Shown here: one piece after another, positions 1 to 64,000 of the stretch
Numbering within the stretch: position 1 is the stretch's first letter
Layout: every line of letters begins with the position of its first letter
Source of the DNA: Plantactinospora soyae
GTDB taxonomy: Bacteria > Actinomycetota > Actinomycetes > Mycobacteriales > Micromonosporaceae
Direction of reading: 5' to 3'
Length of the DNA: 64,000 nt
Assembly: GCF_014874095.1 (NCBI RefSeq)
Contig: NZ_JADBEB010000001.1
Span: 7,998,001-8,062,000, forward strand
The notes under the pieces: generated by a model
Databases searched by the model: none
Told to the model about the DNA's origin: nothing
Seen by the model: only the letters and a program-made list of their open reading frames with translations
Position numbers and translations under genes: made by a program

Positions 1-674
1 CCGAGCACCTCGACGGTGCCGGGCACGCCGTCGGACCACTGGAGGGTCAGCAGACCGGTGTCCTCGGAGCGCAGGGTGTCGTAGCGGCGGGTGGCGGTCG
101 CCCCGCCGACCAGCCGGACGGCCGGCCCCAGCAGTGCGACGAGGAGTTCCACCCCGTGCAGGCCCATCATCACCAGTGTTCCGCCGCCGATGGTGGGATC
201 GTCCTGCCACGGGTTGTAGCCGGTGGCCCAGAGGCCGACGTCGTGCCGCACCGTCGCGCGTACCGCCAGCACCTCCTCGCGCGGTACGGCGAACCCGGCG
301 AAGTCCGGCGCGAAGCGGAGCACCGAGGTGGACAGGACCAGCTCGGGTGCCGTCGAGACGACCTGGCCGAGCTGGTCCAGCTGTTCCACAGTGGCGGCGG
401 CCGGCTTGTTGACGAAACAGGGCAGTCCCCGGTCGAGCACCTGCGCGAGCGCCCCCGGCACCCGCGGCGGCGGTACGGTCAGCACCACCCCGTCCGGCCG
501 AGTGTCCAGCAGCGCGGCGAGGTCCGGCGCCACGGTGGCGGCCGGGTGCTCGTCCAGGAACCGGGCGAGCCGCTGCGGGTCCGGCTCCCAGACCACCAGG
601 TCGGCGTGCCGGCTCAGGGTCCGGGCGTCGGCGTAAGGGTGACTGGTGGCCAGCCCGGCGATCGAGATGCGCAT
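1..674 (-). CDS. Gfo/Idh/MocA-family oxidoreductase, C-terminus cut by window edge
   Basis: The minus frame from ATG at 674 reads to the window edge without a stop (about 224 codons). It starts MRISIAGLATSHPYADA, a Rossmann-type beta strand and loop, although the usual GxGxxG is replaced by GLATSH. Near residue 93 comes FVNKPAAATV, the position of the family's EKP motif; the lysine and proline are kept but E is replaced by N. These proteins are NAD(P)-dependent oxidoreductases of sugars, inositols and related compounds. A sugar ABC importer lies 6 kb away but is not in the same operon. The substrate cannot be told, and the missing C-terminus hides the substrate domain. Confidence 0.75.
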   Translation of the reverse strand, partial: MRISIAGLATSHPYADARTLSRHADLVVWEPDPQRLARFLDEHPAATVAPDLAALLDTRPDGVVLTVPPPRVPGALAQVLDRGLPCFVNKPAAATVEQLDQLGQVVSTAPELVLSTSVLRFAPDFAGFAVPREEVLAVRATVRHDVGLWATGYNPWQDDPTIGGGTLVMMGLHGVELLVALLGPAVRLVGGATATRRYDTLRSEDTGLLTLQWSDGVPGTVEVL

Positions 675-753
675 GACCGCAGAGGCTACTCATGGCTGCT
701 GTGGCCACGCCACCGCTGGTCAACGAGGTGCACGGGCCGGGAAAGCGGTTGTC

Positions 754-1422
754 TCACACCCCGCTCGGGGTGACCAGTCCGGTCTCGTAGGCGACGACGA
801 CGGCCTGGACCCGGTCGCGGAGTCCCAGCTTGGCGAGGATCCGGGCGACATGGGTCTTGACGGTCGCCTCGGACAGGTGGAGATGGGCGGCGAGTTCGGC
901 GTTGCTCAGGCCCTGGGACAACAGGCGCAGCACCTCGAGTTCGCGTGGGGTCAACGCGGACAGGTCGCGGTGGATCGCGGCGGTGTCCGCGCTGCGGCTG
1001 GCGAACCTCTCGACCAGGCGCCGGGTGATGGCGGGCGCCAGCAGCGCGTCGCCGCTGCGGACCATGCGGACGGCGGCGACCAGGTGTTCGGGGGTGACGT
1101 CCTTGAGCAGGAAGCCGCTGGCACCGGCGCTGAGCGCCGCGTAGACGTAGTGGTCGAGGTCGAAAGTGGTCAGGATGATCACGCGAGGTTCACCGCTGGC
1201 ACCGGTGAGGATGCGCCGGGTCGCCTCCAGCCCGTCCATCTCCGGCATCCGGACATCCATCAGGACGACGTCGGGCAGCGTACGCCGGACCGCGTCGACC
1301 GCCTCGGCACCGTTGGTCGCCTCCGCGACCACGTCGATGGCATCGGCGGTCAGGATCATCCGGAAGCCGGTACGGACCAGCGCCTGGTCGTCGGCGACGA
1401 CGACGCGGAGTGGACCGGTCAT
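754..1422 (-). CDS. NarL/LuxR-family response regulator
   Basis: A 222-residue two-domain regulator. The receiver domain (about residues 5-120) carries the acidic pair in VVADDQ and the phospho-acceptor Asp56 in VLMDVRMPEMDG. The C-terminal LuxR-type helix-turn-helix (about 150-215) includes LTPRELEVLRLLSQGLSN and EATVKTHVARILAKLGLRDR. Its ATG overlaps the stop of the upstream sensor kinase gene by 4 bases (ATGA), so the two form a translationally coupled pair. The divergent FtsX-type ABC exporter starting at 2960 is the likely target; such pairs often control export of membrane-active compounds. The target assignment is inference from position. Confidence 0.93.
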   Translation of the reverse strand: MTGPLRVVVADDQALVRTGFRMILTADAIDVVAEATNGAEAVDAVRRTLPDVVLMDVRMPEMDGLEATRRILTGASGEPRVIILTTFDLDHYVYAALSAGASGFLLKDVTPEHLVAAVRMVRSGDALLAPAITRRLVERFASRSADTAAIHRDLSALTPRELEVLRLLSQGLSNAELAAHLHLSEATVKTHVARILAKLGLRDRVQAVVVAYETGLVTPSGV

Positions 1423-2777
1423 GGCGCCTCCAGCGGGATCTCTGCGGTGACCCGGTAACCCTCGGTGAGGCGTCGCCCGGTGTGCAGGGTACCGCCGTAG
1501 ACCGCCAGGCGCTCCCGCAGGCCGATCAGGCCGTGACCGTTGCCGTTCGCGGCGGAGGCGCTCGGCCCGCCGCCGGTGTCGCTGACCTCGACCCGGAGCT
1601 GCTCGGGGTGGTACTCCAGCAGCACCGTGGCGGTCGCGCCGGCGGCGTGTTTGACCGTGTTCGTCAACGCCTCCTGCACCACCCGGTACGCGGTCAGCTC
1701 GACGCCCGGCAGCAGGGGACGGGGTTGGCCGGCCACGGTCAACTCGACCGGTGTCCCGGTGTCGCGTACCCGCTGCACCAGTGCGCCCAGCCGGTCGAGG
1801 CCCGGCTGTGGCGTCAGACCGGTCGTGGCGGCCGGGTCGGGGCCGTCGCTGTCCATGGTGAGCAGCCCCATCACGTGCCGCAGCTCGGCCATCGCCGCCC
1901 GGCCGCCGGCCTCGACGGCGAGCAGCGCCTCCCGGGCCTGCTCGGGGCTGGCCGGCATGACCTTGCGGGCGGCCCCGGCCTGGATGACCATGACGCTGAC
2001 GTTGTGCGTCACCACGTCGTGCAGTTCGCGGGCGATCCGGGCACGTTCGTGCTCGGCGGCGCGGCGCAGCGCCTCGGCCTGCTCACGTTCCAGCGCCGAG
2101 AGCCGTGCCCGGTCCGCGTCGGCGCGCCGTTTCCACCCCCGCAGGCCGTTCGCGGCGACCGCGATCGGGATCAGGATCAGGAACGGGACGGCATTCTCCG
2201 GAACGGTGGGCACCGCCGGTTCCCGGATCTGGGTGTAGAGGTACGCCGCGACCGGCAGGCTGGCCAACGCCGGCAGCCGGTAGGGGCTGTAGACGGCGGC
2301 CGTGTACGCGGCGATGACGCAGGCGTAGAAGGAGACCCGCAGCGCGGCGTTGTAGTCGCTGGCCAAGGGGGCGGTGGCGATGACGATCCAGAGCATCGCG
2401 AGCGGCACCCGGCGGCGGAACACCAGCGGCAGCACCACCACCAGGAGCATGACGACCGTCCAGCCGACCTCGTAGTCCTCGATCGGCAGAAACGGTTCGG
2501 CCCTCGACGGGACCTTCCGGTGCTGATCCTCGTTCATCCGGAAGACCGATCGGTGTTCCACGCTCCGGCGTTCCGTGCCGCCGCCGTCGTTCCCCTCCAG
2601 GATCGCGGCGAGGACCAGGCTCAGCGCCAGGATCGCGTCGAACACCTGGCCCCGCCGCGAGAGCGGTGGCAGCGGCCCGGACGGGCGCAGCAGCAGCCCG
2701 AGCCCGGCCCGTAGCCGGCCGACCACCGCCACCTTCGTCACCGGTCCATTCTCGCCAACCTCCCCGGTCGGCGACAT
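1419..2777 (-). CDS. Two-component sensor histidine kinase (HisKA_3 type)
   Basis: A 452-residue membrane kinase. Several hydrophobic segments between about residues 46 and 210 form the sensor region, with almost no large extracytoplasmic domain. The dimerisation and phosphotransfer box ARIARELHDVVTHNVSVM places the phosphorylated His at about 253. The ATPase domain follows, with the N-box NTVKHAAGA and G-box DTGGGPSASA and GHGLIGLRERL. This architecture is typical of actinobacterial kinases paired with NarL-type regulators. The start is uncertain: ATG at 2777 and GTG at 2741 are both possible, and neither has a strong ribosome binding site. It is co-transcribed with the response regulator and divergent from the ABC exporter. 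Confidence 0.9.
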   Translation of the reverse strand: MSPTGEVGENGPVTKVAVVGRLRAGLGLLLRPSGPLPPLSRRGQVFDAILALSLVLAAILEGNDGGGTERRSVEHRSVFRMNEDQHRKVPSRAEPFLPIEDYEVGWTVVMLLVVVLPLVFRRRVPLAMLWIVIATAPLASDYNAALRVSFYACVIAAYTAAVYSPYRLPALASLPVAAYLYTQIREPAVPTVPENAVPFLILIPIAVAANGLRGWKRRADADRARLSALEREQAEALRRAAEHERARIARELHDVVTHNVSVMVIQAGAARKVMPASPEQAREALLAVEAGGRAAMAELRHVMGLLTMDSDGPDPAATTGLTPQPGLDRLGALVQRVRDTGTPVELTVAGQPRPLLPGVELTAYRVVQEALTNTVKHAAGATATVLLEYHPEQLRVEVSDTGGGPSASAANGNGHGLIGLRERLAVYGGTLHTGRRLTEGYRVTAEIPLEAP

Positions 2778-2959
2778 CCGCCGAGCCGATTACCCCGGCT
2801 ACCTCCGTCGACTACCTCGCAGGGATGACGCCCGCCCGGGTCATCCCCAGCTGGTACGCGATCTGCCTCCGGCGACCGACGCGCGCGCTCCCCGGACGGA
2901 TCTAACTTCGGCGGGCCAGACGTGCCGACTGACGCGTACGAAGCCGAGGGAGATCCACC

Positions 2960-3652
2960 ATGACCGTGCCGGTGATCGAGTTGACCGCCGTGAGCCGCAG
3001 GTACGACGAGGGACCGCCAGCGCTGGACGGCGTCTCCATCACGATCGCCGCCGGGGAGGCCGTCGCGATTCTCGGGCCCTCCGGCAGCGGCAAGTCCACC
3101 CTGCTGAACCTGGTGGCCGGGCTGGACCGGCCGAGCAGCGGCACGGTGACCGTCGACGGTGTCCGCGTCGACGCGTTGGGGGAGGCCGCCTCCGCACGCT
3201 ACCGGCGGGCGAAGATCGGCATGGTGTTCCAGTTCTTCAACCTCCTCGACGACCTGACCGTCGCCGACAACGTCATGCTGCCGGCGCAGCTGGCCGGAAC
3301 GGCCCGGGGCGCGGCACAACGCCGCGCGACGGAACTGCTCGGCACGCTCGGCATCGACCGGCACGCCACCGCCTATCCGGGCCGGCTGTCCGGCGGTGAG
3401 CGGCAGCGCGTCGCGGTGGCCAGAGCGCTGATGAACCGGCCGGCGCTGCTGCTGGCCGACGAACCGACCGGCGCGTTGGACACCGCCTCCGGCGTGGAGG
3501 TCCGGCAACTGCTCAACGACCTGCACGCCGAGGGCCAGACCATCGTCCTGGTCACCCACGATCTGGCCCTGGCGCGGTCGTGCGCTACCCGCACCGTCCA
3601 GCTTGTCGACGGCCGGGTCGCCGCCGACACCTCGGTGGAGCCGGTCCGATGA
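2960..3652 (+). CDS. ABC transporter ATP-binding protein (MacB/LolD type)
   Basis: A 230-residue nucleotide-binding subunit. Walker A is GPSGSGKST (about residues 39-47), the Q-loop is FQFFNLLDDLT, the signature is LSGGERQRVAVARAL, and Walker B is ALLLADEPTGALD, followed by the H-loop LVTHD. GAGGGAGA lies just upstream of the ATG. Its stop overlaps the permease start (ATGA at 3649-3652), so ATPase and permease are coupled. The family powers FtsX-type exporters that move lipids, peptides or antibiotics out of the membrane. A kinase/regulator pair lies divergently upstream and probably controls it. Confidence 0.95.
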   Translation: MTVPVIELTAVSRRYDEGPPALDGVSITIAAGEAVAILGPSGSGKSTLLNLVAGLDRPSSGTVTVDGVRVDALGEAASARYRRAKIGMVFQFFNLLDDLTVADNVMLPAQLAGTARGAAQRRATELLGTLGIDRHATAYPGRLSGGERQRVAVARALMNRPALLLADEPTGALDTASGVEVRQLLNDLHAEGQTIVLVTHDLALARSCATRTVQLVDGRVAADTSVEPVR

Positions 3653-6039
3653 GTGCGCTGGGCGGGGTGGTCCGCTCCGGTGTGCGACGACGCCGGGTGC
3701 AGACCGTCGTGATCGGGCTGGTCGTGATGATCGCGGTGAGCGCGGCCGTACTCGGTGGGTCGCTGATGGTCGTCTCCAACGCACCGTTCGACCGGGCCTT
3801 CACCCAGCAGCACGGCGCGCACCTGACCGCGCAGTTCGACGCGACCAGAACCACCGCGGCGCAACTGTCGGCGTCGGCGGACGCGGCCGGCGTCAGCGCG
3901 GCCGCCGGCCCGTTCCCGACCACGGCCATCAGCCCGGTCAGTGATCGCATCCGACCCCAACGCTCGATCACGGTGGTCGGGCGGGCCGATCCGGGCGGGC
4001 CCGTCGACGCCGTCACGCTGACCGGCGGGCGGTGGGTGACCGGCCCCGGCGAGATCGTGCTGCACACCGACGGCCGGCTTCCGAAGGGCCTCCAGCCGAA
4101 GGTCGGTGACGTGCTGCGGCTGGCGGACCTGCCCGGCAGCCCCACCCTGACGGTGGTCGGGGTGGCCCGGTCGGTCAGCGAGACGGCCGGCGGCTGGGTC
4201 CTTCCCGCACAGATCGCGGCGCTGACGGTGCCGGGCACGCCCGGCGCCTACCAGATGCTGTACCGGTTCGCCGAGGCCGACAGCAGCAGCCAGGTCGACA
4301 CCGGCCGCGCCACGGTGGCGGCGAGCGTGCCCGCCGGAGCGTTGACCGGAGCGCGGTCCTGGCTCGTCACCAGGACCAACAGTGCCGGGAGCACCCTGCT
4401 GTTCATCCCGTTCCTCATCGCGTTCGGGGTGCTGGGCGTACTCATGGCGGTCCTGATCATCGGCAACGTCATCGCCGGTGCGGTCAGCACCGGTACGCAC
4501 CGGATCGGCATCCTCAAGGCCCTCGGCTTCACCCCGAACCAGGTCGTCCGGGCGTACACGGTCCAGGCGCTGATCCCCGCCGTGGCCGGCGCCGTGCTCG
4601 GGGTGCTCGCCGGCAACGTCCTGGTCATCCCGATCCTGGCCCAGACCAACGAGGTCTACGGCACGACCGACTCCGGCGTGGCCCCATCGGTCAACATCGT
4701 CGTACTGGCCGGGGCGCTGGCGCTGGTCGCGGCGACCGGATGGGCGTCGGCGTCACGCGCCGGCCGGCTGCGTACGGTCGACGTGCTCGCGGTCGGGCGT
4801 ACCCCGCGCCCCGGCCGGGGCCAGTGGGCGGCCCGGCTGACCGCCCGACTCCCCCTGCCCCGACCGGTGACCCTCGGCCTGGCCCATCCGTTCGCCCGTG
4901 CCCTGAGGTCGGCCACGATCGTGGCGGCGATCGCGTTCGGTGCCGCCGCCGCGACCTTCGCCGTCGGCCTGAGCGCCTCCCTGAACCAGATCCAGGACAC
5001 GGAGAGCCATGGCGACGTCGTCGTCCAACCGGGCGGCGCGGCGATGTCCGGACCACCGCCCGGTGGTGGACCGCCCGGGGGTGGACCCAGGATCGCCCCG
5101 GGGCGGCCGCCATCGGTGCCGGACCCCGTGGCCGTCGCCAAGGCGATCACCGCACAGGCCGGCACCAGGGGATGGACCGGCATCGCCGAGACGGAGACGA
5201 CCACCGGCGGCCTCACCACCGCCCTCGACACCCTCGCCTTCACCGGCGACAACTCCTCGCACGGCTACGAGATCATCTCCGGCAGATGGTTCACCGGGCC
5301 CGGCGAGATCGTCGTGGCCAAGCCGTTCCTGACCGCCACCCACGCCCAGGTCGGTGACACCATCGCGGTGACCAGCCACGGCGCGCAGATCACCGTCCGG
5401 ATCGTCGGCGAGGTCTTCAACATCCAGAGCAGGGGAATGCAGATCCTCACCGCCGCCGCGACGCTCGCGGCCGCCGAACCGGACCTGCGGGCCCAGACCT
5501 ACGACATCGTCCTTGCGCCCGGCACCGACCCGGACGCCTACGTCAAGACGCTGAACACCGCGCTGGCCTCGGCGGGGGCCACCGCACGGATAGCCGAGGA
5601 CGAAACCCAGGAGGCCGTGATCATCATCAACGCACTGGCCACCCTCCTGACGCTGATGCTCGTCGCCGTCGCCGCGCTGGGCGTACTCAACATGGTCGTC
5701 CTGGAGACCCGCGAACGCGTGCACGACCTCGGCGTACACAAGGCCCTGGGGATGACCCCACGGCAGACCATCACGATGGTCATCGCATCGGTCGTCGTGA
5801 CGGGGCTGATCGGTGGCGCCATCGGCACGCCCATCGGCGTACTGATGCAGCGGGTGATCCTCGGCGAGATGGGCCGGATCACCGGCTTCGACCTGCCCGC
5901 CTCGGTCACCGACGTCTACCACCCCGCCGAACTGGCGCTGTTCGGCCTATGCGGCGTCCTCATCGCCGTCCTCGGCGCGCTGCTGCCCGCCGGCTGGGCC
6001 GCCCGCACCCGCACGGCCACCGCGCTACGCACCGAATAG
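3649..6039 (+). CDS. FtsX-family ABC transporter permease
   Basis: The gene starts at the ATG overlapping the ATPase stop, giving 796 residues. It opens with a membrane helix (VVIGLVVMIAVSAAVLGGSL), followed by a large extracytoplasmic domain and two FtsX blocks. The first block is around LLFIPFLIAFGVLGVLMAV with the coupling sequence THRIGILKALGF; the second is around ERVHDLGVHKALGMTPRQT near the C-terminus. A proline/glycine-rich insert (SGPPPGGGPPGGGP) interrupts the second extracytoplasmic part. The two-block form is usual for actinobacterial single-chain permeases of about 800 residues. The substrate is unknown. Confidence 0.93.
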   Translation: MSALGGVVRSGVRRRRVQTVVIGLVVMIAVSAAVLGGSLMVVSNAPFDRAFTQQHGAHLTAQFDATRTTAAQLSASADAAGVSAAAGPFPTTAISPVSDRIRPQRSITVVGRADPGGPVDAVTLTGGRWVTGPGEIVLHTDGRLPKGLQPKVGDVLRLADLPGSPTLTVVGVARSVSETAGGWVLPAQIAALTVPGTPGAYQMLYRFAEADSSSQVDTGRATVAASVPAGALTGARSWLVTRTNSAGSTLLFIPFLIAFGVLGVLMAVLIIGNVIAGAVSTGTHRIGILKALGFTPNQVVRAYTVQALIPAVAGAVLGVLAGNVLVIPILAQTNEVYGTTDSGVAPSVNIVVLAGALALVAATGWASASRAGRLRTVDVLAVGRTPRPGRGQWAARLTARLPLPRPVTLGLAHPFARALRSATIVAAIAFGAAAATFAVGLSASLNQIQDTESHGDVVVQPGGAAMSGPPPGGGPPGGGPRIAPGRPPSVPDPVAVAKAITAQAGTRGWTGIAETETTTGGLTTALDTLAFTGDNSSHGYEIISGRWFTGPGEIVVAKPFLTATHAQVGDTIAVTSHGAQITVRIVGEVFNIQSRGMQILTAAATLAAAEPDLRAQTYDIVLAPGTDPDAYVKTLNTALASAGATARIAEDETQEAVIIINALATLLTLMLVAVAALGVLNMVVLETRERVHDLGVHKALGMTPRQTITMVIASVVVTGLIGGAIGTPIGVLMQRVILGEMGRITGFDLPASVTDVYHPAELALFGLCGVLIAVLGALLPAGWAARTRTATALRTE

Positions 6040-6062
6040 GACGGCGGCGGACCGTCGCCATG

Positions 6063-6101
6063 CCGGGGTGCCGTCCACGACGCTCGTGGACGGCACCCCG
6101 G
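6063..6101. terminator. Strong hairpin terminator between convergent genes
   Basis: A perfect 18-base stem with a 3-base loop: one arm starts CCGGGGTGCCGTCC and the other ends GGACGGCACCCCGG. It lies between the stops of the ABC permease (+) and the D-2-hydroxyacid dehydrogenase (-), so it can end transcription from both sides. There is no U-tract, as is common for actinobacterial terminators. Confidence 0.8.
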
Positions 6102-6131
6102 CGACCCCGCCACCGCCGGGAACGCGGGCGC

Positions 6132-7190
6132 TCAACCCAGCCGGGCCAGATCCTGCGACAGCACCTCGTGCCGCAGCGGTTCGCCGGCCAGGAACCGCCG
6201 CAGCTCCGCGAGGACGATCTCGCCGGCCCGGCGGCGCGATCCGACCGTCCCGGCGGCCTCGTGCGGGGTCAGCAGGACGTTCGGCAACCGGCGCAGCGGA
6301 TGGTCGACGGGCAGCGGCTCCTCGTCGAAGACATCCAGCGCGGCGTCGATCCGTCCCGAACGCAACGCGGCCAACAGCGCGTCGCCGGCCACCAGCGCCG
6401 ACCGGGCGGTGTTGACCAGCAGACCGCCGTCGGGCATCAGCGCGAGCTCCCGGGCGCCGATCATGCCGGTGGTGCCCGGCAGCACCGGCGCGTGCAGGGA
6501 CACCACGGTCGAGCCGGCGAGCAGTTCGTCGAGGCTCACCCGGCGGACACCGAGGGCGTCGGCGTCCGCGCCGGTCAGGAACGGGTCGCAGACGACCACG
6601 TGCCCGCCCAACGCCCGGACCAGTCCGACGTACGCCCGTCCGGTGCGCGACGCGCCCACCACCCCGACCACGCTGCCGCGCAACTCCCGCCGGGGCGGCG
6701 CGGCCTTCGCGGTCGCCCACTCGACGCCGGTACGCAGGGCGTGGTCGAACCGGTGCACCCGATGCAGCAGGGCCAGGGTCAGCCCGAGCGCCTGCTCCCC
6801 CACCGCGTACGCCATCGCGTCGCCGGCCTGCGTCACCCGTACCCGCCGGGCGAAGGAGGCCGGTGTGGCGTACGGCCGGACGGAGGCGCCCGTGTGGGCG
6901 AGCAGCCGGAGCCGGGGCGCGGCGGCGAGCACCGGCGCCGACAGCGGCGCGCAGCCCCACGAGGTGACCACGATCGCGGCGTCCCGGAGCAGGGTCGCCA
7001 GGACGGTCGGGTCGGCGAGATCGGCTCTGTCCGGCGGCAGGCGGAGCGGGCCGAGGGAGGTCAGCTCCTTCCAGAGGGTTCCAGGGAAGAACAGCGACCG
7101 CAGTGCCGGCGGCGCGGCCACGGCGATCGTGCGCGCCGCGCCGGCCGCTGGTCCGCCGTGATCCGACTGCCCCGCGTTGGCCTGGCTCAC
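6132..7190 (-). CDS. D-isomer-specific 2-hydroxyacid dehydrogenase
   Basis: A 352-residue NAD(P)-dependent dehydrogenase, starting at the GTG that overlaps the permease stop (GTGA). The nucleotide-binding loop is VVGVVGASRTGRAYVGL, a variant of GxGxxG. The catalytic set is visible: Arg in LVNTARSALVAGD, Glu in DVFDEEPLP and His in LLTPHEAAGT. The substrate domain is formed by both ends of the chain. Translational coupling to a carbohydrate ABC importer suggests it acts on the imported sugar acid or its product. The exact substrate cannot be read from sequence. Confidence 0.9.
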   Translation of the reverse strand: MSQANAGQSDHGGPAAGAARTIAVAAPPALRSLFFPGTLWKELTSLGPLRLPPDRADLADPTVLATLLRDAAIVVTSWGCAPLSAPVLAAAPRLRLLAHTGASVRPYATPASFARRVRVTQAGDAMAYAVGEQALGLTLALLHRVHRFDHALRTGVEWATAKAAPPRRELRGSVVGVVGASRTGRAYVGLVRALGGHVVVCDPFLTGADADALGVRRVSLDELLAGSTVVSLHAPVLPGTTGMIGARELALMPDGGLLVNTARSALVAGDALLAALRSGRIDAALDVFDEEPLPVDHPLRRLPNVLLTPHEAAGTVGSRRRAGEIVLAELRRFLAGEPLRHEVLSQDLARLG

Positions 7191-8086
7191 CCCTTGATTC
7201 CCGAGCTGGCGACCCCCTCGGTGAAGTACCGCTGGCCGACCAGGTACGCCATGAAGATCGGCACGAACGCGATGACCGAGCCGGCGAGGAGCATGTTGAG
7301 CGGCACGTTCTCCTGTTGCAGCGAGGCGATTCCGGTGGTCAGGGTACGCATGTCGGTGCTCTGCCCGACGATGAGCGGCCACAGGAAGTCGTTCCAGTGC
7401 CACAGGAACACGAAGACCCCGAGGGTGGCGAGGATCGGCTTGATCAGTGGCAGCACGATCGACACGTACACCCGCCACTCCGAGCAGCCGTCGAGCCGGG
7501 CCGCCTCGAACAGCGAGTCGGGCAGCGACGCGATGAACTGCCGCATCAGGAACACCGCCTGCGCGTTGGCCAGGGTCGGCAGGATCAGGCCCCAGTAGGT
7601 GTCGACGCCGCCCAGCTCGGAGATGATGATGAACGTCGGGATCATCGTGACGTGGTACGGCACCATCAGCATCGCGAGGAACGACCAGAACATCGTCTCC
7701 TTGCCCGGGAAGCGCTTCTTGGCGAACGCGTACCCGGCCAGCGACGACAGCAGCAGCACCCCGACCACGGAGACCACCGAGTAGACCAGGGTGTTCCACA
7801 CCCAGCGCAGCACGCTCTTGGCGCCGAACACCGCGTCGTACGCCTCGGCGGAGAACGGCCACGGCAGCAGGCTGTCGGGGAAGGTGACCGGTCCGGTCGG
7901 CTTGAACGACAGCACGACCATCGCGTAGAAGGGGAAGAGCGTGATCGCCGCCCCGATCACCAGCAGCACTGCCCGGATCAGCTGCCAGGACCGGCTGGCC
8001 CGGTGGGGCCGGTAGGGCCGCCGGCGGTGTTCCGGCGGAAGCGGCGGGGTGGGCGCGGCGGCCGGCGGCACCAGGGTTTCGGTCAC
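7187..8086 (-). CDS. Carbohydrate ABC transporter permease (MalG-like)
   Basis: A 299-residue inner-membrane subunit, GTG start overlapping the preceding permease stop (GTGA). It has a proline-rich cytoplasmic N-terminus, about six membrane segments (first LIRAVLLVIGAAITLFPFYA), and the EAA loop EAARLDGCSEWRVYVSIVLP that docks the ATPase. The C-terminus YFTEGVASSGIKG is characteristic of MalG-type subunits. No ATPase gene is present in the operon; actinomycete sugar importers commonly share an MsiK-type ATPase encoded elsewhere. Confidence 0.95.
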   Translation of the reverse strand: MTETLVPPAAAPTPPLPPEHRRRPYRPHRASRSWQLIRAVLLVIGAAITLFPFYAMVVLSFKPTGPVTFPDSLLPWPFSAEAYDAVFGAKSVLRWVWNTLVYSVVSVVGVLLLSSLAGYAFAKKRFPGKETMFWSFLAMLMVPYHVTMIPTFIIISELGGVDTYWGLILPTLANAQAVFLMRQFIASLPDSLFEAARLDGCSEWRVYVSIVLPLIKPILATLGVFVFLWHWNDFLWPLIVGQSTDMRTLTTGIASLQQENVPLNMLLAGSVIAFVPIFMAYLVGQRYFTEGVASSGIKG

Positions 8087-8988
8087 TTTTCCCTCCCCAG
8101 GGTCAGGCGCTGGATCAGCGCCACGACCACGGTCATCACGAACAACGCGACTCCGATCGCGCTGGCGTAGCCGAGGTCGAAGTACCGGAAGCCCTGGTCG
8201 TAGAGCATGTAGACGAGGGTGTAGCTGGCGCGTACCGGGCCGCCGCCGGTCATCACGTAGACCGTGTCGAAGACCTGGAACGAGACTGTCGTCTCGATGA
8301 TGGCCACGAAGAACAGCGCGGGTCGCAACTGCGGCAGGGTCACGTACCGGAACCGCTGCCAGGCGGACGCACCGTCGGTACGCGCCGCCTCCTCCAGTTC
8401 GGCCGGGATCTCCTGGAGCCGGGCGAGCAGGATCAGCATCCCGTACCCGAACCGGGACCACACCGAGACGAACACGAGCGCCGGGATCACCAGGACGCTG
8501 TCGGCCAGCCACGACCCCGCCGGCAGACCGAGGCCGGCCATCAGGCTCGACCACGGTCCGCCCTCGGCGAACACCCAGGTGAAGACCACTCCGGCCAGGA
8601 CGAGGCTGGTCACGACCGGCAGGAAGAAGATCGACCGGAAGATCTTCGCGCCGCGGAACGCGCGCCGGGTCAGCAGCGCCATGCCCAGCGAGGCGAGCAT
8701 CGACAGCGGTACGGAGAGCAGGGTGAAGACCACCGTCACCCGTACCGCCGACCAGAAGGTCGGATCGTCCACGAGCCGGCGGAAGTTCTCCAGCCCGACC
8801 CAGCCGGTGTCCCCGCCGATGGTGTAGTCGGTGAAGCCGAGCACCACCCCGGCGATCGCGGGCCCGAACCGGAACACGACGAAGAGCGCCAGGCACGGCA
8901 GGATGAAGAGCAGCGCCGTTCCCGCCTCCCGCGCCGAGGGACGGCGCAGGCGACGAGCACGACGGCCGGGCAGCACGACCATCTCCAT
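8083..8988 (-). CDS. Carbohydrate ABC transporter permease (MalF-like)
   Basis: A 301-residue membrane permease. I chose ATG 8988, preceded by GAGGAAAG, over the adjacent GTG at 8991. About six membrane segments begin at AGTALLFILPCLALFVVFRF. The EAA loop is EEAARTDGASAWQRFRYVTLP. It lies between the substrate-binding lipoprotein gene and the MalG-like permease, with a 42-base gap upstream and a 4-base overlap downstream. Together these encode the membrane channel of a CUT1-type sugar importer. Confidence 0.94.
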   Translation of the reverse strand: MEMVVLPGRRARRLRRPSAREAGTALLFILPCLALFVVFRFGPAIAGVVLGFTDYTIGGDTGWVGLENFRRLVDDPTFWSAVRVTVVFTLLSVPLSMLASLGMALLTRRAFRGAKIFRSIFFLPVVTSLVLAGVVFTWVFAEGGPWSSLMAGLGLPAGSWLADSVLVIPALVFVSVWSRFGYGMLILLARLQEIPAELEEAARTDGASAWQRFRYVTLPQLRPALFFVAIIETTVSFQVFDTVYVMTGGGPVRASYTLVYMLYDQGFRYFDLGYASAIGVALFVMTVVVALIQRLTLGREK

Positions 8989-9030
8989 CACCTTTCCTCG
9001 CGGTTCGGGGTCGGACCGTCCTTAGGAGGA

Positions 9031-10272
9031 CTAGCCGAGCAGCGGGTCGGCCGCCTTGGCCGCGTCGCTCAGCGCCTGGTCCACCGACTTCTTGCCGAGC
9101 AGGGCCGCCTGGATCTCCGGAGCGAGTACGCCCATCACGTCCCGGGCCTTCTCGTGCAGCGGCCCGACGGTGGTCATGCCGACGTACTTCTCCTGCTCGC
9201 CGAGGACGGGGTCCCCGGCGTACAGCGTGCCGGCGGACTTCTTCGCGGCGAAGAAGCCTGAGCTGGTGTCGTACTTCTTGGCGACGTCGGCGGCGGAGAC
9301 GAACGCGATCCACTTGCCCGCGGCCTCCTTGTCCGCGGCGTTCCTCAGCATGGCGAGCGAGCCGACGGTGCCGTACCCGATCTGCCTGGCCTCGGTCATC
9401 GGCGGCAGGACCTTGATGTTCTCCTTGCCCCAGAAGCTCTCCACCTGCTGCGGCTCCATGTGCCAGACGCAGGCCACCTTGTTCTGGGCGATCCGGGTCT
9501 GCTCGACCGGCGGCACCGTGGTGAGCATGCTCTTGTCCAGGAATCCGCCGTCGACGAGTTGCTTGACGAAGGTGAGTGCCTTCCGGCCGGCGTCGCTGTC
9601 GAACGCCGCAGACTTGCCGTCCGGGCTGAACACCTCGCCGCCGGCCTGCCAGAGCAGCGGATAGAAGGTCTGGTTGAGGGTGTTCTTCACGTCCCCGGCG
9701 TAGGCGGTCATGTCGTAGCCCTTGGCCTTGAACGCCGGTGCCATCCCGAGCATGTCGTTCCAGGTCGCGGGGTACGTCGTCTGGCCGACGGCGTCGAAGA
9801 CCTTCTTGTTGCAGATCGTCGTCACGGCGCTGGTCAGGACGGGTGCGCCCATCATCTTGCCGTCGATGGTGACGGAGGTGACGACGTTGTCGAGGTAGTC
9901 GCCGCGCGCGGCGTCGTCCAGGTACGCGTCGACCGGCTCGATGTTGCGGGCGTACTTGGGAAGCTGGTCGGGGATGAGGTAGACGACGTCGGGTCCCTTG
10001 TTGCCGGCGATCGCGGTGGCCAGGGCCTGGTCGCGGTTCGCCCACGGGAAGATCTCCGTCTTCACCTCGATGTCGGGGTGCTGCGCCTTGAAGGCGGCGA
10101 CGGTCTCGTCCCAGAAGGCCCGGTGTTTCGCCTCGTCGGCGATGACCGGGTACATCCACATGGTGACGGTCTTCTTGTCCGAGTCCCCGGAGCCGGACCC
10201 TCCACAGGCGGTCGCCGCGAGCACGGCGGCGAGCGCCACCGCAACGGCTGACAGGCTCTTCCGAACACGCAT
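9031..10272 (-). CDS. Carbohydrate ABC transporter substrate-binding lipoprotein
   Basis: A 413-residue extracellular solute-binding protein of the MalE/UgpB type. It has a lipoprotein signal peptide (MRVRKSLSAV...) with lipobox LAATAC placing the lipidated Cys at residue 23, followed by a Gly/Ser/Asp linker. The mature part contains DVVYLIPDQLPKYA and a hinge-type two-lobe pattern. GGGAGG lies 7 bases upstream of the ATG. It is the first gene of the importer operon. The upstream 200 bases (10273-10473) contain an AT-rich patch around 10297-10360 that probably holds the promoter. No regulator gene is adjacent. Confidence 0.94.
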   Translation of the reverse strand: MRVRKSLSAVAVALAAVLAATACGGSGSGDSDKKTVTMWMYPVIADEAKHRAFWDETVAAFKAQHPDIEVKTEIFPWANRDQALATAIAGNKGPDVVYLIPDQLPKYARNIEPVDAYLDDAARGDYLDNVVTSVTIDGKMMGAPVLTSAVTTICNKKVFDAVGQTTYPATWNDMLGMAPAFKAKGYDMTAYAGDVKNTLNQTFYPLLWQAGGEVFSPDGKSAAFDSDAGRKALTFVKQLVDGGFLDKSMLTTVPPVEQTRIAQNKVACVWHMEPQQVESFWGKENIKVLPPMTEARQIGYGTVGSLAMLRNAADKEAAGKWIAFVSAADVAKKYDTSSGFFAAKKSAGTLYAGDPVLGEQEKYVGMTTVGPLHEKARDVMGVLAPEIQAALLGKKSVDQALSDAAKAADPLLG

Positions 10273-10473
10273 CCCGCATCCTCCCAGGTGAGCTTGGTTC
10301 GAAGTAGGTTAACTTACGGTCCGGGCCGATACTAGATACACGAAGATCAAATATGGCGTCGTCAGGCTTTCCGCGACCGACCTCCTTATCGGACCGCGCC
10401 GTAACCGCCGTACGCCGGGTCCGGGTCGGACAGCGGCTCGTCCGTCCCGGGCCCGGCGCCCCCGTCGTGGCGG

Positions 10474-12765
10474 CTACCCGCCGATGCCGGACCGGGCCGC
10501 CGCCACCAGAATCGCGCCCATCTCCGCCGGGGTGAGCACCTTGGCCCCGACGAGCTGCCCGGTGACCGTGACGACGTGGACCAGGAAGGCGGCCCGACTG
10601 CCCCAGTTCGCCTCGTCCCGGATCAGGTCGTTGACCGTGCAGCCGTCGGCGCCGTACCGGTTGCGGACCCGGGAGTCGACGTCGCCGGTCAGCACCGTCG
10701 CCCGCAGGTCCGACTCGGGGCAGCCGTCCGCCTCCGGTACGTAGCGCAGCAGGTTCGAGCCGTACTGCACCGCCCCGTTGGCGGCCTTGACCCCGTTGCG
10801 GAACCACAGGTTGCCCTGCCCGTCCTGGGTGAGCCGGTACGTCTGCGCGTCGCGGACCACCGTGACCGCCTTGGAGAGCGGGTCGATCCGGAGCAGGTAC
10901 CCGTCGAGCGAGGCGTAGACGTGCTCGTCGGCCGGGTTCACGAACAGTTCGTCGTGCGCCCCGGTGTAGCTCCCCGGCACGTCCCGACGATGCACGGTGG
11001 CGCCGGTCGCCGGATCGAGCACGAACAGTTCACCGTCGGCCAGGCCCCAGACCATGCCGTCCGGTCCGAGGGCGACCGAGCTGATCGCGAACGCGCCCGG
11101 CACCGGGGTGTACTCCGTGATCTTCTCGCCGGTCGCCAGGTCGGCAGTGAAGAGCTTCGCCTCGGTCGCCCTCGGCTCGGTGCCCCCGCCGGCACCGATC
11201 GTGCTGCCGGCCCAGAGCCGGTCACCGATCACCGCCAGAGCGATGACGGCCTGGTCGGGGATGATGTTCCGGTGGGTGGTCCGGATGCCGGTGGCGACGT
11301 CGTAGACGGTGAGCGCACCACCCCAGAGCCCGTAGTCCGGGGTACTGCCGACGTAGACCTTCGAGCCGGCCGAGGCGAACGCGATCGGGCGGTTCTGCCC
11401 GTCCGGCTGCATCCGGAACAGCTCACGCGGATTGGTGCTGAGCTGGTACGGCCGCGCCGGGTCGTACTCCAGCACCCCGCCGTACGGGTACACGCCCTGG
11501 TACATCAGCCCGTCGTGCCAGCCGAAGCCGTCGGTCTGGCCGACCCGCCCGACGTTGGTCGCCACTCCGGTCGCCGGATCGAGCACCGCCATGTTGCCGT
11601 TGATGTAGAGGTTCGTGTAGACCCGGCCGTCCGGGCCGGCGGTGATGTTGTTGATGTCCAGGGCCTGCGGCGGGAACGGCAACCGGTACCGCTCGTTCGC
11701 CCCGGTCGCCAGGTCGTACCAGAGCGCCTGACCCGAGTAGTTGCCGATCGTGGCGTACAGCCGGCCGGCCACGAAACCGAATCCGATCCCCGCCCCGCCG
11801 CCGGCCACCGGTGCACCGGCGCCGTCCGGGGCGGGACCGTAGGTGTCGGTCGGCAGGTCGTAGCGCCAGAGCCCGTTGCCGGAGGTGAAGTAGACCGACC
11901 GGCCGTCCGGGGCGAGCGGGGAGGTGCCGCGCGAGTTCATCGTGAACCCGTCGGCCAGGACCGCTCCGGAGTCGGGGTCGAGCACGAGGGCCTGCTGCTG
12001 GCTCCGCTTGACGAAGAGCTTGCCGCCGACCAGGTTGATGTCGTACGGATAACTGGCGTCGCCGCGCAGCGGCTCCGGCCAGATGTCCCGCTTCTCCCCC
12101 GTCGTCAGGTCGAGTCGGACGAGGTGGCCATGGCTCCCGATCGCCGCCCACAACACGTTCCGGTCGGCGTCGACGGCGGTGTCCACGACGTACTGCTCGC
12201 CGGGGTACATCGCGCCGTAGTCGCGGAACCCCTCCGTCGGGGAGTACGAGAAGACGTGCGCGTCCGGATAGGTGCCGCCGTAGATCCGGCCGTCCGTGCC
12301 GGGCCGGAGGCCGTACAGCAGGCCCTGCCCGGCGACCGGCGCGCCCAGGTCGGTGGTGACCCGGGTACGGGGGTCGTAGGAGTAGACGTGCGCGTTGGGG
12401 TAGCTGCCGGCGTACACGATCCCGTCGCTGGCCTGGGTGACGCCCCAGGCCCCCGAGGACTCGTGCAGGTACGCGGTGTCGAGCAGTTCACGGGTCACCG
12501 GATCGGTCACGCTGAGCACGCCCGGCGATCCCATCTGGACGGCGTAGGCGACCGGACGGTCGCCGGCCCCGGTGCCATAGTGGGTCTCGAAGACCGTCAG
12601 GGCGCTCTGCTGCACCCCGAAGTCGGTGACGGTGCCGGGGTCGACCCTGGTGGGCGCGACTGCGGCGGTGCCGGGACCGGCATGGACGGGACCGGCGGGC
12701 AGTACGGCGGCGGTGATCGCCAGGGCGACGGTGGCGGGCAGGACGATTCGACGCGACAACGACAC
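10474..12765 (-). CDS. Secreted beta-propeller (PQQ-like/YVTN-like) protein
   Basis: A 763-residue exported protein with a Sec-type signal peptide (MSLSRRIVLPATVALAITAA, cleavage probably after VHA). The mature chain is a series of blade-like repeats such as VYAGSYPNAHVYSYDPRT, IYGGTYPDAHVFSYSP and VYTNLYINGNMAVLDP, a pattern of 7- to 8-bladed propellers. GAGGGAGG precedes the GTG start. A close architectural relative follows at 13088-15121, so this is a tandem duplication. No catalytic motif is apparent; a surface-binding role or sugar-related enzyme activity is possible, given the adjacent sugar importer, but unproven. Confidence 0.8.
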   Translation of the reverse strand: MSLSRRIVLPATVALAITAAVLPAGPVHAGPGTAAVAPTRVDPGTVTDFGVQQSALTVFETHYGTGAGDRPVAYAVQMGSPGVLSVTDPVTRELLDTAYLHESSGAWGVTQASDGIVYAGSYPNAHVYSYDPRTRVTTDLGAPVAGQGLLYGLRPGTDGRIYGGTYPDAHVFSYSPTEGFRDYGAMYPGEQYVVDTAVDADRNVLWAAIGSHGHLVRLDLTTGEKRDIWPEPLRGDASYPYDINLVGGKLFVKRSQQQALVLDPDSGAVLADGFTMNSRGTSPLAPDGRSVYFTSGNGLWRYDLPTDTYGPAPDGAGAPVAGGGAGIGFGFVAGRLYATIGNYSGQALWYDLATGANERYRLPFPPQALDINNITAGPDGRVYTNLYINGNMAVLDPATGVATNVGRVGQTDGFGWHDGLMYQGVYPYGGVLEYDPARPYQLSTNPRELFRMQPDGQNRPIAFASAGSKVYVGSTPDYGLWGGALTVYDVATGIRTTHRNIIPDQAVIALAVIGDRLWAGSTIGAGGGTEPRATEAKLFTADLATGEKITEYTPVPGAFAISSVALGPDGMVWGLADGELFVLDPATGATVHRRDVPGSYTGAHDELFVNPADEHVYASLDGYLLRIDPLSKAVTVVRDAQTYRLTQDGQGNLWFRNGVKAANGAVQYGSNLLRYVPEADGCPESDLRATVLTGDVDSRVRNRYGADGCTVNDLIRDEANWGSRAAFLVHVVTVTGQLVGAKVLTPAEMGAILVAAARSGIGG

Positions 12766-13087
12766 GAGTTGCCTCCCTCGTTCCGGCAGGTGCCGGAGAC
12801 CCTATTACGGACGCGGCCGAAACTCCATAGTCGAGGGTGAATCGCTCCGAAGTTGCCAGCGCGTCTCCGGCTCGTGGATCAACCCATGCCGCTCCGGAGG
12901 CGAATTGAGCCCGGACCGAAACCAGCTACGTCCGACGGCTCCGGCGCGGCCCCGCACCTGCGCCCGGGTGCTGGACGAGATGGCCGCCGACGGCCGCACC
13001 CGGCGCGCGACCCCACGACGCAGCAGCGACGGACCAGCGGCCCCCGGGTAGGGGCCACCGGTCCGTCGCCGGTGATCCGTGCCGTGC
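12766..13087. other. 322-base gap between the two beta-propeller genes
   Basis: No gene with a credible start and codon bias was found. The gap holds the promoter region of the first propeller gene near 12780-12850 and the terminator hairpin of the second at its other end. Confidence 0.5.
13026..13069. terminator. Terminator hairpin after the second beta-propeller gene
   Basis: A 10-base perfect outer stem GCGACGGACC / GGTCCGTCGC encloses a second pairing GGCCCC / GGGGCC. It lies 19 bases past the stop codon of the minus-strand gene at 13088. Confidence 0.7.
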
Positions 13088-15121
13088 TCAGCCCGAGACG
13101 GTCACCCGGTACAACTGCGGCCCGTCGCCGAGCACCAGCCGCCCGTCCGGGTGCACCGCGAGGAACTCGGCCGGCTGGTCCAGCAACTGGGTCGGGGCGC
13201 CGGTCGCGACGTCCACCCGGAACAGCAGGCGGTTGCCGACCAGCGCGTACAGCACGTTGGCGGTGGCGTCGTAGCCGAGCCGGCCCCGGCTGTCCGACAC
13301 GCCCGGGGCGAGCTGGATGCGCTGGACCACCGACCGGGACGCCACGTCGACGGCGAAGAGCTGCCCGCCGGCCAGCCCCCACAGCAGCCCCGACCGGTCC
13401 AGGGTGAGCGCCGGAACGGCCTTCGCACCGGGCACCGGAACGAACTCGAACGCCTTGCCGTCGGTGGCGGTGTCCCAGCCGAACAACCGGGCCTCGGTCT
13501 GGGTCGGCGCCGGCACGCTGTACCCACCGTCAATCGAGGTACCGCCCACGATCAGGCCGCCGGCGTACGCCAGGCTCACGATCGACGAGTCGGTGACCAC
13601 CGGCCGGTGCACGGTCGACGCCCCGGTCGCCTTGTCGACGATGGCGAGCGCGCCGCCGAGCGTCGTGTTCGGCATCGTGCCGTAGGCGACCTTGTCCCCG
13701 GCATCGGTCAACGCCCGCGCCCGCACCTGGTCGGCGGACTTCAGGTCGAGCAGCTTCACCGGGTTCTCCGGGGTGCCGGGCAGCTGGGGCGAGTACTCCG
13801 AGCTGTTCCACGGCTGGCCCGGGTCGTACCGGTACAGCCGCGAGTCGGGGTACGCACCCAGGTAGACCTGACCCTCGGTCTCCAGCACGCTCTCCACCTG
13901 GGCGAAACGCTGGAAGTCCGACGCGCCGGTGTCGATGTCGACCCGGGCGAGGCCGCCGTTGAGGTAGCCACCGGCGTACACCGTGCCGGACGCGCCGATG
14001 TGCAGCGCCGCGAGCGGGATCGGCTCGCCGGGCACGTCCGTACGCAACACCTCCGACCGGCCGGTCTGCGGGTTGTACCGGAACATGTCGCCGCGCCAGA
14101 GCAGCCCGACCAGGGTGCGCCCCGGCCACTTCCGGTCGCCGAGCTTGACCCAGCCGATGCCCCGGTTGTTGACCACCCGGCCGGGGAAGGCCAGCCCGGT
14201 ATCGGTGAATTTTCGGGTCCTGGGGTGGTATCCGACGAGCTTTCCGGCCCGGGTGAAGTAGACCAGTCCACCCGGTCCGGGCTCGGCGACGTCCAGTCCG
14301 GCCACGTCGGGGATCAGGTCGGTCCACCTGCGACGCTTGACGTCGTACACCCCGAGGTCGCCGTTGATGGCCGAGCCGAACCGGGCGTACAGCCGGCCGT
14401 CGTGGACGTTGAGGTCGTACACCGTGACGCCGACGCCGTCGCCGAGTTCGGCGGGTAGTGGCAGCTCCCGGCGCTTGCCGGTGGCCTTGTCGATCTCGAT
14501 GAGGTGGCCGTCGGGCTGGGTGCCGGCGTAGATCTTGCCACCACCGACCGCGAGGCTGCGGACGTACTGCACCCCGGGCAGCACCTGCCCGTAGTTCCGG
14601 GTGGTGCCGGTCGCGGGATCGAAGGAGAAGACCATCGCGCCGGGGAACGTGCCACCGTAGACGACGCCGCGCTCGTCGACGGCGAGCCGCCAGATGTACG
14701 TTTCGGTCGGCAGCGGCCGGCCGAGGTTCTCGATCGGACTGTTCGGCCCCGGCTTGCGCCGGTACAGGTCCCCGGTGTTGTACGCGCCGACGTACACGGT
14801 GCCGTCCGGGGCGGCGGCGACCGCGTAGGAGCCGGGGGCACCGGTGAGGTCCTGGGTGGACACCGTTCGACCGGTCGCCGGATCGATCGCCACCAGCCGG
14901 GCCGGCTCGCCGGACACCGCCGACCAGAGCACCGGCCGGCCGGCCGGGCCCGGCGCGACGGTCCCGCCGATCAGCAGGACGTCGCGCAGCGGAATGCCGA
15001 GGGGGTCGACGGTGACGGCCGGGGCCTGCGACGTCGCCGCCCCAGCGGCCGGTACGCCGGAGATGGTCAGCGCCACCGCGAGCACGGTGAGCAGGCCGAT
15101 GACTCTACGAGTGCTGCGCAT
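13088..15121 (-). CDS. Secreted beta-propeller protein, paralogue of the neighbouring gene
   Basis: A 677-residue exported protein starting MRSTRRVIGLLTVLAVALTI with cleavage likely after GAAT or AAG. It shares blade motifs with the downstream paralogue: VYVGAYNTGDLYRR, VYGGTFPGAMVFSFDPATG, IYAGTQPDGHLIEID and VYLGAYPDSRLYRYDPGQPW. The same blade types appear in the same order in both, which supports a tandem duplication followed by divergence. No lipobox or sortase motif is visible, so it is probably released or held by binding. The function is unknown. Confidence 0.8.
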   Translation of the reverse strand: MRSTRRVIGLLTVLAVALTISGVPAAGAATSQAPAVTVDPLGIPLRDVLLIGGTVAPGPAGRPVLWSAVSGEPARLVAIDPATGRTVSTQDLTGAPGSYAVAAAPDGTVYVGAYNTGDLYRRKPGPNSPIENLGRPLPTETYIWRLAVDERGVVYGGTFPGAMVFSFDPATGTTRNYGQVLPGVQYVRSLAVGGGKIYAGTQPDGHLIEIDKATGKRRELPLPAELGDGVGVTVYDLNVHDGRLYARFGSAINGDLGVYDVKRRRWTDLIPDVAGLDVAEPGPGGLVYFTRAGKLVGYHPRTRKFTDTGLAFPGRVVNNRGIGWVKLGDRKWPGRTLVGLLWRGDMFRYNPQTGRSEVLRTDVPGEPIPLAALHIGASGTVYAGGYLNGGLARVDIDTGASDFQRFAQVESVLETEGQVYLGAYPDSRLYRYDPGQPWNSSEYSPQLPGTPENPVKLLDLKSADQVRARALTDAGDKVAYGTMPNTTLGGALAIVDKATGASTVHRPVVTDSSIVSLAYAGGLIVGGTSIDGGYSVPAPTQTEARLFGWDTATDGKAFEFVPVPGAKAVPALTLDRSGLLWGLAGGQLFAVDVASRSVVQRIQLAPGVSDSRGRLGYDATANVLYALVGNRLLFRVDVATGAPTQLLDQPAEFLAVHPDGRLVLGDGPQLYRVTVSG

Positions 15122-15289
15122 GGGCGCCTACTTTCCTGGCATGGGCCGTCGGTCGAGTAACGGGGGGAACCGTAATTGGCCGGTACCAAAAGAGAACTGC
15201 CACATCTGGTCGTCGCCGAGCCGCGCCCGGGTTGGTTTGGCCCGTCAACAGCCCCGGGCCAGCACCACCAACCAGCACCACGATCCCAA

Positions 15290-15307
15290 TTACGGCCACG
15301 GCCGTAA
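15290..15307. promoter_or_regulatory. Inverted repeat, candidate operator upstream of the beta-propeller gene
   Basis: TTACGGCC AC GGCCGTAA has two perfect 8-base arms around a 2-base centre. It lies about 170 bases upstream of the propeller ATG at 15121. A related AT-containing stretch, ACCGTAATTGGCC, occurs at about 15170. This could be a regulator site; no cognate regulator is identified. Confidence 0.35.
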
Positions 15308-15348
15308 CCAGACTAGGTGGACGCCCTACCGACGTCAACGGCCCGCCG

Positions 15349-16818
15349 TCAGGTAAGGAAGGGCCCCTTCCTATCGTTTTCTGTAGAAGAAGGGCCCCTT
15401 CCTAACAACTCGGCCGCGGCGGTGCGGAACGCGTCGAGAGCGCGGGTGATGTCGCTGTCGCTCGTCTGCCAGTTGGTCACCGACAGGCGGATGGCCCGTC
15501 GACCGTCGAGCGTCGTCCCGCTCAGCCACGCCTCGCCGCTGTCGATCACCCGACGCAGGACCGCGTCGGTCGACCGGTCGTCGTCGAACCGGAAGAGCAC
15601 CTGGTTGATCACGACCTCGTTCAGCACCTCGCAACCGGGCACGGTGGCCAGGCCGGCGGCGAACCTTCGGGCATGGGCGCAGCTCCGCTCCAGCAGTTCC
15701 GCCACGCCCTCCCGGCCCAGGGACCGTAGCGCCGCGTAGACGGCGAACCCCCGGGCCCGTCGGGAGAAGGCCGGCGTCCAGTCCATGGCGTCCCGTGGTT
15801 GCCCCGGGCCGCCCTGCACCAGGTATTCGGCGGTGGCGGTCATCGCGGCCCGATGCGAGTCCGGGTGGGCGCAGAAGGCCAGGCCCGAGTCGTACGGGAC
15901 GTTCAGCCACTTGTGCGCGTCGAAGGCCCACGAGTCGGCCCGCTCGACACCCCGGACCAGGTGGCGCAACGCCGGACTGGCGGCGGTCCACAGGCCGTAC
16001 GCCCCGTCGACGTGCAGCCACGCGCCGGTGCCGGCCACGGCGTCGGCGATGTCGTCGAGGTCGTCGAAGGCGCCGGTGTTGACCTCGCCGGCCTGGGCAC
16101 AGACGATCGTCGGCGGGCCGGCGGTGGCGAGTTCGTCCCGGAGTCGGGACACCTCCATCCGGCCGGAACCGTCGACCGGCAGGACCCGCAGGGACACCCT
16201 TCCGATGCCGAGGAACCGCAGGGCACGGTCGACGCTCACGTGCCGCCGCGCCCCGACGACGACCCGGATGGACGGCGCTCCGCTCAGGCCCAGTTCCTCG
16301 ACGTTCCAGTCGACCGCGCGCAGGACGTGGTGCCGGGCCGTGGCCAGGCAGGTGAGGTGGGCCGTCTGGCAACCGGTGACGAAGGCGAACGACGCGTCCA
16401 CCGGCAGCCCGAGCAGCGCGGCGAGCCAGCCGCCGGTCACCTCTTCGACGACGGAGGCGGCCGGACCGCACGCGTAGAAGCCGGGACACTGGTCCCAGAC
16501 GGAGGTGAGCCAGTCGGCCGCGACGGCGGCCGGAAGACCTCCGCCGATCACGAAGCCGAAATAGCGGCCGGAGGGTATCGCGACCAGCCCCGGTTCGGCC
16601 GCCCGCGCCAGATCCTCCACCACCATCAGCGGATCGGCGGGACCGACCGGGAGCGGGCCACCGAGCCGGTACCGCAGTTCGTCGAGGTCCGCCGAGGCGG
16701 CCACCGGCCGCCGGTCGAGCGACCGGAGCCACTGCGCCGCGAGCTCCGCCGTACGGGCGAAAAGATCGGCGGGTACGTCGGTCGCCGAACGGGATGTGCC
16801 ACGGAGATTCCTTTGCAC
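15349..16818 (-). CDS. PLP-dependent group II decarboxylase / aminotransferase-like protein
   Basis: A 489-residue fold-type I PLP enzyme. The Schiff-base lysine is in FDAHKWLNVPYDSG; upstream are FVTGCQTAHLTCLATARHH and WLHVDGAYGLWT, typical of aromatic-L-amino-acid and glutamate decarboxylases. GTG 16818 (after GGAGGGGG) is the best start; GTG 16833 is an alternative. The last 20 or so residues (RGPSSTENDRKGPFLT) are encoded by a palindromic repeat, so the native C-terminus was probably near AAAELLG. An AraC-type regulator is divergent 100 bases upstream and may control it. The substrate is unknown. Confidence 0.88.
   Translation of the reverse strand: MQRNLRGTSRSATDVPADLFARTAELAAQWLRSLDRRPVAASADLDELRYRLGGPLPVGPADPLMVVEDLARAAEPGLVAIPSGRYFGFVIGGGLPAAVAADWLTSVWDQCPGFYACGPAASVVEEVTGGWLAALLGLPVDASFAFVTGCQTAHLTCLATARHHVLRAVDWNVEELGLSGAPSIRVVVGARRHVSVDRALRFLGIGRVSLRVLPVDGSGRMEVSRLRDELATAGPPTIVCAQAGEVNTGAFDDLDDIADAVAGTGAWLHVDGAYGLWTAASPALRHLVRGVERADSWAFDAHKWLNVPYDSGLAFCAHPDSHRAAMTATAEYLVQGGPGQPRDAMDWTPAFSRRARGFAVYAALRSLGREGVAELLERSCAHARRFAAGLATVPGCEVLNEVVINQVLFRFDDDRSTDAVLRRVIDSGEAWLSGTTLDGRRAIRLSVTNWQTSDSDITRALDAFRTAAAELLGRGPSSTENDRKGPFLT
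15355..15405. repeat. Paired GGAAGGGGCCCTTC palindromes
   Basis: Two short palindromes (AGGAAGGG C CCCTTCCT at 15356-15372 and a one-base-shorter copy at 15388-15403) flank a 15-base AT-richer spacer. I recognise this as a dispersed intergenic element of Micromonospora-type genomes, often in terminator position. Here it covers the 3' end of the decarboxylase gene, whose frame runs through it. Confidence 0.6.
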
Positions 16819-16919
16819 GGGTGCCCCCTCCACACTGGCTGGTGGTTTCCGACGGGGACCCTAGAACGGGCCCGGAGCGCCAGTCTTGGACGGGATTGCG
16901 CCGGCCTAGGCTTGATCCC

Positions 16920-17768
16920 GTGGCGAGCGCCTCCGAGAACCGACCGGACGCCGACCGTGCCCGGATGTGGTGGGCGGCAGACCTGGGTGGCCTGGAGCTT
17001 CTCCGGGCCACCCTCAGCGAGTTCACCTTCCGCCCGCACGCGCACGAGGAGTTCTTCATCGCCCTCACCGAGGAAGGGATCGCCACGCCCACCTACCGGG
17101 GGGACACGCACGTCATCGGCCCCGGCGACCTGATCGCGCTCAATCCGGAGGAGGCGCACGCCGGCGGCTCCCCCACGGAGAGTTCCTGGACGTACCGGGC
17201 CCTGTATCCCGGCCCGGACCTCATGCGCAGGATCGCGGCGGAGTTCCCCGGATACCGGCGCCGTGGGCCGGAGTTCGGCGGCGACGTCGTACGGGACCCG
17301 AAGGTTGCCGCCCGGCTTCGCCGGTTCCACCAGCTCTCGGAGCCGCCCGACTCGAGCGTGCTGGAACGGGAGACACAGCTCGTCGAAGCCCTCGTGCTAC
17401 TGGTTGCCCGCCACGCGGTACCCCCGCAGACGCCCAGGCCACCCGGCCAGGAACGCCGGGCGGTCCGGCTGAGCAAGGAATACCTGCGGGAGCACCTCGA
17501 CGAGAACGTGACGCTGGAGGCGCTGGCCAGGAACGCCGGCCTCAGTGCCTTCCACCTGTGCCGCGTGTTCCGGGCGGCGGTGGGGATGACGCCGCACGCG
17601 TACCAGACGCAGTCCCGGGTACGGCACGCCAAGTCCCTGCTCAGGGCGGGGCTGCCGATCACCGAGGTCGCCGCCCAGGCGGGGTTCTACGACCAGGCGC
17701 ACCTGAACCGGCACTTCAAGCGGGTGGTCGGCCTTCCGCCCGGCCGGTACGTCAGGGACGCCACCTGA
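16920..17768 (+). CDS. AraC-family transcriptional regulator with N-terminal cupin sensor
   Basis: A 282-residue regulator. The start GTG 16920 is in frame and gives the usual family length. The N-terminal half is a cupin-like arm with FRPHAHEEFFIALTEEG and the turn GDLIALNPEEAH, which match AraC_binding domains. The C-terminal half has two helix-turn-helix units, VTLEALARNAGLSAFHLCRVF and ITEVAAQAGFYDQAHLNRHF, and ends RYVRDAT. It is divergent from the PLP decarboxylase gene, which is the nearest likely target, but no operator pair was identified. Confidence 0.9.
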   Translation: MASASENRPDADRARMWWAADLGGLELLRATLSEFTFRPHAHEEFFIALTEEGIATPTYRGDTHVIGPGDLIALNPEEAHAGGSPTESSWTYRALYPGPDLMRRIAAEFPGYRRRGPEFGGDVVRDPKVAARLRRFHQLSEPPDSSVLERETQLVEALVLLVARHAVPPQTPRPPGQERRAVRLSKEYLREHLDENVTLEALARNAGLSAFHLCRVFRAAVGMTPHAYQTQSRVRHAKSLLRAGLPITEVAAQAGFYDQAHLNRHFKRVVGLPPGRYVRDAT

Positions 17769-17783
17769 CGACGCCCGGCACCA

Positions 17784-17850
17784 CCTGACGCTCAGGGGCG
17801 GCGCGGCCTGACGCTCAGGGCGGCGCAGCCTGACGCTCAGGGCGGCGCGG
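17784..17850. repeat. Three tandem copies of a 22-23-base unit
   Basis: The unit CCTGACGCTCAGGGCGGCGC occurs at 17784, 17807 and 17829, with a degenerate fourth copy to about 17880. It lies between the convergent AraC and P-loop kinase genes. Each unit contains a CCTGA/TCAGG dyad, so the array can form several small hairpins and may serve as a terminator cluster. Confidence 0.65.
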
Positions 17851-17871
17851 CCGTGTTCCCGGCTGACGCGC

Positions 17872-18426
17872 TCAGGGCGGCACTGCCGCGCTTCCGGCCT
17901 GAGCCGGCGGTGGCGTGGTCGCGTCGATCCGGCGGACGAGATCGAGGACGTCCACCGGCCGGTCCGTCCGCACTCTCAGCGTGTGGCCGAGGCCGAGCGG
18001 CTCGGCTCTCCGGCTCCATTCGGGCCACGACTCCGCGAGACGTCGCTCGTCCTCGTGGATCGCGTGTCGACGGCGCAGCGCGCAGCGGTGCCGAGCCAGT
18101 TCGGCTGGCACATCGCACCAGATCTCGACAACCGTGCGAGCGCCGCAGCGACGCAGGCCGGCTTCGGCGAAGGAGAGATCCCGTGGCGTGAACCACCACG
18201 ACTCGAGCAACACCCTGCCGGGTACCCCCTCGGCGAGAGTCCACATCATCTCCGACGTCGCACGGCCGATGACGGTCGAGGAGACTCCGGACACCGCCGC
18301 CGCTATGGCCTCCTTGATGGCGTCCTTGGCGACGAGTGGTACCGAGAGCGCCGGCGCCAACTCCGCGGCAAGGGTGGTCTTGCCCGAGCCGGGAAGACCG
18401 TTCACCAGGATGACGTGGTCGGCCAC
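17872..18426 (-). CDS. P-loop AAA-type small kinase
   Basis: A 184-residue protein from GTG 18426. Residues 4-20 (HVILVNGLPGSGKTTLA) form a Walker A motif of the zeta-toxin/kinase type; VAKDAIKEAI follows as the lid or switch region, and EIWCDVPAELARHR resembles the arginine-rich lid of nucleoside or shikimate kinases. No partner gene is adjacent. It may phosphorylate a small molecule such as an antibiotic or nucleoside, but the substrate is not readable. The start is supported by length and codon bias; the ribosome binding site is weak. Confidence 0.75.
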   Translation of the reverse strand: MADHVILVNGLPGSGKTTLAAELAPALSVPLVAKDAIKEAIAAAVSGVSSTVIGRATSEMMWTLAEGVPGRVLLESWWFTPRDLSFAEAGLRRCGARTVVEIWCDVPAELARHRCALRRRHAIHEDERRLAESWPEWSRRAEPLGLGHTLRVRTDRPVDVLDLVRRIDATTPPPAQAGSAAVPP

Positions 18427-18545
18427 CTGACGATGATGCACAGGCGGTCGGGCCGTCCCGACGGCGCCCCCGGATACAAGACCCGCACCGGTACGCCGTG
18501 CGCGGCGGATCCGCGCACGGCGTGCCGGGCCCCGGCCCGTGGGAA

Positions 18546-18680
18546 TCAGGGGTTGGAGGTCGCGGTGAGCGCGTATCCGCCGTACTGCGGGCAGGTGCCC
18601 CGCGCGGTGATCCCACCCACCGGAAGGTTGCGGATCTCGACGAAGCCACCCGAGCAGGCGACCCCGAACCCACTGGACAC
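18546..18680 (-). pseudogene. Coding-like fragment, possible gene remnant
   Basis: The minus frame from GTG 18680 encodes 44 residues, including CSGGFVEIRNLPVGG and CPQYGGYALTATSNP, with actinomycete-like GC3 bias and two cysteines. Upstream of it the frame loses coding character. It could be the tail of a decayed secreted protein or a short real gene. I do not recognise the family. Confidence 0.3.
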
Positions 18681-18811
18681 CGACTGGACCGCCGCTGAAC
18701 GCCCACGGCGGCCGGTCGTCGTCGAATGCGCCGAAGTTCTCCGGCGCGCGGACCACGACCGAACCACCATCGTCGGGGCGGCATCGCATGCCGCGTCGAT
18801 AGGCTCGGCCA

Positions 18812-19192
18812 ATGACCGTTGTAGAAGAGATTGGCCGCAGCAAGTACGTCAGCCTCACCACCTACCGCAGAAACGGCACCGGGGTCGCCACGCCGGTCTG
18901 GCACGTACTGAACGGCGACGAACTGTTCGTCGTGACCGATGCCGGTGCGTGGAAGGTCAAGCGGATCCGCAACAACCGCCAGGTCGTGGTTACGGTCTGC
19001 GATTTCCGTGGCAAGATCGCCCCGGGTGCTCCGAGCGCGCAGGGCACCGCCCGACTCCTTGACGAGACGGAAACGGAATTCGGACGACGGCTCCTGGCTC
19101 GGAAGTACGTCCTGTCCCGGATAGGAAACTGGCTCACCCGCACCCTGCGCATGCGGCGTTCTCCGTTGATCGGAATCGCCGTACGATTCTGA
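18812..19192 (+). CDS. PPOX-class F420-dependent oxidoreductase
   Basis: A 126-residue split-beta-barrel protein starting at ATG 18812. The motifs KYVSLTTYRRNGTGVATPVW, LFVVTDAGAWKVKRIRNN and VTVCDFRGK match the F420-binding PPOX (pyridoxamine 5'-phosphate oxidase-like) group common in actinobacteria. Members reduce various substrates using reduced coenzyme F420. It stands alone between convergent and co-directional neighbours, so the substrate is not suggested by context. Confidence 0.85.
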   Translation: MTVVEEIGRSKYVSLTTYRRNGTGVATPVWHVLNGDELFVVTDAGAWKVKRIRNNRQVVVTVCDFRGKIAPGAPSAQGTARLLDETETEFGRRLLARKYVLSRIGNWLTRTLRMRRSPLIGIAVRF

Positions 19193-19276
19193 GCCGCGCG
19201 GCCACGCCCGGTTGCTGGCGAAACCTGCCCTTGTATCCTGGTTGCTCCCGAGCGATCACCTTGAAATGCTTCGCGG

Positions 19277-19774
19277 ATGTCCTCATTTCCGGCGACGTTC
19301 GCCGAAGACGTCATCGGCCAGCCGGCCCAGCCCCAGTTCGAGGCGTTCCTCGACGAGCACCGCCGCGCGCTCGACGACTGCCTGGACGGGCTGACCGAGG
19401 AGCAGGCACGCCGCTCGCTGGTACCCTCCCGGACCACGCTGCTGGGCCTGGTGAAGCACGCGACCTTCGTGGAGAAGGTCTGGTTCGACGAAGCCGTCAC
19501 CCGCCGCCCACGCGCCGAGATCGGCATCCCCGCGACGCCGGACGAGTCGTTCGTCCTCGACGACGAGGACACGATCGCCACCATCCAACGCGCACACCGT
19601 GAGGCGTGTGAGGCGGCGCGCCGCGCGACGTCGTCGCTGGGGCTGGACGACCTGCTCCTCGGTAACCGGCGCGGTCCGCTCCCACTGCGTTGGGTGTACC
19701 TCCACGTGCTGCGCGAGCTGGCCCAGCACTGCGGGCACGCGGACATCCTGCGCGAACAACTGCTGAGCGAATAG
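19277..19774 (+). CDS. DinB-family protein (DUF664)
   Basis: A 165-residue four-helix-bundle protein. The three metal-ligand histidines of the family are visible at LGLVKHATFVEKVW, YLHVLRELAQHCGHADILRE near the C-terminus, and the pattern of N-terminal FLDEHRRALDDCLDGLTEEQARR fits DUF664. Such proteins include mycothiol-dependent enzymes, and others of unknown role. ATG 19277 gives the usual length. No operon partner; the next gene is convergent. Confidence 0.85.
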   Translation: MSSFPATFAEDVIGQPAQPQFEAFLDEHRRALDDCLDGLTEEQARRSLVPSRTTLLGLVKHATFVEKVWFDEAVTRRPRAEIGIPATPDESFVLDDEDTIATIQRAHREACEAARRATSSLGLDDLLLGNRRGPLPLRWVYLHVLRELAQHCGHADILREQLLSE

Positions 19775-19827
19775 CGGGGCATCCCGACTTCCCACGAGCG
19801 ACGCCCGTGGGTCGAACGGCGTGATGG

Positions 19828-20724
19828 TCATCCGCGTGCTTCCGAGGGCCTACGGAACTGCTCGATCATCGCCGCGTAGCCGCTGCCGCCATGCCCGTCG
19901 GTGACGGCCTGGTCGGTCAGGGCCTTGATGTGCCTCGGCAGGTCGGCGTTCACGCCCAGGAACTCGCTCTCGTGGACGAGGTGCGCCATCGCGCCCAGGT
20001 GCGTGTCGATGGTGGAATCGTCGGCCGGGTAGGCGCCCTCGTCGATCTGCCGCGCGTAGCCGGGGACCCAGTCGGTCACGGTTCTGATCACCGTGTTCGC
20101 GATCGGGGCGAATGTCGTGGCGTCCACACCGGCCGTGCCGGCCAGGGCGGCGCCCTGGAGGAAGCCGTTCAGCACGCTCCACATCACGCCCAGCAGCGCC
20201 ACGTCGTACAGCGACGACAGGCCGTGGTCGGCACCGAGGTACGTGCCCGCGCCGAGGCTGCGCAGGGTCGACTCGTACGAGTCGAAGGCCGCCTGCGGGC
20301 CGCTGTAGAGGATGACGGCGTCCGCCGTGCCGATGGCCTGCGGAATGGCCATGATCGCGCCGTCGAGATAGGTGCCGCCCAGCGGCGCCGCCCGCTGCGC
20401 GGTCTCGCGGGCCACCCGCGACGTGCCCGAGGTCAGGTTCACCAGGACCCGACCGTCGAGGACTCCGCCCAGCGGATCGAGGAGTTCGTGCATCGCTTCG
20501 TAGTTCGAGACGCAGACGACCACGAGCGGACTGGCCGCCACGGCATCTCCCACCGAGCCGGCGAGCGTCGCCCCCTGCGCGACGAGATCTTCGGCCTTCG
20601 CCGCCGTACGGTTCCACACCGTCGTGGGGTGCCCGGCGCGCAGGAACGCCCCGGCCAGCGCCTGACCCATCAGGCCCAGGCCGATAACCGTCACCGGGGT
20701 GTGGCCAGCATCGTGATTCCGCAT
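19828..20724 (-). CDS. NAD(P)-dependent imine-reductase-like oxidoreductase
   Basis: A beta-hydroxyacid-dehydrogenase-fold enzyme of about 298 residues. It has the Rossmann motif VTVIGLGLMGQALAGAF and NADP-type VWNRTAAKAEDL. The pattern VNLTSGT and the catalytic-site segment SLYDVALLGVMW match imine reductases, with Asp at the position associated with R-selective members. ATG 20724 has GGAG 6 bases upstream; ATG 20736 is an alternative. It is divergent from a MerR regulator, and a MerR-type promoter lies between them. The natural imine substrate is unknown. Confidence 0.85.
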   Translation of the reverse strand: MRNHDAGHTPVTVIGLGLMGQALAGAFLRAGHPTTVWNRTAAKAEDLVAQGATLAGSVGDAVAASPLVVVCVSNYEAMHELLDPLGGVLDGRVLVNLTSGTSRVARETAQRAAPLGGTYLDGAIMAIPQAIGTADAVILYSGPQAAFDSYESTLRSLGAGTYLGADHGLSSLYDVALLGVMWSVLNGFLQGAALAGTAGVDATTFAPIANTVIRTVTDWVPGYARQIDEGAYPADDSTIDTHLGAMAHLVHESEFLGVNADLPRHIKALTDQAVTDGHGGSGYAAMIEQFRRPSEARG

Positions 20725-20763
20725 CGTGTGCTCCATGGAGTCGGGTTGAGGGTGCTGGCAGAA

Positions 20764-20794
20764 TCATCAACGTTCACACCGGTATGAAGGTCAA
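20764..20794 (-). promoter_or_regulatory. MerR-type promoter with operator in a 19-base spacer
   Basis: Reading the minus strand towards the oxidoreductase gene, TTGACC (20794-20789) and TGATGA (20769-20764) are separated by 19 bases. Between them lies the inverted repeat TTCATACC GGTGTGAA (20773-20788, one mismatch). A long spacer with a dyad between -35 and -10 is the classic arrangement that MerR proteins untwist to activate. The MerR gene starts at 20807 on the other strand. Confidence 0.75.
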
Positions 20795-20806
20795 GGAGGA
20801 AACGGC

Positions 20807-21214
20807 GTGCTGATCGGGGAGTTGAGCCGGCGGTCCGGCGTCCACGCGCACCAGTTGCGGTACTACGAGGCACAGGGCCTGCTCGAGCCCGACCGGGGCA
20901 CCAGCGGCTACCGCCAGTACGCCGCCGACGCCATCCTGACCGTGACCCAGATCAGAAAGCTGCTCGAAGCCGGGCTGTCGACCCAGGAGATCGGGTTCCT
21001 GCTGCCCTGCGCGAACGGCGCGGTCCCCGAGTTCGAGCCCTGCCCCGAACTCCTGGACGCCCTCCGGGCCCGCCTGCACGGGCTGGACGAACGCATCGAC
21101 ACCCTCACCCGCTCCCGGCGGGCCCTGCACGACTACATCGACGCCACCGAGCGGCGCGAGTCCGTGCACTATCCGAGATGCGACTCCACCGCCCCGGGCC
21201 CGACACCGCAGTGA
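20807..21214 (+). CDS. MerR-family transcriptional regulator
   Basis: A 135-residue regulator starting at GTG 20807, preceded by the strong site AAGGAGGA. The N-terminal helix-turn-helix is MLIGELSRRSGVHAHQLRYY, followed by the wing GLLEPDRGTSGYRQY and a long dimerisation helix. The C-terminal portion has cysteines at LLPCANG and FEPCPEL and a late CDS, which could bind a ligand or metal. It is divergent from the imine-reductase-like gene, with a MerR operator between, and probably activates it and itself. Confidence 0.9.
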   Translation: MLIGELSRRSGVHAHQLRYYEAQGLLEPDRGTSGYRQYAADAILTVTQIRKLLEAGLSTQEIGFLLPCANGAVPEFEPCPELLDALRARLHGLDERIDTLTRSRRALHDYIDATERRESVHYPRCDSTAPGPTPQ

Positions 21215-21251
21215 TTGCCCACGGCGGGCGGTGCGGCCCGTACGCCCGCCG

Positions 21252-22085
21252 TCACCAGGCTGACCAGCGCCATCGGTCGACGTCGGCCCATCCCACCTCC
21301 AGGGCGGCGGCGAGGTGACCGCCGAACGCGACGGTTCCCTCGTGGGAGGCGTACGCGATCCAGCTGAGCGTGTCGTCGCTCCACACACCCTCGGCGCCGG
21401 CGTAGCGGGGCGCGAACGTCTCCACGTCGACGAGAACGTCGGCGCCGTCCTCGGACAGCTCGGTGACCCGGCCTCCGCCCAGCCGCCGTAGCGCGGCGCG
21501 GGCCTCGGCGAGTCCCCGCTCATCCCACATCGACGCGTCGGCCAGCACGAGCACGTCCGGCGGGGTCGGATCGGCGAGCATCGGATGCCACGACCGGTCC
21601 ACCAGGCCCCACCGACGCCGCAGCCGTTCCTGCCGTTCGGTCGACTCCGCCGGAGTCAACCGGCGCCGGTACGGCAACGGTTCCACCCGAAGATCGCCGG
21701 CGGTCACCCAACCCTGCAACGCCGACCGGAACAGCCGACGCTCCTCGGCCACCACCTCGACTTCCGCCGCGACTTCCGCCGCCTCGGACGCGCTCCGGGT
21801 GGACGGTGACCCCGCCGTGTCGCCCGCCTCGGCCAGCACGTCCACCAGGTCGGACGGCTCGGGCAGGCAATCCGGATCAAGTCGCTCCACCTGCGCCAGG
21901 ATCGCCGCGACGACGTGGTACCGGGGAACGATCCGCCCGGCCTCGGAGCGGTACCGGTACCCGTCCTCGGCCGGCCCCTGAACCGGCGTCGCCGCGTAAC
22001 GACGGGTCAACTCGTCGTAGCGCTCCATCAGGTAGCGACGTGCCGCCACCTGCAGGGTCGTCGAGTCCACGCCACAGACTCCCAT
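21252..22085 (-). CDS. Hypothetical protein of unknown family
   Basis: From ATG 22085 the frame encodes 277 residues; an upstream start at 22127 would overlap the GTPase stop. There is no signal peptide or membrane segment. The chain is acidic and helical, with an alanine/glutamate-rich stretch (EAAEVAAEVEVVAEERRLF) that may form a coiled coil, and a C-terminal part with many tryptophans (VGWADVDRWRWSAW). It follows the ribosomal-protection gene by 38 bases and may be co-transcribed. I do not recognise the family. Confidence 0.6.
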   Translation of the reverse strand: MGVCGVDSTTLQVAARRYLMERYDELTRRYAATPVQGPAEDGYRYRSEAGRIVPRYHVVAAILAQVERLDPDCLPEPSDLVDVLAEAGDTAGSPSTRSASEAAEVAAEVEVVAEERRLFRSALQGWVTAGDLRVEPLPYRRRLTPAESTERQERLRRRWGLVDRSWHPMLADPTPPDVLVLADASMWDERGLAEARAALRRLGGGRVTELSEDGADVLVDVETFAPRYAGAEGVWSDDTLSWIAYASHEGTVAFGGHLAAALEVGWADVDRWRWSAW

Positions 22086-22123
22086 GATCTTGTCAACCCT
22101 GTCCCCGCCGGCCGGTCGGCGGC

Positions 22124-24148
22124 TCAACCCCGGGCCCCCTGCCGGGTCAGGGACAACAGGTACCGCTCACGGTTCCGCGGGTCCACCGTCGTCCTCGGCC
22201 GGCCGGTGAACTCGCCCCGGACCGGTCGGTAGCCGTCGAGGGTGGACTCGACAACCCCCTCGCCCGCGGTCAACCCGGGAAGTCGGCGTTGCAGGTCCGG
22301 TACCCGCGCCGCCGGTGCGACGGCCTCGATGGTGGTCAGATCGCCCCGGAGCGACTGATGCTTGACCGCCGCGCCGATCCGACCCAGGGCCGTCAGGACG
22401 GCGCTGATCGACCAGACCGGGATTTCGAGACTCATCCGGAGCATCGGCTCGCAGACCACGGTTCCGGCCTCCTCGACTGCCCGCATCAGCACGAGCGGCG
22501 TGAGATTGCGGAAGTCGGCCGGCGTACTGAGCGGGCCACGCGTGGACGGCGGACCGTCGGCCAGGCTGTAGCTACAGTCGATCATCGTGATGACGCAGTC
22601 GGTGACCTGCCAACCGAACCGGCCCTCGCACAGGGTTCGGCGCACGTACCGGGCCATGTGCTCGGTGAAGGTGTCGGCGTTCCTGTAGACGTACATCGGC
22701 ATCGCCTGCGGCTCGACCCGCATCCGGAACTCGATCCCCGAGTCCGGCGGCCCCGGCTCGACCCGCAGGCCGATGGTGGCCTGGAACGGGTTGGACTCGG
22801 TGTTGAGGATCTCAACCGCCTCGCCGCGACCGACCGGGCGCTCGACACAGATGATCGTCGTCTCGCGGAACGTGACGTCGATGCCGAAGTCCGTCGCCAA
22901 CGTCGCCCCGATGACCTCCTTCTGGACCTCGCCGTAGAGCGAGACGGAGATCTCCCGGCCGGTGTCGTCCGACCGGACGTTGATCAGCGGATCCTGCTCG
23001 GCCAGCCGGGCCAGTGCACCGCGCAACGCGCCGCCATCACCCGGCCGTACGGGCACGACCACGGTCTCCATCGTCGGCGGCGCGAAGTGCTGCAGGTCCC
23101 CGCTCGGGGGTGGCTGGCCGATGGTGTCACCGATCCGCACCCCGTTCAGGCCCCAGAGCCGGCCGATCTCGCCCGCGACGAGGTGCGGGCGCCGGACCCA
23201 GCCGCCGTGCTCCGGAACACTGATGCCGGTGGCCTTCGCCTCGGCATCGCCGCTGGTGGCGGTCCCGAGCCGCAGCCGTTGCCGGATCTGCACCGTGCCG
23301 CCGAACATCCGGACGTAGGCGACCTTCTCGCCGGCCGATCCACGATCGATCTTGAAGACCCGACCCGACATCTCGGCCTCCGGGTCGCCGGCCTCGGCGG
23401 GCAGCAGTTCGGCCAGGCCGGTCATCAGCGCGGGTACGCCCTCTCCGGTGGTCGCCGCTCCGAAGAAGACCGGATGCAGCAACGACCGCCGGCTCTGGGC
23501 GGCAAGTTCCCCGCGTAGCCGTCCGTCCGTGACCGCCGACTCGTCCTCGACGTACGCGGCCAGCAGCGAGTCGTCCCGCTCGGCGAGTACCTCGGTCAGT
23601 GCCGCCCGGAAGGTCGGGTCGTCGAATCCGTACGGCCGGAACCGCGCGGCGCGGGTGCCGGGGCCGTCGACCGTACCCATCGGGATGATCGCGCCCGGAA
23701 GGCGTCGCCTGATTGCCTCTATCACCCGTCCGACGTCGGCGCCGCCACGGTCGATCTTGTTGACGAACAGCAGCGTCGGTATCCGCAACCGCCGTAGCGC
23801 GCGCATCAGGACGCGGGTCTGCGGCTGGACGCCCTCGACGGCCGAGATCACCAGAACGGCGCCGTCGAGCAGGCTCAACACCCGCTCCACCTCGGCGATG
23901 AAGTCCGGATGCCCCGGTGTGTCGATCAGGTTGACCGTCGCGCCGGCGATCTCGAACGACACGACGGCAGACTTGATGGTGATCCCACGCTGACGCTCCA
24001 GCGCCAGCGTGTCGGTCCGGGTCGTGCCGGCATCGACCGTGCCGACGGTGTCGATGACCCCGGCCGCGTACAGCAGCCGTTCGGTCAGTGTCGTCTTACC
24101 GGCGTCGACATGCGCCAGGATCCCTAGGTTCAGCGTTTTCCGCGGCAA
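22124..24148 (-). CDS. Tetracycline-resistance-type ribosomal protection GTPase
   Basis: A 674-residue EF-G-like translational GTPase. It contains G1 AHVDAGKTTL, switch I GITIKSAV, G3 DTPGHPDF and G4 NKID, followed by EF-G domains II-V. The length and motif set match OtrA/Tet(M)-type proteins, which release tetracycline from the ribosome, rather than EF-G (about 700). I prefer TTG 24148, 8 bases after GAGGAG; a GTG 9 bases earlier is too close to that site. Such genes are also found in non-producers, so tetracycline production is not implied. Confidence 0.85.
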   Translation of the reverse strand: MPRKTLNLGILAHVDAGKTTLTERLLYAAGVIDTVGTVDAGTTRTDTLALERQRGITIKSAVVSFEIAGATVNLIDTPGHPDFIAEVERVLSLLDGAVLVISAVEGVQPQTRVLMRALRRLRIPTLLFVNKIDRGGADVGRVIEAIRRRLPGAIIPMGTVDGPGTRAARFRPYGFDDPTFRAALTEVLAERDDSLLAAYVEDESAVTDGRLRGELAAQSRRSLLHPVFFGAATTGEGVPALMTGLAELLPAEAGDPEAEMSGRVFKIDRGSAGEKVAYVRMFGGTVQIRQRLRLGTATSGDAEAKATGISVPEHGGWVRRPHLVAGEIGRLWGLNGVRIGDTIGQPPPSGDLQHFAPPTMETVVVPVRPGDGGALRGALARLAEQDPLINVRSDDTGREISVSLYGEVQKEVIGATLATDFGIDVTFRETTIICVERPVGRGEAVEILNTESNPFQATIGLRVEPGPPDSGIEFRMRVEPQAMPMYVYRNADTFTEHMARYVRRTLCEGRFGWQVTDCVITMIDCSYSLADGPPSTRGPLSTPADFRNLTPLVLMRAVEEAGTVVCEPMLRMSLEIPVWSISAVLTALGRIGAAVKHQSLRGDLTTIEAVAPAARVPDLQRRLPGLTAGEGVVESTLDGYRPVRGEFTGRPRTTVDPRNRERYLLSLTRQGARG

Positions 24149-24379
24149 CCGCCACACTCCTCGAAGAAATCGACAATTCCTGTTCGATGGAGGTGCTTGC
24201 CGCTCGCATGTCGTCTCCCTGCTCGATCCGTGGCTGAACGTTCGGCCCGAGTCAACCACGACCTGGATACCCGGACGACCGAGTTAACCCAGACGACCGG
24301 GGTCAACTTCCGCTGCCCGGCTGACGGGCCGGCGGATACCCTGGGCCGGTCGGGTGGACGGACCTCGGGACGGTGAGCG

Positions 24380-24772
24380 ATGGCGCGAAGGAGCCCGCAG
24401 GCGAAGAAGGCGCTGAGCTACGCCAGGGACCGGCGCAACGACTACGGCGAGAACGCCAAGAGTTCCCGCAGGAACATCCGGCGGAACAAGCGCGTGCCGC
24501 ACCGCGCCGACCGGCACCGCGAGCAGCAGCTGCTCGCCGCCGCGACCGGCCCCGTCGCCGGAACCGAGGCGGCCGAGCAGGTCGAGATGAGGCTGCTGGC
24601 CAAGAAGTCCATGTGGATGATTAAGCGGTGGCGGAAGTGGCGGGACACCCCGTTGGCAGAGATCGTCGCGAAGAGGCTACGGCGACGTGCCCGGCTCGGC
24701 ATGGACGAACCGGCTTCGGGGCAGGCCCGGCTCGAACGCATCCGTCGCCGCACCCGAAAGCCCGCCGCCTGA
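24380..24772 (+). CDS. Small basic hypothetical protein
   Basis: A 130-residue lysine/arginine-rich protein starting MARRSPQAKKALSYARDRRN, with an RRNIRRNKR patch and a C-terminal RRRTRKPA tail. There is no membrane segment or export signal. The charge suggests nucleic-acid binding. Similar basic proteins are common as uncharacterised genes in actinobacteria. It is divergent from the ribosomal protection gene and convergent with the TmrB-like gene. Confidence 0.7.
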   Translation: MARRSPQAKKALSYARDRRNDYGENAKSSRRNIRRNKRVPHRADRHREQQLLAAATGPVAGTEAAEQVEMRLLAKKSMWMIKRWRKWRDTPLAEIVAKRLRRRARLGMDEPASGQARLERIRRRTRKPAA

Positions 24773-24831
24773 CGGCGCGACGTCCACGTCAATGCTGCCA
24801 CCCGTGGCGGTTTCCGCAGGGTGGGCAGATC

Positions 24832-25350
24832 TCAACTCTTGACGGCCTCTGCGATCTCCAGGGCCGCCTGGACGGGCGTGAGGTGCGTGGTGTCGACGAC
24901 CTCGGCCTCACCGTGCAGCCACAGGCGGGCCGCTTCGGCGTAAGCCTCAAGGTATTTGAGCCGGAACGGGGAGGGAACGGGAGAGGCACCCGCGATGCGC
25001 CTGCGGAGGGTGTCCTGGTCCGCATGAAGGACGAAGTGCCGCACCGGGATGGCGTGCTGGGCGAGGCCCCCGCTGATCTCGCGCCAGTACTGCTCGACCA
25101 GGACAGTCATAGGCATCACCAGAGTGCCGCCGGTGTAGTCGAGTACACGGCGCGCGGTCTCGACTACGAGCGGCCGCCACGGCGGCCAGTGTTGGAAGTT
25201 GTCCGTCCCGGGCAGCCCGGGCGTGATGTCCATGAGTGTCTCGCCGACCTTCTCGGCGTCGAACACCCGTGAATTCGGGATCAGTTGTTGCACGTGCGCA
25301 CTGGTCGTTGTCTTGCCTGCGCCGTGGGTGCCATTGAGCCATACGATCAC
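24832..25350 (-). CDS. TmrB-like P-loop kinase/ATPase
   Basis: A 172-residue protein opening MIVWLNGTHGAGKTTTSAHV, a Walker A motif in the same place as in TmrB, the tunicamycin-resistance protein of Bacillus. FDAEKVGETL follows as the switch or Walker B-like segment. The rest fits small-molecule kinase folds (VLVEQYWREIS, LHADQDTLRRRIAG lid). Its position near the ribosomal protection gene makes a resistance role plausible, but no direct evidence. No partner is co-directional. Confidence 0.75.
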   Translation of the reverse strand: MIVWLNGTHGAGKTTTSAHVQQLIPNSRVFDAEKVGETLMDITPGLPGTDNFQHWPPWRPLVVETARRVLDYTGGTLVMPMTVLVEQYWREISGGLAQHAIPVRHFVLHADQDTLRRRIAGASPVPSPFRLKYLEAYAEAARLWLHGEAEVVDTTHLTPVQAALEIAEAVKS

Positions 25351-25392
25351 GGGCTCCGATGCTACGACCCCACCGAGGGCAGGCCTGCCTCA

Positions 25393-26376
25393 TCACCCAT
25401 CCGACCCGTACGCGGTGGCCAGCCGGGCGAAGCCCTCGTCCAGGGTCACCGCCGGTGACCAGCGCAGTGCCTCCCGGGTCCGGCGCTGATCGAACCAGTG
25501 CGCGGTGGACAACTGCTCGGCCAGGAACCGGGTCATCGGCGGCTCTTCCGTCCGTCCCAGCGCCGACCAGACCCGCTCCACGGCGGCGCCTCCGGTCTTC
25601 GCCACCGCCACCGGCACCCGGAGCCTCGGCGGCGGCGGCGCCCCGGCGGCGCCGCAGATCCGCTCGACCAGCTCGGCCACCATTCGCGGCTCGCCGTTGC
25701 TGACCACAAAGGCCCGCCCGTGTACGTCGACCTCGGCCGCCCGGTCGAGCGCGGCGACGATGGCATCCGCGGCGTTGCTGACGTACGTCGTGTCGATCAG
25801 GGCGGTACCCCGGCCGACGAGTGCGAGCCGGCCGGACCGCGCCCGCTCGACGATCCGGGCCACCAACTGGGTGTCGCCCGGTCCCCAGACCAGATGGGGG
25901 CGGATCGCGACGACGGCGAAGTCGGACGAGTCGGCGGCCAACGCGAGCAGTTCGGCCGAGGCCTTGCTGCGGGCGTAGTTGCCCCGGGCGTGGTCCGGAT
26001 CGGCCTGGTCGGCACCGACGCCGACCAGGCCGGCGCCGTGGTGGGCGACCGACGGCGAGGAGACCTGGACGAAGCGCGTGACGCCGGCAGCTCGGGCGGC
26101 GTCGAGGAGGATGGCCGTGCCGTCGATGTTGGTCCGCTGGAACTGTGGCCACGGACCGGTCATCGACACCTTCGCGGCCAGGTGGACCACCGCGTCGACT
26201 CCGTCGACCGCCACCGAAACGGCCGCCGGATCGGTGATGTCGCCACGCCGCTCGTCGACCCCGGCCAGGTCGGCGGGCCGGCGCTGCAGCACGCGGACCT
26301 GGTCGCCCCGCAGCGTCAACACGCTCGCGACGGCACCGCCGAGCATGCCACTGGCGCCGGTGACGAGAACCTTCAC
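25393..26376 (-). CDS. oleD: OleD-like NAD(P)-dependent 2-alkyl-3-ketoalkanoate reductase
   Basis: A 327-residue extended SDR. The cofactor site is VLVTGASGMLGGAVASVL and the catalytic YxxxK is in RGNYARSKASAE. GTG 26376 overlaps the stop of the OleBC gene (GTGA), so it is translationally coupled. In the known Ole pathway, OleD reduces the beta-ketoacid made by OleA to a beta-hydroxyacid with NADPH. Synteny with oleA and oleBC supports the assignment. Confidence 0.85.
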   Translation of the reverse strand: MKVLVTGASGMLGGAVASVLTLRGDQVRVLQRRPADLAGVDERRGDITDPAAVSVAVDGVDAVVHLAAKVSMTGPWPQFQRTNIDGTAILLDAARAAGVTRFVQVSSPSVAHHGAGLVGVGADQADPDHARGNYARSKASAELLALAADSSDFAVVAIRPHLVWGPGDTQLVARIVERARSGRLALVGRGTALIDTTYVSNAADAIVAALDRAAEVDVHGRAFVVSNGEPRMVAELVERICGAAGAPPPPRLRVPVAVAKTGGAAVERVWSALGRTEEPPMTRFLAEQLSTAHWFDQRRTREALRWSPAVTLDEGFARLATAYGSDG

Positions 26377-28961
26377 AGTTTCCCGAGCCCTCCGCCCGCG
26401 AGGACCCGTTCCGCCCACCGACCCAGCCGGGTACGGTCGATCTTCGAGTTGTGCCGGATGTCGGTGGGTAGGTCCGGTACGACCAGTACGGCCGCGACCG
26501 GTAACCCGGTCACCTCGCGTACGTCGTCGGCCAGTTTCCGGTCCGCTGGCCCAGCGCGGCGTACCGGGGGTCGGGTCTCGGCGACGACCACGAGCTGCGT
26601 CACGCCGCGCGGGCCCACCCCGACCGCGGCGGCCCGGGCGACCTGCGGCAACGACTCCACCCGCTGCTCGATCCCGACCGGGGTGAGTACGCCGTCCGAG
26701 GTGCTCAGTACGTGGGCCAGTCGACCCTGCACCCACAGCCGGCCGTCCGGATCCAGGTAGCCGACATCGCCGGTACGGTGCCAGCCCGGGTTGCGGGAGC
26801 TGACGCGTTCGGTGAGCCAGAGGGCGTCGTACCGATCCTTGACGTGCCCGGCCCGGACCATGATCTCCCCGGTCACCCCGGCGGCGGCACCGGGCTGCTC
26901 GGCGGGCGTACCCGTCGGGTCCAGCGCGGCGATCGCCACCTTCACCCCGGGGATCGGCCGACCGACACACACGCCGTCCCCCGACCCGGCGTCGACGATC
27001 TCGTCGAGGGTGACGTCGGTGACCGGCAGAACCTCGGTCATCCCGTACGGGGTGTGTGGCTGCGCCTTGGGCATCAGCGCCCGCGCCTGCGCCAGCAGTA
27101 CGGCGGGAACCGGTGCACCGGCACTGAGCAGCAGCTCGACCCCCTCCAGAGCGGCACGCTGCCGGTCGTCCAGCGCGTCACCGGTCTCCACCACGTTGCG
27201 CAACGCCGCCGGTGCGGCGAACACCGCCGACGCGTCGATCGCGGCCGTCGCCTCGGCGAGGGCGGCGGCGGTCAACGTGCGTGGCGCGGTCACCTTCATG
27301 TCCGGGATCACCGACGTGGCGCCGAGCGCCGGCCCGAACAACGCGAACGGTGCGAACGCCGCCACGATCCCGGTGTCGGAGTCGAGGCCGAAACTGGAGA
27401 GTGCGTCCCGCATCGCGGCGAGCTGCCGGTGGGTGTAGACGGCGCCCTTCGCCGGGCCGGTGGAGCCGGAGGTGAAGAGCACGGCCGCGTCGTCGTCCGG
27501 GCCGGGAGCGGACGGCAGCTCCGGGTGGCCCGCGCCGATCCGGGCGAGCCGACCCAGGGTCGACGCGCCGAGTACGGCCGCGCCCGGTCCGGCGCCGAAT
27601 CGTCGCCCGGGCCAGCGCAGCGCCCGGGCGACGGCGAGTCCCCGGCCGACTGCGATGAGGTGGGCGGGGTCGGCGGCGCGCAGCGCCCGGTTCATGCCGG
27701 CCAGTCCCAGCCCCGGATCCGCCACGACGATGACCGCGCCGATGCGCAGGCAGGCGTAGACGGCGGCGGTCAGGTCGGCGCCGGGCGGCACCAGCAGCGC
27801 CACCCGGTCGCCACGGCGTACCCCGGAGGCGGCCAGTCCCGCGGCGATCTCCCGGATCCGCCGCCACAGCAGCGCCCAGCTGACCTGCCGGCCCCCGTGG
27901 GCCAGCTCGACCAGCGCGACCGACCGGTCGTCGGAGCGGTCCGCCAGTGCCGCCCAGAGTGGACGCCACGGCTCGGTGGGTTCCGGCGACGGCGACGGCG
28001 ACGGCGTCAGCTTCGGGGCCGGCCGATCCAGGTCGGCCAGCCATCGTACGACCGCGCCGGGCACGTCGGCGTCCTCGGCGAGCAGGTGCCCCGCCCCCTC
28101 GAACCGGTGCAGCTTCGCGTGCGGCAACCGGGTTCGCAGGTCCCGCAGGTGTACGGCGCCGAAGACCGGATCACGCGGCCCCCACAGCAGAAGTGTCGGC
28201 ACCTCCGCCAGCCTGCTCAGTCCCTGGGCGACCTCGGTCAGCGCCGGCCAGCTCGGGTGCTCCGGGGTGAGCGGGATGTCCGCCACGAACCCGCCGATCG
28301 CCGCCCGGCGGTCCGGAGTCCGGTACGGGGCGAGATAGCCGGCCCGGACCTGCTCCGGCAGCGGCGGATTCGCCAGCGCGAGGGTGGCTCGCAGGAAGGT
28401 CGGGCTCGACACGGTCACCGCCGGCAGGATGCCGGGCAGCCGGGCCAGCCTGATCAGCGTGGGCGCCGACGATCCGGGCGGCTGGTGTACCGCTGTGTTG
28501 GTCAGTACCACGCCGCGGAGCTGGTCGGGATGCCGCAGGGCCCAGCCCAGCGAGATGACACCGCCCCAGTCGTGTCCGACCGTGATCACCGGTCCGGTCA
28601 GGCCCAGCGCGTCGGTCACCGTGCCGAGGTCGTCGATCCGCTGCGCCAGCGGGCGTACTGTGCCGGTCCGCTCCGAGAACCCCATGTCCAGGTGGTCGAC
28701 GGCGACCACCCGCCACGGCGGCGCGTCGGGCCGGCTGAATCGGGCCAGCAGGTGCCGCCACAGGTACGACCAGGTGGGGTTGCCGTGCACGCACAGCAGC
28801 GTGCCGACGTACCCGCTCGGGCGTTCGGGGTCCGTGACAGCCGTGTCCAGGACGTGCCAGGTGCGCTCCACGCCCTGGCTGTCCACTGCGGTGACCCGGC
28901 GGGACCAGGCGGGATCCAGACCGGGCAGCTCGGCCGGAAGCAGGCTCTCGTCGCCGCTCAC
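26373..28961 (-). CDS. oleBC: OleB-OleC fusion: beta-lactone decarboxylase and beta-lactone synthetase
   Basis: An 862-residue single-frame protein. Residues 1-312 are an alpha/beta hydrolase of the haloalkane-dehalogenase type, with nucleophile Asp131 in GHDWGGVISLGW and His292 in GAGHLLAED. A Pro/Ser linker (about 313-332) leads to an acyl-AMP-forming domain with LFTSGSTGPAKGAVYTH and the A-type motif GWHRTGDVGYLD. OleC forms the beta-lactone from the hydroxyacid and OleB decarboxylates it to the olefin. Such fusions are known in actinobacteria. The start GTG 28961 overlaps the oleA stop. Confidence 0.88.
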   Translation of the reverse strand: MSGDESLLPAELPGLDPAWSRRVTAVDSQGVERTWHVLDTAVTDPERPSGYVGTLLCVHGNPTWSYLWRHLLARFSRPDAPPWRVVAVDHLDMGFSERTGTVRPLAQRIDDLGTVTDALGLTGPVITVGHDWGGVISLGWALRHPDQLRGVVLTNTAVHQPPGSSAPTLIRLARLPGILPAVTVSSPTFLRATLALANPPLPEQVRAGYLAPYRTPDRRAAIGGFVADIPLTPEHPSWPALTEVAQGLSRLAEVPTLLLWGPRDPVFGAVHLRDLRTRLPHAKLHRFEGAGHLLAEDADVPGAVVRWLADLDRPAPKLTPSPSPSPEPTEPWRPLWAALADRSDDRSVALVELAHGGRQVSWALLWRRIREIAAGLAASGVRRGDRVALLVPPGADLTAAVYACLRIGAVIVVADPGLGLAGMNRALRAADPAHLIAVGRGLAVARALRWPGRRFGAGPGAAVLGASTLGRLARIGAGHPELPSAPGPDDDAAVLFTSGSTGPAKGAVYTHRQLAAMRDALSSFGLDSDTGIVAAFAPFALFGPALGATSVIPDMKVTAPRTLTAAALAEATAAIDASAVFAAPAALRNVVETGDALDDRQRAALEGVELLLSAGAPVPAVLLAQARALMPKAQPHTPYGMTEVLPVTDVTLDEIVDAGSGDGVCVGRPIPGVKVAIAALDPTGTPAEQPGAAAGVTGEIMVRAGHVKDRYDALWLTERVSSRNPGWHRTGDVGYLDPDGRLWVQGRLAHVLSTSDGVLTPVGIEQRVESLPQVARAAAVGVGPRGVTQLVVVAETRPPVRRAGPADRKLADDVREVTGLPVAAVLVVPDLPTDIRHNSKIDRTRLGRWAERVLAGGGLGKL

Positions 28962-29980
28962 CACACGATCTCCAGGGCGCAGGTGTTCAGGCCGGAGCCG
29001 ACTCCCATGCAGAGCACCCGGTCGCCGGAGCTGAGTGAGCCGGCGCTGTGTGCCAGGGTCAGCGGCAACGAGGCCGGTCCGACGTTGCCCAGCATCGGGA
29101 ACGTCGCCGGAACGCGGCGCGGGTCGAGGCCGAGCCGGTCGACGACGCCCCGGGTGTGCGCGACGGAGACCTGGTGCATCACGTACAGGTCCATGTCCTG
29201 CCAGTCCCAGGGGCCGACGTGTGCCCAGGTCGCCTCGGCCAACTCCAGGCCCGCGTCGAGAAGGCCCTTGGCATCGGTACGCATCCTCGTGCTGTCCCCC
29301 ACGCAGAGCTCGTGGTGCTGGGTCGCGGCCCGGCTCACCCCACCGACCAGTCGGTGGCCCTCGGTGTGGGTGTCCGCGGCGGCCAGCACCATCGCGGCCG
29401 CGCCGGAGCCGAGGGTCAGCGTGGCGAACTGGTCCCGGACGTCCCTGCGGGTGGCGTCCGGACGACGCAGCCGGTCGATCGTCGCCTGCTGGGCCTCCCG
29501 GGAACACTCGCCCGCCACCACCAGCGCATAGCGGATCTGTCCGGCATCGATCATGTTCGCGGCGACCTGGATCCCGTTGACGAATCCGAGGCAGGCGTTG
29601 GCGATGTCGAAGTTCAACGCCGACTGCGGCAGCTCCAGCGAGTGGTGGATGGCGACCGCCGTCGACGGCTCCAGGTGCGCCCGGGACACCGACGTGTTGA
29701 TCAGCAGCCCCACCTCGCGCGCGTCGACACCGGCCTCGGACAACGCCTTCGCCCCGGCCACCGCCGCCGCGTCGGCGAAGCCGAAGCCCTCCGGCCACCA
29801 ACGTCGCTCCTGGACACCGGCGATCCGCTGGAGCATCCCCCGGCGCAACCGCAGCCGATCGAGCGTGTCGCTCAGCTCCTCGTCGATCTGTTCAGAGGTC
29901 ACGACGACCGGCGCCTCCAGAGCCGCCACCGACAGCACCACCGTGTTGGTGTAGCGATAGGCAGCATTGCCGTCCGTCAT
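28958..29980 (-). CDS. oleA: OleA-like thiolase: head-to-head condensation of acyl-CoAs
   Basis: A 340-residue thiolase-fold enzyme. The triad is visible as Cys130 (NFDIANACLGF), His269 (VMHQVS) and Asn299 (LGNVGPAS). Glu104 (HLEPSTA), contributed across the dimer in OleA, is present; this residue distinguishes OleA from FabH. The product is a beta-ketoacid that OleD and OleBC convert to a long-chain internal alkene. It is the first gene of the ole operon. Upstream (29981-30177) there is no gene, and the promoter was not located. Confidence 0.88.
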   Translation of the reverse strand: MTDGNAAYRYTNTVVLSVAALEAPVVVTSEQIDEELSDTLDRLRLRRGMLQRIAGVQERRWWPEGFGFADAAAVAGAKALSEAGVDAREVGLLINTSVSRAHLEPSTAVAIHHSLELPQSALNFDIANACLGFVNGIQVAANMIDAGQIRYALVVAGECSREAQQATIDRLRRPDATRRDVRDQFATLTLGSGAAAMVLAAADTHTEGHRLVGGVSRAATQHHELCVGDSTRMRTDAKGLLDAGLELAEATWAHVGPWDWQDMDLYVMHQVSVAHTRGVVDRLGLDPRRVPATFPMLGNVGPASLPLTLAHSAGSLSSGDRVLCMGVGSGLNTCALEIVW

Positions 29981-30177
29981 CCAGCCTCCGTCCGTCGCTT
30001 CGTGTCCCGGGGCTCGAAGTTATCCACTCAAGCCCCTCATCCACCAATGATCGATCGGCTCGGCGGTGAGCATCACGCGGTTATGGGGGCGTACGCACCC
30101 TGTGCTCGACGTCGAGTAGCCAGGCAACGACCGCAGGTAGCCGCTCGCCGTTGCCGACGGCGAACTCGCCGAACCAC

Positions 30178-30777
30178 TCAGGCGTCCCGGATGTGGATCC
30201 GCTCGCCCTGCGGACTGAAGAGGACGAGAATCTCGACCGGGTCGTGGCCGGCACTGGCCATGCCGTGCGGTGTCCGGGTGTCGAACTCGGCGGCCTCGCC
30301 GGGAACGAGGGTGGTGAGGTCGGATCCGATTTTGAGCTGAAGTGTCCCGCTGAGCACGTACATCCACTCGTAACCGCCGTGCGCGCCCTGTTTGATCGGG
30401 GTGCTCGGGTTCCGGCCGGGCAGGACCATCTTGAACGCCTGTACGGGGGCGGCCTGTCCGGTCAGCGGGATGTGGACCATGCCGTGGCGTCGTACCGGAC
30501 GGGGATGGATTCGCGGATCTCCGGAGGGTGGGGCGCCGACCAGGTCGTCGAGGGGCACCCGGTAGACCCGCGCGAGTGGGATCAGCAGGTCGAGCGAGGG
30601 GCGCCGCAGCCCGGACTCCAGGCGCGACAGGGTGCTGACCGAGATTCCCGTCTGCTCGGCGACGTCGGCAAGCTTGAGGTTGCGCCCCTTCCGCGCCTCG
30701 CGCAGGCGGGGACCGACCGCCTCGAGCAGCGGTTCCAGTTCCTGATCCGGCACCAGCCCCACACTCCCCGACCTCAC
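30178..30777 (-). CDS. XRE-family regulator with C-terminal cupin
   Basis: A 199-residue protein. The helix-turn-helix (about residues 24-80) includes LKLADVAEQTGISVSTLSRLESG, and the C-terminal cupin contains GYEWMYVLSGTLQLKIGSDL and PGEAAEFDTRTPHGM. These XRE-cupin proteins sense small ligands or metals and commonly repress transporters or catabolic genes. It is transcribed towards the ole operon but separated by about 200 bases, so its target is uncertain. Confidence 0.85.
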   Translation of the reverse strand: MRSGSVGLVPDQELEPLLEAVGPRLREARKGRNLKLADVAEQTGISVSTLSRLESGLRRPSLDLLIPLARVYRVPLDDLVGAPPSGDPRIHPRPVRRHGMVHIPLTGQAAPVQAFKMVLPGRNPSTPIKQGAHGGYEWMYVLSGTLQLKIGSDLTTLVPGEAAEFDTRTPHGMASAGHDPVEILVLFSPQGERIHIRDA

Positions 30778-30859
30778 CCGTTTGCGCTTTCCGCAAGCGT
30801 ACTTGCATCGGGCCGCTGCGGGTGCGGACGGTGGCCGACCGGCGGTGGCCGGGGCTCGG

Positions 30860-31291
30860 CTAGGTGGTAATCACGCCGAGCTGGTTCAGCTGGGAGAAGA
30901 CGTTGACGACCCCCCAGATCTCGGCGATTCGGCCGTCGACGAAGCGGTAGAGAAAGATCTCGTCGTAGACGACTGACCTGCCGGTCGGCGGAAGACCCAG
31001 GTACTCACCCCGATGGGTCCCGGTGACCGTGTTCCTGCTGACGACCCTGTCCCCCTCCTCGACCAGATCCTCGACCGTGACGCGGAGGTCGGGGTACGCG
31101 CGGAGGAGCACCGGCCACACCTGCTTGAGCGCCTGCGCCCCGGTCGCGCCGGTCGGCACCGGTGCGTGGAACAACACGTCGGGGTCGACGATCTCGTCGA
31201 TGGTCTGCCAGATGAGTTCCACGCCGCCGCCGATGGCGTCATGAAGGCGCCTTACCGTCGCCTTGTTGCCTGTGCCCTGGACCGTTGCCAC
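30860..31291 (-). CDS. SnoaL-like ester cyclase/NTF2-fold protein
   Basis: A 143-residue cone-shaped (SnoaL-like) protein. GTG 31291 follows GGAGGAG by 7 bases. The pattern RRLHDAIGGGVELIWQTIDEIVDPDVLFHAPV and YLGLPPTGRSVVYDEIFLYRFVDGRIAEIWGVVNVFSQL is typical of the ester cyclase/hydroxylase group. It is divergent from an ECF41 sigma factor that itself carries a SnoaL-like domain, 180 bases apart, so it is a possible member of the sigma factor regulon. Confidence 0.8.
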   Translation of the reverse strand: MATVQGTGNKATVRRLHDAIGGGVELIWQTIDEIVDPDVLFHAPVPTGATGAQALKQVWPVLLRAYPDLRVTVEDLVEEGDRVVSRNTVTGTHRGEYLGLPPTGRSVVYDEIFLYRFVDGRIAEIWGVVNVFSQLNQLGVITT

Positions 31292-31412
31292 CTGGCTTCT
31301 CCTCCGGGTCGAGTTTGTCCGCGCACTACGACGACGCGGCCCCTCGGAATGTGAGGCGGCCCGCCCGGTGCGGCAGCCGGCGGTGGAGATGCGGGTCACA
31401 TCTCAGGCTGGA

Positions 31413-31439
31413 TGTCACACTCCCGGCGCCTGTCGCGCT
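31413..31439 (+). promoter_or_regulatory. Candidate ECF41 promoter
   Basis: TGTCACA at 31413-31419 matches the known -35 of ECF41-type promoters. A 16-base spacer leads to CGCT (31436-31439), a partial match to the expected CGTC. A second, weaker GGTCACA is at about 31395. It lies about 30 bases upstream of the sigma factor ATG and fits autoregulation. Confidence 0.5.
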
Positions 31440-31470
31440 CTCAGGATGCGACCGCGACAGGAGGCCCACC

Positions 31471-32448
31471 ATGTCCGACATCCCGCCCGACTTCCCGTCA
31501 CCCTCGTTAGAAGGCAGCTCCCAGAAGGCGGCGGTAGCCACGGCGCCGGACACCGCGACGCAGGTGTTCGCCGATCACCGGGAGCTGTTGTTCTCCATCG
31601 TCTACAACATGCTCGGCAGCGTCGCCGACACCGAGGACGTGCTGCAGGAGACATGGCTGCCGTGGGCGAACAGGAACCAGGCACCGACGGTGGAGCGGGT
31701 CGAGAACCCACGCGCCTACCTGGTACGGGTCGCGGTGAACCGGGCGCTCGCCCACCGGGCCACCGTCAGCCGTCGCCGGGAGACGTACGTCGGGCCATGG
31801 CTGCCTGAACCGCTCGTCGGCCCCCTCGTCGACACTCCGATCACCGGCGATGCCGCCGATGCGGCCGTACGCGCCGAGTCGGTGTCGATGGCGCTGCTGG
31901 TGGTGCTGGAAACCCTCACGCCACTGGAACGCGCGGTCTTCGTCCTGCACGAGGTGTTCGGCTACGCCCACACCGAGATCGCGGACATCCTCGGCCGCAG
32001 CCCCTCGGCGGTACGCCAGCTCGCCCACCGCGCCCGCGAGCACGTCCAGGCCCGACGTCCCCGCTTCCAGGCCGACCCGCGCGTCCGCCAGCAGGTGACC
32101 GAACGGTTCCTGGCCGCCGCGCTCGGCGGTGACCTGGACGCCCTCCTGCAGCTCCTGGCACCGGAGGTGACCCTGTGGAGTGACGGCGGAGGCAGGACCC
32201 ACGCAGGCGGAGGTCTACGGCCGGTGCACGGTCGGGACAAGGTCGCCCGCCTCCTCCTCGGTATCGCGGCCCGCTTCGGCAAGGCCCTCGACGTGGTCTA
32301 CCGCAGCGTCAACGGCGACCCGTCGGCGCTGCTGTTCGCCGACGACACCCCGTACGCCGTCATCGTCCTCGACCTCACTCCGGACGGCGGCCAGGTGCGT
32401 GGCATCTACTCCGTGGCCAATCCCGACAAGCTCTCCCACGTCAACTGA
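31471..32448 (+). CDS. ECF41-family RNA polymerase sigma factor (SigJ-like)
   Basis: A 325-residue factor starting at ATG 31471 after CAGGAGG. Sigma2 includes FSIVYNMLGSVADTEDVLQETWL and sigma4 includes IADILGRSPSAVRQLAHRARE. The linker has WLPEPL, and the C-terminal SnoaL-like domain carries DGGGRTHA and ends NPDKLSHVN, all three being hallmarks of ECF41. In this family the C-terminal domain regulates activity in place of an anti-sigma factor. The next gene, an MMPL transporter 20 bases on, is probably co-transcribed. Confidence 0.92.
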   Translation: MSDIPPDFPSPSLEGSSQKAAVATAPDTATQVFADHRELLFSIVYNMLGSVADTEDVLQETWLPWANRNQAPTVERVENPRAYLVRVAVNRALAHRATVSRRRETYVGPWLPEPLVGPLVDTPITGDAADAAVRAESVSMALLVVLETLTPLERAVFVLHEVFGYAHTEIADILGRSPSAVRQLAHRAREHVQARRPRFQADPRVRQQVTERFLAAALGGDLDALLQLLAPEVTLWSDGGGRTHAGGGLRPVHGRDKVARLLLGIAARFGKALDVVYRSVNGDPSALLFADDTPYAVIVLDLTPDGGQVRGIYSVANPDKLSHVN

Positions 32449-32468
32449 ACAGTGAGTGAGGAATCGCC

Positions 32469-34586
32469 ATGCTGCGAAAACTGATGACCCTGCCCAGCGG
32501 CAGGATCGCGAAGTGGGCCATCCTGGCCTGCTGGCTGGCCCTGCTGATCCCGGCCTTTCTGCTGGCCGGCAAGCTCGGCGACGTAGAGAAGAACGACAAT
32601 TCCGCGTGGCTGCCCAGCAACGCGGAGGCGACCAAGGTCATCGAACAGGCCAAGAAGTTCCAGCCCGCCGAGACCCTGCCCGCGATCGTGATCTACGACC
32701 GGCCCGAGGGCGTCACTCCTGCCGACATGGCCAAGGCCCAGGCCGACGTCGAGGCGTTCAAGGGCATCGACAAGGTCGTGGGACAGCCGCACGGCCCGGT
32801 GCAGGCCCAGGACGGCAGGGCCATCCAGACCGTGGTCCAGATCGACGACGGTAACGAGGGCTGGGACGGGGCCCACGCGGTCGTCGAAGCGATGACCGAG
32901 ATCGGCGAAGAGAACGCCGACGGTCTCGGGTTCCACGTCACCGGACCGGCCGGCTACGCGTCCGACTCCATCACGGCCTTCGGTGGCGGAGGCGCCCTGG
33001 GCATGATCACCGCGCTGGTGGTGGTCGTCATCCTGCTGTTCACCTATCGCAGCCCGTTACTGCCACTGCTACCCCTGCTGACCGCGGGCGGCGCCCTGGT
33101 GATGGCGGAAGCGGTGATCTACCTGCTGGCGAAGAACGCCGGGCTCACCGTCAACACGCAGACCAGCCTCATCCTGACCGTACTGGTGTTCGGCGCCGCC
33201 ACGGACTACGCGTTGCTGCTCATCTCGCGGTACCGGGAGGAGTTGCGGCGGCACGAGGACCGGCACGAGGCGATGGCGGAGGCCCTGTACCGCTCCAGTC
33301 CCGCGATCATCGCCAGCGCCGCGACCGTCGCCGTCAGCCTGCTGGTGCTGCTGCTGGCCACCCTCAACTCCACAAAGGGGCTCGGCCCGGCCTGTGCTGT
33401 CGGCATCCTCGTCGGGCTGCTCGCCATGGTCACCCTGATGCCGGCCCTGCTGGTCATCTGCGGCCGCTGGATCTTCTGGCCGGCGAGGCCGTCGTACGGC
33501 TCGGTCGCAACGGCCAGGGACAGCATCTGGACGCGGATCGGCACCGCCGTCGCCCGACGGCCGCGGATCGTCTGGATCGGTACCGCGCTCGCCCTCGCTG
33601 TGATGGCGATCGGGGTGGTGGGGCTCAAGGCCGACGGGATCCCGAGCAAGGGCCAGTTCACCAACGAGTCGCAGGCGGTCGTCGGCGAGGAGATCCAGGC
33701 CCGGCACTTTCCGGCCGGTTCGGGTGACCCGATCTATGTCGTCGCCAAGGCTGCCTCGGCGGAGCAGGTCAGAAGCGTGCTGTCCGGCGTGCCGGGGATC
33801 GCCGACGTCGCGCCGCCGATGATCAAAGATGGTGAGGCCTTCGTCCTCGGAACGCTCAGGGACGCCCCCGGCAGCAAGGCCGCGATGCGCACCGTCGAGC
33901 GGGCCAGAACCGAGGTCCACCGGATCGAGGACGCGGATGCCCGGCTCGGCGGCAGCACCGCGATCGCACTCGACACCCAGCAGTCGGCCGCCCGCGACGC
34001 CAAGGTGATCATCCCCGTCGTACTGGTCGTGGTCTTCCTCATCCTCGCGCTGCTGCTGCGGGCGATCGTCGCACCGCTGCTGCTCATGGCGACGGTGGTG
34101 CTGTCGTTCGGAGCGGCCCTCGGCGTGAGCGCCCTGATGTTCAACCACGTGTTCGACTTCGCCGGGGCGGACTCGAACTTCCCGCTCCTGGTGTTCGTCT
34201 TCCTGGTCGCCCTGGGCATCGACTACAACATCTTCCTGGTCACCCGGGTACGGGAGGAGGCACTGCTGCACGGCACCCGGCGTGGCGCGCGGATCGGGCT
34301 GTCCGCCACCGGCGGTGTGATCACCTCGGCGGGTCTGGTGCTGGCCGGTACCTTTGCGGCGCTGGGATCACTGCCGTTGGTGTTCGCCGCGCAGCTGGGT
34401 TTCGCGGTGGCGTTCGGTGTGCTGCTGGACACCATGATCGTCCGCTCGGTGCTGGTCACCGCGCTGACCCTGGACGTGGGTCGATGGATGTGGTGGCCCA
34501 GCAGGTTGTTCAGGCAGCACGACGACCCCCGGCCGGCGGCGGACGAGTACGACCTCGAACCGGTTCTCACCGGCACGGGCCGGTAG
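32469..34586 (+). CDS. MMPL-family (RND-type) membrane transporter
   Basis: A 705-residue protein with two similar halves, each a membrane helix, an extracytoplasmic domain and a bundle of about five helices. The first bundle begins ALGMITALVVVVILLF and the second around VIIPVVLVVVFLILALLLRA. The conserved proton-relay regions FGAATDYALLLISRYREEL and LGIDYNIFLVTRVREE are present. The family exports lipids or drugs. It follows the ECF41 sigma gene by 20 bases. A terminator hairpin follows the stop. Confidence 0.92.
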   Translation: MLRKLMTLPSGRIAKWAILACWLALLIPAFLLAGKLGDVEKNDNSAWLPSNAEATKVIEQAKKFQPAETLPAIVIYDRPEGVTPADMAKAQADVEAFKGIDKVVGQPHGPVQAQDGRAIQTVVQIDDGNEGWDGAHAVVEAMTEIGEENADGLGFHVTGPAGYASDSITAFGGGGALGMITALVVVVILLFTYRSPLLPLLPLLTAGGALVMAEAVIYLLAKNAGLTVNTQTSLILTVLVFGAATDYALLLISRYREELRRHEDRHEAMAEALYRSSPAIIASAATVAVSLLVLLLATLNSTKGLGPACAVGILVGLLAMVTLMPALLVICGRWIFWPARPSYGSVATARDSIWTRIGTAVARRPRIVWIGTALALAVMAIGVVGLKADGIPSKGQFTNESQAVVGEEIQARHFPAGSGDPIYVVAKAASAEQVRSVLSGVPGIADVAPPMIKDGEAFVLGTLRDAPGSKAAMRTVERARTEVHRIEDADARLGGSTAIALDTQQSAARDAKVIIPVVLVVVFLILALLLRAIVAPLLLMATVVLSFGAALGVSALMFNHVFDFAGADSNFPLLVFVFLVALGIDYNIFLVTRVREEALLHGTRRGARIGLSATGGVITSAGLVLAGTFAALGSLPLVFAAQLGFAVAFGVLLDTMIVRSVLVTALTLDVGRWMWWPSRLFRQHDDPRPAADEYDLEPVLTGTGR

Positions 34587-34590
34587 GTGC

Positions 34591-34620
34591 CAGGGGCGGG
34601 CGCACGGTCGTCCGCCCCTG
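34591..34620. terminator. Terminator hairpin after the MMPL gene
   Basis: A 9-base perfect stem CAGGGGCGG / CCGCCCCTG around a 12-base loop, 5 bases past the stop. The next 266 bases (34621-34886) show no credible gene; a short GC3-biased minus-strand stretch near 34700-34800 is frame-broken. Confidence 0.6.
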
Positions 34621-34886
34621 CACCGGCAGCTCGGCAGGTACGGCGGGGACGGTGGTGACGACCGGCTCTCGCACCGCCACCGTGGGCGTGCTGACCGTCG
34701 TCCTCGACGGGATCGGGCCGCCACCACGACCAACGGCGTCGCCCAGTCCTGTTCGGAGTGGCAGGTGATCCGGATTCGGGTCCGGCCGGGCGAGCCGGCC
34801 GCCTGCTCCGCGCCAACGTTCCCCGCGGTCCCCACGATCATGGGATCCCTGAGCCGCCGAAACGACTGTTCACCTGGTAAAACAGG

Positions 34887-35570
34887 TCAGTTCGAACGCT
34901 GGACGCTGGCCAGGCTCTCGGCCCGACTACGCCGCGACGGGGAGAGCACATCCACGTCCACGCCGGCCCCCTTTCCGGGTGTCGCCTCCCATCCGCGGAA
35001 CTTGTCGGCGACCGTCCGAACCTGCTCGTCATGCGGACCGATGGCGATATAGAAAAGCGACTCGTCCACCTCACGATCGTCGCCACCCCAACGCACGGTT
35101 CCCCCGCACTCGGCGAGAACATCCCGCAGCACGAGTTCCTGCATGGGGAAGAAACCTCCCTTCGCTCGAGCACCAGGCCGAATGCGAATGGCGGTACCCG
35201 AAGCGAGGTTGGACTCTGGTAGGCGTTTGTCGAGCTTGCCGATCTCACACCAGCCGGCCAGGTCCAGCCCTTGGATCGCCTCGATCTCGTAGTGGAACCG
35301 GCGCACCACGTGCAGCAGAATCGCCTCCACGTCACCGATCCACAGCGCCACACTCAACCCCGCGGCGCCCACCGACCGGGTCCATATTTGCGAGTCGCGG
35401 TCCTTGTTCGCCTGGATCGTCCACCCGTTCGCCGAGATCGCCGGACGCTTGGGCTTGCGGCGTGGAGCGGCCGACGCGGACGCGGCGGGCAGGACCGATC
35501 CGGCGGCAGCGATCCCGCCGGTGATGGCGGCGGTTCTGAGGACGGTTCGCCGAGTTATCCGGTTACTCAT
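34887..35570 (-). CDS. Tat-exported protein of unknown function
   Basis: A 227-residue protein with a twin-arginine signal: MSNRITRRTVLRTAAITGG, a hydrophobic core and ASASAA cleavage region. The mature part starts RRKPKRPAISANGW and contains IWTRSVGAAGLSVALW and CGGTVRWGGDDREVDESLFY. No enzyme motif is recognised. ATG 35570 starts the Tat signal directly; an upstream in-frame start would put extra residues before it. It follows a small membrane protein gene and a DUF1906-like gene on the same strand. Confidence 0.7.
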   Translation of the reverse strand: MSNRITRRTVLRTAAITGGIAAAGSVLPAASASAAPRRKPKRPAISANGWTIQANKDRDSQIWTRSVGAAGLSVALWIGDVEAILLHVVRRFHYEIEAIQGLDLAGWCEIGKLDKRLPESNLASGTAIRIRPGARAKGGFFPMQELVLRDVLAECGGTVRWGGDDREVDESLFYIAIGPHDEQVRTVADKFRGWEATPGKGAGVDVDVLSPSRRSRAESLASVQRSN

Positions 35571-35595
35571 GTTCTTGTATTCCTCTCCAAGCCGA

Positions 35596-35913
35596 TCAAA
35601 ACAGAAAAAAGCCCGCGATGTACGGCACAAAGGAGGCAGCCACGGATGTGAGCCAGTACTGGGGTGCCGGGACGGCCGTCCTGCGGCGCATCCCCAGATT
35701 GACCAGCCCCCAGATCGCGCCGAACAGGCAGAACACCGGCGCGGCGATTACCAACCAGAGAAGCATTCCATCGCTCTCGTTCGGATCACGCTGCGTCCAT
35801 CCCAGTGCGGCCAGCGGGCCGTTGACCATGAGGTACCAGGCCAGGAACAACGGAATGATCGCCGGGATGCCGAGCAGCACGTTCACGCCGATGGGTACTG
35901 GCAGCTTCCACAT
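35596..35913 (-). CDS. Small membrane protein of unknown function
   Basis: A 105-residue protein with three likely membrane segments (VNVLLGIPAIIPLFLAWYLM, LLWLVIAAPVFCLFGAIWGL and SVAASFVPYIAGFFLF). ATG 35913 follows GGAGA by 8 bases. It sits 25 bases from the downstream Tat-exported gene and 33 bases from the upstream DUF1906-like gene, so the three may be one unit. Its size and topology could suit a holin-like role beside a lysin-like protein, which is inference only. Confidence 0.6.
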   Translation of the reverse strand: MWKLPVPIGVNVLLGIPAIIPLFLAWYLMVNGPLAALGWTQRDPNESDGMLLWLVIAAPVFCLFGAIWGLVNLGMRRRTAVPAPQYWLTSVAASFVPYIAGFFLF

Positions 35914-35946
35914 GCGCCGATTCTCCAAGTTGGATATCCCGACCTA

Positions 35947-38142
35947 CTAGACGCGACAGAGCCGGTTGTAGTTCTCGAGCACGTTGTAAAGGCCGATGAG
36001 CTCGCGTCCGTACTGCGCCGCGCCATCACCGGTGCCGTTGTAGCGGGCGAGCAGCGCCTGGGTGTCAGCCTGGCCAGTGGTGAGCGACGGGCGGGCGATC
36101 CCGAGCTGATGCGCGTTGTAGATCGTCAGGTAGGCGGCAGTCGGGATGTTGTAGTGCGGATCCTGAAGAAGGTCCCACACCCCACGCGTATCTTCGCTGC
36201 CATACGGCATGCCGTTGATGATGCCCTGCTGGATGCAGTAGTTGCGGGCCGCTATGGTCACCCAGGCGAAGATCTGTCCCCAGCCGGTGCTGCTGTCGTC
36301 CTTCAGCCCGGCCCGCACGGCGTCGTCAGCGATCGGATCGAGCGGGTTCAACTTGCGCAACTCCCACATCACCGGCGCCTGGATGAGCGCCTTGCGAAGT
36401 TTCAAGGTCCGGGCCAGGTTCGTGAACAGCCAGTCGGCCTCCATGACGTAGTTGAACGCCTCCGTGGTGGTGACCAGGTTATAGGTGACCCAGTCGTTGT
36501 CCTTCCAACCCTCGCCGCCGGTCTCCGGAACGCCGATCGACGTGAGGTACGTCTGGACCCCCGTGAGCAGCGCCGCCCGGTAGCGGGCCCTGTCGAAGTC
36601 GACATCGAGATCGTCCGTGTTCGGCGCTGGGGGATCGAAGTCGCCTTGGCCGGTGTCACGCCCGGAGGCGATGTTGTTGTCGATCTCGATCCGTCCGTCG
36701 CCGGAGCCGATCGTGATCGTAGCAATCTGGTCGAAAGCCCAGTTCGTGGGCAGCGGGTAACCGAGGTTTCCGGAGAACCCGGACGACATGTCGGAGACGA
36801 ACGAGGTGGCCGCGTAGCCTGCGTCGGACACACGCTGGCATACGTTGCGAGGACCGTAGACGCCCACGCCGTAGTCGGACAGTTCGCCGATGGTGCGGTA
36901 GACGCCCCGGAAGTGCGGGAGGATGTAGTCGGTGACTTCGTGGTCCATCGCGTCGTAGTCCACGGCGAAGTAGATGATGGAGCCCGGCTTGAAGCCGTGA
37001 ATCCTCGCCCATTCGATGGCGTTGGACGCGTCAACGCAGCCTTGGGAATAGTGGAAGTAGTCCGCGTCCCGGGACCAGGTCTGGTAGATCGGAAAGCAGC
37101 GCAGTCCATATTGCTTGATCGTGGCGAGCTCGCCGGGCTGGATCTGCTTTTCCGGGAGGTCCGTGCTGGACGGGTTGTAAAGATACCGGCCGATGTATTT
37201 GTAGCCGGCAGCCTTCAGCGCTTGTGCGCGGGCCGGCGTGATCTTGGTGACGCCGTCGTTCGCGGTGCCTCTGCGGCTCTGGTCGCCGTAGGAGACGAGA
37301 AGCGACGCCCAGGTCTGGAAGTCGCCGGTGCCGTTGACCGGCAGCGCCGCGAACGATTGGAAATCGCGGACTGCGGTCTGCACTCCGGTGGTGAAGTTCC
37401 CGAAGGGGACGCTCCGCTTGTTGAGATTCATCGCCGCGGTGAACAGCTGGGCCCACACGCCGGTGGAGCCGACCGCGACCGGGTGGGATCGGAGGCCCGC
37501 TTGAGTGCCGGGCCCGAACACGCCGTTGGCGACGCCGTCGGCCATGCCCAACTCGTATTGGATCGCCAGCAGCATCGACTTTGCGACATCACGGGAGTGG
37601 TGACCGTCGCAGGGGATGATGAAGAAGTCGCTGCGGTTCACGTACCGGCCGTTAAGCCACTGCTGAATGGCACGGATGACGCCTGACCCGTTGTTGACGA
37701 CGACGTATGCGTCCATGTTGAAAAGCCCCTTGACCACCTTGGGTTCAAGAGAACTTCCCGGGAATGCGCCAGCGACTCCCATGTCCTGCTTCAGTTGGGT
37801 GACAGCAGCCGCGACCCGGGAGTTGTAAATGCCGTCGAACCCACCGCCGTCATAACCTTTGCAGTAAAGGGCGGACTGAATAATGCAGCCGAAGATCCAT
37901 GACGGAACGGTCGCCGCATTGAGGCTGGGGAACTTGGTGCGAAGTGTCGAGAGTGTGGTCGGACCGAACGTGTCCGACAGAGACGTGATGCCTAACTCAT
38001 GCTGAAGAGCCCGGGTCAGGGCGTACATCGTGGTCCAGCCGGTTTGGCCGTTTTCCTCCAGCTTGGATATGCCGAGAGTTGCGCCGTTGCTGTATGTGCT
38101 GTTGATGAAACGTTGGGCCAGCCGGACCATTTCGTCAGCCAT
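35947..38142 (-). CDS. DUF1906 glycoside-hydrolase-like protein with peptidoglycan-binding-like repeats
   Basis: A 731-residue protein from ATG 38142, preceded by AAAGGA. The first 280 or so residues contain repeated peptidoglycan-binding-like units (ALQHELGITSLSDTFGP, AIQYELGMADGVANGVFGP). The central part, YKYIGRYLYNPSSTDL to WAFDQIATITIGSGDGRIEIDNNIA, resembles the DUF1906 (Rv2525c-like) TIM barrel related to glycoside hydrolase family 25. There is no signal peptide. AT content is higher than in the neighbours and codon choice less extreme, suggesting acquisition. It could act on the cell wall; export would need lysis or another system. Confidence 0.75.
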   Translation of the reverse strand: MADEMVRLAQRFINSTYSNGATLGISKLEENGQTGWTTMYALTRALQHELGITSLSDTFGPTTLSTLRTKFPSLNAATVPSWIFGCIIQSALYCKGYDGGGFDGIYNSRVAAAVTQLKQDMGVAGAFPGSSLEPKVVKGLFNMDAYVVVNNGSGVIRAIQQWLNGRYVNRSDFFIIPCDGHHSRDVAKSMLLAIQYELGMADGVANGVFGPGTQAGLRSHPVAVGSTGVWAQLFTAAMNLNKRSVPFGNFTTGVQTAVRDFQSFAALPVNGTGDFQTWASLLVSYGDQSRRGTANDGVTKITPARAQALKAAGYKYIGRYLYNPSSTDLPEKQIQPGELATIKQYGLRCFPIYQTWSRDADYFHYSQGCVDASNAIEWARIHGFKPGSIIYFAVDYDAMDHEVTDYILPHFRGVYRTIGELSDYGVGVYGPRNVCQRVSDAGYAATSFVSDMSSGFSGNLGYPLPTNWAFDQIATITIGSGDGRIEIDNNIASGRDTGQGDFDPPAPNTDDLDVDFDRARYRAALLTGVQTYLTSIGVPETGGEGWKDNDWVTYNLVTTTEAFNYVMEADWLFTNLARTLKLRKALIQAPVMWELRKLNPLDPIADDAVRAGLKDDSSTGWGQIFAWVTIAARNYCIQQGIINGMPYGSEDTRGVWDLLQDPHYNIPTAAYLTIYNAHQLGIARPSLTTGQADTQALLARYNGTGDGAAQYGRELIGLYNVLENYNRLCRV

Positions 38143-38803
38143 CCGCGATCCTTTCTTCGATGCGCGCATCAGTGCATCACAGCATCGGAAAATCGCGGAG
38201 AGTCGAAAATGAACGCCAACCATGATCCGACGTTGCGCTCAAGGAATCCACCTGAGCGAAGTTGCGCCGATCGGCCAGCGTCACTGCCCCCCGCGTATGA
38301 CAAGACGGAGCCTACGGGAGGCACTTCCGTTAGACAATCCATCGGGGACGATCTCCCACTGCCCGACCGACGCCGTCCGACCCCTACGGCTCCGTCGTAG
38401 TTAGCTCTTGTCCGTTGTAGTGCCGTATTTACCGAGAGAGCGTCTAATTCATGAATTTTGTGAGTGATGCCGTCTTCAGTCGTCCCGCCAGGTTGGGGTG
38501 GTTTCGGCGGTGACGCGTTTGGTGAGGTTGTCGATCATTGCATCCGCCAACCGTCAGCCCCGTCGGCGAGGTGGAACGTGCCCGGTGCCAACGGGGATCG
38601 GGCCCGGGTTGGCTCGACGTCCCGTCACCAGGACCACGGAAACGGGACCGCCTCGCCTACGATCTGACCCGTCCGAGAAGGAGAATCCACCATGGAGAAC
38701 GGTCGCGGGGCACCGTCGACCACCGTGCCGGCGAGCGTTCCCGCCACCTCCCAGTGGCACGTCCTCGGTACCCGTGGCGGGCGGGACGGCGCTCGGCCTC
38801 CGG
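38143..38803. other. 661-base gap with low coding content
   Basis: The gap holds the promoter region of the DUF1906-like gene and, in its middle (about 38400-38460), an AT-rich stretch (TCTAATTCATGAATTTTG). A transposase-like tail fragment is listed separately. The rest shows no supported gene. Confidence 0.5.
38476..38553 (-). pseudogene. Short transposase-like C-terminal fragment
   Basis: The minus frame ends IDNLTKRVTAETTPTWRDD and a stop, with an upstream in-frame stop 25 codons away. The sequence resembles the end of insertion-sequence transposases, but I cannot name the family. It lies at the boundary of the low-GC segment, which suits a remnant of a past insertion. Confidence 0.25.
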
Positions 38804-39964
38804 TCAGCCGCGCCGCTCGCGGGTGCTGACCACGTCGGCCAGGACGATGCCGAACAGGACTACCACGACGGTCCCGGAGACGGCGAGCGCCGGTAGGAAG
38901 ACCATCACCGGTGCCATCACGATCAGCACGCCGATCCCGATCAGCCAGGGCCGGGCAACATGCACGAAGACCTCGTGTCCCAGCAGGGCACGGCCGGCGA
39001 GGAAGAGGCCCGGACCGCCGATGATCACCGCGACCCAACCGCCGGGTGTGTCACCGAACGGATGCCGGATGATCAGCTCGTCGCCGACCGTGGTGAGGAC
39101 GACGCCGGCCACCATGATCAGGTGGGCGTATCCGGCCCACTTGGTCTCCCGGGCCGGATCGGCGGAGCTGGTGATGGCGCTGCCCAGCTTCTCCCTGGTC
39201 CGGTAGAAGTAGATCCACCAGAGCAACACCGTGGTGACGAACGAGATGACGAACGCGATGCTCCGGTACAGGCTGTAGTCGCTGCTCCGGAAGGTCCGGG
39301 CGGTGATAACCACGGTCTCGCCGAGAGCGATGATGACGAACTGCCGGTACCGCTCGGCCAGGTGCTCACCGGCGGTGTTCCACTCCCAGGCCGGTGAGCG
39401 TCCGATCTTCGGGGTCGGCCACCGCAACACCGGCCCCAGGTAGTCCAGGGCCAGAGCCGCCGTCCAGAGCAGTAGCCGGGCCTCGAGTGGGGAGAAGGCG
39501 CCCGCGAACCAGATCGCGCCGGAGACACTGAACCAGAAGATTCCCCGCAGCGGTCGGTTGCGCAGTCGGTGCTTGCGCAGGATCACCGCGAGCACGGCGC
39601 TACGGCAGAGGTGGATTCCGACGTAGGCGGCGGCGAAGAGCGCTCCGCGCCCGTCGAAGGCGTCGGGGATCGCGGTCGACATCACCAGGCTGCCGAACAT
39701 GATCACGATGACCAGCAGTTGGACGGCGGGTCGCCGCGAATCCAGGGTGTCGGTGGCAAGGTTGGTGTACGACCAGACCCACCAGGTCGCCAGCAGCAGG
39801 AGCAGCGTCTGGTAGGCGCCGAGCGGGTGCAGATCCGCCACCAACTCCTCGGCCAGCCGGGCCAGTGTGAAGACGAAGACGAGATCGTAGAAGAGCTCCA
39901 CGTACGTCGCCCGCTGCGGCTGATTCGGGTCACGGATCAGCGTCGAGTACCTGCCCGTCGTCAT
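38804..39964 (-). CDS. Low-temperature-requirement A (LtrA) family membrane protein
   Basis: A 386-residue protein starting at ATG 39964. It has about ten membrane segments and the LtrA signature elements VELFYDLVFVFTLARLAEEL near the N-terminus and HLAERYRQFVIIALGETVV in the centre. The family is widespread and its role is unresolved; the first member was named for low-temperature growth in Listeria. It is divergent from the TMEM175-like gene. Confidence 0.9.
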   Translation of the reverse strand: MTTGRYSTLIRDPNQPQRATYVELFYDLVFVFTLARLAEELVADLHPLGAYQTLLLLLATWWVWSYTNLATDTLDSRRPAVQLLVIVIMFGSLVMSTAIPDAFDGRGALFAAAYVGIHLCRSAVLAVILRKHRLRNRPLRGIFWFSVSGAIWFAGAFSPLEARLLLWTAALALDYLGPVLRWPTPKIGRSPAWEWNTAGEHLAERYRQFVIIALGETVVITARTFRSSDYSLYRSIAFVISFVTTVLLWWIYFYRTREKLGSAITSSADPARETKWAGYAHLIMVAGVVLTTVGDELIIRHPFGDTPGGWVAVIIGGPGLFLAGRALLGHEVFVHVARPWLIGIGVLIVMAPVMVFLPALAVSGTVVVVLFGIVLADVVSTRERRG

Positions 39965-40311
39965 CCGCCGCCCGCTTTCGCGCCCCCCACAACCAGGCTT
40001 CCGGCCCAGGCCCCGACCGCGTACCGATCGCGTACCGCCGTCGAAGCAGTCGTACCACGGTGCGCCGGCCCTGATCCCGAGTTCCGGCGATGTGCCGCTA
40101 CCCGCCCAGCCATCGCGGATCAGCGGGTTTGACCTGGTCCACAGCGGGAATCCGGCCGCGACCAGCGCGAGGTCGGGAGGCGCCCTGCGTCGCGGAGGAG
40201 CCCGGAATGACTCGTCAACACGCGACGGGCCCGGCCGACAGGGCAGGTCCCGTCGGGAAGCGTCGCGGGGCGAACGCGTCCGTCCGAAGATAGGCACGGG
40301 TCGACGCCGAC
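39965..40311. other. 347-base divergent intergenic region
   Basis: It lies between the LtrA and TMEM175-like genes and should hold both promoters. A direct repeat CGCGTACC-GAT-CGCGTACC occurs at about 40018-40037. Some stretches have coding-like composition, but no start, ribosome binding site and stop combine into a supported gene. Confidence 0.4.
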
Positions 40312-41064
40312 ATGCGCTGGTTCCGAGCGATCCGCAGGACCGCCACCGACCGGGACTCGACCGGCAGGGAGTCGGCCGACAGGACCTCCACCGGCAGGGA
40401 CTCGGCCGGATCCAGCCGACCGATCGGCGCGGAACGTGATCCCGCCCGGCTCATCGCCTTCAGCGACGCCGTCTTCGCTATCGCCGTCACCCTGCTCATC
40501 CTGGAAATCCGCCCACCGCAGGACACCCGTGACCTGCTCCACGGTCTCACCGCGCTCTGGCCCTCGTACCTGGCCTACACGGTCACGTTCCTGCTCATCG
40601 GCCAGGTGTGGGTGAACCACCGCGTCATGTTCGACCACGTCCGCGCCGCCGACCGTCTGGTGCTGTTCCTCAACACGCTGCTGCTGATGGTCGTCGCGTT
40701 CCTGCCCTTCGCCTCCTCCGTGCTCGCCGCCGCGTTCGAGTCCGGTCACGGACAGCGGAGCGCAGTCGTGTTCTACGGGATCGCCTTCGAGACGGCCGTC
40801 GTACTGTTCAACATCACCTGGGAGTACGTCCGGCGCGGCAAGCGCCTGCTCCGGCAGAGCATCGACACGGCCGGCGCTAACGCCATCGGTAGGCGTTACC
40901 GTCTCGCACTCGTCTGGATCGCCGTCGGAACCGCGGTCGGCGCCCTGCACCCCGTCGCCGGTGTGCTGGTGATCGCCGCCTTCATCCCCGCCTACTGGCT
41001 GCCGATCGGCGGCGAGGTCGCCGCCGTCAGACGCGTACGCGACCGCGGCCCCGCGCCGCCCTGA
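40312..41064 (+). CDS. TMEM175-family potassium-channel-like protein
   Basis: A 250-residue membrane protein with about six segments. The family's filter-region signature is FSDAVFAIAVTLLILEI at about residues 49-65, followed by VWVNHRVMFDHV. Bacterial TMEM175 proteins form tetrameric potassium channels. The N-terminal 40 residues are hydrophilic with a repeated STGR element (DSTGRES, TSTGRDS), encoded by near-repeated DNA at 40355-40415, so the true start could be further in. A strong bidirectional terminator follows. Confidence 0.85.
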   Translation: MRWFRAIRRTATDRDSTGRESADRTSTGRDSAGSSRPIGAERDPARLIAFSDAVFAIAVTLLILEIRPPQDTRDLLHGLTALWPSYLAYTVTFLLIGQVWVNHRVMFDHVRAADRLVLFLNTLLLMVVAFLPFASSVLAAAFESGHGQRSAVVFYGIAFETAVVLFNITWEYVRRGKRLLRQSIDTAGANAIGRRYRLALVWIAVGTAVGALHPVAGVLVIAAFIPAYWLPIGGEVAAVRRVRDRGPAPP

Positions 41065-41079
41065 GCGCAACGTACGCGG

Positions 41080-41112
41080 GTCGGCCCCGCGCAGGACGTA
41101 CGCGGGGCCGAC
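41080..41112. terminator. Bidirectional terminator between TMEM175-like and protease genes
   Basis: A perfect 12-base stem GTCGGCCCCGCG / CGCGGGGCCGAC around a 9-base loop. It lies between two convergent genes and fits a terminator for both. Confidence 0.75.
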
Positions 41113-41202
41113 CGGCAGGCGCTTCGACGGGGCGGCCCCGCTCGGCCACTTCCGGTGCGACACCGGAGGTGACCTCGAGGGGCCGCCGGCCCGTCAGGAC
41201 GA

Positions 41203-44200
41203 CTATCCGATCCCGTAGGCGCGGATCACCGTCTGCCGTACCGTGTTGCCGGACCGGTCCGTCGCGGTGGCCCGGAGTGAGACGAAACCACTTCCCTTCG
41301 GATGCTTGACGTGCACCGCGCCGACGCCGTTGACCGCGATGACGGTGGCCCGGTGCCAGGTGGCCCCATCGTCGTAGGAAACCTCGACGCCGAGGGAGCG
41401 GACGTTGCCGCCGGTCGACCCCGGCTGCGGCCGCGCCGACACCGGGATGAGGAACGATCGACCGGCCGGCGCCATGTTGTGCTGGTCCAGCGGTGGGCTG
41501 AACCGTATCCCGGACAGCGGCAACCGCACCGGACTCTCCCCCGGCACGTGACCGGACCGGAAGGTCCAGGCCGCCTCCACCCGGGTGGAGAGGGCGATGG
41601 GCTGGGCACGGGTCCCGGTGACCTCCAGCCGGTAGTCCGCCGCCGCCGGTGGAACCTCGAAGGCCTCCCAGAGACCGTCCGACTCCCCGACCTTGACACC
41701 GTCCCGGTACAGGACCATCTTCTCGACCGCGTCGAACGCCAGGACCTGCCGACCGGCGCCGTCGGCGTAGAGCGGCATGTTCACGAAGACCTTGTCCCCG
41801 ACCCGGGAGACGTAGTCCTCCGGCCAGCCCGGGCTCTCCAGGCTCGCGCCGAACACCGCCTGGTTCCACTGGTTACGGGTGACCGTACCGGTCTGGTACG
41901 TCGTACGGACCGGCTCCACGGCCGTCAGGATGGAACCGGACCCGTCCCGTTCCAGCACGTGGTGGCTCCACTGCACGTCGGGATCGGAGTTGAAGTACTC
42001 GGTCCGTTCGAAGGGCGAGTCGAACAGCAACGAGGCGCTGAACGCCCCGCCCACACCGGGGAAGAACGCCGGGTCGAAGACGTCGAAGTACGCGTCGCCG
42101 ACCACGTTGTGGGCGTACCGTGTGTGGATGGTGGCCAGGTCCGACTGGCGTACCTGCCGGGTGAAGCCGTCGAACCGGTCGGCCGGCACCGACCAGGCCA
42201 GGTTGTAGACGAACGGGCTGTTGTAGACGTCGTTCTCCGGATCCGCCCTCGCCCAGCTGCCGACCACCGTTGCGAAGAACCCGGGCACCGCACCGCCGTC
42301 GTCGAGGCGTCCCAGGCGCGTTTGGGCGAAGCTGTCGCCGAACACGCCGAAGCCGTAACTGCTCCCCCCGACCGGCACCTGCACGGCAAGATCCGCGAAG
42401 ACCTGGGCCGCGTCCGCCCGGGGCAGGGTGACCGACACCGGCTCGGCCTTACGCGCGTCCACGACCACCGTGGTCGGTCCGGTCACCTCCACGACCGGCT
42501 GGGTCAACAAGTTGCTCACGTCGTCGTCGTGGAGCACGCTCAGCAATGCGTACCGGCCCTTGGGCAGCCGGACGGTGGCCGTGCCCGTGCCCTCCGCACC
42601 ACAGGGCCGGTGGACGTCGTCCTCGGTCAACCCCGCCCCGTCGAGGCCGACGAGTTCCGAGCACGCACGGGTCGGCGCACCGGCCCGGTCCAGGTGGGAG
42701 ACGGTGACGTCGTACATCTCCGTGGCCCGGTCCACCGTGAACGGCGTCCGCAGCACCAGGTCGCCCGTGGTGGCGACGAGCCGACCGGTGTAGAGGCCGT
42801 CGGTGGTGTCGACCCGGGTGTCCGCGGTGACGCTCACCTCGGCGGTGCCACCGGCCGGCACGGTCACCGTCGACGGGTTCACCGTGAACATGCCGGCGGG
42901 TGCCGCCGTACCGTCCGGTCCGGACGCCTCCAGGGAGAGGGCCAACGTCAGCGGTGCCGTACCGCTGTTGCGGTACGTCACGGCCCTCGCCACCGGTACG
43001 TCGTCGTGGTGCGGCCACGATTGCCCGCCGAACCCGACGCTCGGCGGGTCGCTGGCGAGCGTCTGGTCGATCGACCGCGCCACGTCCACCCGGCCGGCCC
43101 CCTGCGCGAACATGTCCAGTTCCGGATGGGGTACGGCGGCGGCCATCAGCGTCGACTTGAGCGCGCCGGCCTGCCACCCCGGATGCCGTTGTGCCAGGAT
43201 CGCCGCGGCGCCCGCCACGTGCGGCGTCGCCATGGAGGTGCCCGACATCGTCCGGTACGGCTGATCCGGGGCCGGACCGTCCGAGCTGCGTGCCGCGACG
43301 ATGTCCGTCCCCGGCGCGGTGATGTCCGGCTTGGGCCCACCGTCACCCGTACGCGGGCCACGGTTGGAGAACCAGGCCAGCTCGTCGGACCGGTCCACGG
43401 CACCGACCGCGAGCGCGGCGTCGGCGCTCGCCGGAGAGGCGATGGCAGCAGCCTGACCGTCGTTCCCGACCGCGACGACGAAGAGCGTGCCGTACTGCTC
43501 GGTCAGGGTCTGTACGGCCTGCTCGACCGGATCCACCTCGGGAGTGTCCTGCCCGCCCAGGCTCAGGTTGACCACCGCGGCACCCCGTTCGGCCGCCCAC
43601 TGCATGCCGGCCAGGATCGACGAGTCGGGGCAGCCACGCGTGATGCAGACCTTGCCGGCCAGCAGCCGCGCCCCGGGTGCCACGCCCCTGTTCCGACCGT
43701 CCGAGGCGGCACCGGTGCCGGCGATGGTCGAGGCCACGTGCGTGCCGTGGCCCACCACGTCCCGCGCGTCCTCCTCGGTGAAGTTGGCCGTGCCGGTCAC
43801 CTGCCCGGCCAGATCCGGGTGGTCGGCGTCGACGCCGGTGTCCAGCACCGCCACCGTGACGCCGGTGCCGTCCAGCCCTGCCTGCCAGGCCGCCGGTGCA
43901 CCGATCTGCGGCACGCTCTGTTCGAGCGTGGGCTTGCGCAGCCCGTCGAGCCAGATCTTCGAGACGCCGCCGCGCAGGCTCCTGCTGGGGGCCACACCGG
44001 CTACGCCCCGCCAGAACTCGGTCAACGTCGCCTTGTCCGCCCGTACCGCCATGCCACCCACCGACGGCAGGTCCCGGACCACCTCGGCGCCCCGGGCGGT
44101 CACCGTACTGCGCGCCGCCGACCGGCTGCCGCCGGCCGTGACGATCAACGGCAGGTTGGCACGACGGTCGTCGTAGCCGAACTCGATCAGCGTCGTCACG

Positions 44201-44541
44201 TCGAAGAGCCGCGCGTCGAGCCGTCCGTCCTGGACCAGCGCCAGGGCGTCCACCGGGGTGACGTGCAGCCGCCCGTCGAGCCGCCGGGTCAGTGCCGGAA
44301 TGCCCTTCCGGCCCGCGCCCGGTTCGACCGAGGCCACCCCGTCGGCACGTACCGTGACCCGGTCCCCGGTGATCAACGTGACCGAGCGGTCGGGCTCCCC
44401 CGGACGCTGCGGCGCCCGGACCGCCTCCGTACCCGAATCCGGCACGGCGGCCCAGGCCGTCGTCCCCGCCGGTCCGGCGGACGACACGACCAGAGCGATG
44501 ATCGCGGCCCCACCGCCCCACCGGGCGACTGTCCTCAACAT
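41203..44541 (-). CDS. Secreted subtilisin-like (S8) serine protease
   Basis: A 1112-residue preproprotein. ATG 44541 follows GGGAGG; the signal peptide is MLRTVARWGGGAAIIALVVS with cleavage probably after AWA. The pro-region is about residues 30-190. The triad is Asp in VAVLDTGVDADHPDL, His in VGHGTHVASTIAG and Ser in SGTSMATPHVAGAAAIL. After the catalytic domain come about 550 residues of beta-rich modules. The size and order match large actinobacterial secreted subtilases. It lies downstream of a SigE-family sigma factor gene on the same strand, with a 75-base gap, so co-regulation is possible. Confidence 0.93.
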   Translation of the reverse strand: MLRTVARWGGGAAIIALVVSSAGPAGTTAWAAVPDSGTEAVRAPQRPGEPDRSVTLITGDRVTVRADGVASVEPGAGRKGIPALTRRLDGRLHVTPVDALALVQDGRLDARLFDVTTLIEFGYDDRRANLPLIVTAGGSRSAARSTVTARGAEVVRDLPSVGGMAVRADKATLTEFWRGVAGVAPSRSLRGGVSKIWLDGLRKPTLEQSVPQIGAPAAWQAGLDGTGVTVAVLDTGVDADHPDLAGQVTGTANFTEEDARDVVGHGTHVASTIAGTGAASDGRNRGVAPGARLLAGKVCITRGCPDSSILAGMQWAAERGAAVVNLSLGGQDTPEVDPVEQAVQTLTEQYGTLFVVAVGNDGQAAAIASPASADAALAVGAVDRSDELAWFSNRGPRTGDGGPKPDITAPGTDIVAARSSDGPAPDQPYRTMSGTSMATPHVAGAAAILAQRHPGWQAGALKSTLMAAAVPHPELDMFAQGAGRVDVARSIDQTLASDPPSVGFGGQSWPHHDDVPVARAVTYRNSGTAPLTLALSLEASGPDGTAAPAGMFTVNPSTVTVPAGGTAEVSVTADTRVDTTDGLYTGRLVATTGDLVLRTPFTVDRATEMYDVTVSHLDRAGAPTRACSELVGLDGAGLTEDDVHRPCGAEGTGTATVRLPKGRYALLSVLHDDDVSNLLTQPVVEVTGPTTVVVDARKAEPVSVTLPRADAAQVFADLAVQVPVGGSSYGFGVFGDSFAQTRLGRLDDGGAVPGFFATVVGSWARADPENDVYNSPFVYNLAWSVPADRFDGFTRQVRQSDLATIHTRYAHNVVGDAYFDVFDPAFFPGVGGAFSASLLFDSPFERTEYFNSDPDVQWSHHVLERDGSGSILTAVEPVRTTYQTGTVTRNQWNQAVFGASLESPGWPEDYVSRVGDKVFVNMPLYADGAGRQVLAFDAVEKMVLYRDGVKVGESDGLWEAFEVPPAAADYRLEVTGTRAQPIALSTRVEAAWTFRSGHVPGESPVRLPLSGIRFSPPLDQHNMAPAGRSFLIPVSARPQPGSTGGNVRSLGVEVSYDDGATWHRATVIAVNGVGAVHVKHPKGSGFVSLRATATDRSGNTVRQTVIRAYGIG

Positions 44542-44616
44542 CTGTCCTCCCACAGGATCCTCATACCGCTAGAAAGCACTGCGGGACATCGAAAGGTTCC
44601 ATCGTGGTCGGGGTGG

Positions 44617-45159
44617 TTAGCGCGGCGATGTCGGACGGGCCGGGGCAGTGGCCGGAGCGATTGCGTCGGCGAGCGGGCCGCCGGGGCGCCGCAGCGCGCT
44701 GATGGCCCGGTGTGCCCGGCTCTTCACCGTGCCGACGTGGCAGCCCAGAACCGCCGACACCTCCCGCTCGGTGAGCCCGCCCCAGAACCTGAGCAGCAGT
44801 ACCACCCGTTGTTGTGCCGGCAGCGCCCGCAGGGTGGCGAGCACCAGTCGGGCGAGGTCGCGTGGCTCGTACGGGTCGTCGGTCCGCCCGTCGGGCAGAA
44901 CGTCGGTCGGGATCTCCCGCCGCCACCGCTGGCGGCCGATCCGCCAGGCCGCCCGCATCATCACCTTTTTCGTGTACGCCTCGGCGTCACCGCCCGGATG
45001 CAACCGCCGCCAGGCCCGGTACGTCTTGACCAGTGCCTCCTGGGTGAGGTCCTCACCGTGCCCGTGGTCGCCGGTGAGCCGCACCCCGTGGCGTACCAGC
45101 CCGGGGTAGCGGGTCCGGACGAACTCGGCGAACTCTGCTTGCCCGTCGCGGCCGGTCAC
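44617..45159 (-). CDS. SigE-family ECF RNA polymerase sigma factor
   Basis: A protein of 180 residues from GTG 45159, with sigma2 around FAEFVRTRYPGLVRHGVRLT and HGEDLTQEALVKTYRAW, and sigma4 around LTEREVSAVLGCHVGTVKSR. This form is the 'SigE family' group common in Actinomycetes (also called ECF50s-like), with no anti-sigma gene adjacent. A 14-codon leader with a strong ribosome binding site overlaps its GTG, so its translation may be coupled. The protease gene is downstream on the same strand. Confidence 0.88.
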   Translation of the reverse strand: MTGRDGQAEFAEFVRTRYPGLVRHGVRLTGDHGHGEDLTQEALVKTYRAWRRLHPGGDAEAYTKKVMMRAAWRIGRQRWRREIPTDVLPDGRTDDPYEPRDLARLVLATLRALPAQQRVVLLLRFWGGLTEREVSAVLGCHVGTVKSRAHRAISALRRPGGPLADAIAPATAPARPTSPR

Positions 45160-45200
45160 CAGGACCGCCCCCCGTCGCACAGGACTCGCAGTTCCGTCAC
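45156..45200 (-). CDS. 14-residue leader ORF overlapping the sigma factor start
   Basis: GTG 45200 follows GGAGG by 4 bases and encodes VTELRVLCDGGRSW. Its TGA overlaps the sigma factor GTG (GTGA), a coupling arrangement. The sigma gene itself lacks a good site except a G-run. The leader may be a true translational relay or the site could be a coincidence. Confidence 0.4.
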   Translation of the reverse strand: MTELRVLCDGGRSW

Positions 45201-45694
45201 GAAGCCTCCAATGTCGTCCGGCTGTGCCTGTCACGGGTACGACCACCGGCGGACCGTCGCGGTGACACCTCGGCCCGCCGGCGTCGTCGGCGAGGCGGCT
45301 GCCGCTCGCCGCGGGAGCCCGGATCGCGGTGGACCGCCCGGCGTGCGCATCATCCCACCCCGGCCGCTTGCGGACAGTACCGATATGCATTGAATACCGG
45401 TTTCCGGTGGCAAGCCGCCGGGTCGGTGTCGGTGACCCCAGCGCAGTGCTTTCTCCGACCGGGTCGGGACTCGAATCAACAAGGTAGGTTCCATGCCGAC
45501 GGCCTGGTAGACACGAATAGAACGGTCTCCCGCGACAGTGACCCGCATGGGGTACGAATCAATCCTGTACCCGTCGGCCAACGCTGAGTCACCGATCAAA
45601 CCTGCTTTGTACGGGGCGTCCGCTTGGCGTGACATGCGCCCGACGCGCTACTGTGCTTTTGTTGCGGAGACATCCACTCGAAGGGAACGCCACA
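45201..45694. other. 494-base gap with divergent promoters of the sigma factor and lsr2
   Basis: No supported gene. On the plus side, TTGGCG and TACTGT are about 19 bases apart at roughly 45623-45654, a candidate promoter for lsr2, whose GTG is at 45695. A weak minus-strand frame at 45400-45560 has no start signal. Confidence 0.4.
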
Positions 45695-46045
45695 GTGGCC
45701 AAGCAAATCATTCACAAGCTGGTCGACGACCTGGACGGCGGAGACGCCGACGAAACCGTCAAGTTCTCGCTCGACGGAGTGCAGTACGAGATCGACCTCT
45801 CCAAGAAAAACGCCGGGAAACTGCGGGACCTATTCGCCCCGTACGCCGCGTCGGGCCAGAAGGTCGGCCGGGGTGCCGTGGTCGTCGGTGGTCGTGCCGC
45901 ACGTGGCAGGGGCAGCGCGACCGCCGACCGGGAGCAGAACAAGGCCATCCGTGCCTGGGCCAAGAAGGAGGGGCGGGATATCTCCGATCGCGGCCGTATC
46001 CCGCAGGAGATCGTCGACGAATACCACGCCAAGGCCGGTCGCTGA
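45695..46045 (+). CDS. lsr2: Lsr2-family nucleoid-associated xenogeneic silencer
   Basis: A 116-residue protein from GTG 45695, with AAGGGAA upstream. The N-terminal dimerisation domain is VAKQIIHKLVDDLDGG and YEIDLSKKNAGKLRDLFAPY; the C-terminal DNA-binding domain includes IRAWAKKEGRDISDRGRIPQ, whose RGR loop inserts into the minor groove of AT-rich DNA. Lsr2 silences acquired genes in actinobacteria. The central linker is glycine- and arginine-rich. The lower-GC DUF1906 segment at 34.9-38.6 kb could be among its targets. Confidence 0.93.
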   Translation: MAKQIIHKLVDDLDGGDADETVKFSLDGVQYEIDLSKKNAGKLRDLFAPYAASGQKVGRGAVVVGGRAARGRGSATADREQNKAIRAWAKKEGRDISDRGRIPQEIVDEYHAKAGR

Positions 46046-46059
46046 GGTTCACGGCACGC

Positions 46060-46084
46060 CCCCACGTCCAGGTCGGACGCGGGG
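46060..46084. terminator. Terminator hairpin after lsr2
   Basis: Arms CCCCACGTCC / GGACGCGGGG pair at 9 of 10 positions around a 5-base loop, 15 bases past the stop. Confidence 0.55.
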
Positions 46085-46531
46085 TGCGGGTCGACGGCGG
46101 ACAGCTGTTCGGACGGATCGGGATCAACGCACGTCCGGGCCGGAGTGGTGTCGCCGACCCGGACGAGTCGCGCGGACCGTCGCGGATGGTTCAGCGGTGC
46201 CGGCGCGGAACGACAACCGCCTTCCTGGGAACGCCGCGTCGGGTGTGACCCGACGCGATTCCCGAGGGCGGGGGCCGACCGGATCGGATCGACGGCCGGC
46301 ATAGGCCACCTCCGGATATTCCCGGTGAGCCACGTCACTGCCGGACGGCCACCGGGATTCCCCGAATATCGCAGGTACCCGGTCTCGCGGCGGACCGGGA
46401 AAGTGGACGATGTGCGGGCCAGACATCTCGACCCGCTCATCGCACCGGCCGTTCGGAACTGGGCCGGCGTCACCGGAAGCGTCGGATCGACGGCCGGGGC
46501 GGAGCCGTACGCCGGCCCCGCCCCAACCGGG
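46085..46531. other. 447-base gap downstream of lsr2
   Basis: No gene is supported. Frames on both strands are open because of the high GC content but lack starts with ribosome binding sites. Confidence 0.45.
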
Positions 46532-47617
46532 TCAACTGGCGGTACAGGTGGGCGTCACGCCCGCTCCGCTTCCGGTGGCCTGGAAACCGAACTCGGTCGA
46601 CTGTCCGGCGGCGATCCGGCCGTTGAAGCTCACATTCGTGAACTGGACCGCGCCGCTGTTGCCGCTGCGTTGGTTGTTCCAACCATTCGTGATCGTGGTG
46701 CCGGACGGCAGTGTCAATCCGACCGTCCAGCCGTTGGTTCCGGCCGAGCCGGCCGTGACCCGTACCGTCGCCACGAAACCGCCGCCCCAGGTGTTGAGCG
46801 AGGCCGAGGCCGTGCAGCCGGCACCACCGGGCGGGTTGGTCGGCGGGGTCGTGGGTGGGGTGGTCGGCGGGGTCGTGGGTGGGGTGACAGTGGGGGTCGG
46901 GGTGCCGCCCTCGGTCAGGCTGCCCGGCACGGCCCGCAGGGCGTTATACCAGGTGGTGGCCATCTTGCTGTAGCCGGTCGCGTTGGGATGTACACCGTCG
47001 GCCAGGTCGGCGGTGGTGAGCGCGGAGTACATGTCGACCAGGTACACCGGACGACCTGCGTTCGCCCGGGTCTGGACGATCTGCGGGATGGCCGCGTTGA
47101 AGCTCCGCACCTGGGCGTTGCTGCTCGCGGATCCGGCCGGCACGATCGTGGCCACGAAGACCATCGCCGCCGGTGCCGTGCTGTGGATGCGGTCGATCAG
47201 CGCCGCCAGCCGGTTCGGAGCGTTCGGCAGGTCGCGGTTCTGGAAGACGTCGTTGGTGCCGATGTGCAGCAGGATCGTGCGGGGCGTGTAGGTGCGGAGC
47301 CAGTTGACGATGTTGGCGTCGAGCTGGTCGATCCGCCAGCCGGAGTGTCCCTCGTGGTCACGGTCGCCGAGGCTGGCCGGCCCGTTCGCCTGGGAGCCGA
47401 CGAAGTCGACCGAGTAGCCCCCGGCGACCACCTTCTGCCAGAGGTCGATCCGGTAGCCGCCCGGTACGTTGAAGCCGTCGGTGATCGAGTCGCCGAGTGG
47501 CAGCACCCGCACTCCGGCGGCCGCCTCCACCCGGGTACTGGTGTGGGTCAGGACGGCGGCCGTCACCAGCAGCGCCGTCAACAGCACCCCGGCACACCGC
47601 CGGACGCGTGAAGTCAT
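46532..47617 (-). CDS. Secreted SGNH/GDSL hydrolase with cellulose-binding module (CBM2)
   Basis: A 361-residue exported esterase. The signal peptide is MTSRVRRCAGVLLTALLVTA with cleavage near VEA. Block I is LPLGDSITDGF with the nucleophile Ser, block III is LLHIGTNDV, and block V is LADGVHPNATGY with the catalytic Asp and His. A Pro/Thr linker (TPTVTPPTTPPTTPP), encoded by tandem DNA repeats, joins it to a C-terminal CBM2-like module starting GCTASASLNTWGGGF. It probably removes acyl groups from plant polysaccharide such as xylan. Confidence 0.92.
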   Translation of the reverse strand: MTSRVRRCAGVLLTALLVTAAVLTHTSTRVEAAAGVRVLPLGDSITDGFNVPGGYRIDLWQKVVAGGYSVDFVGSQANGPASLGDRDHEGHSGWRIDQLDANIVNWLRTYTPRTILLHIGTNDVFQNRDLPNAPNRLAALIDRIHSTAPAAMVFVATIVPAGSASSNAQVRSFNAAIPQIVQTRANAGRPVYLVDMYSALTTADLADGVHPNATGYSKMATTWYNALRAVPGSLTEGGTPTPTVTPPTTPPTTPPTTPPTNPPGGAGCTASASLNTWGGGFVATVRVTAGSAGTNGWTVGLTLPSGTTITNGWNNQRSGNSGAVQFTNVSFNGRIAAGQSTEFGFQATGSGAGVTPTCTAS

Positions 47618-47818
47618 GAGGTCAACTCCCTCCGGTTTGAATTGATATTTGTCGATTGCATACCCGGCCCGCGTGATCCGGCGGCGAAGCGCCGAACTGA
47701 GCGGCGAGCGCGCATCGACGTGCGCCGAACGGAGGCGGTCCCGGGGCGGACATCTTCGCCACGGGACCGTTCGAGTGCGCCGCCGGCAACGGGGGTACGG
47801 CCGGAGTGGACGACAGGA

Positions 47819-48655
47819 TCAGGGCAGGCGTACGCCGAGCGGCACGACGCCACGGCGTGGTTCGTGCACGGAGATCGGCAGGGTGTCCAGCAGCGCCCAG
47901 TCCCGGCTGATGTCGGCGGCGGTACGGAGCAGCCGGGGCAGGTGGTCCTCGGTCAACTTCTCCACACTGGTCTCCGCCGCGTGCACCGTCACGTTGACGG
48001 CGGCCACGACCTTGCCGTCGCCGTTGCGTACCCCGGTGGCGACCGATCGGATGCCGGGGGCAAGGTCCTGGTCGGCCAGCGCCCACCCCCGGGCCCGGAC
48101 CTCGCGCAACGTCCGGTCGAGTTCGTCGCGCTCCGGCTGCCACCACGGAGTGATCCCGGATCGGGTCGGCTCGGCCAGCACGGCGGTGAGTTCGGCCTGG
48201 TCGAGCGCGGCCAGCAGGATCTTGCCCATCGACGTGGCGGCAGCCGGGAATCGCGTGCCGACGGTGACCGCCAGCGTGACGATCTTCGGCACCGCGACCC
48301 GGGCGACATAGACGATGTCGTTGCCGTCGAGCTGGGCCATCGAGGACGACTCGTTGGTCTGGTCGACGAGGCGACGCATGTGCGGCTCGGCGATCTCCCA
48401 CATGTTCAACGAGTTGATGTAACTCATCCCCAGTTCCAGCACCCGTGGGGTGAGCGCGAAGCCCCGGTCGGCGGAGCGGACGTAACCGAGTTCGTCGAGG
48501 GTGAGCAGGATCCGCCGGACGGTCGGGCGGGCCAGGCCGGTCGCGGCGGCGATCTCACTGAGCGTGAGCACCGGTCGGCCGGCCCGGAAGCAACGCAGCA
48601 CGTCCAAGCCACGGGCCAGGGCCTCGATGAAGTCAGGTCCCGCCTCGCGCGTCAT
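47819..48655 (-). CDS. IclR-family transcriptional regulator
   Basis: A 278-residue regulator from ATG 48655, 9 bases after GAGGAA. The N-terminal winged helix is FIEALARGLDVLRCF with ALSEIAAATGLARPTVRRILLTL-type residues, and the C-terminal ligand domain contains GSRFPAAATSMGKILLAAL and RGWALADQDLAPGIRSVA. It lies 70 bases downstream of the amidohydrolase gene and near paired CGGAC inverted repeats, which it may bind. IclR proteins usually control aromatic catabolic genes, in keeping with the LigAB genes here. Confidence 0.9.
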   Translation of the reverse strand: MTREAGPDFIEALARGLDVLRCFRAGRPVLTLSEIAAATGLARPTVRRILLTLDELGYVRSADRGFALTPRVLELGMSYINSLNMWEIAEPHMRRLVDQTNESSSMAQLDGNDIVYVARVAVPKIVTLAVTVGTRFPAAATSMGKILLAALDQAELTAVLAEPTRSGITPWWQPERDELDRTLREVRARGWALADQDLAPGIRSVATGVRNGDGKVVAAVNVTVHAAETSVEKLTEDHLPRLLRTAADISRDWALLDTLPISVHEPRRGVVPLGVRLP

Positions 48656-48725
48656 CCCGCCCACTTCCTCTGCCGACGATGCGGCCCACTCCGACCAGGG
48701 CCGACGCGGGCGTACCCGCGTCGAC

Positions 48726-50189
48726 TCAATGCTTCCATTGGGCCGAGCCGGCGTCCCACTCGGTGTACGTGTACGGATTGTCCATCAGGTGCGTTTCCGG
48801 GATGTCCGGGTTCATGCCCCGGGCCCAGGCCTCGTCCCCCATCGAACCGATCAGGTGCTCGATGGTCCGCTCGACCTCGCGCCGGGCCTTGCCGAGGTCG
48901 ATGCCGACCAACCGGTGCGCGTGCTTGACCAGCCGGCCGTTGACCACCACCGAGTGCACGTCACCGCGCTGCGCCTGGAAGGCCACCTGGCCGTACGGGT
49001 GCAGGATCGGGAACATCACCGGAGAGCCGTCGTTCTTGATCAGTACGACGTCCGCCTTCTTCCCCACGGTCAGGCTGCCGACCGTGTCGTCCAGCCCGAG
49101 TGCGCGGCTGCCGCCCCGGGTGGCCCACTCGACCACCTGCTCGGCCCGCAGGTGGCAGTGCGTGATGGTCTCCTGCCGGCCGTGCGCCTCCAGGTGCTCC
49201 CGGGAGCGGTCCGCGCCGAGAGTGCTCCGCATGGCACTGAACAGGTCCCCGCTCCACCAGACGCTGGTGTCCATGGAGAGCGAGACCGGGATGCCGTGGT
49301 GCCGCAGTTGCCAGGTGGGCGGGTAGCCCTGGCCGGCGCTCTGCTCGCTCTCCGTGGAGACCGAGACAGATCCGCCGGTGGCGGCGATCCGGTGGTACGA
49401 GTCCTGGGTGAGGGTGGCCGCGTGTACGTACACGGTCTCCGGGGTCATGAAGCCGTTCTCGTACATCAGCCGGATGCCGTCGTCGTTGGTGGCGCCCCAG
49501 ACACCGGCGTGGGTGGTGACCGGTACGCCCAACTCGCGGGCCACCTCGAAGGCCGCCCGCTCCGGGAAGGCGGGGTCCCCGGTGACGTCGAACGCCATCT
49601 GGAAGCCGAGCATGTCGTCACGGCCGTGCAGGCGCCGCTGAACGAAGTCGCGGAACTCCGGACTGGTCGCCCACTCCCAGGGGCCCTGCTGGATGTTGCC
49701 GTACGCGAGCACGAACCGGCCCGGTACCGCCTCCAGGGCGTCGACGGCGGCGTCGGCGTGCTGCGGTGTCTGGAGTCCGTGCGACCAGTCGACCGTGGTG
49801 GTGACACCGGCGTCGAGCGCCTCGATCGCGCCGAGCAGGTTGCCGGCGTAGATGTCCTCGGGCCGGAAGAGTTTGCCGGATTCGAGGTAGTACCAGACGA
49901 AGTACTGGGTCAGGGTCCAGTCGGCGCCGTACCCGCGCATCGCGGTCTGCCACAGGTGCCGATGGGTGTCGATCATCCCTGGCATCAGGATCCCCCCGGT
50001 GGCGTCGATCTCCAGGGCGTCCGGTGGCGCGGTCAACCCGACGCCGACCTCGGCGATGCGCTCACCGACCACGAGCACGTCGGCGCCGGGCAGCACCGTC
50101 CGGGCGTCGTCCATGGTCAGGACCAGACCGTTGCGGAAAATCACCGGCCGGTCCGACGCGGCCGCCGGACCGTTGTCGATCGTGCTCAT
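48726..50189 (-). CDS. Amidohydrolase-family hydrolase/deaminase
   Basis: A 487-residue metal-dependent hydrolase of the AtzA/TrzN/SsnA group. It has IDTHRHLWQTAMRGY with the first metal pair, VTTHAGVWG for the third His, VYVHAATLTQ for the fourth, and SLSMDTSVWW with the metal Asp. The end motif NPYTYTEWDAGSAQWKH is unusual. It deaminates or dechlorinates ring-substituted substrates in known relatives. Its ATG overlaps the end of a 26-codon repeat mini-ORF. It is divergent from the CoA-transferase, LigAB operon and next to the IclR gene, so it could feed a ring-cleavage pathway. Confidence 0.9.
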   Translation of the reverse strand: MSTIDNGPAAASDRPVIFRNGLVLTMDDARTVLPGADVLVVGERIAEVGVGLTAPPDALEIDATGGILMPGMIDTHRHLWQTAMRGYGADWTLTQYFVWYYLESGKLFRPEDIYAGNLLGAIEALDAGVTTTVDWSHGLQTPQHADAAVDALEAVPGRFVLAYGNIQQGPWEWATSPEFRDFVQRRLHGRDDMLGFQMAFDVTGDPAFPERAAFEVARELGVPVTTHAGVWGATNDDGIRLMYENGFMTPETVYVHAATLTQDSYHRIAATGGSVSVSTESEQSAGQGYPPTWQLRHHGIPVSLSMDTSVWWSGDLFSAMRSTLGADRSREHLEAHGRQETITHCHLRAEQVVEWATRGGSRALGLDDTVGSLTVGKKADVVLIKNDGSPVMFPILHPYGQVAFQAQRGDVHSVVVNGRLVKHAHRLVGIDLGKARREVERTIEHLIGSMGDEAWARGMNPDIPETHLMDNPYTYTEWDAGSAQWKH

Positions 50190-50445
50190 GCCGTCTCCTC
50201 GCTTCGCTCGTCGGCGTCATGAGCCGGCAAACTGGGCTGGCCGATTCGCTCACTGCGCTCGCTCACGCCGTCTCCTCGCTTCGCTCGTCGGCGTCATGAG
50301 CCGAGAAACTGGGCCGACTGATTCGCTCACTGCGCTCGCTCACGCGTCTCCTCGCATCGCTTGTCGGCGTCATGAGCCGAGAAACTGGGCTGGCCGATTC
50401 GCTCACTACGCTCGCTCACGCCGTCTCCTCGCATCGCTTGTCGCC
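50186..50445 (-). repeat. Tandem 77-base repeats encoding chained 26-residue mini-ORFs
   Basis: Three full copies and a partial fourth of a 77-base unit lie directly upstream of the amidohydrolase. On the coding strand each copy begins GTGAGCGAGCGCAG and ends GAGGAGACGGC. Copy 1 (50266-50186) is an open frame of 26 codons plus stop whose TGA overlaps the amidohydrolase ATG; copy 2 (50343-50263) is likewise 27 codons and its TGA overlaps the GTG of copy 1. Copy 3 (GTG at 50419) has lost one base and is out of frame. A fourth copy occurs on the other strand at 53558. Confidence 0.85.
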
Positions 50446-50462
50446 GGATGCCGGGGCCGCTA

Positions 50463-50478
50463 GCGGACGGTTGTCCGC
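50463..50478. promoter_or_regulatory. Inverted repeat operator candidate, left copy
   Basis: GCGGAC GGTT GTCCGC is a perfect 6-base dyad with a 4-base centre. It shares 14 of 16 bases with the right copy at 50666 and lies between the divergent amidohydrolase and CoA-transferase genes. IclR is the nearest regulator. Confidence 0.55.
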
Positions 50479-50628
50479 CTGGTGGTCAGAGCCTGAGTGG
50501 CGAAATTGTGAGCCGGACCACGAGGCTTGTCAAGAGGTCGGAGGGCCGGCACTTTCCGAGCCGCACCGACGCCGCTAAGCGCACTACCCACCAGGGCTTT
50601 GCGGCGCCAAGCCGCCGGCACCCGGGCC

Positions 50629-50691
50629 TTGACAGCGGCCGGAACCACGTTCGAAACTGGCGACGGCGGACGCTTGTCCGTTATGCGGACA
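50629..50691 (+). promoter_or_regulatory. Promoter and right operator cluster of the CoA-transferase/LigAB operon
   Basis: TTGACA at 50629-50634 is a consensus -35, with a CGAAAC-like -10 17 bases on. Downstream, GCGGAC GCTT GTCCGT (50666-50681) repeats the left operator and a further CGGACA half follows at 50686-50691, so GTCCG TTATG CGGAC is a second overlapping dyad. The gene's ATG is at 50705. Confidence 0.5.
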
Positions 50692-50704
50692 CGGAAGGCA
50701 GCGG

Positions 50705-51886
50705 ATGACGACGGAACGGCGGGATGGCGGCGACGGGCCGGACCGGCCACCGGGACCACTGCGGGGCGTACTGGTGGCCGACTTCTCCCGGATCCTGGCC
50801 GGGCCGTACGCCACGATGCTGCTGGCCGACCTCGGCGCCGAAGTGATCAAAGTGGAGGGTCCGGCCGGCGACGACACCCGCACCTGGATGCCACCGGTCC
50901 GCGACGACGTCTCCACCTACTACCTCGGAATCAACCGCAACAAGCGCTCCATCGCGCTCGATCTGCGCGAGGCCGCGGACCTCACGGTCGCCCAGGAACT
51001 GGCCGCCCGCGCCGACGTGCTGATCGAGAACTTCAAGCCCGGCGGCCTGCGCCGGTTCGGGCTGGATTACGAGTCCGTGGCGACCGGCAATCCGGGCATC
51101 GTCTACACCTCGATCAGCGGCTTCGGCACCGGCGCCGGGGCGTCGATGCCCGGCTACGACCTGATGGTCCAGGCCATCTCCGGCCTGATGAGCCTGACCG
51201 GAGATCCCGACGGCTCGCCCTACCGGGCCGGAATCTCGGTCTTCGACGTGATGGCCGGGATGCACGCGAACATCGGCATCCTCGCCGCGCTGCACCACCG
51301 GGCCACCAGCGGTCAGGGCCAACACGTCGAGGTCAACCTGCTCTCCTCGGCGCTGTCCGGACTCGTCAACCACAGCAGCGGGTACGTGGCCGGTGGCGTG
51401 GTGCCGTACCGGATGGGCAACGCGCATCCGAGCCTGTTCCCGTACGAGCCACTGCCGACCGCCAACGGCGAACTGATCGTGATCGCCGGCAACGACGGAC
51501 AGTTCCGCAAGCTGTGTCAGGTGCTCGGGCTGCCCGAACTGGTCGACGACCCCCGGTTCGGGCGCAACCAGGACCGGACCGCCAACCGCGAACAGTTGCG
51601 ACCGCTGCTGGTCGACCGGCTGCGTACCAGGACCAAGGACGAGTGGTTCCGGGATCTGCTGGCCGCCGGCGTGCCGTGCGCCCCGATCAACACCATCGAC
51701 GGCGGCGTGGCGCTGGCCGAGGAACTGGGCCTGGACCCGGTGGTCACGGTCGGCGAGGGTGCCTCGGCGGTGCCGAGCGTACGCAACCCGATCACCTTCT
51801 CGGCGACCCCGGCCCGGTACGAGTTGCCGCCGCCGGGACTGGACGAACACGGCGAGGAGATCCGCAAGTGGCTGACCGAGAACTGA
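50705..51886 (+). CDS. Family III CoA-transferase (CaiB/BaiF type)
   Basis: A 393-residue enzyme from ATG 50705, with GGAAGG upstream. The N-terminal LVADFSRILAGPYATMLLADL and VEGPAGDDTR are characteristic, and the catalytic Asp is in the region AMPGYDLMVQAISGLM. Family III enzymes transfer CoA between carboxylic acids (often succinyl-CoA to a substrate acid). The last 19 bases overlap the following citryl-CoA lyase-like gene. Context suggests it activates a product of ring cleavage. Confidence 0.92.
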   Translation: MTTERRDGGDGPDRPPGPLRGVLVADFSRILAGPYATMLLADLGAEVIKVEGPAGDDTRTWMPPVRDDVSTYYLGINRNKRSIALDLREAADLTVAQELAARADVLIENFKPGGLRRFGLDYESVATGNPGIVYTSISGFGTGAGASMPGYDLMVQAISGLMSLTGDPDGSPYRAGISVFDVMAGMHANIGILAALHHRATSGQGQHVEVNLLSSALSGLVNHSSGYVAGGVVPYRMGNAHPSLFPYEPLPTANGELIVIAGNDGQFRKLCQVLGLPELVDDPRFGRNQDRTANREQLRPLLVDRLRTRTKDEWFRDLLAAGVPCAPINTIDGGVALAEELGLDPVVTVGEGASAVPSVRNPITFSATPARYELPPPGLDEHGEEIRKWLTEN

Positions 51887-52665
51887 GCTTCCCGACCGCG
51901 ATCGGCACCTCCGACCCGGACCAGATCCGGCTGCTCGGTCAGGATCTCGCCGCCGACCTGATGGGGAAGGTGGGCTTCGGCGAACTGGCGTACTGGCTGG
52001 TCGCCGGGCGCCGACCGACGCCGGGCGAGGTACGGGTCTTCGAGACGGTGCTCGTCGCGCTGGCCGACCACGGCTTCACCCCGACGGCGATCGCCGCCCG
52101 GCTGACCTACCTGAGCGCCCCCGAGTCGCTCCAGGGCGCGCTCGCCGCCGGGCTGCTCGGCGGTGGCTCCCGCTTCCTGGGCGTCACCGAGGACTGCGGC
52201 CGGTTCCTCGCCGACGCCATCGCAGGACTGACCGAACGGCCCACCGACGACGCGGGCTGGGACGAGGTCGCCCGGGCGGTGGTCGGCACGGCCCGCGCCG
52301 ACCGACGGCTGATCCCCGGCCTCGGGCACCCGGTGCACAAGGTCGGGGACCCGCGTACCCCGGTACTGATCCGGATCGCCGACGAGGAGGGGCTGCGCGG
52401 CCCGCACCTGCGGCTGTTCGAGGCGATCGGCCGGGTACATCCGGCGATCCTGGGCCGTACCCTGCCGCTCAACGGCGCCGGGGTGTGCGGGGCCGCGCTG
52501 GCCGACCTCGGGCTTCCGGTGGAACTGCTGCGCGGGTTCGCGCTACTGGCGCGGGCGGCGGGACTGCTGGGTCACCTGGCCGAGGAACGCCGCAATCCGA
52601 TCGGGATGGACGTCTACCGGACCGTCGACCGCAACACCCGCTACCTACCGCCGGATGGTTCTTGA
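51868..52665 (+). CDS. Citryl-CoA lyase-like citrate-synthase-superfamily protein
   Basis: A 265-residue protein from GTG 51868, overlapping the CoA-transferase by 19 bases. It has the citrate synthase-type His in LIPGLGHPVHKVGDPRTPVL and the C-terminal LLGHLAEERRNPIGMDVYR with an Asp or Glu replacing part of the citrate synthase set. It is shorter than citrate synthase (about 430) and matches the compact citryl-CoA lyase type (about 260). The likely reaction is cleavage or synthesis of a citryl-CoA-like tertiary alcohol to acetyl-CoA plus an oxo acid. Confidence 0.85.
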   Translation: MADRELSFPTAIGTSDPDQIRLLGQDLAADLMGKVGFGELAYWLVAGRRPTPGEVRVFETVLVALADHGFTPTAIAARLTYLSAPESLQGALAAGLLGGGSRFLGVTEDCGRFLADAIAGLTERPTDDAGWDEVARAVVGTARADRRLIPGLGHPVHKVGDPRTPVLIRIADEEGLRGPHLRLFEAIGRVHPAILGRTLPLNGAGVCGAALADLGLPVELLRGFALLARAAGLLGHLAEERRNPIGMDVYRTVDRNTRYLPPDGS

Positions 52666-52694
52666 CCTTTTGACCCCCTGAGAAAGGAGCCGCC

Positions 52695-53561
52695 GTGGCC
52701 ACCGTCGTCGCGGTCATCGCCTCCACCCACCACCCCTTTTACTACCGGGCGAGCACCGCGACCGGCGAGGACCGGCCGCCGTTCGCGGACGAGTGGGTAC
52801 GCAAGATCCTGGCGTTCCGGGAGACTCTCACCCGGGCCAACCCGGACGTGCTGGTGATGGTCGGCTCCGATCACTTCCACCAACTGTGGCTGGACAACAT
52901 GCCCCAGTTCCTGATCGGAAAGGCCCCGTTCTACGACGCGAACTGGTACAACGAGGAACGCGAGTTCGGCCTGCCGAGAATGCTGCTACGCGGCCAGGAG
53001 GAGCTGTCCGGGCACCTGCTGCGCGAGGGTCTCGACGCCGGCTTCGACCTGGCCTTCAGCAACGAGCTGCGGATCGACCACAGCATCACCTGCCCGATCA
53101 TCACGCTGCGCCCCGAGGCAGACCTGCCGATCGTGCCGATCTACACCAACATCTTCGCGCCGCCGCTGCCCCAGCCGAAACGTTTCGTACAGCTCGGCCG
53201 GACGATCCGCGAGCTTGTCGAGTCCTGGCCCAGCCACCTGCGGGTGGCCATCATCGGCACCGGTCACCTGTCGCTGGAACTGGGCGGCCCTCGCCAGTTC
53301 GGCCCACACGGGCCGGACCCGGAGTTCGACCGGAAGGCGGTGGAGTGGATCGCCACCGGTGACCTCGACCGCTGCCTGGCGGAGGTGACCCTGGACAGCC
53401 TGCACGCGCCGGGCAACGCCACCCACGGCTTCATGGACTTCATGCTGATGATGGGCGTCGCCGGAGCCGGCGCCAAGGCCGACCACGTGGACACCCTCGA
53501 CCTGTTCCACACCATGGAGGCCTACTTCACCTGGTACCCGAACGGAGCCCTGGCGGCATGA
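52695..53561 (+). CDS. ligB: LigB-like extradiol ring-cleavage dioxygenase, catalytic subunit
   Basis: A 288-residue type II (class III) extradiol dioxygenase, GTG 52695 after AAAGGAG. Iron ligands are visible as His in IASTHHPFYY and His in GSDHFHQLW, with a Glu further on, and FGLPRMLLRG lies between. LigB with LigA opens protocatechuate- or gallate-type rings between C4 and C5. Its stop overlaps the start of a 26-codon repeat mini-ORF that leads to ligA. Confidence 0.88.
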   Translation: MATVVAVIASTHHPFYYRASTATGEDRPPFADEWVRKILAFRETLTRANPDVLVMVGSDHFHQLWLDNMPQFLIGKAPFYDANWYNEEREFGLPRMLLRGQEELSGHLLREGLDAGFDLAFSNELRIDHSITCPIITLRPEADLPIVPIYTNIFAPPLPQPKRFVQLGRTIRELVESWPSHLRVAIIGTGHLSLELGGPRQFGPHGPDPEFDRKAVEWIATGDLDRCLAEVTLDSLHAPGNATHGFMDFMLMMGVAGAGAKADHVDTLDLFHTMEAYFTWYPNGALAA

Positions 53562-53638
53562 GCGAGCGCAGCGAGCGAATCAGCCAGCCCAGTTTGCCGG
53601 CTCATGACGCCGACGAGCGAAGCGAGGAGACGGCATGA
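53558..53638 (+). repeat. Mini-ORF repeat coupling ligB to ligA
   Basis: The repeat unit here is one 81-base open frame: its ATG overlaps the ligB stop (ATGA) and its TGA overlaps the ligA ATG (GCATGA). It encodes MSERSERI... ending DADERSEETA. It is the plus-strand counterpart of the repeats upstream of the amidohydrolase. Confidence 0.75.
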
Positions 53639-53997
53639 GCAAATACTTGGTGGACAAGTTCCTCTACACCGTCGACCGCGACGCCGAACTGGTCGAACGG
53701 TACCGGGACGACCCGCGCGGCACCGTCGCCTGGTGGGAGGCGGAACGCGCCAACGCGGTGCTCAACTGCCACACCGGCGAGGCGAGCACCTGGCTGCGCT
53801 TCACCGACGCCGAGCGGGAGGCGTTGGCCGAGCACGACTACGTCGCGCTCTTCGGGCTCGGCGCACACCCGTTCCTCACCCTGACCCTCTTCATCGCGAT
53901 GTTCGAGCGGGACCACACCGAGCCACTCGGCTTCCAGAAGCAGTACGCGGTGCGGCTGGCCCACTTCGACCTGCCGTACCCGGACATCGCCACCTGA
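53635..53997 (+). CDS. ligA: LigA-like small subunit of extradiol dioxygenase
   Basis: A 120-residue protein from ATG 53635. It has the LigA features KYLVDKFLYTVDRDAELVERY near the N-terminus and FGLGAHPFLTLTLFIAMFERD in the middle. It is the partner of LigB, which supplies the iron site; together they form the ring-cleavage enzyme. The substrate within the protocatechuate/gallate group is not determined. Next to it the quinone oxidoreductase gene starts at TGATG. Confidence 0.85.
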   Translation: MSKYLVDKFLYTVDRDAELVERYRDDPRGTVAWWEAERANAVLNCHTGEASTWLRFTDAEREALAEHDYVALFGLGAHPFLTLTLFIAMFERDHTEPLGFQKQYAVRLAHFDLPYPDIAT

Positions 53998-54977
53998 TGC
54001 GGGCCGCTGTCATCACCGAGTGCGGCCGGCCACCCGGCCTCGTGCACCGGTCCAGCCCGACGGCCGGCGTCGGCGAGGTGGCGGTCTCGGTCACGGCCGC
54101 CCCGATCACCCCGCTCGACGTGCTCTGCGCCTCGGGTACGTCGTACCTCGGCGCCCCGGCGCTCCCGTACGTGCCCGGTGTCCAGGGCGTCGGCGTCCTC
54201 GACGACGGCACGGCCGTCTGGTTTCCCACCGCCGCCGGGATGCGGCCCGGCGACGGCAGCATGGCCGAACGGGTGCTGGTGCCCACCGGCGACATCGTCG
54301 CGTTGCCCGACGGCGTCGACCACCGGCTCGTCGCCGCGTTGGGACTGTCCGCAGTGGCCGCCTGGCAGGCGCTGACCTGGCGGGGCGAGTTGCGCCCCGG
54401 CGAACAGGTACTGGTGCTGGGCGCCGGCGGCGTCGTCGGCCAGGCCGCCGTGCAGATCGCCCGGCTCTGCGGCGCCCGACGGGTGATCGCCGGAGCCCGC
54501 TCGGTCCGGGGCCAGGACCGGGCCCGAGCCCTGGGCGCGGACGCGGTGGTCGCCCTGCCCGACGGCGACGACGTCGACAGCCTGGCCGGCCGGTTCCGGG
54601 ACGCCGCCGACGGGCCGGTCGATCTCGTGCTCGACCCGCTGTTCGGGGTGCCGGCCGCCGCCGCCCTGCGGGCCCTGCGTCCCGGTGGCCGGCTGGTCAA
54701 CCTGGGCAGTTCGGCGGGCGAGACGGCACGCTTCGACTCGGCCACCCTGCGCGGTGGGTCGCTACGGGTGCTGGGCTACACCAACAACGACCTGACCGCC
54801 GGGCAGCGGGCCACCAGCATCGGCGTCATCGCCGGCCACATCCGGGCCGGACGGCTGATGGTCGAACACGAGTCCGTCCCGTTGACCGACGTGGCCGCCG
54901 CCTGGACCCGGCAGGCCGGCGGCACCGCGACCCGACGGATCGTGCTCGTTCCGGGTGACGGGACCAGCCCCGGGTAG
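53997..54977 (+). CDS. Zinc-type/quinone oxidoreductase (MDR family)
   Basis: A 326-residue MDR-family protein; ATG 53997 overlaps the ligA stop (TGATG). The Rossmann motif is VLVLGAGGVVGQAAVQIARL, with AARALGADAVVALP after it. The N-terminal GroES-like part (VSVTAAPITPLDVLCASGT) has no zinc-binding Cys/His set, as in quinone oxidoreductases. It may act as an NADPH-dependent reductase of an unsaturated ring-cleavage intermediate, based only on position. Confidence 0.85.
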   Translation: MRAAVITECGRPPGLVHRSSPTAGVGEVAVSVTAAPITPLDVLCASGTSYLGAPALPYVPGVQGVGVLDDGTAVWFPTAAGMRPGDGSMAERVLVPTGDIVALPDGVDHRLVAALGLSAVAAWQALTWRGELRPGEQVLVLGAGGVVGQAAVQIARLCGARRVIAGARSVRGQDRARALGADAVVALPDGDDVDSLAGRFRDAADGPVDLVLDPLFGVPAAAALRALRPGGRLVNLGSSAGETARFDSATLRGGSLRVLGYTNNDLTAGQRATSIGVIAGHIRAGRLMVEHESVPLTDVAAAWTRQAGGTATRRIVLVPGDGTSPG

Positions 54978-55002
54978 TCGCGCCGTACAGCCGGATCTCC
55001 GG

Positions 55003-56487
55003 CTACGGTGCGGGGACGTCGTCCATCGCCGCCATGACCGTGGCAAGGGGTACGCAGGCGAATCGGACCCGGGCGTCGTTGACTCCGTACGGCAGCCACA
55101 GGGTGCCGGCGTGCACCAGACCGCCACACGAGTAGACGACGTTGGGCACGTACCCGTCCTGCTCGGTGTCGTCCGGAGCGAGCAGCACGCCGGGGAGTTC
55201 GGCGATGACGCGGTCGGGCCGATGCAGGTCGAGCAGGAGGGCGCCGATGGCATAGCGGCGCATCGGACCCACACCGTGGGTGAGCACGAGCCAACCGGCT
55301 TCGGTCTCGATCGGTGACCCGCAGTTGCCGACCTGGATCAGCTCCCAGCCCCGGTGTGGGGCGTGCAGCGGAACCGGGGCTTGCCACTGGCTGTTGTCCT
55401 GGTCCCGGATGGTCAGGCCGATGGTCTCGCCGTCGGAACGGCACAGCGCGAGGTGCTGGCCACCTACCGGGCGTGGGAAGAGGGCGAGGCCCTTGTTGCG
55501 GACGGCCGGCCCGCGCATCGGGGACACCTGGAAGTGCCGGAGGTCGTCACTGCTGAGCATCCGGGCGGCGATCCGCCGGCCGTCGTAGGCGGTGTAGGTC
55601 GCCAGGTAGGCCGATTCGCCGCCGTCGCTCGTGAGCCTGACGAAGCGGGCGTCCTCCATGCCGTTGCTCTCGGCGGCGGTGGCCGGCCACAGGACCCTCT
55701 GCTGGAGTGGAACGTCGGTCGGAAAGGTCACGGCGTAGCTGGCGGCGGTCGTACGACGCAGTTGTTCGAGGGTGCGCCCGGTGGTGGTCCGGGTGAGCAG
55801 GTCGGCGGGGAGGCCACCCAGGGCCCGTTCGAAGGTGTCGTCGTCGAACCGCTCGGGCAGGGATCCCAGCACGGTGGCGGAGACCTCGTTGTCCCAACCC
55901 TCCTCGGCGAGTCCTGCGGCGAGCAGGTCCCGACGGTGCCAGGCGCTCACCCGGTCGCCGGTGTTCAGCGGTCCGGATCGGTCAGCGACCGTGAGATGGT
56001 TGCCGGGTCCGAGTTCCGCGGCGGCGAAGCCGATGGACGACAGGTGCCCCTCCCCGATCTGACGCACGCTGACCGCGACACGTAGCCGACCGGTGCCCAG
56101 ATCGGACTGATCCGGATGCGGCACCATGGACGGGTTGCACAGGGCGGCGGCTTCCACGGCGTACTCGTGGCTGAAGTAGGCGCCGACGAGCAGGCGGGCC
56201 GTGGGTGACAGCTCACCGGTCTGGGTGACCCGGTGGTGGACCAGGTCGTAGTGATGCCGGAAGGTTGCTTCGAGGTCGTGATGCCGGTCGCCGAACCGGT
56301 CCAGGGTTTCCCGGAGCAACTCGCCGGCTTCGTCGGCGTCGAGACTCGCGATGCGTTCGATGATCGCGGAGGCGCGGGTGCGGACCAGGGCGGCGTCCTC
56401 GCCCGGGACGAAGAGCTTGACGATGACCCGCCGCGGATCGGGCGCCAGTGCGAGATCCAGCCGGGTGGCCAGGTCCGTCCCGGTCAT
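55003..56487 (-). CDS. GH130-like mannoside phosphorylase/glycosidase
   Basis: A 494-residue protein with a five-bladed beta-propeller pattern. The family's catalytic Asp lies in SNGMEDARFVRLT, comparable to the GxEDxR motif. RMLSSDDLRHFQVSPMRGPAVRNKG and GNCGSPIETEAGWLVLTHGVG also fit GH130. ATG 56487 overlaps the stop of the neighbouring gene (ATGA). GH130 enzymes phosphorolyse beta-mannosides. The location at the end of an operon with two GT4 enzymes suggests a role in making and breaking a mannose-containing molecule. Confidence 0.8.
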   Translation of the reverse strand: MTGTDLATRLDLALAPDPRRVIVKLFVPGEDAALVRTRASAIIERIASLDADEAGELLRETLDRFGDRHHDLEATFRHHYDLVHHRVTQTGELSPTARLLVGAYFSHEYAVEAAALCNPSMVPHPDQSDLGTGRLRVAVSVRQIGEGHLSSIGFAAAELGPGNHLTVADRSGPLNTGDRVSAWHRRDLLAAGLAEEGWDNEVSATVLGSLPERFDDDTFERALGGLPADLLTRTTTGRTLEQLRRTTAASYAVTFPTDVPLQQRVLWPATAAESNGMEDARFVRLTSDGGESAYLATYTAYDGRRIAARMLSSDDLRHFQVSPMRGPAVRNKGLALFPRPVGGQHLALCRSDGETIGLTIRDQDNSQWQAPVPLHAPHRGWELIQVGNCGSPIETEAGWLVLTHGVGPMRRYAIGALLLDLHRPDRVIAELPGVLLAPDDTEQDGYVPNVVYSCGGLVHAGTLWLPYGVNDARVRFACVPLATVMAAMDDVPAP

Positions 56488-57551
56488 GACCACCGCCGGG
56501 CGTGCTGGAGGGTGGAGATCAGGGCGAGCGTCGACTCCGCACCCTGGTTGAGGTTGGCGCCCGACGGGGTCAGGCCGTCATAGCCGCCGCCGGTCGTGGG
56601 ATCCCACATCGTCGTGCCACCGTCGTTGTCGCCGAGAAACCAGCCGACGGCCTGACGTACCCCGGTACCCCAGGAGGGGTCACCCGTCACGACGGCGGCG
56701 GTGACGCACGCGTCGGCGAGGGCGGCGACCTCGATCGGCTGCTGGTCGTGCCGGGCGCGCGGGGCGTGACGCTGCCAGCCCTCGGCCGGGATGACCGACA
56801 GCACGCCGTCGACGAGTTGGATGTCGCGCAGCCAGGCCAGCATCCGCAGTCCGTCCGCGAGCAGTCGGTCGTCGCCGCGCAGGTGGCCGGCGGCGATGAC
56901 GACCTCGGCGAGCGCCGCGTTGGCGTAGGTCAGCCGCTGGTGCGGCCACGGCCAGTCCGAACTGTCGTCGGGGGCACCGACGGCGACGGCGGCGTCGCGC
57001 AGTAGGTCGGCAGCGGCGGCGTTGTCCGGCTGTCGGCGTAACACCTCGGCCGCGCCGAGGCCGGCGAAGACCATCGCGCGCGGCGCGGGCGATCGCCGGC
57101 CGGCGCCGAGGGTGAAGGCGACCAGCGCCTCATCACGGATCCAGGAGGCGCGGCTACGCGCGGCGGCGGTGCCCAGTCCCCAGAGTGCCCGCCCCCACCA
57201 GTCGCCGACGCCGGGCTCGTCGGTCCAGCGTCGATCGTGGCCGAGCCGGTTGCGGAAGGCCCCGCTGCCGTCCTGGGCGTGGGTGAGGAAGGTCAGGTAG
57301 CACTCCGCGAGCCGCAGCACCCTGCTCGGTGGATCGGGTTCGCGGCAGGTGACGACAAGTCCCCGGGCAACGTCGTCGGTGCAGTACCCGTGCTCGCGAC
57401 GCACGGTGGCATGCCGGGCGTGTTCGAACAGGCCGGTGTCGTCCGTCAGCCGGGCCAGGTGGGCGAAACTCGGGGCGGGCGCGAGGGCCGGAGCCGTGGC
57501 GGAGGCGGGGCTGAGGGTGAGGGCGAGGGCCCGGGATGCGGAGCCGGTCAT
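56484..57551 (-). CDS. Alpha/alpha-toroid-like protein in a glycan operon
   Basis: A 355-residue protein with an N-terminal Ala/Pro stretch and a helical pattern with repeated WGRALWGLG, AVAVGAPDDSS and LNQGAESTLALIS elements that suggests a six-hairpin toroid. ATG 57551 overlaps the preceding stop and its own stop overlaps the GH130 start. There is no signal peptide. It may be a glycosidase-like enzyme or a structural partner; no clear catalytic motif is seen. Confidence 0.65.
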   Translation of the reverse strand: MTGSASRALALTLSPASATAPALAPAPSFAHLARLTDDTGLFEHARHATVRREHGYCTDDVARGLVVTCREPDPPSRVLRLAECYLTFLTHAQDGSGAFRNRLGHDRRWTDEPGVGDWWGRALWGLGTAAARSRASWIRDEALVAFTLGAGRRSPAPRAMVFAGLGAAEVLRRQPDNAAAADLLRDAAVAVGAPDDSSDWPWPHQRLTYANAALAEVVIAAGHLRGDDRLLADGLRMLAWLRDIQLVDGVLSVIPAEGWQRHAPRARHDQQPIEVAALADACVTAAVVTGDPSWGTGVRQAVGWFLGDNDGGTTMWDPTTGGGYDGLTPSGANLNQGAESTLALISTLQHARRWS

Positions 57552-58738
57552 GCCGGCGCCGGCACCACGGCCGGGGCCGCCGGATGCGGATCGGCGGTGT
57601 CGAGCCGTTCCGCGAGCGCATGGTAGCGCGCCGCCACCGCCGGCCACCGCAGCGTCGGAGCCCGGGTACGGCCGACAAGGCTGGCGGCCAGACCCGGTTC
57701 GGTCAGAATCCGCCGTACGGCCGCAGCCAGCGCCGCCGGATCCTGGTGCGGTACGAGCAGACCGGGCCCGTCGGTGAGCACCTCGACGGCGTGCGGGAAG
57801 GGCGTCGCGACGACGGGAACTCCGGCGGCGACCGCCTCGATGAGTACCCCGGAGGTGACCTGCTCCCGGGAGTCGTAGGGCAGGATGACGGCGTCAGCCG
57901 AGCGGATCAGGCGGCCCAGCGCAACCTCGTCGTGGTAGACCGGCTGGTAGTGAACGGCGTCGGCGACGCCGAGGATCGCACCGAGGCGCTCCAGCCCCGT
58001 CCGGTACGCCTCCCCCTGCTGCTCGAACACCTTCGGGTGGGTCCTACCGGCGACGGTGTAGGTGGGGGTCGGGTTGAGCCCACGGAGGCGGGCCAGGGCT
58101 CGTACGGCCCATTCGATTCCCTTGCCAGGTCCGAGTAGTCCCCAGGTGAGCAGATGGGGACGCTGGCGCGGTTCGGCGGGCGTGTCGTCGTGGTCGGCCG
58201 CACCGTGTGGGATGACGGTGACCTTGGCGGCGTCCACGGCGTAGCCGACGAGCAGCCGGTCCCGGGCGGTGTCGGTCATGGTGACGACCGTGCTGGCCGC
58301 GGCGACGAGTTGCTCCAGTACCGCCTTCTGCCCGGCCGTCGGTTGGGCGAGCACGGTGTGCAGGACCACGATGCTGGGCACGGTGAGCCGGCGCAGCAAC
58401 GGCAGGACGTCCTGACCATCGGGTCCGGGGTAGATGCCGTACTCGTGTTGGACGACGGCGACGTCGAAGGTGTCGAGTGCCGCGGCCGCGTCCCGCCAGC
58501 CGGCGACTGTCCGCGCCGACCAGGTGTGCACGACACCGGGTCCGACCGGTCCGCGAGCGCCTGCCTGGCCATCGCCGGGGGCCGCCGGCTCGGCGTGACG
58601 GTCGTCGCTGGCCACGACCCGTACGACGCCACCCGACGCACCGTCGGTGATGAGGTGCGCGGCCAGTGCCGAATTGAAGGTGGCCAGACCGCACTGGGTC
58701 GGTGGATGGGTGCTGAGAAAACCGTAACTGCGGGGCAT
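57548..58738 (-). CDS. Glycosyltransferase family 4
   Basis: A 396-residue GT-B fold protein starting MPRSYGFLSTHPPTQCGLATFNSALAAHL. The C-terminal nucleotide-sugar motif is LIRSADAVILPYDSREQVTSGVLIEAVAAGVPVVATPFPHAVEVL, the EX7E-type element of GT4. It is co-transcribed with the toroid and GH130 genes (4-base overlap). The sugar donor and acceptor are unknown; GH130 suggests mannose. Confidence 0.88.
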   Translation of the reverse strand: MPRSYGFLSTHPPTQCGLATFNSALAAHLITDGASGGVVRVVASDDRHAEPAAPGDGQAGARGPVGPGVVHTWSARTVAGWRDAAAALDTFDVAVVQHEYGIYPGPDGQDVLPLLRRLTVPSIVVLHTVLAQPTAGQKAVLEQLVAAASTVVTMTDTARDRLLVGYAVDAAKVTVIPHGAADHDDTPAEPRQRPHLLTWGLLGPGKGIEWAVRALARLRGLNPTPTYTVAGRTHPKVFEQQGEAYRTGLERLGAILGVADAVHYQPVYHDEVALGRLIRSADAVILPYDSREQVTSGVLIEAVAAGVPVVATPFPHAVEVLTDGPGLLVPHQDPAALAAAVRRILTEPGLAASLVGRTRAPTLRWPAVAARYHALAERLDTADPHPAAPAVVPAPA

Positions 58739-58935
58739 CTGCCGCGCCTTCCGGTCGTCGGACGCCGCCGCGCGGAGGCGGTGACGGACCTCACGCGATA
58801 ATGGCGCTCACCTGACCAGCGTGTGTGGCGGGCGAAACGGATTCGCCGGGCCACCGCCTCTGCGGGGTCTGGCCGGTCGCGAACCTACGCCGGACCCTCG
58901 GAGAGCCATCGACTCCTCGACAGTATCAGCATCGG

Positions 58936-59940
58936 TTACCGGCCGAGGATGTCGCGGTACACGCGCAGGTAGTCGGTCACCATGCGGTCGGCGCCGAAGC
59001 GCTCCCGGGCACGGTTGCGACAGCCTCGCCGGTCAATCGTCGCGATCCGCGCGACGGCCGCCGTCGCCTGCTCGACGGTATCCACGAGGAAGCCGGTCAC
59101 GCCCTCGTCGACGACCTCCGGCATGGACCCGCGCCGGTACGCCACCACCGGCGTTCCGCACGCCATCGACTCCACCACCGACAGTCCGAAGGGCTCGGCG
59201 AAGGCGATCGGGTGCAACAGGGCCGCACTGGCGCCGAGGATCCGGCCACGGCGTTCCGGGCCGACCGGGCCGAGGAAGACGACCCGCTCACCGTCGATGT
59301 GCGGAAGGACCTCTTCGGTGAAGTACCGCTCGTCCTGGACGATCCCGCAGATGGTCAGCGGTCGGTCGGCGCGCCGCGCGATCTCGATCGCGGTGTGGGT
59401 GCCCTTGTCCGGATGGATCCGACCGAAGGCGACCAGCCCCGGCCCTCCGTCCGGGGCGAACGGCAGCCCGCCGAGGTCGATCCCGTGGTACACCGTGCCG
59501 ACATAGTCGAGCCCGGCGACGCGGTCGGAGTCGGAGATGGAGACGTACGCGGACCGGGCCGTCTCATAGGCGGGCAGGATCTTCGTGCCGGAGAATCCAT
59601 GGATGGTGGTGACCAGTGGAGCGCGGCAGTGTTGGGCGAAGGCCAACGGCAGCCAGTCGAGATGGTTGTGCACGAGGTCGAACTCCGCAGACCGTGCCAG
59701 TGCATGGCCGACGTGCATCGCCTCCCAGACCCGCCCGTCCACGCCCGGATCGTCGGCGTAGCCGCGTGCGCACACACCGTCTAGAGCCGCCGAGGTGACC
59801 GAGTCGAGGGTGGCGAACAGCGTCACGTCCACGCCCTGGGCGACCAGGCCGTCGGCGAGCAGGCCGGTCACCTGCTCCCACGGCCCGTAGTGGTGTGGTG
59901 GCGTACGCCAGGCCACCGGTCCCAGCAGGGCCACCCTCAC
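58936..59940 (-). CDS. Glycosyltransferase family 4
   Basis: A 334-residue GT4-type enzyme starting MRVALLGPVAWRTPPHHYGPWEQVTGLLADGLVAQG. Its C-terminal motif is IAFAEPFGLSVVESMACGTPVVAYRRGSMPEVV. It is separated from the second GT4 by 197 bases but has the same direction. The pair of GT4 enzymes with toroid and GH130 is likely a single pathway. Its start ATG 59940 lacks a strong ribosome binding site. Confidence 0.88.
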   Translation of the reverse strand: MRVALLGPVAWRTPPHHYGPWEQVTGLLADGLVAQGVDVTLFATLDSVTSAALDGVCARGYADDPGVDGRVWEAMHVGHALARSAEFDLVHNHLDWLPLAFAQHCRAPLVTTIHGFSGTKILPAYETARSAYVSISDSDRVAGLDYVGTVYHGIDLGGLPFAPDGGPGLVAFGRIHPDKGTHTAIEIARRADRPLTICGIVQDERYFTEEVLPHIDGERVVFLGPVGPERRGRILGASAALLHPIAFAEPFGLSVVESMACGTPVVAYRRGSMPEVVDEGVTGFLVDTVEQATAAVARIATIDRRGCRNRARERFGADRMVTDYLRVYRDILGR

Positions 59941-60096
59941 GCGGATGGCCGGTCGGCGGGGTCGGCCTCGACGCGCTGACCGGGACCGCGCAGGGGCACA
60001 GAAACCTTGCGGTTGTCGACCATTGTCTCCGTTTTCTCGGGTACGGGTCAGTCGCGCCGGCGCCGTGCAGCGCCTGATCCGTACCAGTTGGGCGGG

Positions 60097-60798
60097 TCAG
60101 ACGATTGCTGATCCGTCGACGACGGCGCGGGCGAGTTCGGACAGACGACGATTGCTGGTACGGGCGGTACCACGGAGCAGGATGAACGACTGGTCTACGT
60201 CGATCTTGCGACGTTCGGCGACCACGCCCTTGGCCTGTTCGATCACGATCCGGCTGTTGAGCGCGGTTTGCAGCTGTTCGGCGAGGGTCTCGCGGTGCCG
60301 GATGGCTCGGGCCTGGAGCAGCCCGATGGTGGCCACGTCGGCCAGGGCCTGTCCCAGTCGGATGGTGTCCGCGTCGAGAGCGCCGGGCTCGGCACCGAAC
60401 AGATTGAGCGCACCGATGACCTCGGTACGCAGCCGCATCGGCAGGGCGTGGACGGAGGCGAAGCCGCTCCGTCGGGCCTCGGCGGTGAAGCGGGGCCAGC
60501 GGTGGGCGGTGGTGGACAGGTCGGCGACCGCGACGGGCCGGCCGGTGTGGAAGCACTCCGGACAGGGGCCCTCGTCGGTCTGTAACTGGAGCAGTTCGAG
60601 CAGCCGGGTCTGTTCGGTCGAGGCCGCCACCACCCGCAGTTCGCCTCGCTGGTCGGTCAGCAGGACCCCGGCGGCCGACACGTCGAGCACCTGAGCGCAC
60701 CGGACCGTCACCTGGTGCAGGAAGTCCATCATGTCGAAGTCGTCGACGAGGGTGTCGGCCAGCTCGACGAACGCCTCGGTCAGCTGTCGCTCACTCAT
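60097..60798 (-). CDS. GAF-ANTAR regulator
   Basis: A 233-residue protein with a GAF domain (about 15-150; DEGPCPECFHTGRPVAVADLS, ALNLFGAEPGALD) and a C-terminal ANTAR domain (QTALNSRIVIEQAKGVVAERR). ANTAR domains bind paired RNA hairpins and prevent termination. Such proteins are common in actinobacteria, in tandem. ATG 60798 starts the first recognisable residues, MSERQLTEAFVELADTL. The ANTAR domain keeps the conserved Ala/Arg core. Confidence 0.9.
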   Translation of the reverse strand: MSERQLTEAFVELADTLVDDFDMMDFLHQVTVRCAQVLDVSAAGVLLTDQRGELRVVAASTEQTRLLELLQLQTDEGPCPECFHTGRPVAVADLSTTAHRWPRFTAEARRSGFASVHALPMRLRTEVIGALNLFGAEPGALDADTIRLGQALADVATIGLLQARAIRHRETLAEQLQTALNSRIVIEQAKGVVAERRKIDVDQSFILLRGTARTSNRRLSELARAVVDGSAIV

Positions 60799-60886
60799 GC
60801 CCGTTTCTCCCTCATCACCCGATAGTGCCCGATGCGGGCGCCAGCGAGTGCTGCTCGCGCGCCGTGACCACCGACCTGGCAGAACG

Positions 60887-61629
60887 TCATTGCCCGTCAT
60901 CGTCGCCTCCTGGCGGATCGGGCTGGAAGCGCAGCCGCCGCTCCACCACGTCCCGGGCGACGTCGCCGAGTCGTCGGTCGTGGGCGTAGGCGTAGGCACG
61001 AAGCCGGGCGAAGGCCTCCTCGGCGCTGCTCCCGAGCTGCACCAGCAGCATTCCGGTGGCCTGGTACACCTGAGCCTGGTGGGCGGTCGGGTCGTCGCTC
61101 TGCCCGGCAGGGGCGCCCGTTTGTCGGCCGCGTACCCGCCGCCTCGTCGAACAACAGCGTGCCGGCGGCGTCCGCGAACGCCAACGCGTCCGCGAGTTCG
61201 GCCGGACTCAGCGGGCCCGGTCGGGCGCGATACAGGTCGAGCACACCCAACCGGATAGCGCCGACCTGTACGGGCAGCGCGAGCAGCGCACCCACGCCGC
61301 TGTTCAACGCCGCCGGGGTGAACGCCGGCCAGCGAGCCAGGAAGTCCGGGTGAACTCAGGTCCACCACCAGGACCGGGCCACCCCCGGCGAACGCGTCCA
61401 CGCAGGGGCCCTCCCCGAAGGTCAGCTGCCACTCTTCGAGTTCGCCTGCCACGTGGTCCGTGGCGTGCACCGAGTCCCGCACGGCGGGGTTGACCAGCAC
61501 CGTCACTCCGGCCCCGTCCACCCCGACTCCGACGACAGCCGCGGCACACACGTGCGCCACGGACATCGGGGTGCCCCGGGACTGCCGGCCCACCTCGGCC
61601 CAGACCCGAACGACCCGTTCAGCGCTCAT
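60887..61629 (-). pseudogene. GAF-ANTAR regulator with two frameshifts
   Basis: Three frames together rebuild one GAF-ANTAR protein: MSAERVVRVWAEVGRQSRG... ending in GPVLVVDLS, then FLARWPAFTPAALNSGVGAL... to FDEAAG, then VYQATGMLLVQLGSSAEEAF... to DDGQ. A one-base insertion near 61351 and a second shift near 61130 break it. The parts are otherwise well conserved with strong codon bias. It is either a recent pseudogene or the result of sequencing errors in GC runs. Confidence 0.65.
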
Positions 61630-61647
61630 GGTGTCCCGGCGTCGTTG

Positions 61648-61809
61648 TCACCGTTGCGGGTGGCGGTCGGGCCGGTCATCGGTCGCGGTGCTGACGTCGA
61701 TCGAGGAGGCCGCCCGGCGGACCTGGGTCGACAACTCTGCGATGTCGCTGCCCCGGTGACGCCGGGTCGCCGCAGGTACGGCTGCGATGATCGAATCGAT
61801 GGTGCTCAC
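61648..61809 (-). CDS. Small hypothetical protein upstream of the GAF-ANTAR gene
   Basis: GTG 61809 follows a strong GGAGGAG site and encodes 53 residues (VSTIDSIIAAVPAATRRHRG...), ending 18 bases before the GAF-ANTAR start. It may be co-transcribed with that gene. No family is recognised. Confidence 0.4.
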   Translation of the reverse strand: MSTIDSIIAAVPAATRRHRGSDIAELSTQVRRAASSIDVSTATDDRPDRHPQR

Positions 61810-62023
61810 AGCTCCTCCAGGCGATCGACGCTCACACGCCGCCGGGGTCTGGAGCAAACGCAGGGTCAGCGTACTCCTGGCTCCGTCGTACAGCGGCAGT
61901 CGATCGGGCGCCGGCTGAGCGGGAGGTTTTCAGATGTTGCCCGGGTTGACGAAAAAGTGCGAATTGATGCGAATAACCGGATCGGCCGGTGACGTTCCTG
62001 GGTTATTCGGTGGCATAGTGTGA

Positions 62024-62185
62024 TGGCGCGTCACAGCCGCCCCAGCCGCGATCACGGACTACAAGGTCTTTCCGCACCGACCCCACTTCACCATCGGGGT
62101 GCCGGGTTGGGAGGCCGTGGCCGACTATGCCCTCGGATGGGCGACCAAGCACGACACGACACACCTGGAGACGGCGCCGGCCTGA
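62024..62185 (+). pseudogene. C-terminal remnant of an alpha/beta hydrolase
   Basis: The frame encodes ITDYKVFPHRPHFTIGVPGW and EAVADYALGWATKHD, closely matching the C-terminal end (His of the triad in the HFT segment) of alpha/beta hydrolases. A stop codon precedes it at 62021 and no start is available, so it is a 5'-truncated relic. Confidence 0.6.
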
Positions 62186-62191
62186 CCACCG

Positions 62192-62240
62192 GGCCGGGTC
62201 CGCCCGGCCGCCCGATTGCCGGAGCGCTCCGGCAATCGGG
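62192..62240. terminator. Two adjacent hairpins, one a 30-base perfect palindrome
   Basis: GGCCGGG TCCG CCCGGCC (62192-62209) is followed by a perfect 30-base palindrome at 62211-62240 with half-arm CCCGATTGCCGGAGC. They follow the hydrolase remnant and could be its former terminator. Confidence 0.55.
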
Positions 62241-62359
62241 CGTCAGTCACCGCCAGACGCCTACACCCGGCGCGGCCCGAGGGTTCGTCCCCGGGCCTGG
62301 CGCCGAAAGTGTCGCGGCTGGTGACGACGGCAATGGTGGCCCGACAGCGCCGGGGCGAT

Positions 62360-62545
62360 TCAGCGTTGCGCCGATCCGACCTTGTCGGGTGCTCTGGCGG
62401 TGGGATCAACACCGAGCATCTGGAGCAGAGAGCTGTGCTTGTGCGTGTCGACCATCGTGGGCAGTTCCCGGTCGACCCAGTCAGCCCTGGCATGCAGCCC
62501 TCTGGATCGCAGTGATGCGAGGATCTCGCCCTTGTCGATGTGCAT
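62360..62545 (-). CDS. Small conserved protein of unknown function
   Basis: A 61-residue protein starting MHIDKGEILASLRSRGLHAR and containing WVDRELPTMVDTHKHSSLL and LGVDP. I recognise this pattern as a short conserved actinobacterial protein without known function. ATG 62545 is the preferred start; longer frames upstream lack coding character. Neighbours give no function. Confidence 0.6.
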   Translation of the reverse strand: MHIDKGEILASLRSRGLHARADWVDRELPTMVDTHKHSSLLQMLGVDPTARAPDKVGSAQR

Positions 62546-63091
62546 GAGGATGATGTCCCCTTCAGGTTCGTCTCGTGGGTGGCGGCCCGGATCGACCGGA
62601 GTCGTCACGTCGGTTCGGCGACAGGCGGTGATCGGGAACGCAATGGGTCCGGCCACTTCGTGAACTGTCCACGCGGCGCGGGTCAGTCATGCCAGCGGTG
62701 GAGCCGGGAGATACGGACGACGCGGACCACCATGGTCCAGGTTGGCCACGCCGACGATCAGCGGCGCCAGGGCCACCGGCAGGGTGCCGGGCATCCAACG
62801 AACATGACCTTCCCCTTCGGGGTCGAGCCGGCGTGGCTGGCACCTCAGGAGTGGGATGTCGTCGTTTCCGGGATAATCCCAGCTTACGCCTGTTCGGCCC
62901 GGAGTGCCCGGCCGTCCGGCCCGGCCCGTCGGCGGTCGGCGGTCGGCGGTCGGCACCGCAGTTGACGGGTTCGCCAGTTCTCGGTACGGCCCTGCCCTTG
63001 TTCTTCGCCCGACCAGGGAGGACCCTGAGGCGTGTCGTCGTGATCCCGGACCTTGGTCACATCATGTGTTCGACCGTGCCAGGAGTCCGCG
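62546..63091. other. 546-base gap with little coding content
   Basis: No credible gene. A 7-base tandem repeat GTCGGCG (about four copies) is at 62928-62954. Confidence 0.45.
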
Positions 63092-63535
63092 ATGAAGATG
63101 GGGCGGCGCACCATGGTGCTCGTCGTGGTGCTGGGACTACTGGCCGCGGAGGCGTGGCTCGCCCCGCCCGTCGCGGCAGCCGCACCACGGCAGGTGGGTC
63201 CGGCGGTGTCCGAGGCCGGTCGGTTCTCGATGGACGACCGGATCTCGACGATCTCGCTGCGGGCCGTGACCTCCGCCCCGGGCGCGAGCCACGGAGCGGA
63301 GGCCAGCCGGGGCGGTGGTCAGTCGAAGTGCTGGATCATCGGCCACATCTGCTGCCAGGAGGCGCGTGGCTCCCGGCACACCACGATCGGCACGCCCTGC
63401 TCCTCGTTGTCGACCCCGACCCCGTTGTCGAGCCGGCCGGCGAGGGTGCAGGTACCGAAGTGGCGGCCCAGTTCGCCCGCCTCCCCCACGCCGACGCCGA
63501 GCACGACGGTCGCCGACTCCGGTGGTGGTCCGTAG
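63092..63535 (+). pseudogene. Signal-peptide-bearing reading frame running antisense into the next gene
   Basis: ATG 63092 follows AGGAG by 6 bases and encodes MKMGRRTMVLVVVLGLLAAE, a good signal peptide with AAA cleavage, then about 50 plausible residues (GRFSMDDRISTISLRA). From about 63319 the frame is antisense to the GT39 gene and loses meaning. It may be the start of a secreted protein gene truncated when the GT39 gene was joined here. Confidence 0.35.
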
Positions 63536-64000
63536 TAGCCGAGTTCGTTGTGGCCGCTGTAGATCTGCGGCAACCGGTCGGCGCCGAGCCGGGTGAGCGC
63601 CCCGGCCTCGCCGTAGTTGGCGGTGAGCACGATCGTGGCGGCCCGGTCGGCGGCCGGTAGTTCGTCGTACGCCCGGACCACCTGGTCGACGTAGCGGGGC
63701 CAGCCGACCGAGTCGGCCGCGGTGATGTTGATCCCGGGAATTGGCGTGGCGCCGAGTACGCCGACCGGCAGCAGCGGCAGCGCGATCGCCGCACTCACCA
63801 CCGCGTTGACTCCGGCGGCGACCCCGACCAGGGTGAGCCTGGCCCGGCGCCGGCCCCGCCCGATCCAGTCGGCGGTGACCACGCTTCCGGCGGCGAAGAG
63901 TGCGCCGAGCAGTCCGTACGTGTAGTAGGGCTGACCGCCCGAGACCAGCACCAGTACGCAGACCGTCAGGTACGCCACGGCCAGGGCCCGGACCGGCCGC
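63319..64000 (-). CDS. C-terminal part of a GT39/ArnT-like membrane glycosyltransferase
   Basis: The minus frame is open to the window edge and continues upstream, so only the last 227 residues are seen. Four hydrophobic segments (YLTVCVLVLVSGG, YTYGLLGALFAAGS, VNAVVSAAIALPLLPVGVLG) are followed by a soluble C-terminal domain with TIVLTANYGEAGALTRLG and SGHNELGYYGPP, as in PMT/ArnT-family proteins that use lipid-linked sugars. The catalytic N-terminus is outside the window. Confidence 0.8.
   Translation of the reverse strand, partial: RPVRALAVAYLTVCVLVLVSGGQPYYTYGLLGALFAAGSVVTADWIGRGRRRARLTLVGVAAGVNAVVSAAIALPLLPVGVLGATPIPGINITAADSVGWPRYVDQVVRAYDELPAADRAATIVLTANYGEAGALTRLGADRLPQIYSGHNELGYYGPPPESATVVLGVGVGEAGELGRHFGTCTLAGRLDNGVGVDNEEQGVPIVVCREPRASWQQMWPMIQHFD

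Follow-up and report, generated by a model that had tools for sequence, protein, structure and literature searches.

About six genes in the 64,000-nucleotide stretch of DNA that was analysed (the window) form a module which is conserved across two phyla in different gene orders, and three of the enzymes encoded there, the LigB-like protein, the citryl-CoA-lyase-like protein and the amidohydrolase, have lost hallmark residues, both in the window and in all of the cluster homologues that were counted. We consider it roughly an even chance (a probability of about 0.5) that these genes make up a catabolic operon which is complete in itself and probably inducible, and which serves a single small acid, either aromatic (such as a catechol-like one) or hydroxy-N-heteroaromatic but neither protocatechuate nor gallate, whose degradation ends in CoA activation and the cleavage of a carbon-carbon bond.

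Genes of this kind are found in many bacteria of soil, roots and sea, and the substrate would reveal an aromatic compound common to them; it would also test the mechanisms of an extradiol enzyme without its Glu ligand and of a citryl-CoA lyase without its Asp. The annotations that these genes carry in plasmid records (“extradiol ring-cleavage dioxygenase”, “hypothetical protein” and “citryl-CoA lyase”) imply chemistry that the active sites may not support. An earlier reading of the window, made from the sequence only, had proposed that the lower pathway is possibly undescribed, which agrees with the literature searched, where titles and the beginnings of abstracts contain no description of the cluster; the available portions of a Cupriavidus CH34 paper (PMC2864759) and a Rhizobium rhizosphere paper (PMC3333776) gave no lead.

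Gene set and conservation of the module

All of the genes named in the sequence-only reading are present at 47819-54977 (Table 1): an IclR regulator, an amidohydrolase, a family III CoA-transferase, a citryl-CoA-lyase-like protein, LigB, LigA and a quinone-type reductase. The span given in that reading (48726..54977) omits the IclR gene, which is located just beyond it. The small protein that precedes the reductase has no PDB match, and it is taken to be LigA because its relatives adjoin LigB (within 99 bases) in 80 of 80 loci from named genomes and because it has a GAHP stretch in common with the LigA part of a LigB-LigA fusion encoded in the same genome.

Table 1. Features of the locus, with positions in the window
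Feature	Position	Strand	Basis
IclR-family regulator, PcaR/PcaU/PobR-like	47819..48664	-	NCBIfam TIGR02431, 277.9 bits (slightly under the 284.75 cut-off); PF01614/PF09339
Amidohydrolase-1 family protein, PRK08204 type, 487 aa	48726..50189	-	PF01979; NCBIfam PRK08204 over cut-off
Family III CoA-transferase, 393 aa	50705..51886	+	PF02515 (residues 19-382, E 7.8e-116)
Citryl-CoA-lyase-like protein, citrate synthase fold, 265 aa	51868..52665	+	PF00285; NCBIfam PRK06224.1-5 “citryl-CoA lyase” over cut-off; GTG start (from sequence), gene overlaps that of the CoA-transferase
LigB-like protein, 288 aa	52695..53561	+	PF02900 over cut-off
Dispersed repeat between ligB and ligA	53559..53634		Related copies upstream of the amidohydrolase gene
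LigA-like small subunit, 120 aa	53635..53997	+	Sub-threshold PF07746 (E 0.12); proximity to LigB
QOR/PIG3-type quinone oxidoreductase, 326 aa	53997..54977	+	Far under the cut-off of the QOR/PIG3 model

Within the family, 150 genomes were counted using thresholds of at least 84% identity for LigB and at least 66% for the lyase, with fragments included. All 38 of the genomes that have a LigB of the window type also have a lyase of the window type, the lyase occurs without LigB in 2, and neither gene is found in 110. When the family's 30 lyase loci with the best matches, among them the window's own locus, are compared, all 30 have the CoA-transferase, lyase, LigB and LigA together, which exceeds what chance would give. 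Outside the family, seven loci from the same phylum (LigB identity 79-89%) were compared, six of which have the amidohydrolase, IclR protein, CoA-transferase, lyase, LigB and LigA; the seventh (L068) has LigB and LigA only, and the 2.2 kb that remain before the contig ends contain no lyase.

The named-genome loci, which span Rhizobiales, Rhodobacterales and several actinobacteria, all have LigB and LigA, and 71 of the 80 are completed by the CoA-transferase and the lyase, both of which are no more than 3.6 kb away from LigB in every one of the 71. LigB and the lyase are strictly adjacent wherever both genes occur. Relatives of the IclR protein are found in 68 of the 80 loci and relatives of the amidohydrolase in 57. 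The nine loci without the lyase and CoA-transferase comprise two near contig ends (L088 and L104), two with long flanks on both sides (L093 and L095) and five in which the gene context is different (L134, L137, L149, L154 and L155). The quinone reductase is found in the window's own family and is also labelled in L127 and L144; it was dropped as a core gene because it is absent from all seven of the out-of-family loci, and it is an accessory gene.

The gene set stays together in bacteria of soil, plants and sea that are only distantly related, and the association of ligAB with a CoA-transferase and a citryl-CoA-lyase-like gene, which the sequence-only reading had picked out, holds in genome-neighbourhood comparison across the two phyla and their different gene orders. 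This conservation supports an operon of the ring-cleavage type whose lower half depends on CoA. FAD monooxygenases in 7 and FMN reductases in 33 of 85 sister loci are as expected if the ring is di- or trihydroxylated. The module has no conserved hydratase that would supply the beta-hydroxy acid required, a LeuD-like protein being found in just 5 of the 85 loci. The occurrence of the cluster in Aminobacter MSH1, where it is located on plasmid pUSP2, was at first read as a hint of possible dichlorobenzamide breakdown.

A putative ring-cleavage route with CoA thioesters

The predicted fold of LigB matches LigAB (1bou, TM 0.82; 1bou_B, Foldseek E 1.2e-20) and 3wra (TM 0.82), with identities of 23-26% in the ten best Foldseek rows. 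Four motifs (SHxP, NDH, DHG and GxSH) are listed for class III extradiol enzymes of the PCAD/Memo type in the available part of PMC8431788, and the histidines of the first three (H12, H60 and H129) are present in 123 of 123 distinct LigB sequences. The fourth is replaced by GHLSL in the window, and GGxSH is found in none of 146 LigB rows; the position equivalent to His195 (L194 in the window) is Leu in 122 of the distinct sequences and Asn in 1. The metal ligand Glu242 is likewise absent from all 123, its position being occupied by Gly in 122 (G245 in the window) and by Gln in 1. Because two residues important for catalysis in the superfamily are lost, ring cleavage by this LigB is not certain. 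Four residues are newly invariant in this type of LigB (H191, E87, R89 and E124). The neighbour of the lost Glu, H244, is present in 109 of the 123 sequences, so that a three-His metal site is still open for most of them; its candidacy as a universal third ligand was dropped because Ala, Gln, Gly or Tyr takes its place in the other 14.

The best PDB matches of the CoA-transferase are a CaiB/BaiF protein (4ed9), a formyl-CoA transferase (10uh) and SUGCT (9br7), and its relatives include SUGCT and YfdE, with succinate:dicarboxylate CoA-transferases among the closest. The Asp of the YD motif is catalytic in family III CoA-transferases. This motif (PGYDL in the window) is invariant in 37 aligned sequences, and the pattern P[GA]YD is found in 98 of 124.

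If these genes act as the operon proposed above, the divergent LigAB pair, with a rebuilt metal site, would open the ring, as its fold and partial site suggest, and the amidohydrolase would either prepare the ring, with a hydroxyl group brought in and a substituent displaced, or hydrolyse the opened product. To judge from its relatives, the CoA-transferase would load CoA, probably from succinyl-CoA, onto a branched hydroxy-di- or tricarboxylate, and the lyase would then break the resulting thioester at a carbon-carbon bond, with an oxo-acid and a small unit bound to CoA as products and with no Asp in its usual acid/base role. The quinone reductase may hold an easily oxidised diol or triol in the reduced state, and the IclR protein may sense the aromatic acid. 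More tentatively, the module could represent an undescribed aerobic ring-cleavage pathway of actinobacteria, rhizobia and marine rhodobacters whose lower half relies on CoA thioesters throughout. In such a pathway the ring of an N-heteroaromatic or polyhydroxy acid would be opened by a LigAB whose iron site is of a new kind, in which two His are joined by the invariant His191, or by a carboxylate close by, instead of the Glu; the Asp-less lyase would cleave the activated product by another scheme of proton transfer.

Alternative readings of the lyase, the amidohydrolase and the substrate

The lyase finds its best PDB match, both by sequence and by predicted fold, in the citryl-CoA lyase of Hydrogenobacter (6hxp, TM 0.82), but its catalytic Asp is replaced by Ala (NVDG to NGAG). 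By motif, none of the 114 distinct lyase sequences, two of which (L046 and L048) belong to loci that have no LigB, has Asp at this position, the residue always being Ala or Ser; in a column test of 79 rows the Asp occurs in 4, all of them outside the LigB-linked rows. The loss is not peculiar to this module, since 9 of 11 lyase relatives without LigB do not have the Asp either. In a lyase tree built by a quick method, with long branches flagged, the Ser proteins form one supported group and the Ala proteins fall in another, together with three rows without LigB (L046, L048 and L172). The sequence-only reading had envisaged retro-Claisen cleavage to acetyl-CoA; replacing this Asp by Ala in ATP-citrate lyase (D1026A) traps citryl-CoA rather than cleaving it, according to the part of PMC10115795 available, which argues against such a reaction in an Asp-less protein. 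The loss of the Asp would also suit a reading in which the “lyase” is another enzyme of CoA esters (a hydratase, decarboxylase or thioesterase), or in which it and the CoA-transferase act on a side chain or an upper-pathway acid. The relatives without LigB do adjoin very different upper-pathway genes, such as an intradiol dioxygenase and maleylacetate reductase in Cupriavidus pBB2 and a Rieske dioxygenase and VOC protein in Rhodococcus BX2, neighbours which also count in favour of the operon proposed above. However, the lyase fold and the other motif residues (H68, H154, D161, R163 and R229) are kept, as is the adjacency to LigB, and we consider this reading unlikely.

The Glu of the HxxE motif is catalytic in amidohydrolases of the deaminase/chlorohydrolase (AtzA-like) type. 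The amidohydrolases of the cluster were aligned with 3hpa after the removal of 5 of 77 rows at 40% identity or less, duplicates being retained. The metal ligands (HxH, a third His and an Asp) are present in 72 of 72, and the fourth His in every string printed, covering 65 of 73 rows; the HxxE glutamate is found in none of the 72, the window's included, which bears against the removal of an amino or chloro substituent, as had been suggested for this enzyme, and leaves it as a possible role. FAD monooxygenase or S15 hydrolase genes make a weak stand-in for the amidohydrolase, as they occur in only 6 of the 23 loci that lack it, and L099 and L152 have both an amidohydrolase and a monooxygenase.

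Kept metal ligands without the glutamate would also fit an amidohydrolase that is itself the ring-cleaving dioxygenase, acting on a hydroxypyridine while the LigB-like pair carries out another or supporting step. The PF01979 protein KpiC opens 3,4-dihydroxypyridine with the addition of two oxygen atoms (PMC7356986, as far as its text was available), and an NMT1/THI5-type binding protein belongs to a three-locus gene cluster. Against this analogy, which appears distinctly unlikely to hold, 23 of the 80 loci, all of which have LigBA, are without the amidohydrolase, and the KpiC cluster, in the same portion of that source, contains no CoA-transferase or lyase.

The genome itself was searched for RraA-like aldolases, intradiol dioxygenases and PF04909 proteins. 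The window contains no RraA-type aldolase or PF04909 amidohydrolase, in line with the absence of the usual aldolase on which the sequence-only reading had built, but both are encoded elsewhere in the genome, at candidate aldolase-route loci (C1:6155971-6157229 and C1:135000-139269), a finding which goes part of the way to what that reading had itself named as counting against it, the usual aldolase and hydratase elsewhere in the genome under co-regulation with ligAB. One RraA-like segment over the cut-off of PRK09262 (4-carboxy-4-hydroxy-2-oxoadipate aldolase) adjoins a PIG-L protein; a VanA-type demethylase and the LigB-LigA fusion, which has canonical motifs, are located 10-14 kb away from it. 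A second RraA-like protein over the same cut-off is tightly clustered with a further canonical LigB and with a PF04909 protein; neither candidate reaches the stricter LigK model TIGR02798.

These separate sets disfavour the route proposed earlier, in which LigAB opens protocatechuate or gallate and the product, 4-carboxy-4-hydroxy-2-oxoadipate, receives CoA from the CoA-transferase and is split into acetyl-CoA and oxalopyruvate. That intermediate does resemble citrate, the CoA-transferase has relatives which by name are of the hydroxymethylglutarate type, and the lyase fold fits; however, LigB and the lyase are without the canonical catalytic residues, the module conserves no hydratase, and oxalopyruvate would have no obvious consumer in the cluster. 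The specific route from protocatechuate or gallate to oxalocitramalate-CoA is therefore not supported, and we regard it as very unlikely. It is scarcely credible that the locus is an ordinary protocatechuate or gallate 4,5-cleavage operon under wrong annotations, given the canonical proteins elsewhere and the different invariant residues of the window LigB, even though the PF02900 and PF02515 assignments are generic.

Comparison with known systems

The operon proposed here for an acid other than protocatechuate or gallate has partial counterparts among characterized systems. KpiC shares its Pfam family and a ring-opening context with the window amidohydrolase, a likeness at the level of the family, but its gene set differs. 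The AtzA-like deaminases and chlorohydrolases are alike in their metal ligands and differ in the HxxE Glu. Among the named families, the succinyl-CoA:dicarboxylate CoA-transferases (SUGCT, YfdE and mesaconate types) score among the highest for the window CoA-transferase, but all NCBIfam scores are far under the cut-offs (for NF052585, 365.5 bits against 750), so that by these models its substrate is not theirs.

LigAB protocatechuate 4,5-dioxygenase and the gallate dioxygenase DesB/GalA resemble the window pair in fold, in the pairing of a small with a large subunit and in the first three His motifs, whereas the window LigB is without GxSH and Glu242 and has its own invariant residues. The 4,5-DOPA extradiol dioxygenases (BvDOD and YgiD) have a three-His metal site, as described in the accessible part of PMC11926856, and are similar to the window type in that the third ligand is not Glu, most window-type LigB sequences having H244 near that position; unlike the window type they keep a histidine (His175) at the GxSH position, and the fold match is weaker (8in2, TM 0.69). 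Citryl-CoA lyase 6hxp and the lyase module of ATP-citrate lyase are alike to the window protein in sequence and fold, and differ from it in having the catalytic Asp.

Conservation and composition of the module

The set of genes in the window, which encodes an IclR regulator, an amidohydrolase of family PF01979, a family III CoA-transferase, a citryl-CoA-lyase-like protein (here "the lyase"), LigB and LigA, is a conserved module. Within the family, the CoA-transferase, the lyase, LigB and LigA are present in all 30 of the loci with the best lyase matches, the window's own included. Across 150 family genomes, LigB is found at 84% identity or more in 38 and the lyase at 66% or more in 40 (fragments counted); both occur in 38 genomes, the lyase alone in 2 and LigB alone in none, a co-occurrence with a Fisher p of 1.4e-33, uncorrected for relatedness and counted after the exclusion of G005, a genome with a LigB match at 40%. 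The amidohydrolase is present at 70% identity or more in 37 of the 38 genomes with the module LigB, and in two genomes (G095 and G121) it lies on a different contig from the rest of the module.

A LigB match at an E value of 1e-30 or better was obtained in 10 of 396 genomes of the phylum: the window's own, one of the same family, seven from other families (79-89%) and one at 36%. Six of the seven other-family loci hold the amidohydrolase, IclR regulator, CoA-transferase, lyase, LigB and LigA; in L068, the remaining one, LigB and LigA alone are present, the lyase being absent from its expected place, the 2.2 kb upstream of LigB up to the contig end. The locus at 36% (L071) has a CoA-transferase, a PF04909 amidohydrolase and an alcohol dehydrogenase alongside LigB, and a search of it with the window lyase gave no match. 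The host genome is a single contig (C1) of 9.7 Mb, with the window at C1:7998001-8062000, and the top LigB relative within the plasmid collection is from Nonomuraea (90% identity).

The module extends outside the actinobacteria; strains in which it occurs include Aminobacter sp. MSH1, Arthrobacter citreus and Martelella. A scan of named genomes using the LigB of Aminobacter as query yielded 185 relatives, and among the best 80 of these 185, with gene presence scored at E 1e-10, LigA is found in 80, the CoA-transferase and lyase together in 71, the IclR regulator in 68 and an amidohydrolase of the same family in 57; because the 80 loci are the nearest relatives of one query, the proportion 71/80 does not describe a random sample. 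Gene order varies among the loci with ABC importers, the loci with TRAP importers and the actinobacterial loci, and the gene set is constant. Nine of the 80 have no lyase: L088 and L104 lie near the end of a contig, L093 is fully flanked, L095 is flanked by about 9-10 kb on each side, and L134, L137, L149, L154 and L155 have a separate genomic context. These last five and L158 hold LigB and LigA of the same subfamily with the lyase absent, variously beside a cytochrome P450, a histidine kinase and response regulator, a MauG-type peroxidase, or FAH and alpha/beta hydrolases, and may represent another role for this LigB subfamily.

Accessory genes, counted over 85 loci (the 80 named-genome loci and 5 from plasmids) with families verified on representatives, include those for an FMN reductase (33), a YCII protein (22), an FAD monooxygenase (7), a LeuD-like protein (5) and a methionine-synthase-like protein (4), as well as S15-type hydrolases. 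The methionine-synthase-like protein, which has a MetE catalytic domain and perhaps performs a methyl transfer, is encoded in or near the operon in L072, L107, L139 and L145, and L046 has a similar gene.

The reading frame of LigA was taken directly from the DNA, and the glycoside hydrolase 130-like and glycosyltransferase genes 3' of the module are not part of it. A 25-base core of the dispersed GC-rich repeat between ligB and ligA has 18 genome matches at up to 2 mismatches and its reversed control has 0; in the closest relative (L005) ligB and ligA abut directly.

Features in the window and elsewhere in the genome (G000), with their coordinates
Feature	Position	Observation
Lyase start	window 51868	GTG, from reading DNA
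Oxidoreductase start	window 53997	ATG, from reading DNA
Dispersed GC-rich repeat	window 53559-53634	between ligB and ligA
Related copies of the repeat	window 50193-50450	upstream of amidohydrolase gene
Glycoside hydrolase 130-like and glycosyltransferase genes	window 55003-58738	other strand
RraA-like segment	C1:6156792-6157229	PRK09262 (NCBIfam 4-carboxy-4-hydroxy-2-oxoadipate aldolase) 253.6 against cut-off 179; adjoins PIG-L protein
Compact set in locus L167 (G000:C1:128000-146000)	C1:131401-139269	three RraA-like proteins, canonical LigB, PF04909 amidohydrolase, FAD monooxygenase, cupin, FAA hydrolase
Intradiol dioxygenase pair	C1:7627974-7629153	
Locus L050, second citryl-CoA-lyase-like gene	G000:C1:5879823-5898539	

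Altered active sites of three module enzymes

The active sites of three module enzymes (LigB, the lyase and the amidohydrolase) are altered. The catalytic Asp is present in none of 114 distinct lyase sequences, a count which takes in L046 and L048 (loci without LigB) and omits L049-L053, five loci with paralogues; its position is occupied by Ala in the actinobacterial group (NGAG) and by Ser in the proteobacterial group (NVSG, NVSS, NISS, NISA). In a column test of 79 rows, Asp was found in four, namely the Hydrogenobacter citryl-CoA lyase structure 6hxp, the ATP-citrate lyase module, and the paralogues of L049 and L051, with no LigB in the stretches covered; since nine other rows from LigB-less loci are also without Asp, its loss is wider than the module. 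According to PMC10115795, the D1026A mutant of human ATP-citrate lyase traps citryl-CoA and makes no acetyl-CoA, and a structure title records an archaeal enzyme with the D541A mutation, likewise with citryl-CoA bound.

In a census of 123 distinct LigB sequences (from 146 rows), His12, His60, Asp128 and His129 are invariant. Where the metal ligand Glu242 would stand, 122 sequences carry Gly and one carries Gln; at the His195 position, 122 have Leu and one has Asn. Both the Glu and the GGxSH motif are retained in the two canonical LigB proteins that the host genome encodes. PMC11926856 describes what Glu242, His127 and His195 do, as well as the three-His site found in DOPA dioxygenases. The AlphaFold models of LigB (mean pLDDT 86.6, pTM 0.90, with residues 197-202 poorly modelled) and the lyase (mean pLDDT 92.7, pTM 0.88) have as their best structural matches LigAB (1bou_B) and citryl-CoA lyase (6hxp), respectively, each at TM 0.82, and both proteins therefore look like real members of their folds with altered sites.

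The amidohydrolase retains the HxH, the third His and the Asp in all 72 sequences compared (five rows at or below 40% identity having been removed), and lacks in all 72 the HxxE glutamate of known aminohydrolases. It is absent from 23 of the 80 named-genome loci; in six of these (L108, L109, L119, L128, L130 and L143) an FAD monooxygenase or S15 hydrolase gene is present, and L099 and L152 hold both an amidohydrolase and a monooxygenase gene. This pattern hints that the amidohydrolase may help to prepare or trim the ring substrate. The amidohydrolase may itself be an oxygenase, by analogy with KpiC (GenBank MT469879), a PF01979 3,4-dihydroxypyridine dioxygenase, a precedent that points to hydroxypyridines as candidate substrates (PMC7356986).

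The canonical 4,5 route and the substrate of the module

The sequence-only reading had tentatively linked LigAB, the CoA-transferase and the lyase to the breakdown of protocatechuate or gallate via oxalocitramalate (4-carboxy-4-hydroxy-2-oxoadipate), a proposal against which the usual aldolase and hydratase, encoded elsewhere in the genome and co-regulated with ligAB, were to count. Five RraA-like places were found in the genome and none in the window. Two candidates for such an aldolase exceed the PRK09262 cut-off, one being the segment at C1:6156792-6157229 and the other (189.4) one of the three RraA-like proteins of the compact set, which includes a canonical LigB, but neither reaches the stricter TIGR02798 (LigK) cut-off. 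GalB-like hydratases belong to the PIG-L family. About 10 kb beyond the segment next to the PIG-L protein is a Rieske protein with a vanillate-demethylase domain, and a LigB-LigA fusion follows at about 14 kb; these may not form one unit.

Because canonical 4,5 gene sets are present elsewhere in the genome, an additional lower route for protocatechuate or gallate is probably not required, and a different substrate for the module is more likely. The oxalocitramalate route is chemically neat, but it is disfavoured by the lack of a hydratase, by the Asp-less lyase and by its duplication of a route already in the genome.

Proposed pathway and comparison with known systems

In the pathway that we propose, an acid would be taken up, its ring would be opened by a metal enzyme of the LigAB fold, the amidohydrolase would carry out a metal-dependent step, and CoA activation would be followed by C-C cleavage.

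Lyase relatives occur in several other settings. Another citryl-CoA-lyase-like gene in the host genome (locus L050; 41% identical, with NATG for NVDG) has as neighbours an ATP-grasp CoA ligase, an aldehyde dehydrogenase and a branched-chain-type importer. In L046 and L048, relatives of the window lyase (66-71%) adjoin an AMP-dependent ligase in place of the CoA-transferase, and L048 further holds an HpaB-type hydroxylase and a muconate-cycloisomerase-like protein. One run of genes on plasmid pBB2 of Cupriavidus necator N-1 (L173, 15563-28285) encodes an AMP-ligase, a citryl-CoA-lyase-like protein, two YciI proteins, a maleylacetate reductase, a GMC oxidoreductase, an amidohydrolase and an intradiol dioxygenase, and in Rhodococcus BX2 the neighbours of a related lyase are a Rieske dioxygenase and a VOC protein; from the contexts in Cupriavidus and Rhodococcus BX2, the coupling of CoA activation and such a lyase to aromatic breakdown recurs.

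No paper describing the cluster was found in the literature searched, which mostly did not cover subscription titles, and a description may be in print elsewhere. His191, Glu87, Arg89 and Glu124 are invariant in the 123 distinct LigB sequences, whereas the residues at these positions in gallate dioxygenase are Gly, Gly, Gln and Gly, respectively. The folds of the module enzymes are known, and what we rate as new is the combination of genes and the versions of the active sites.
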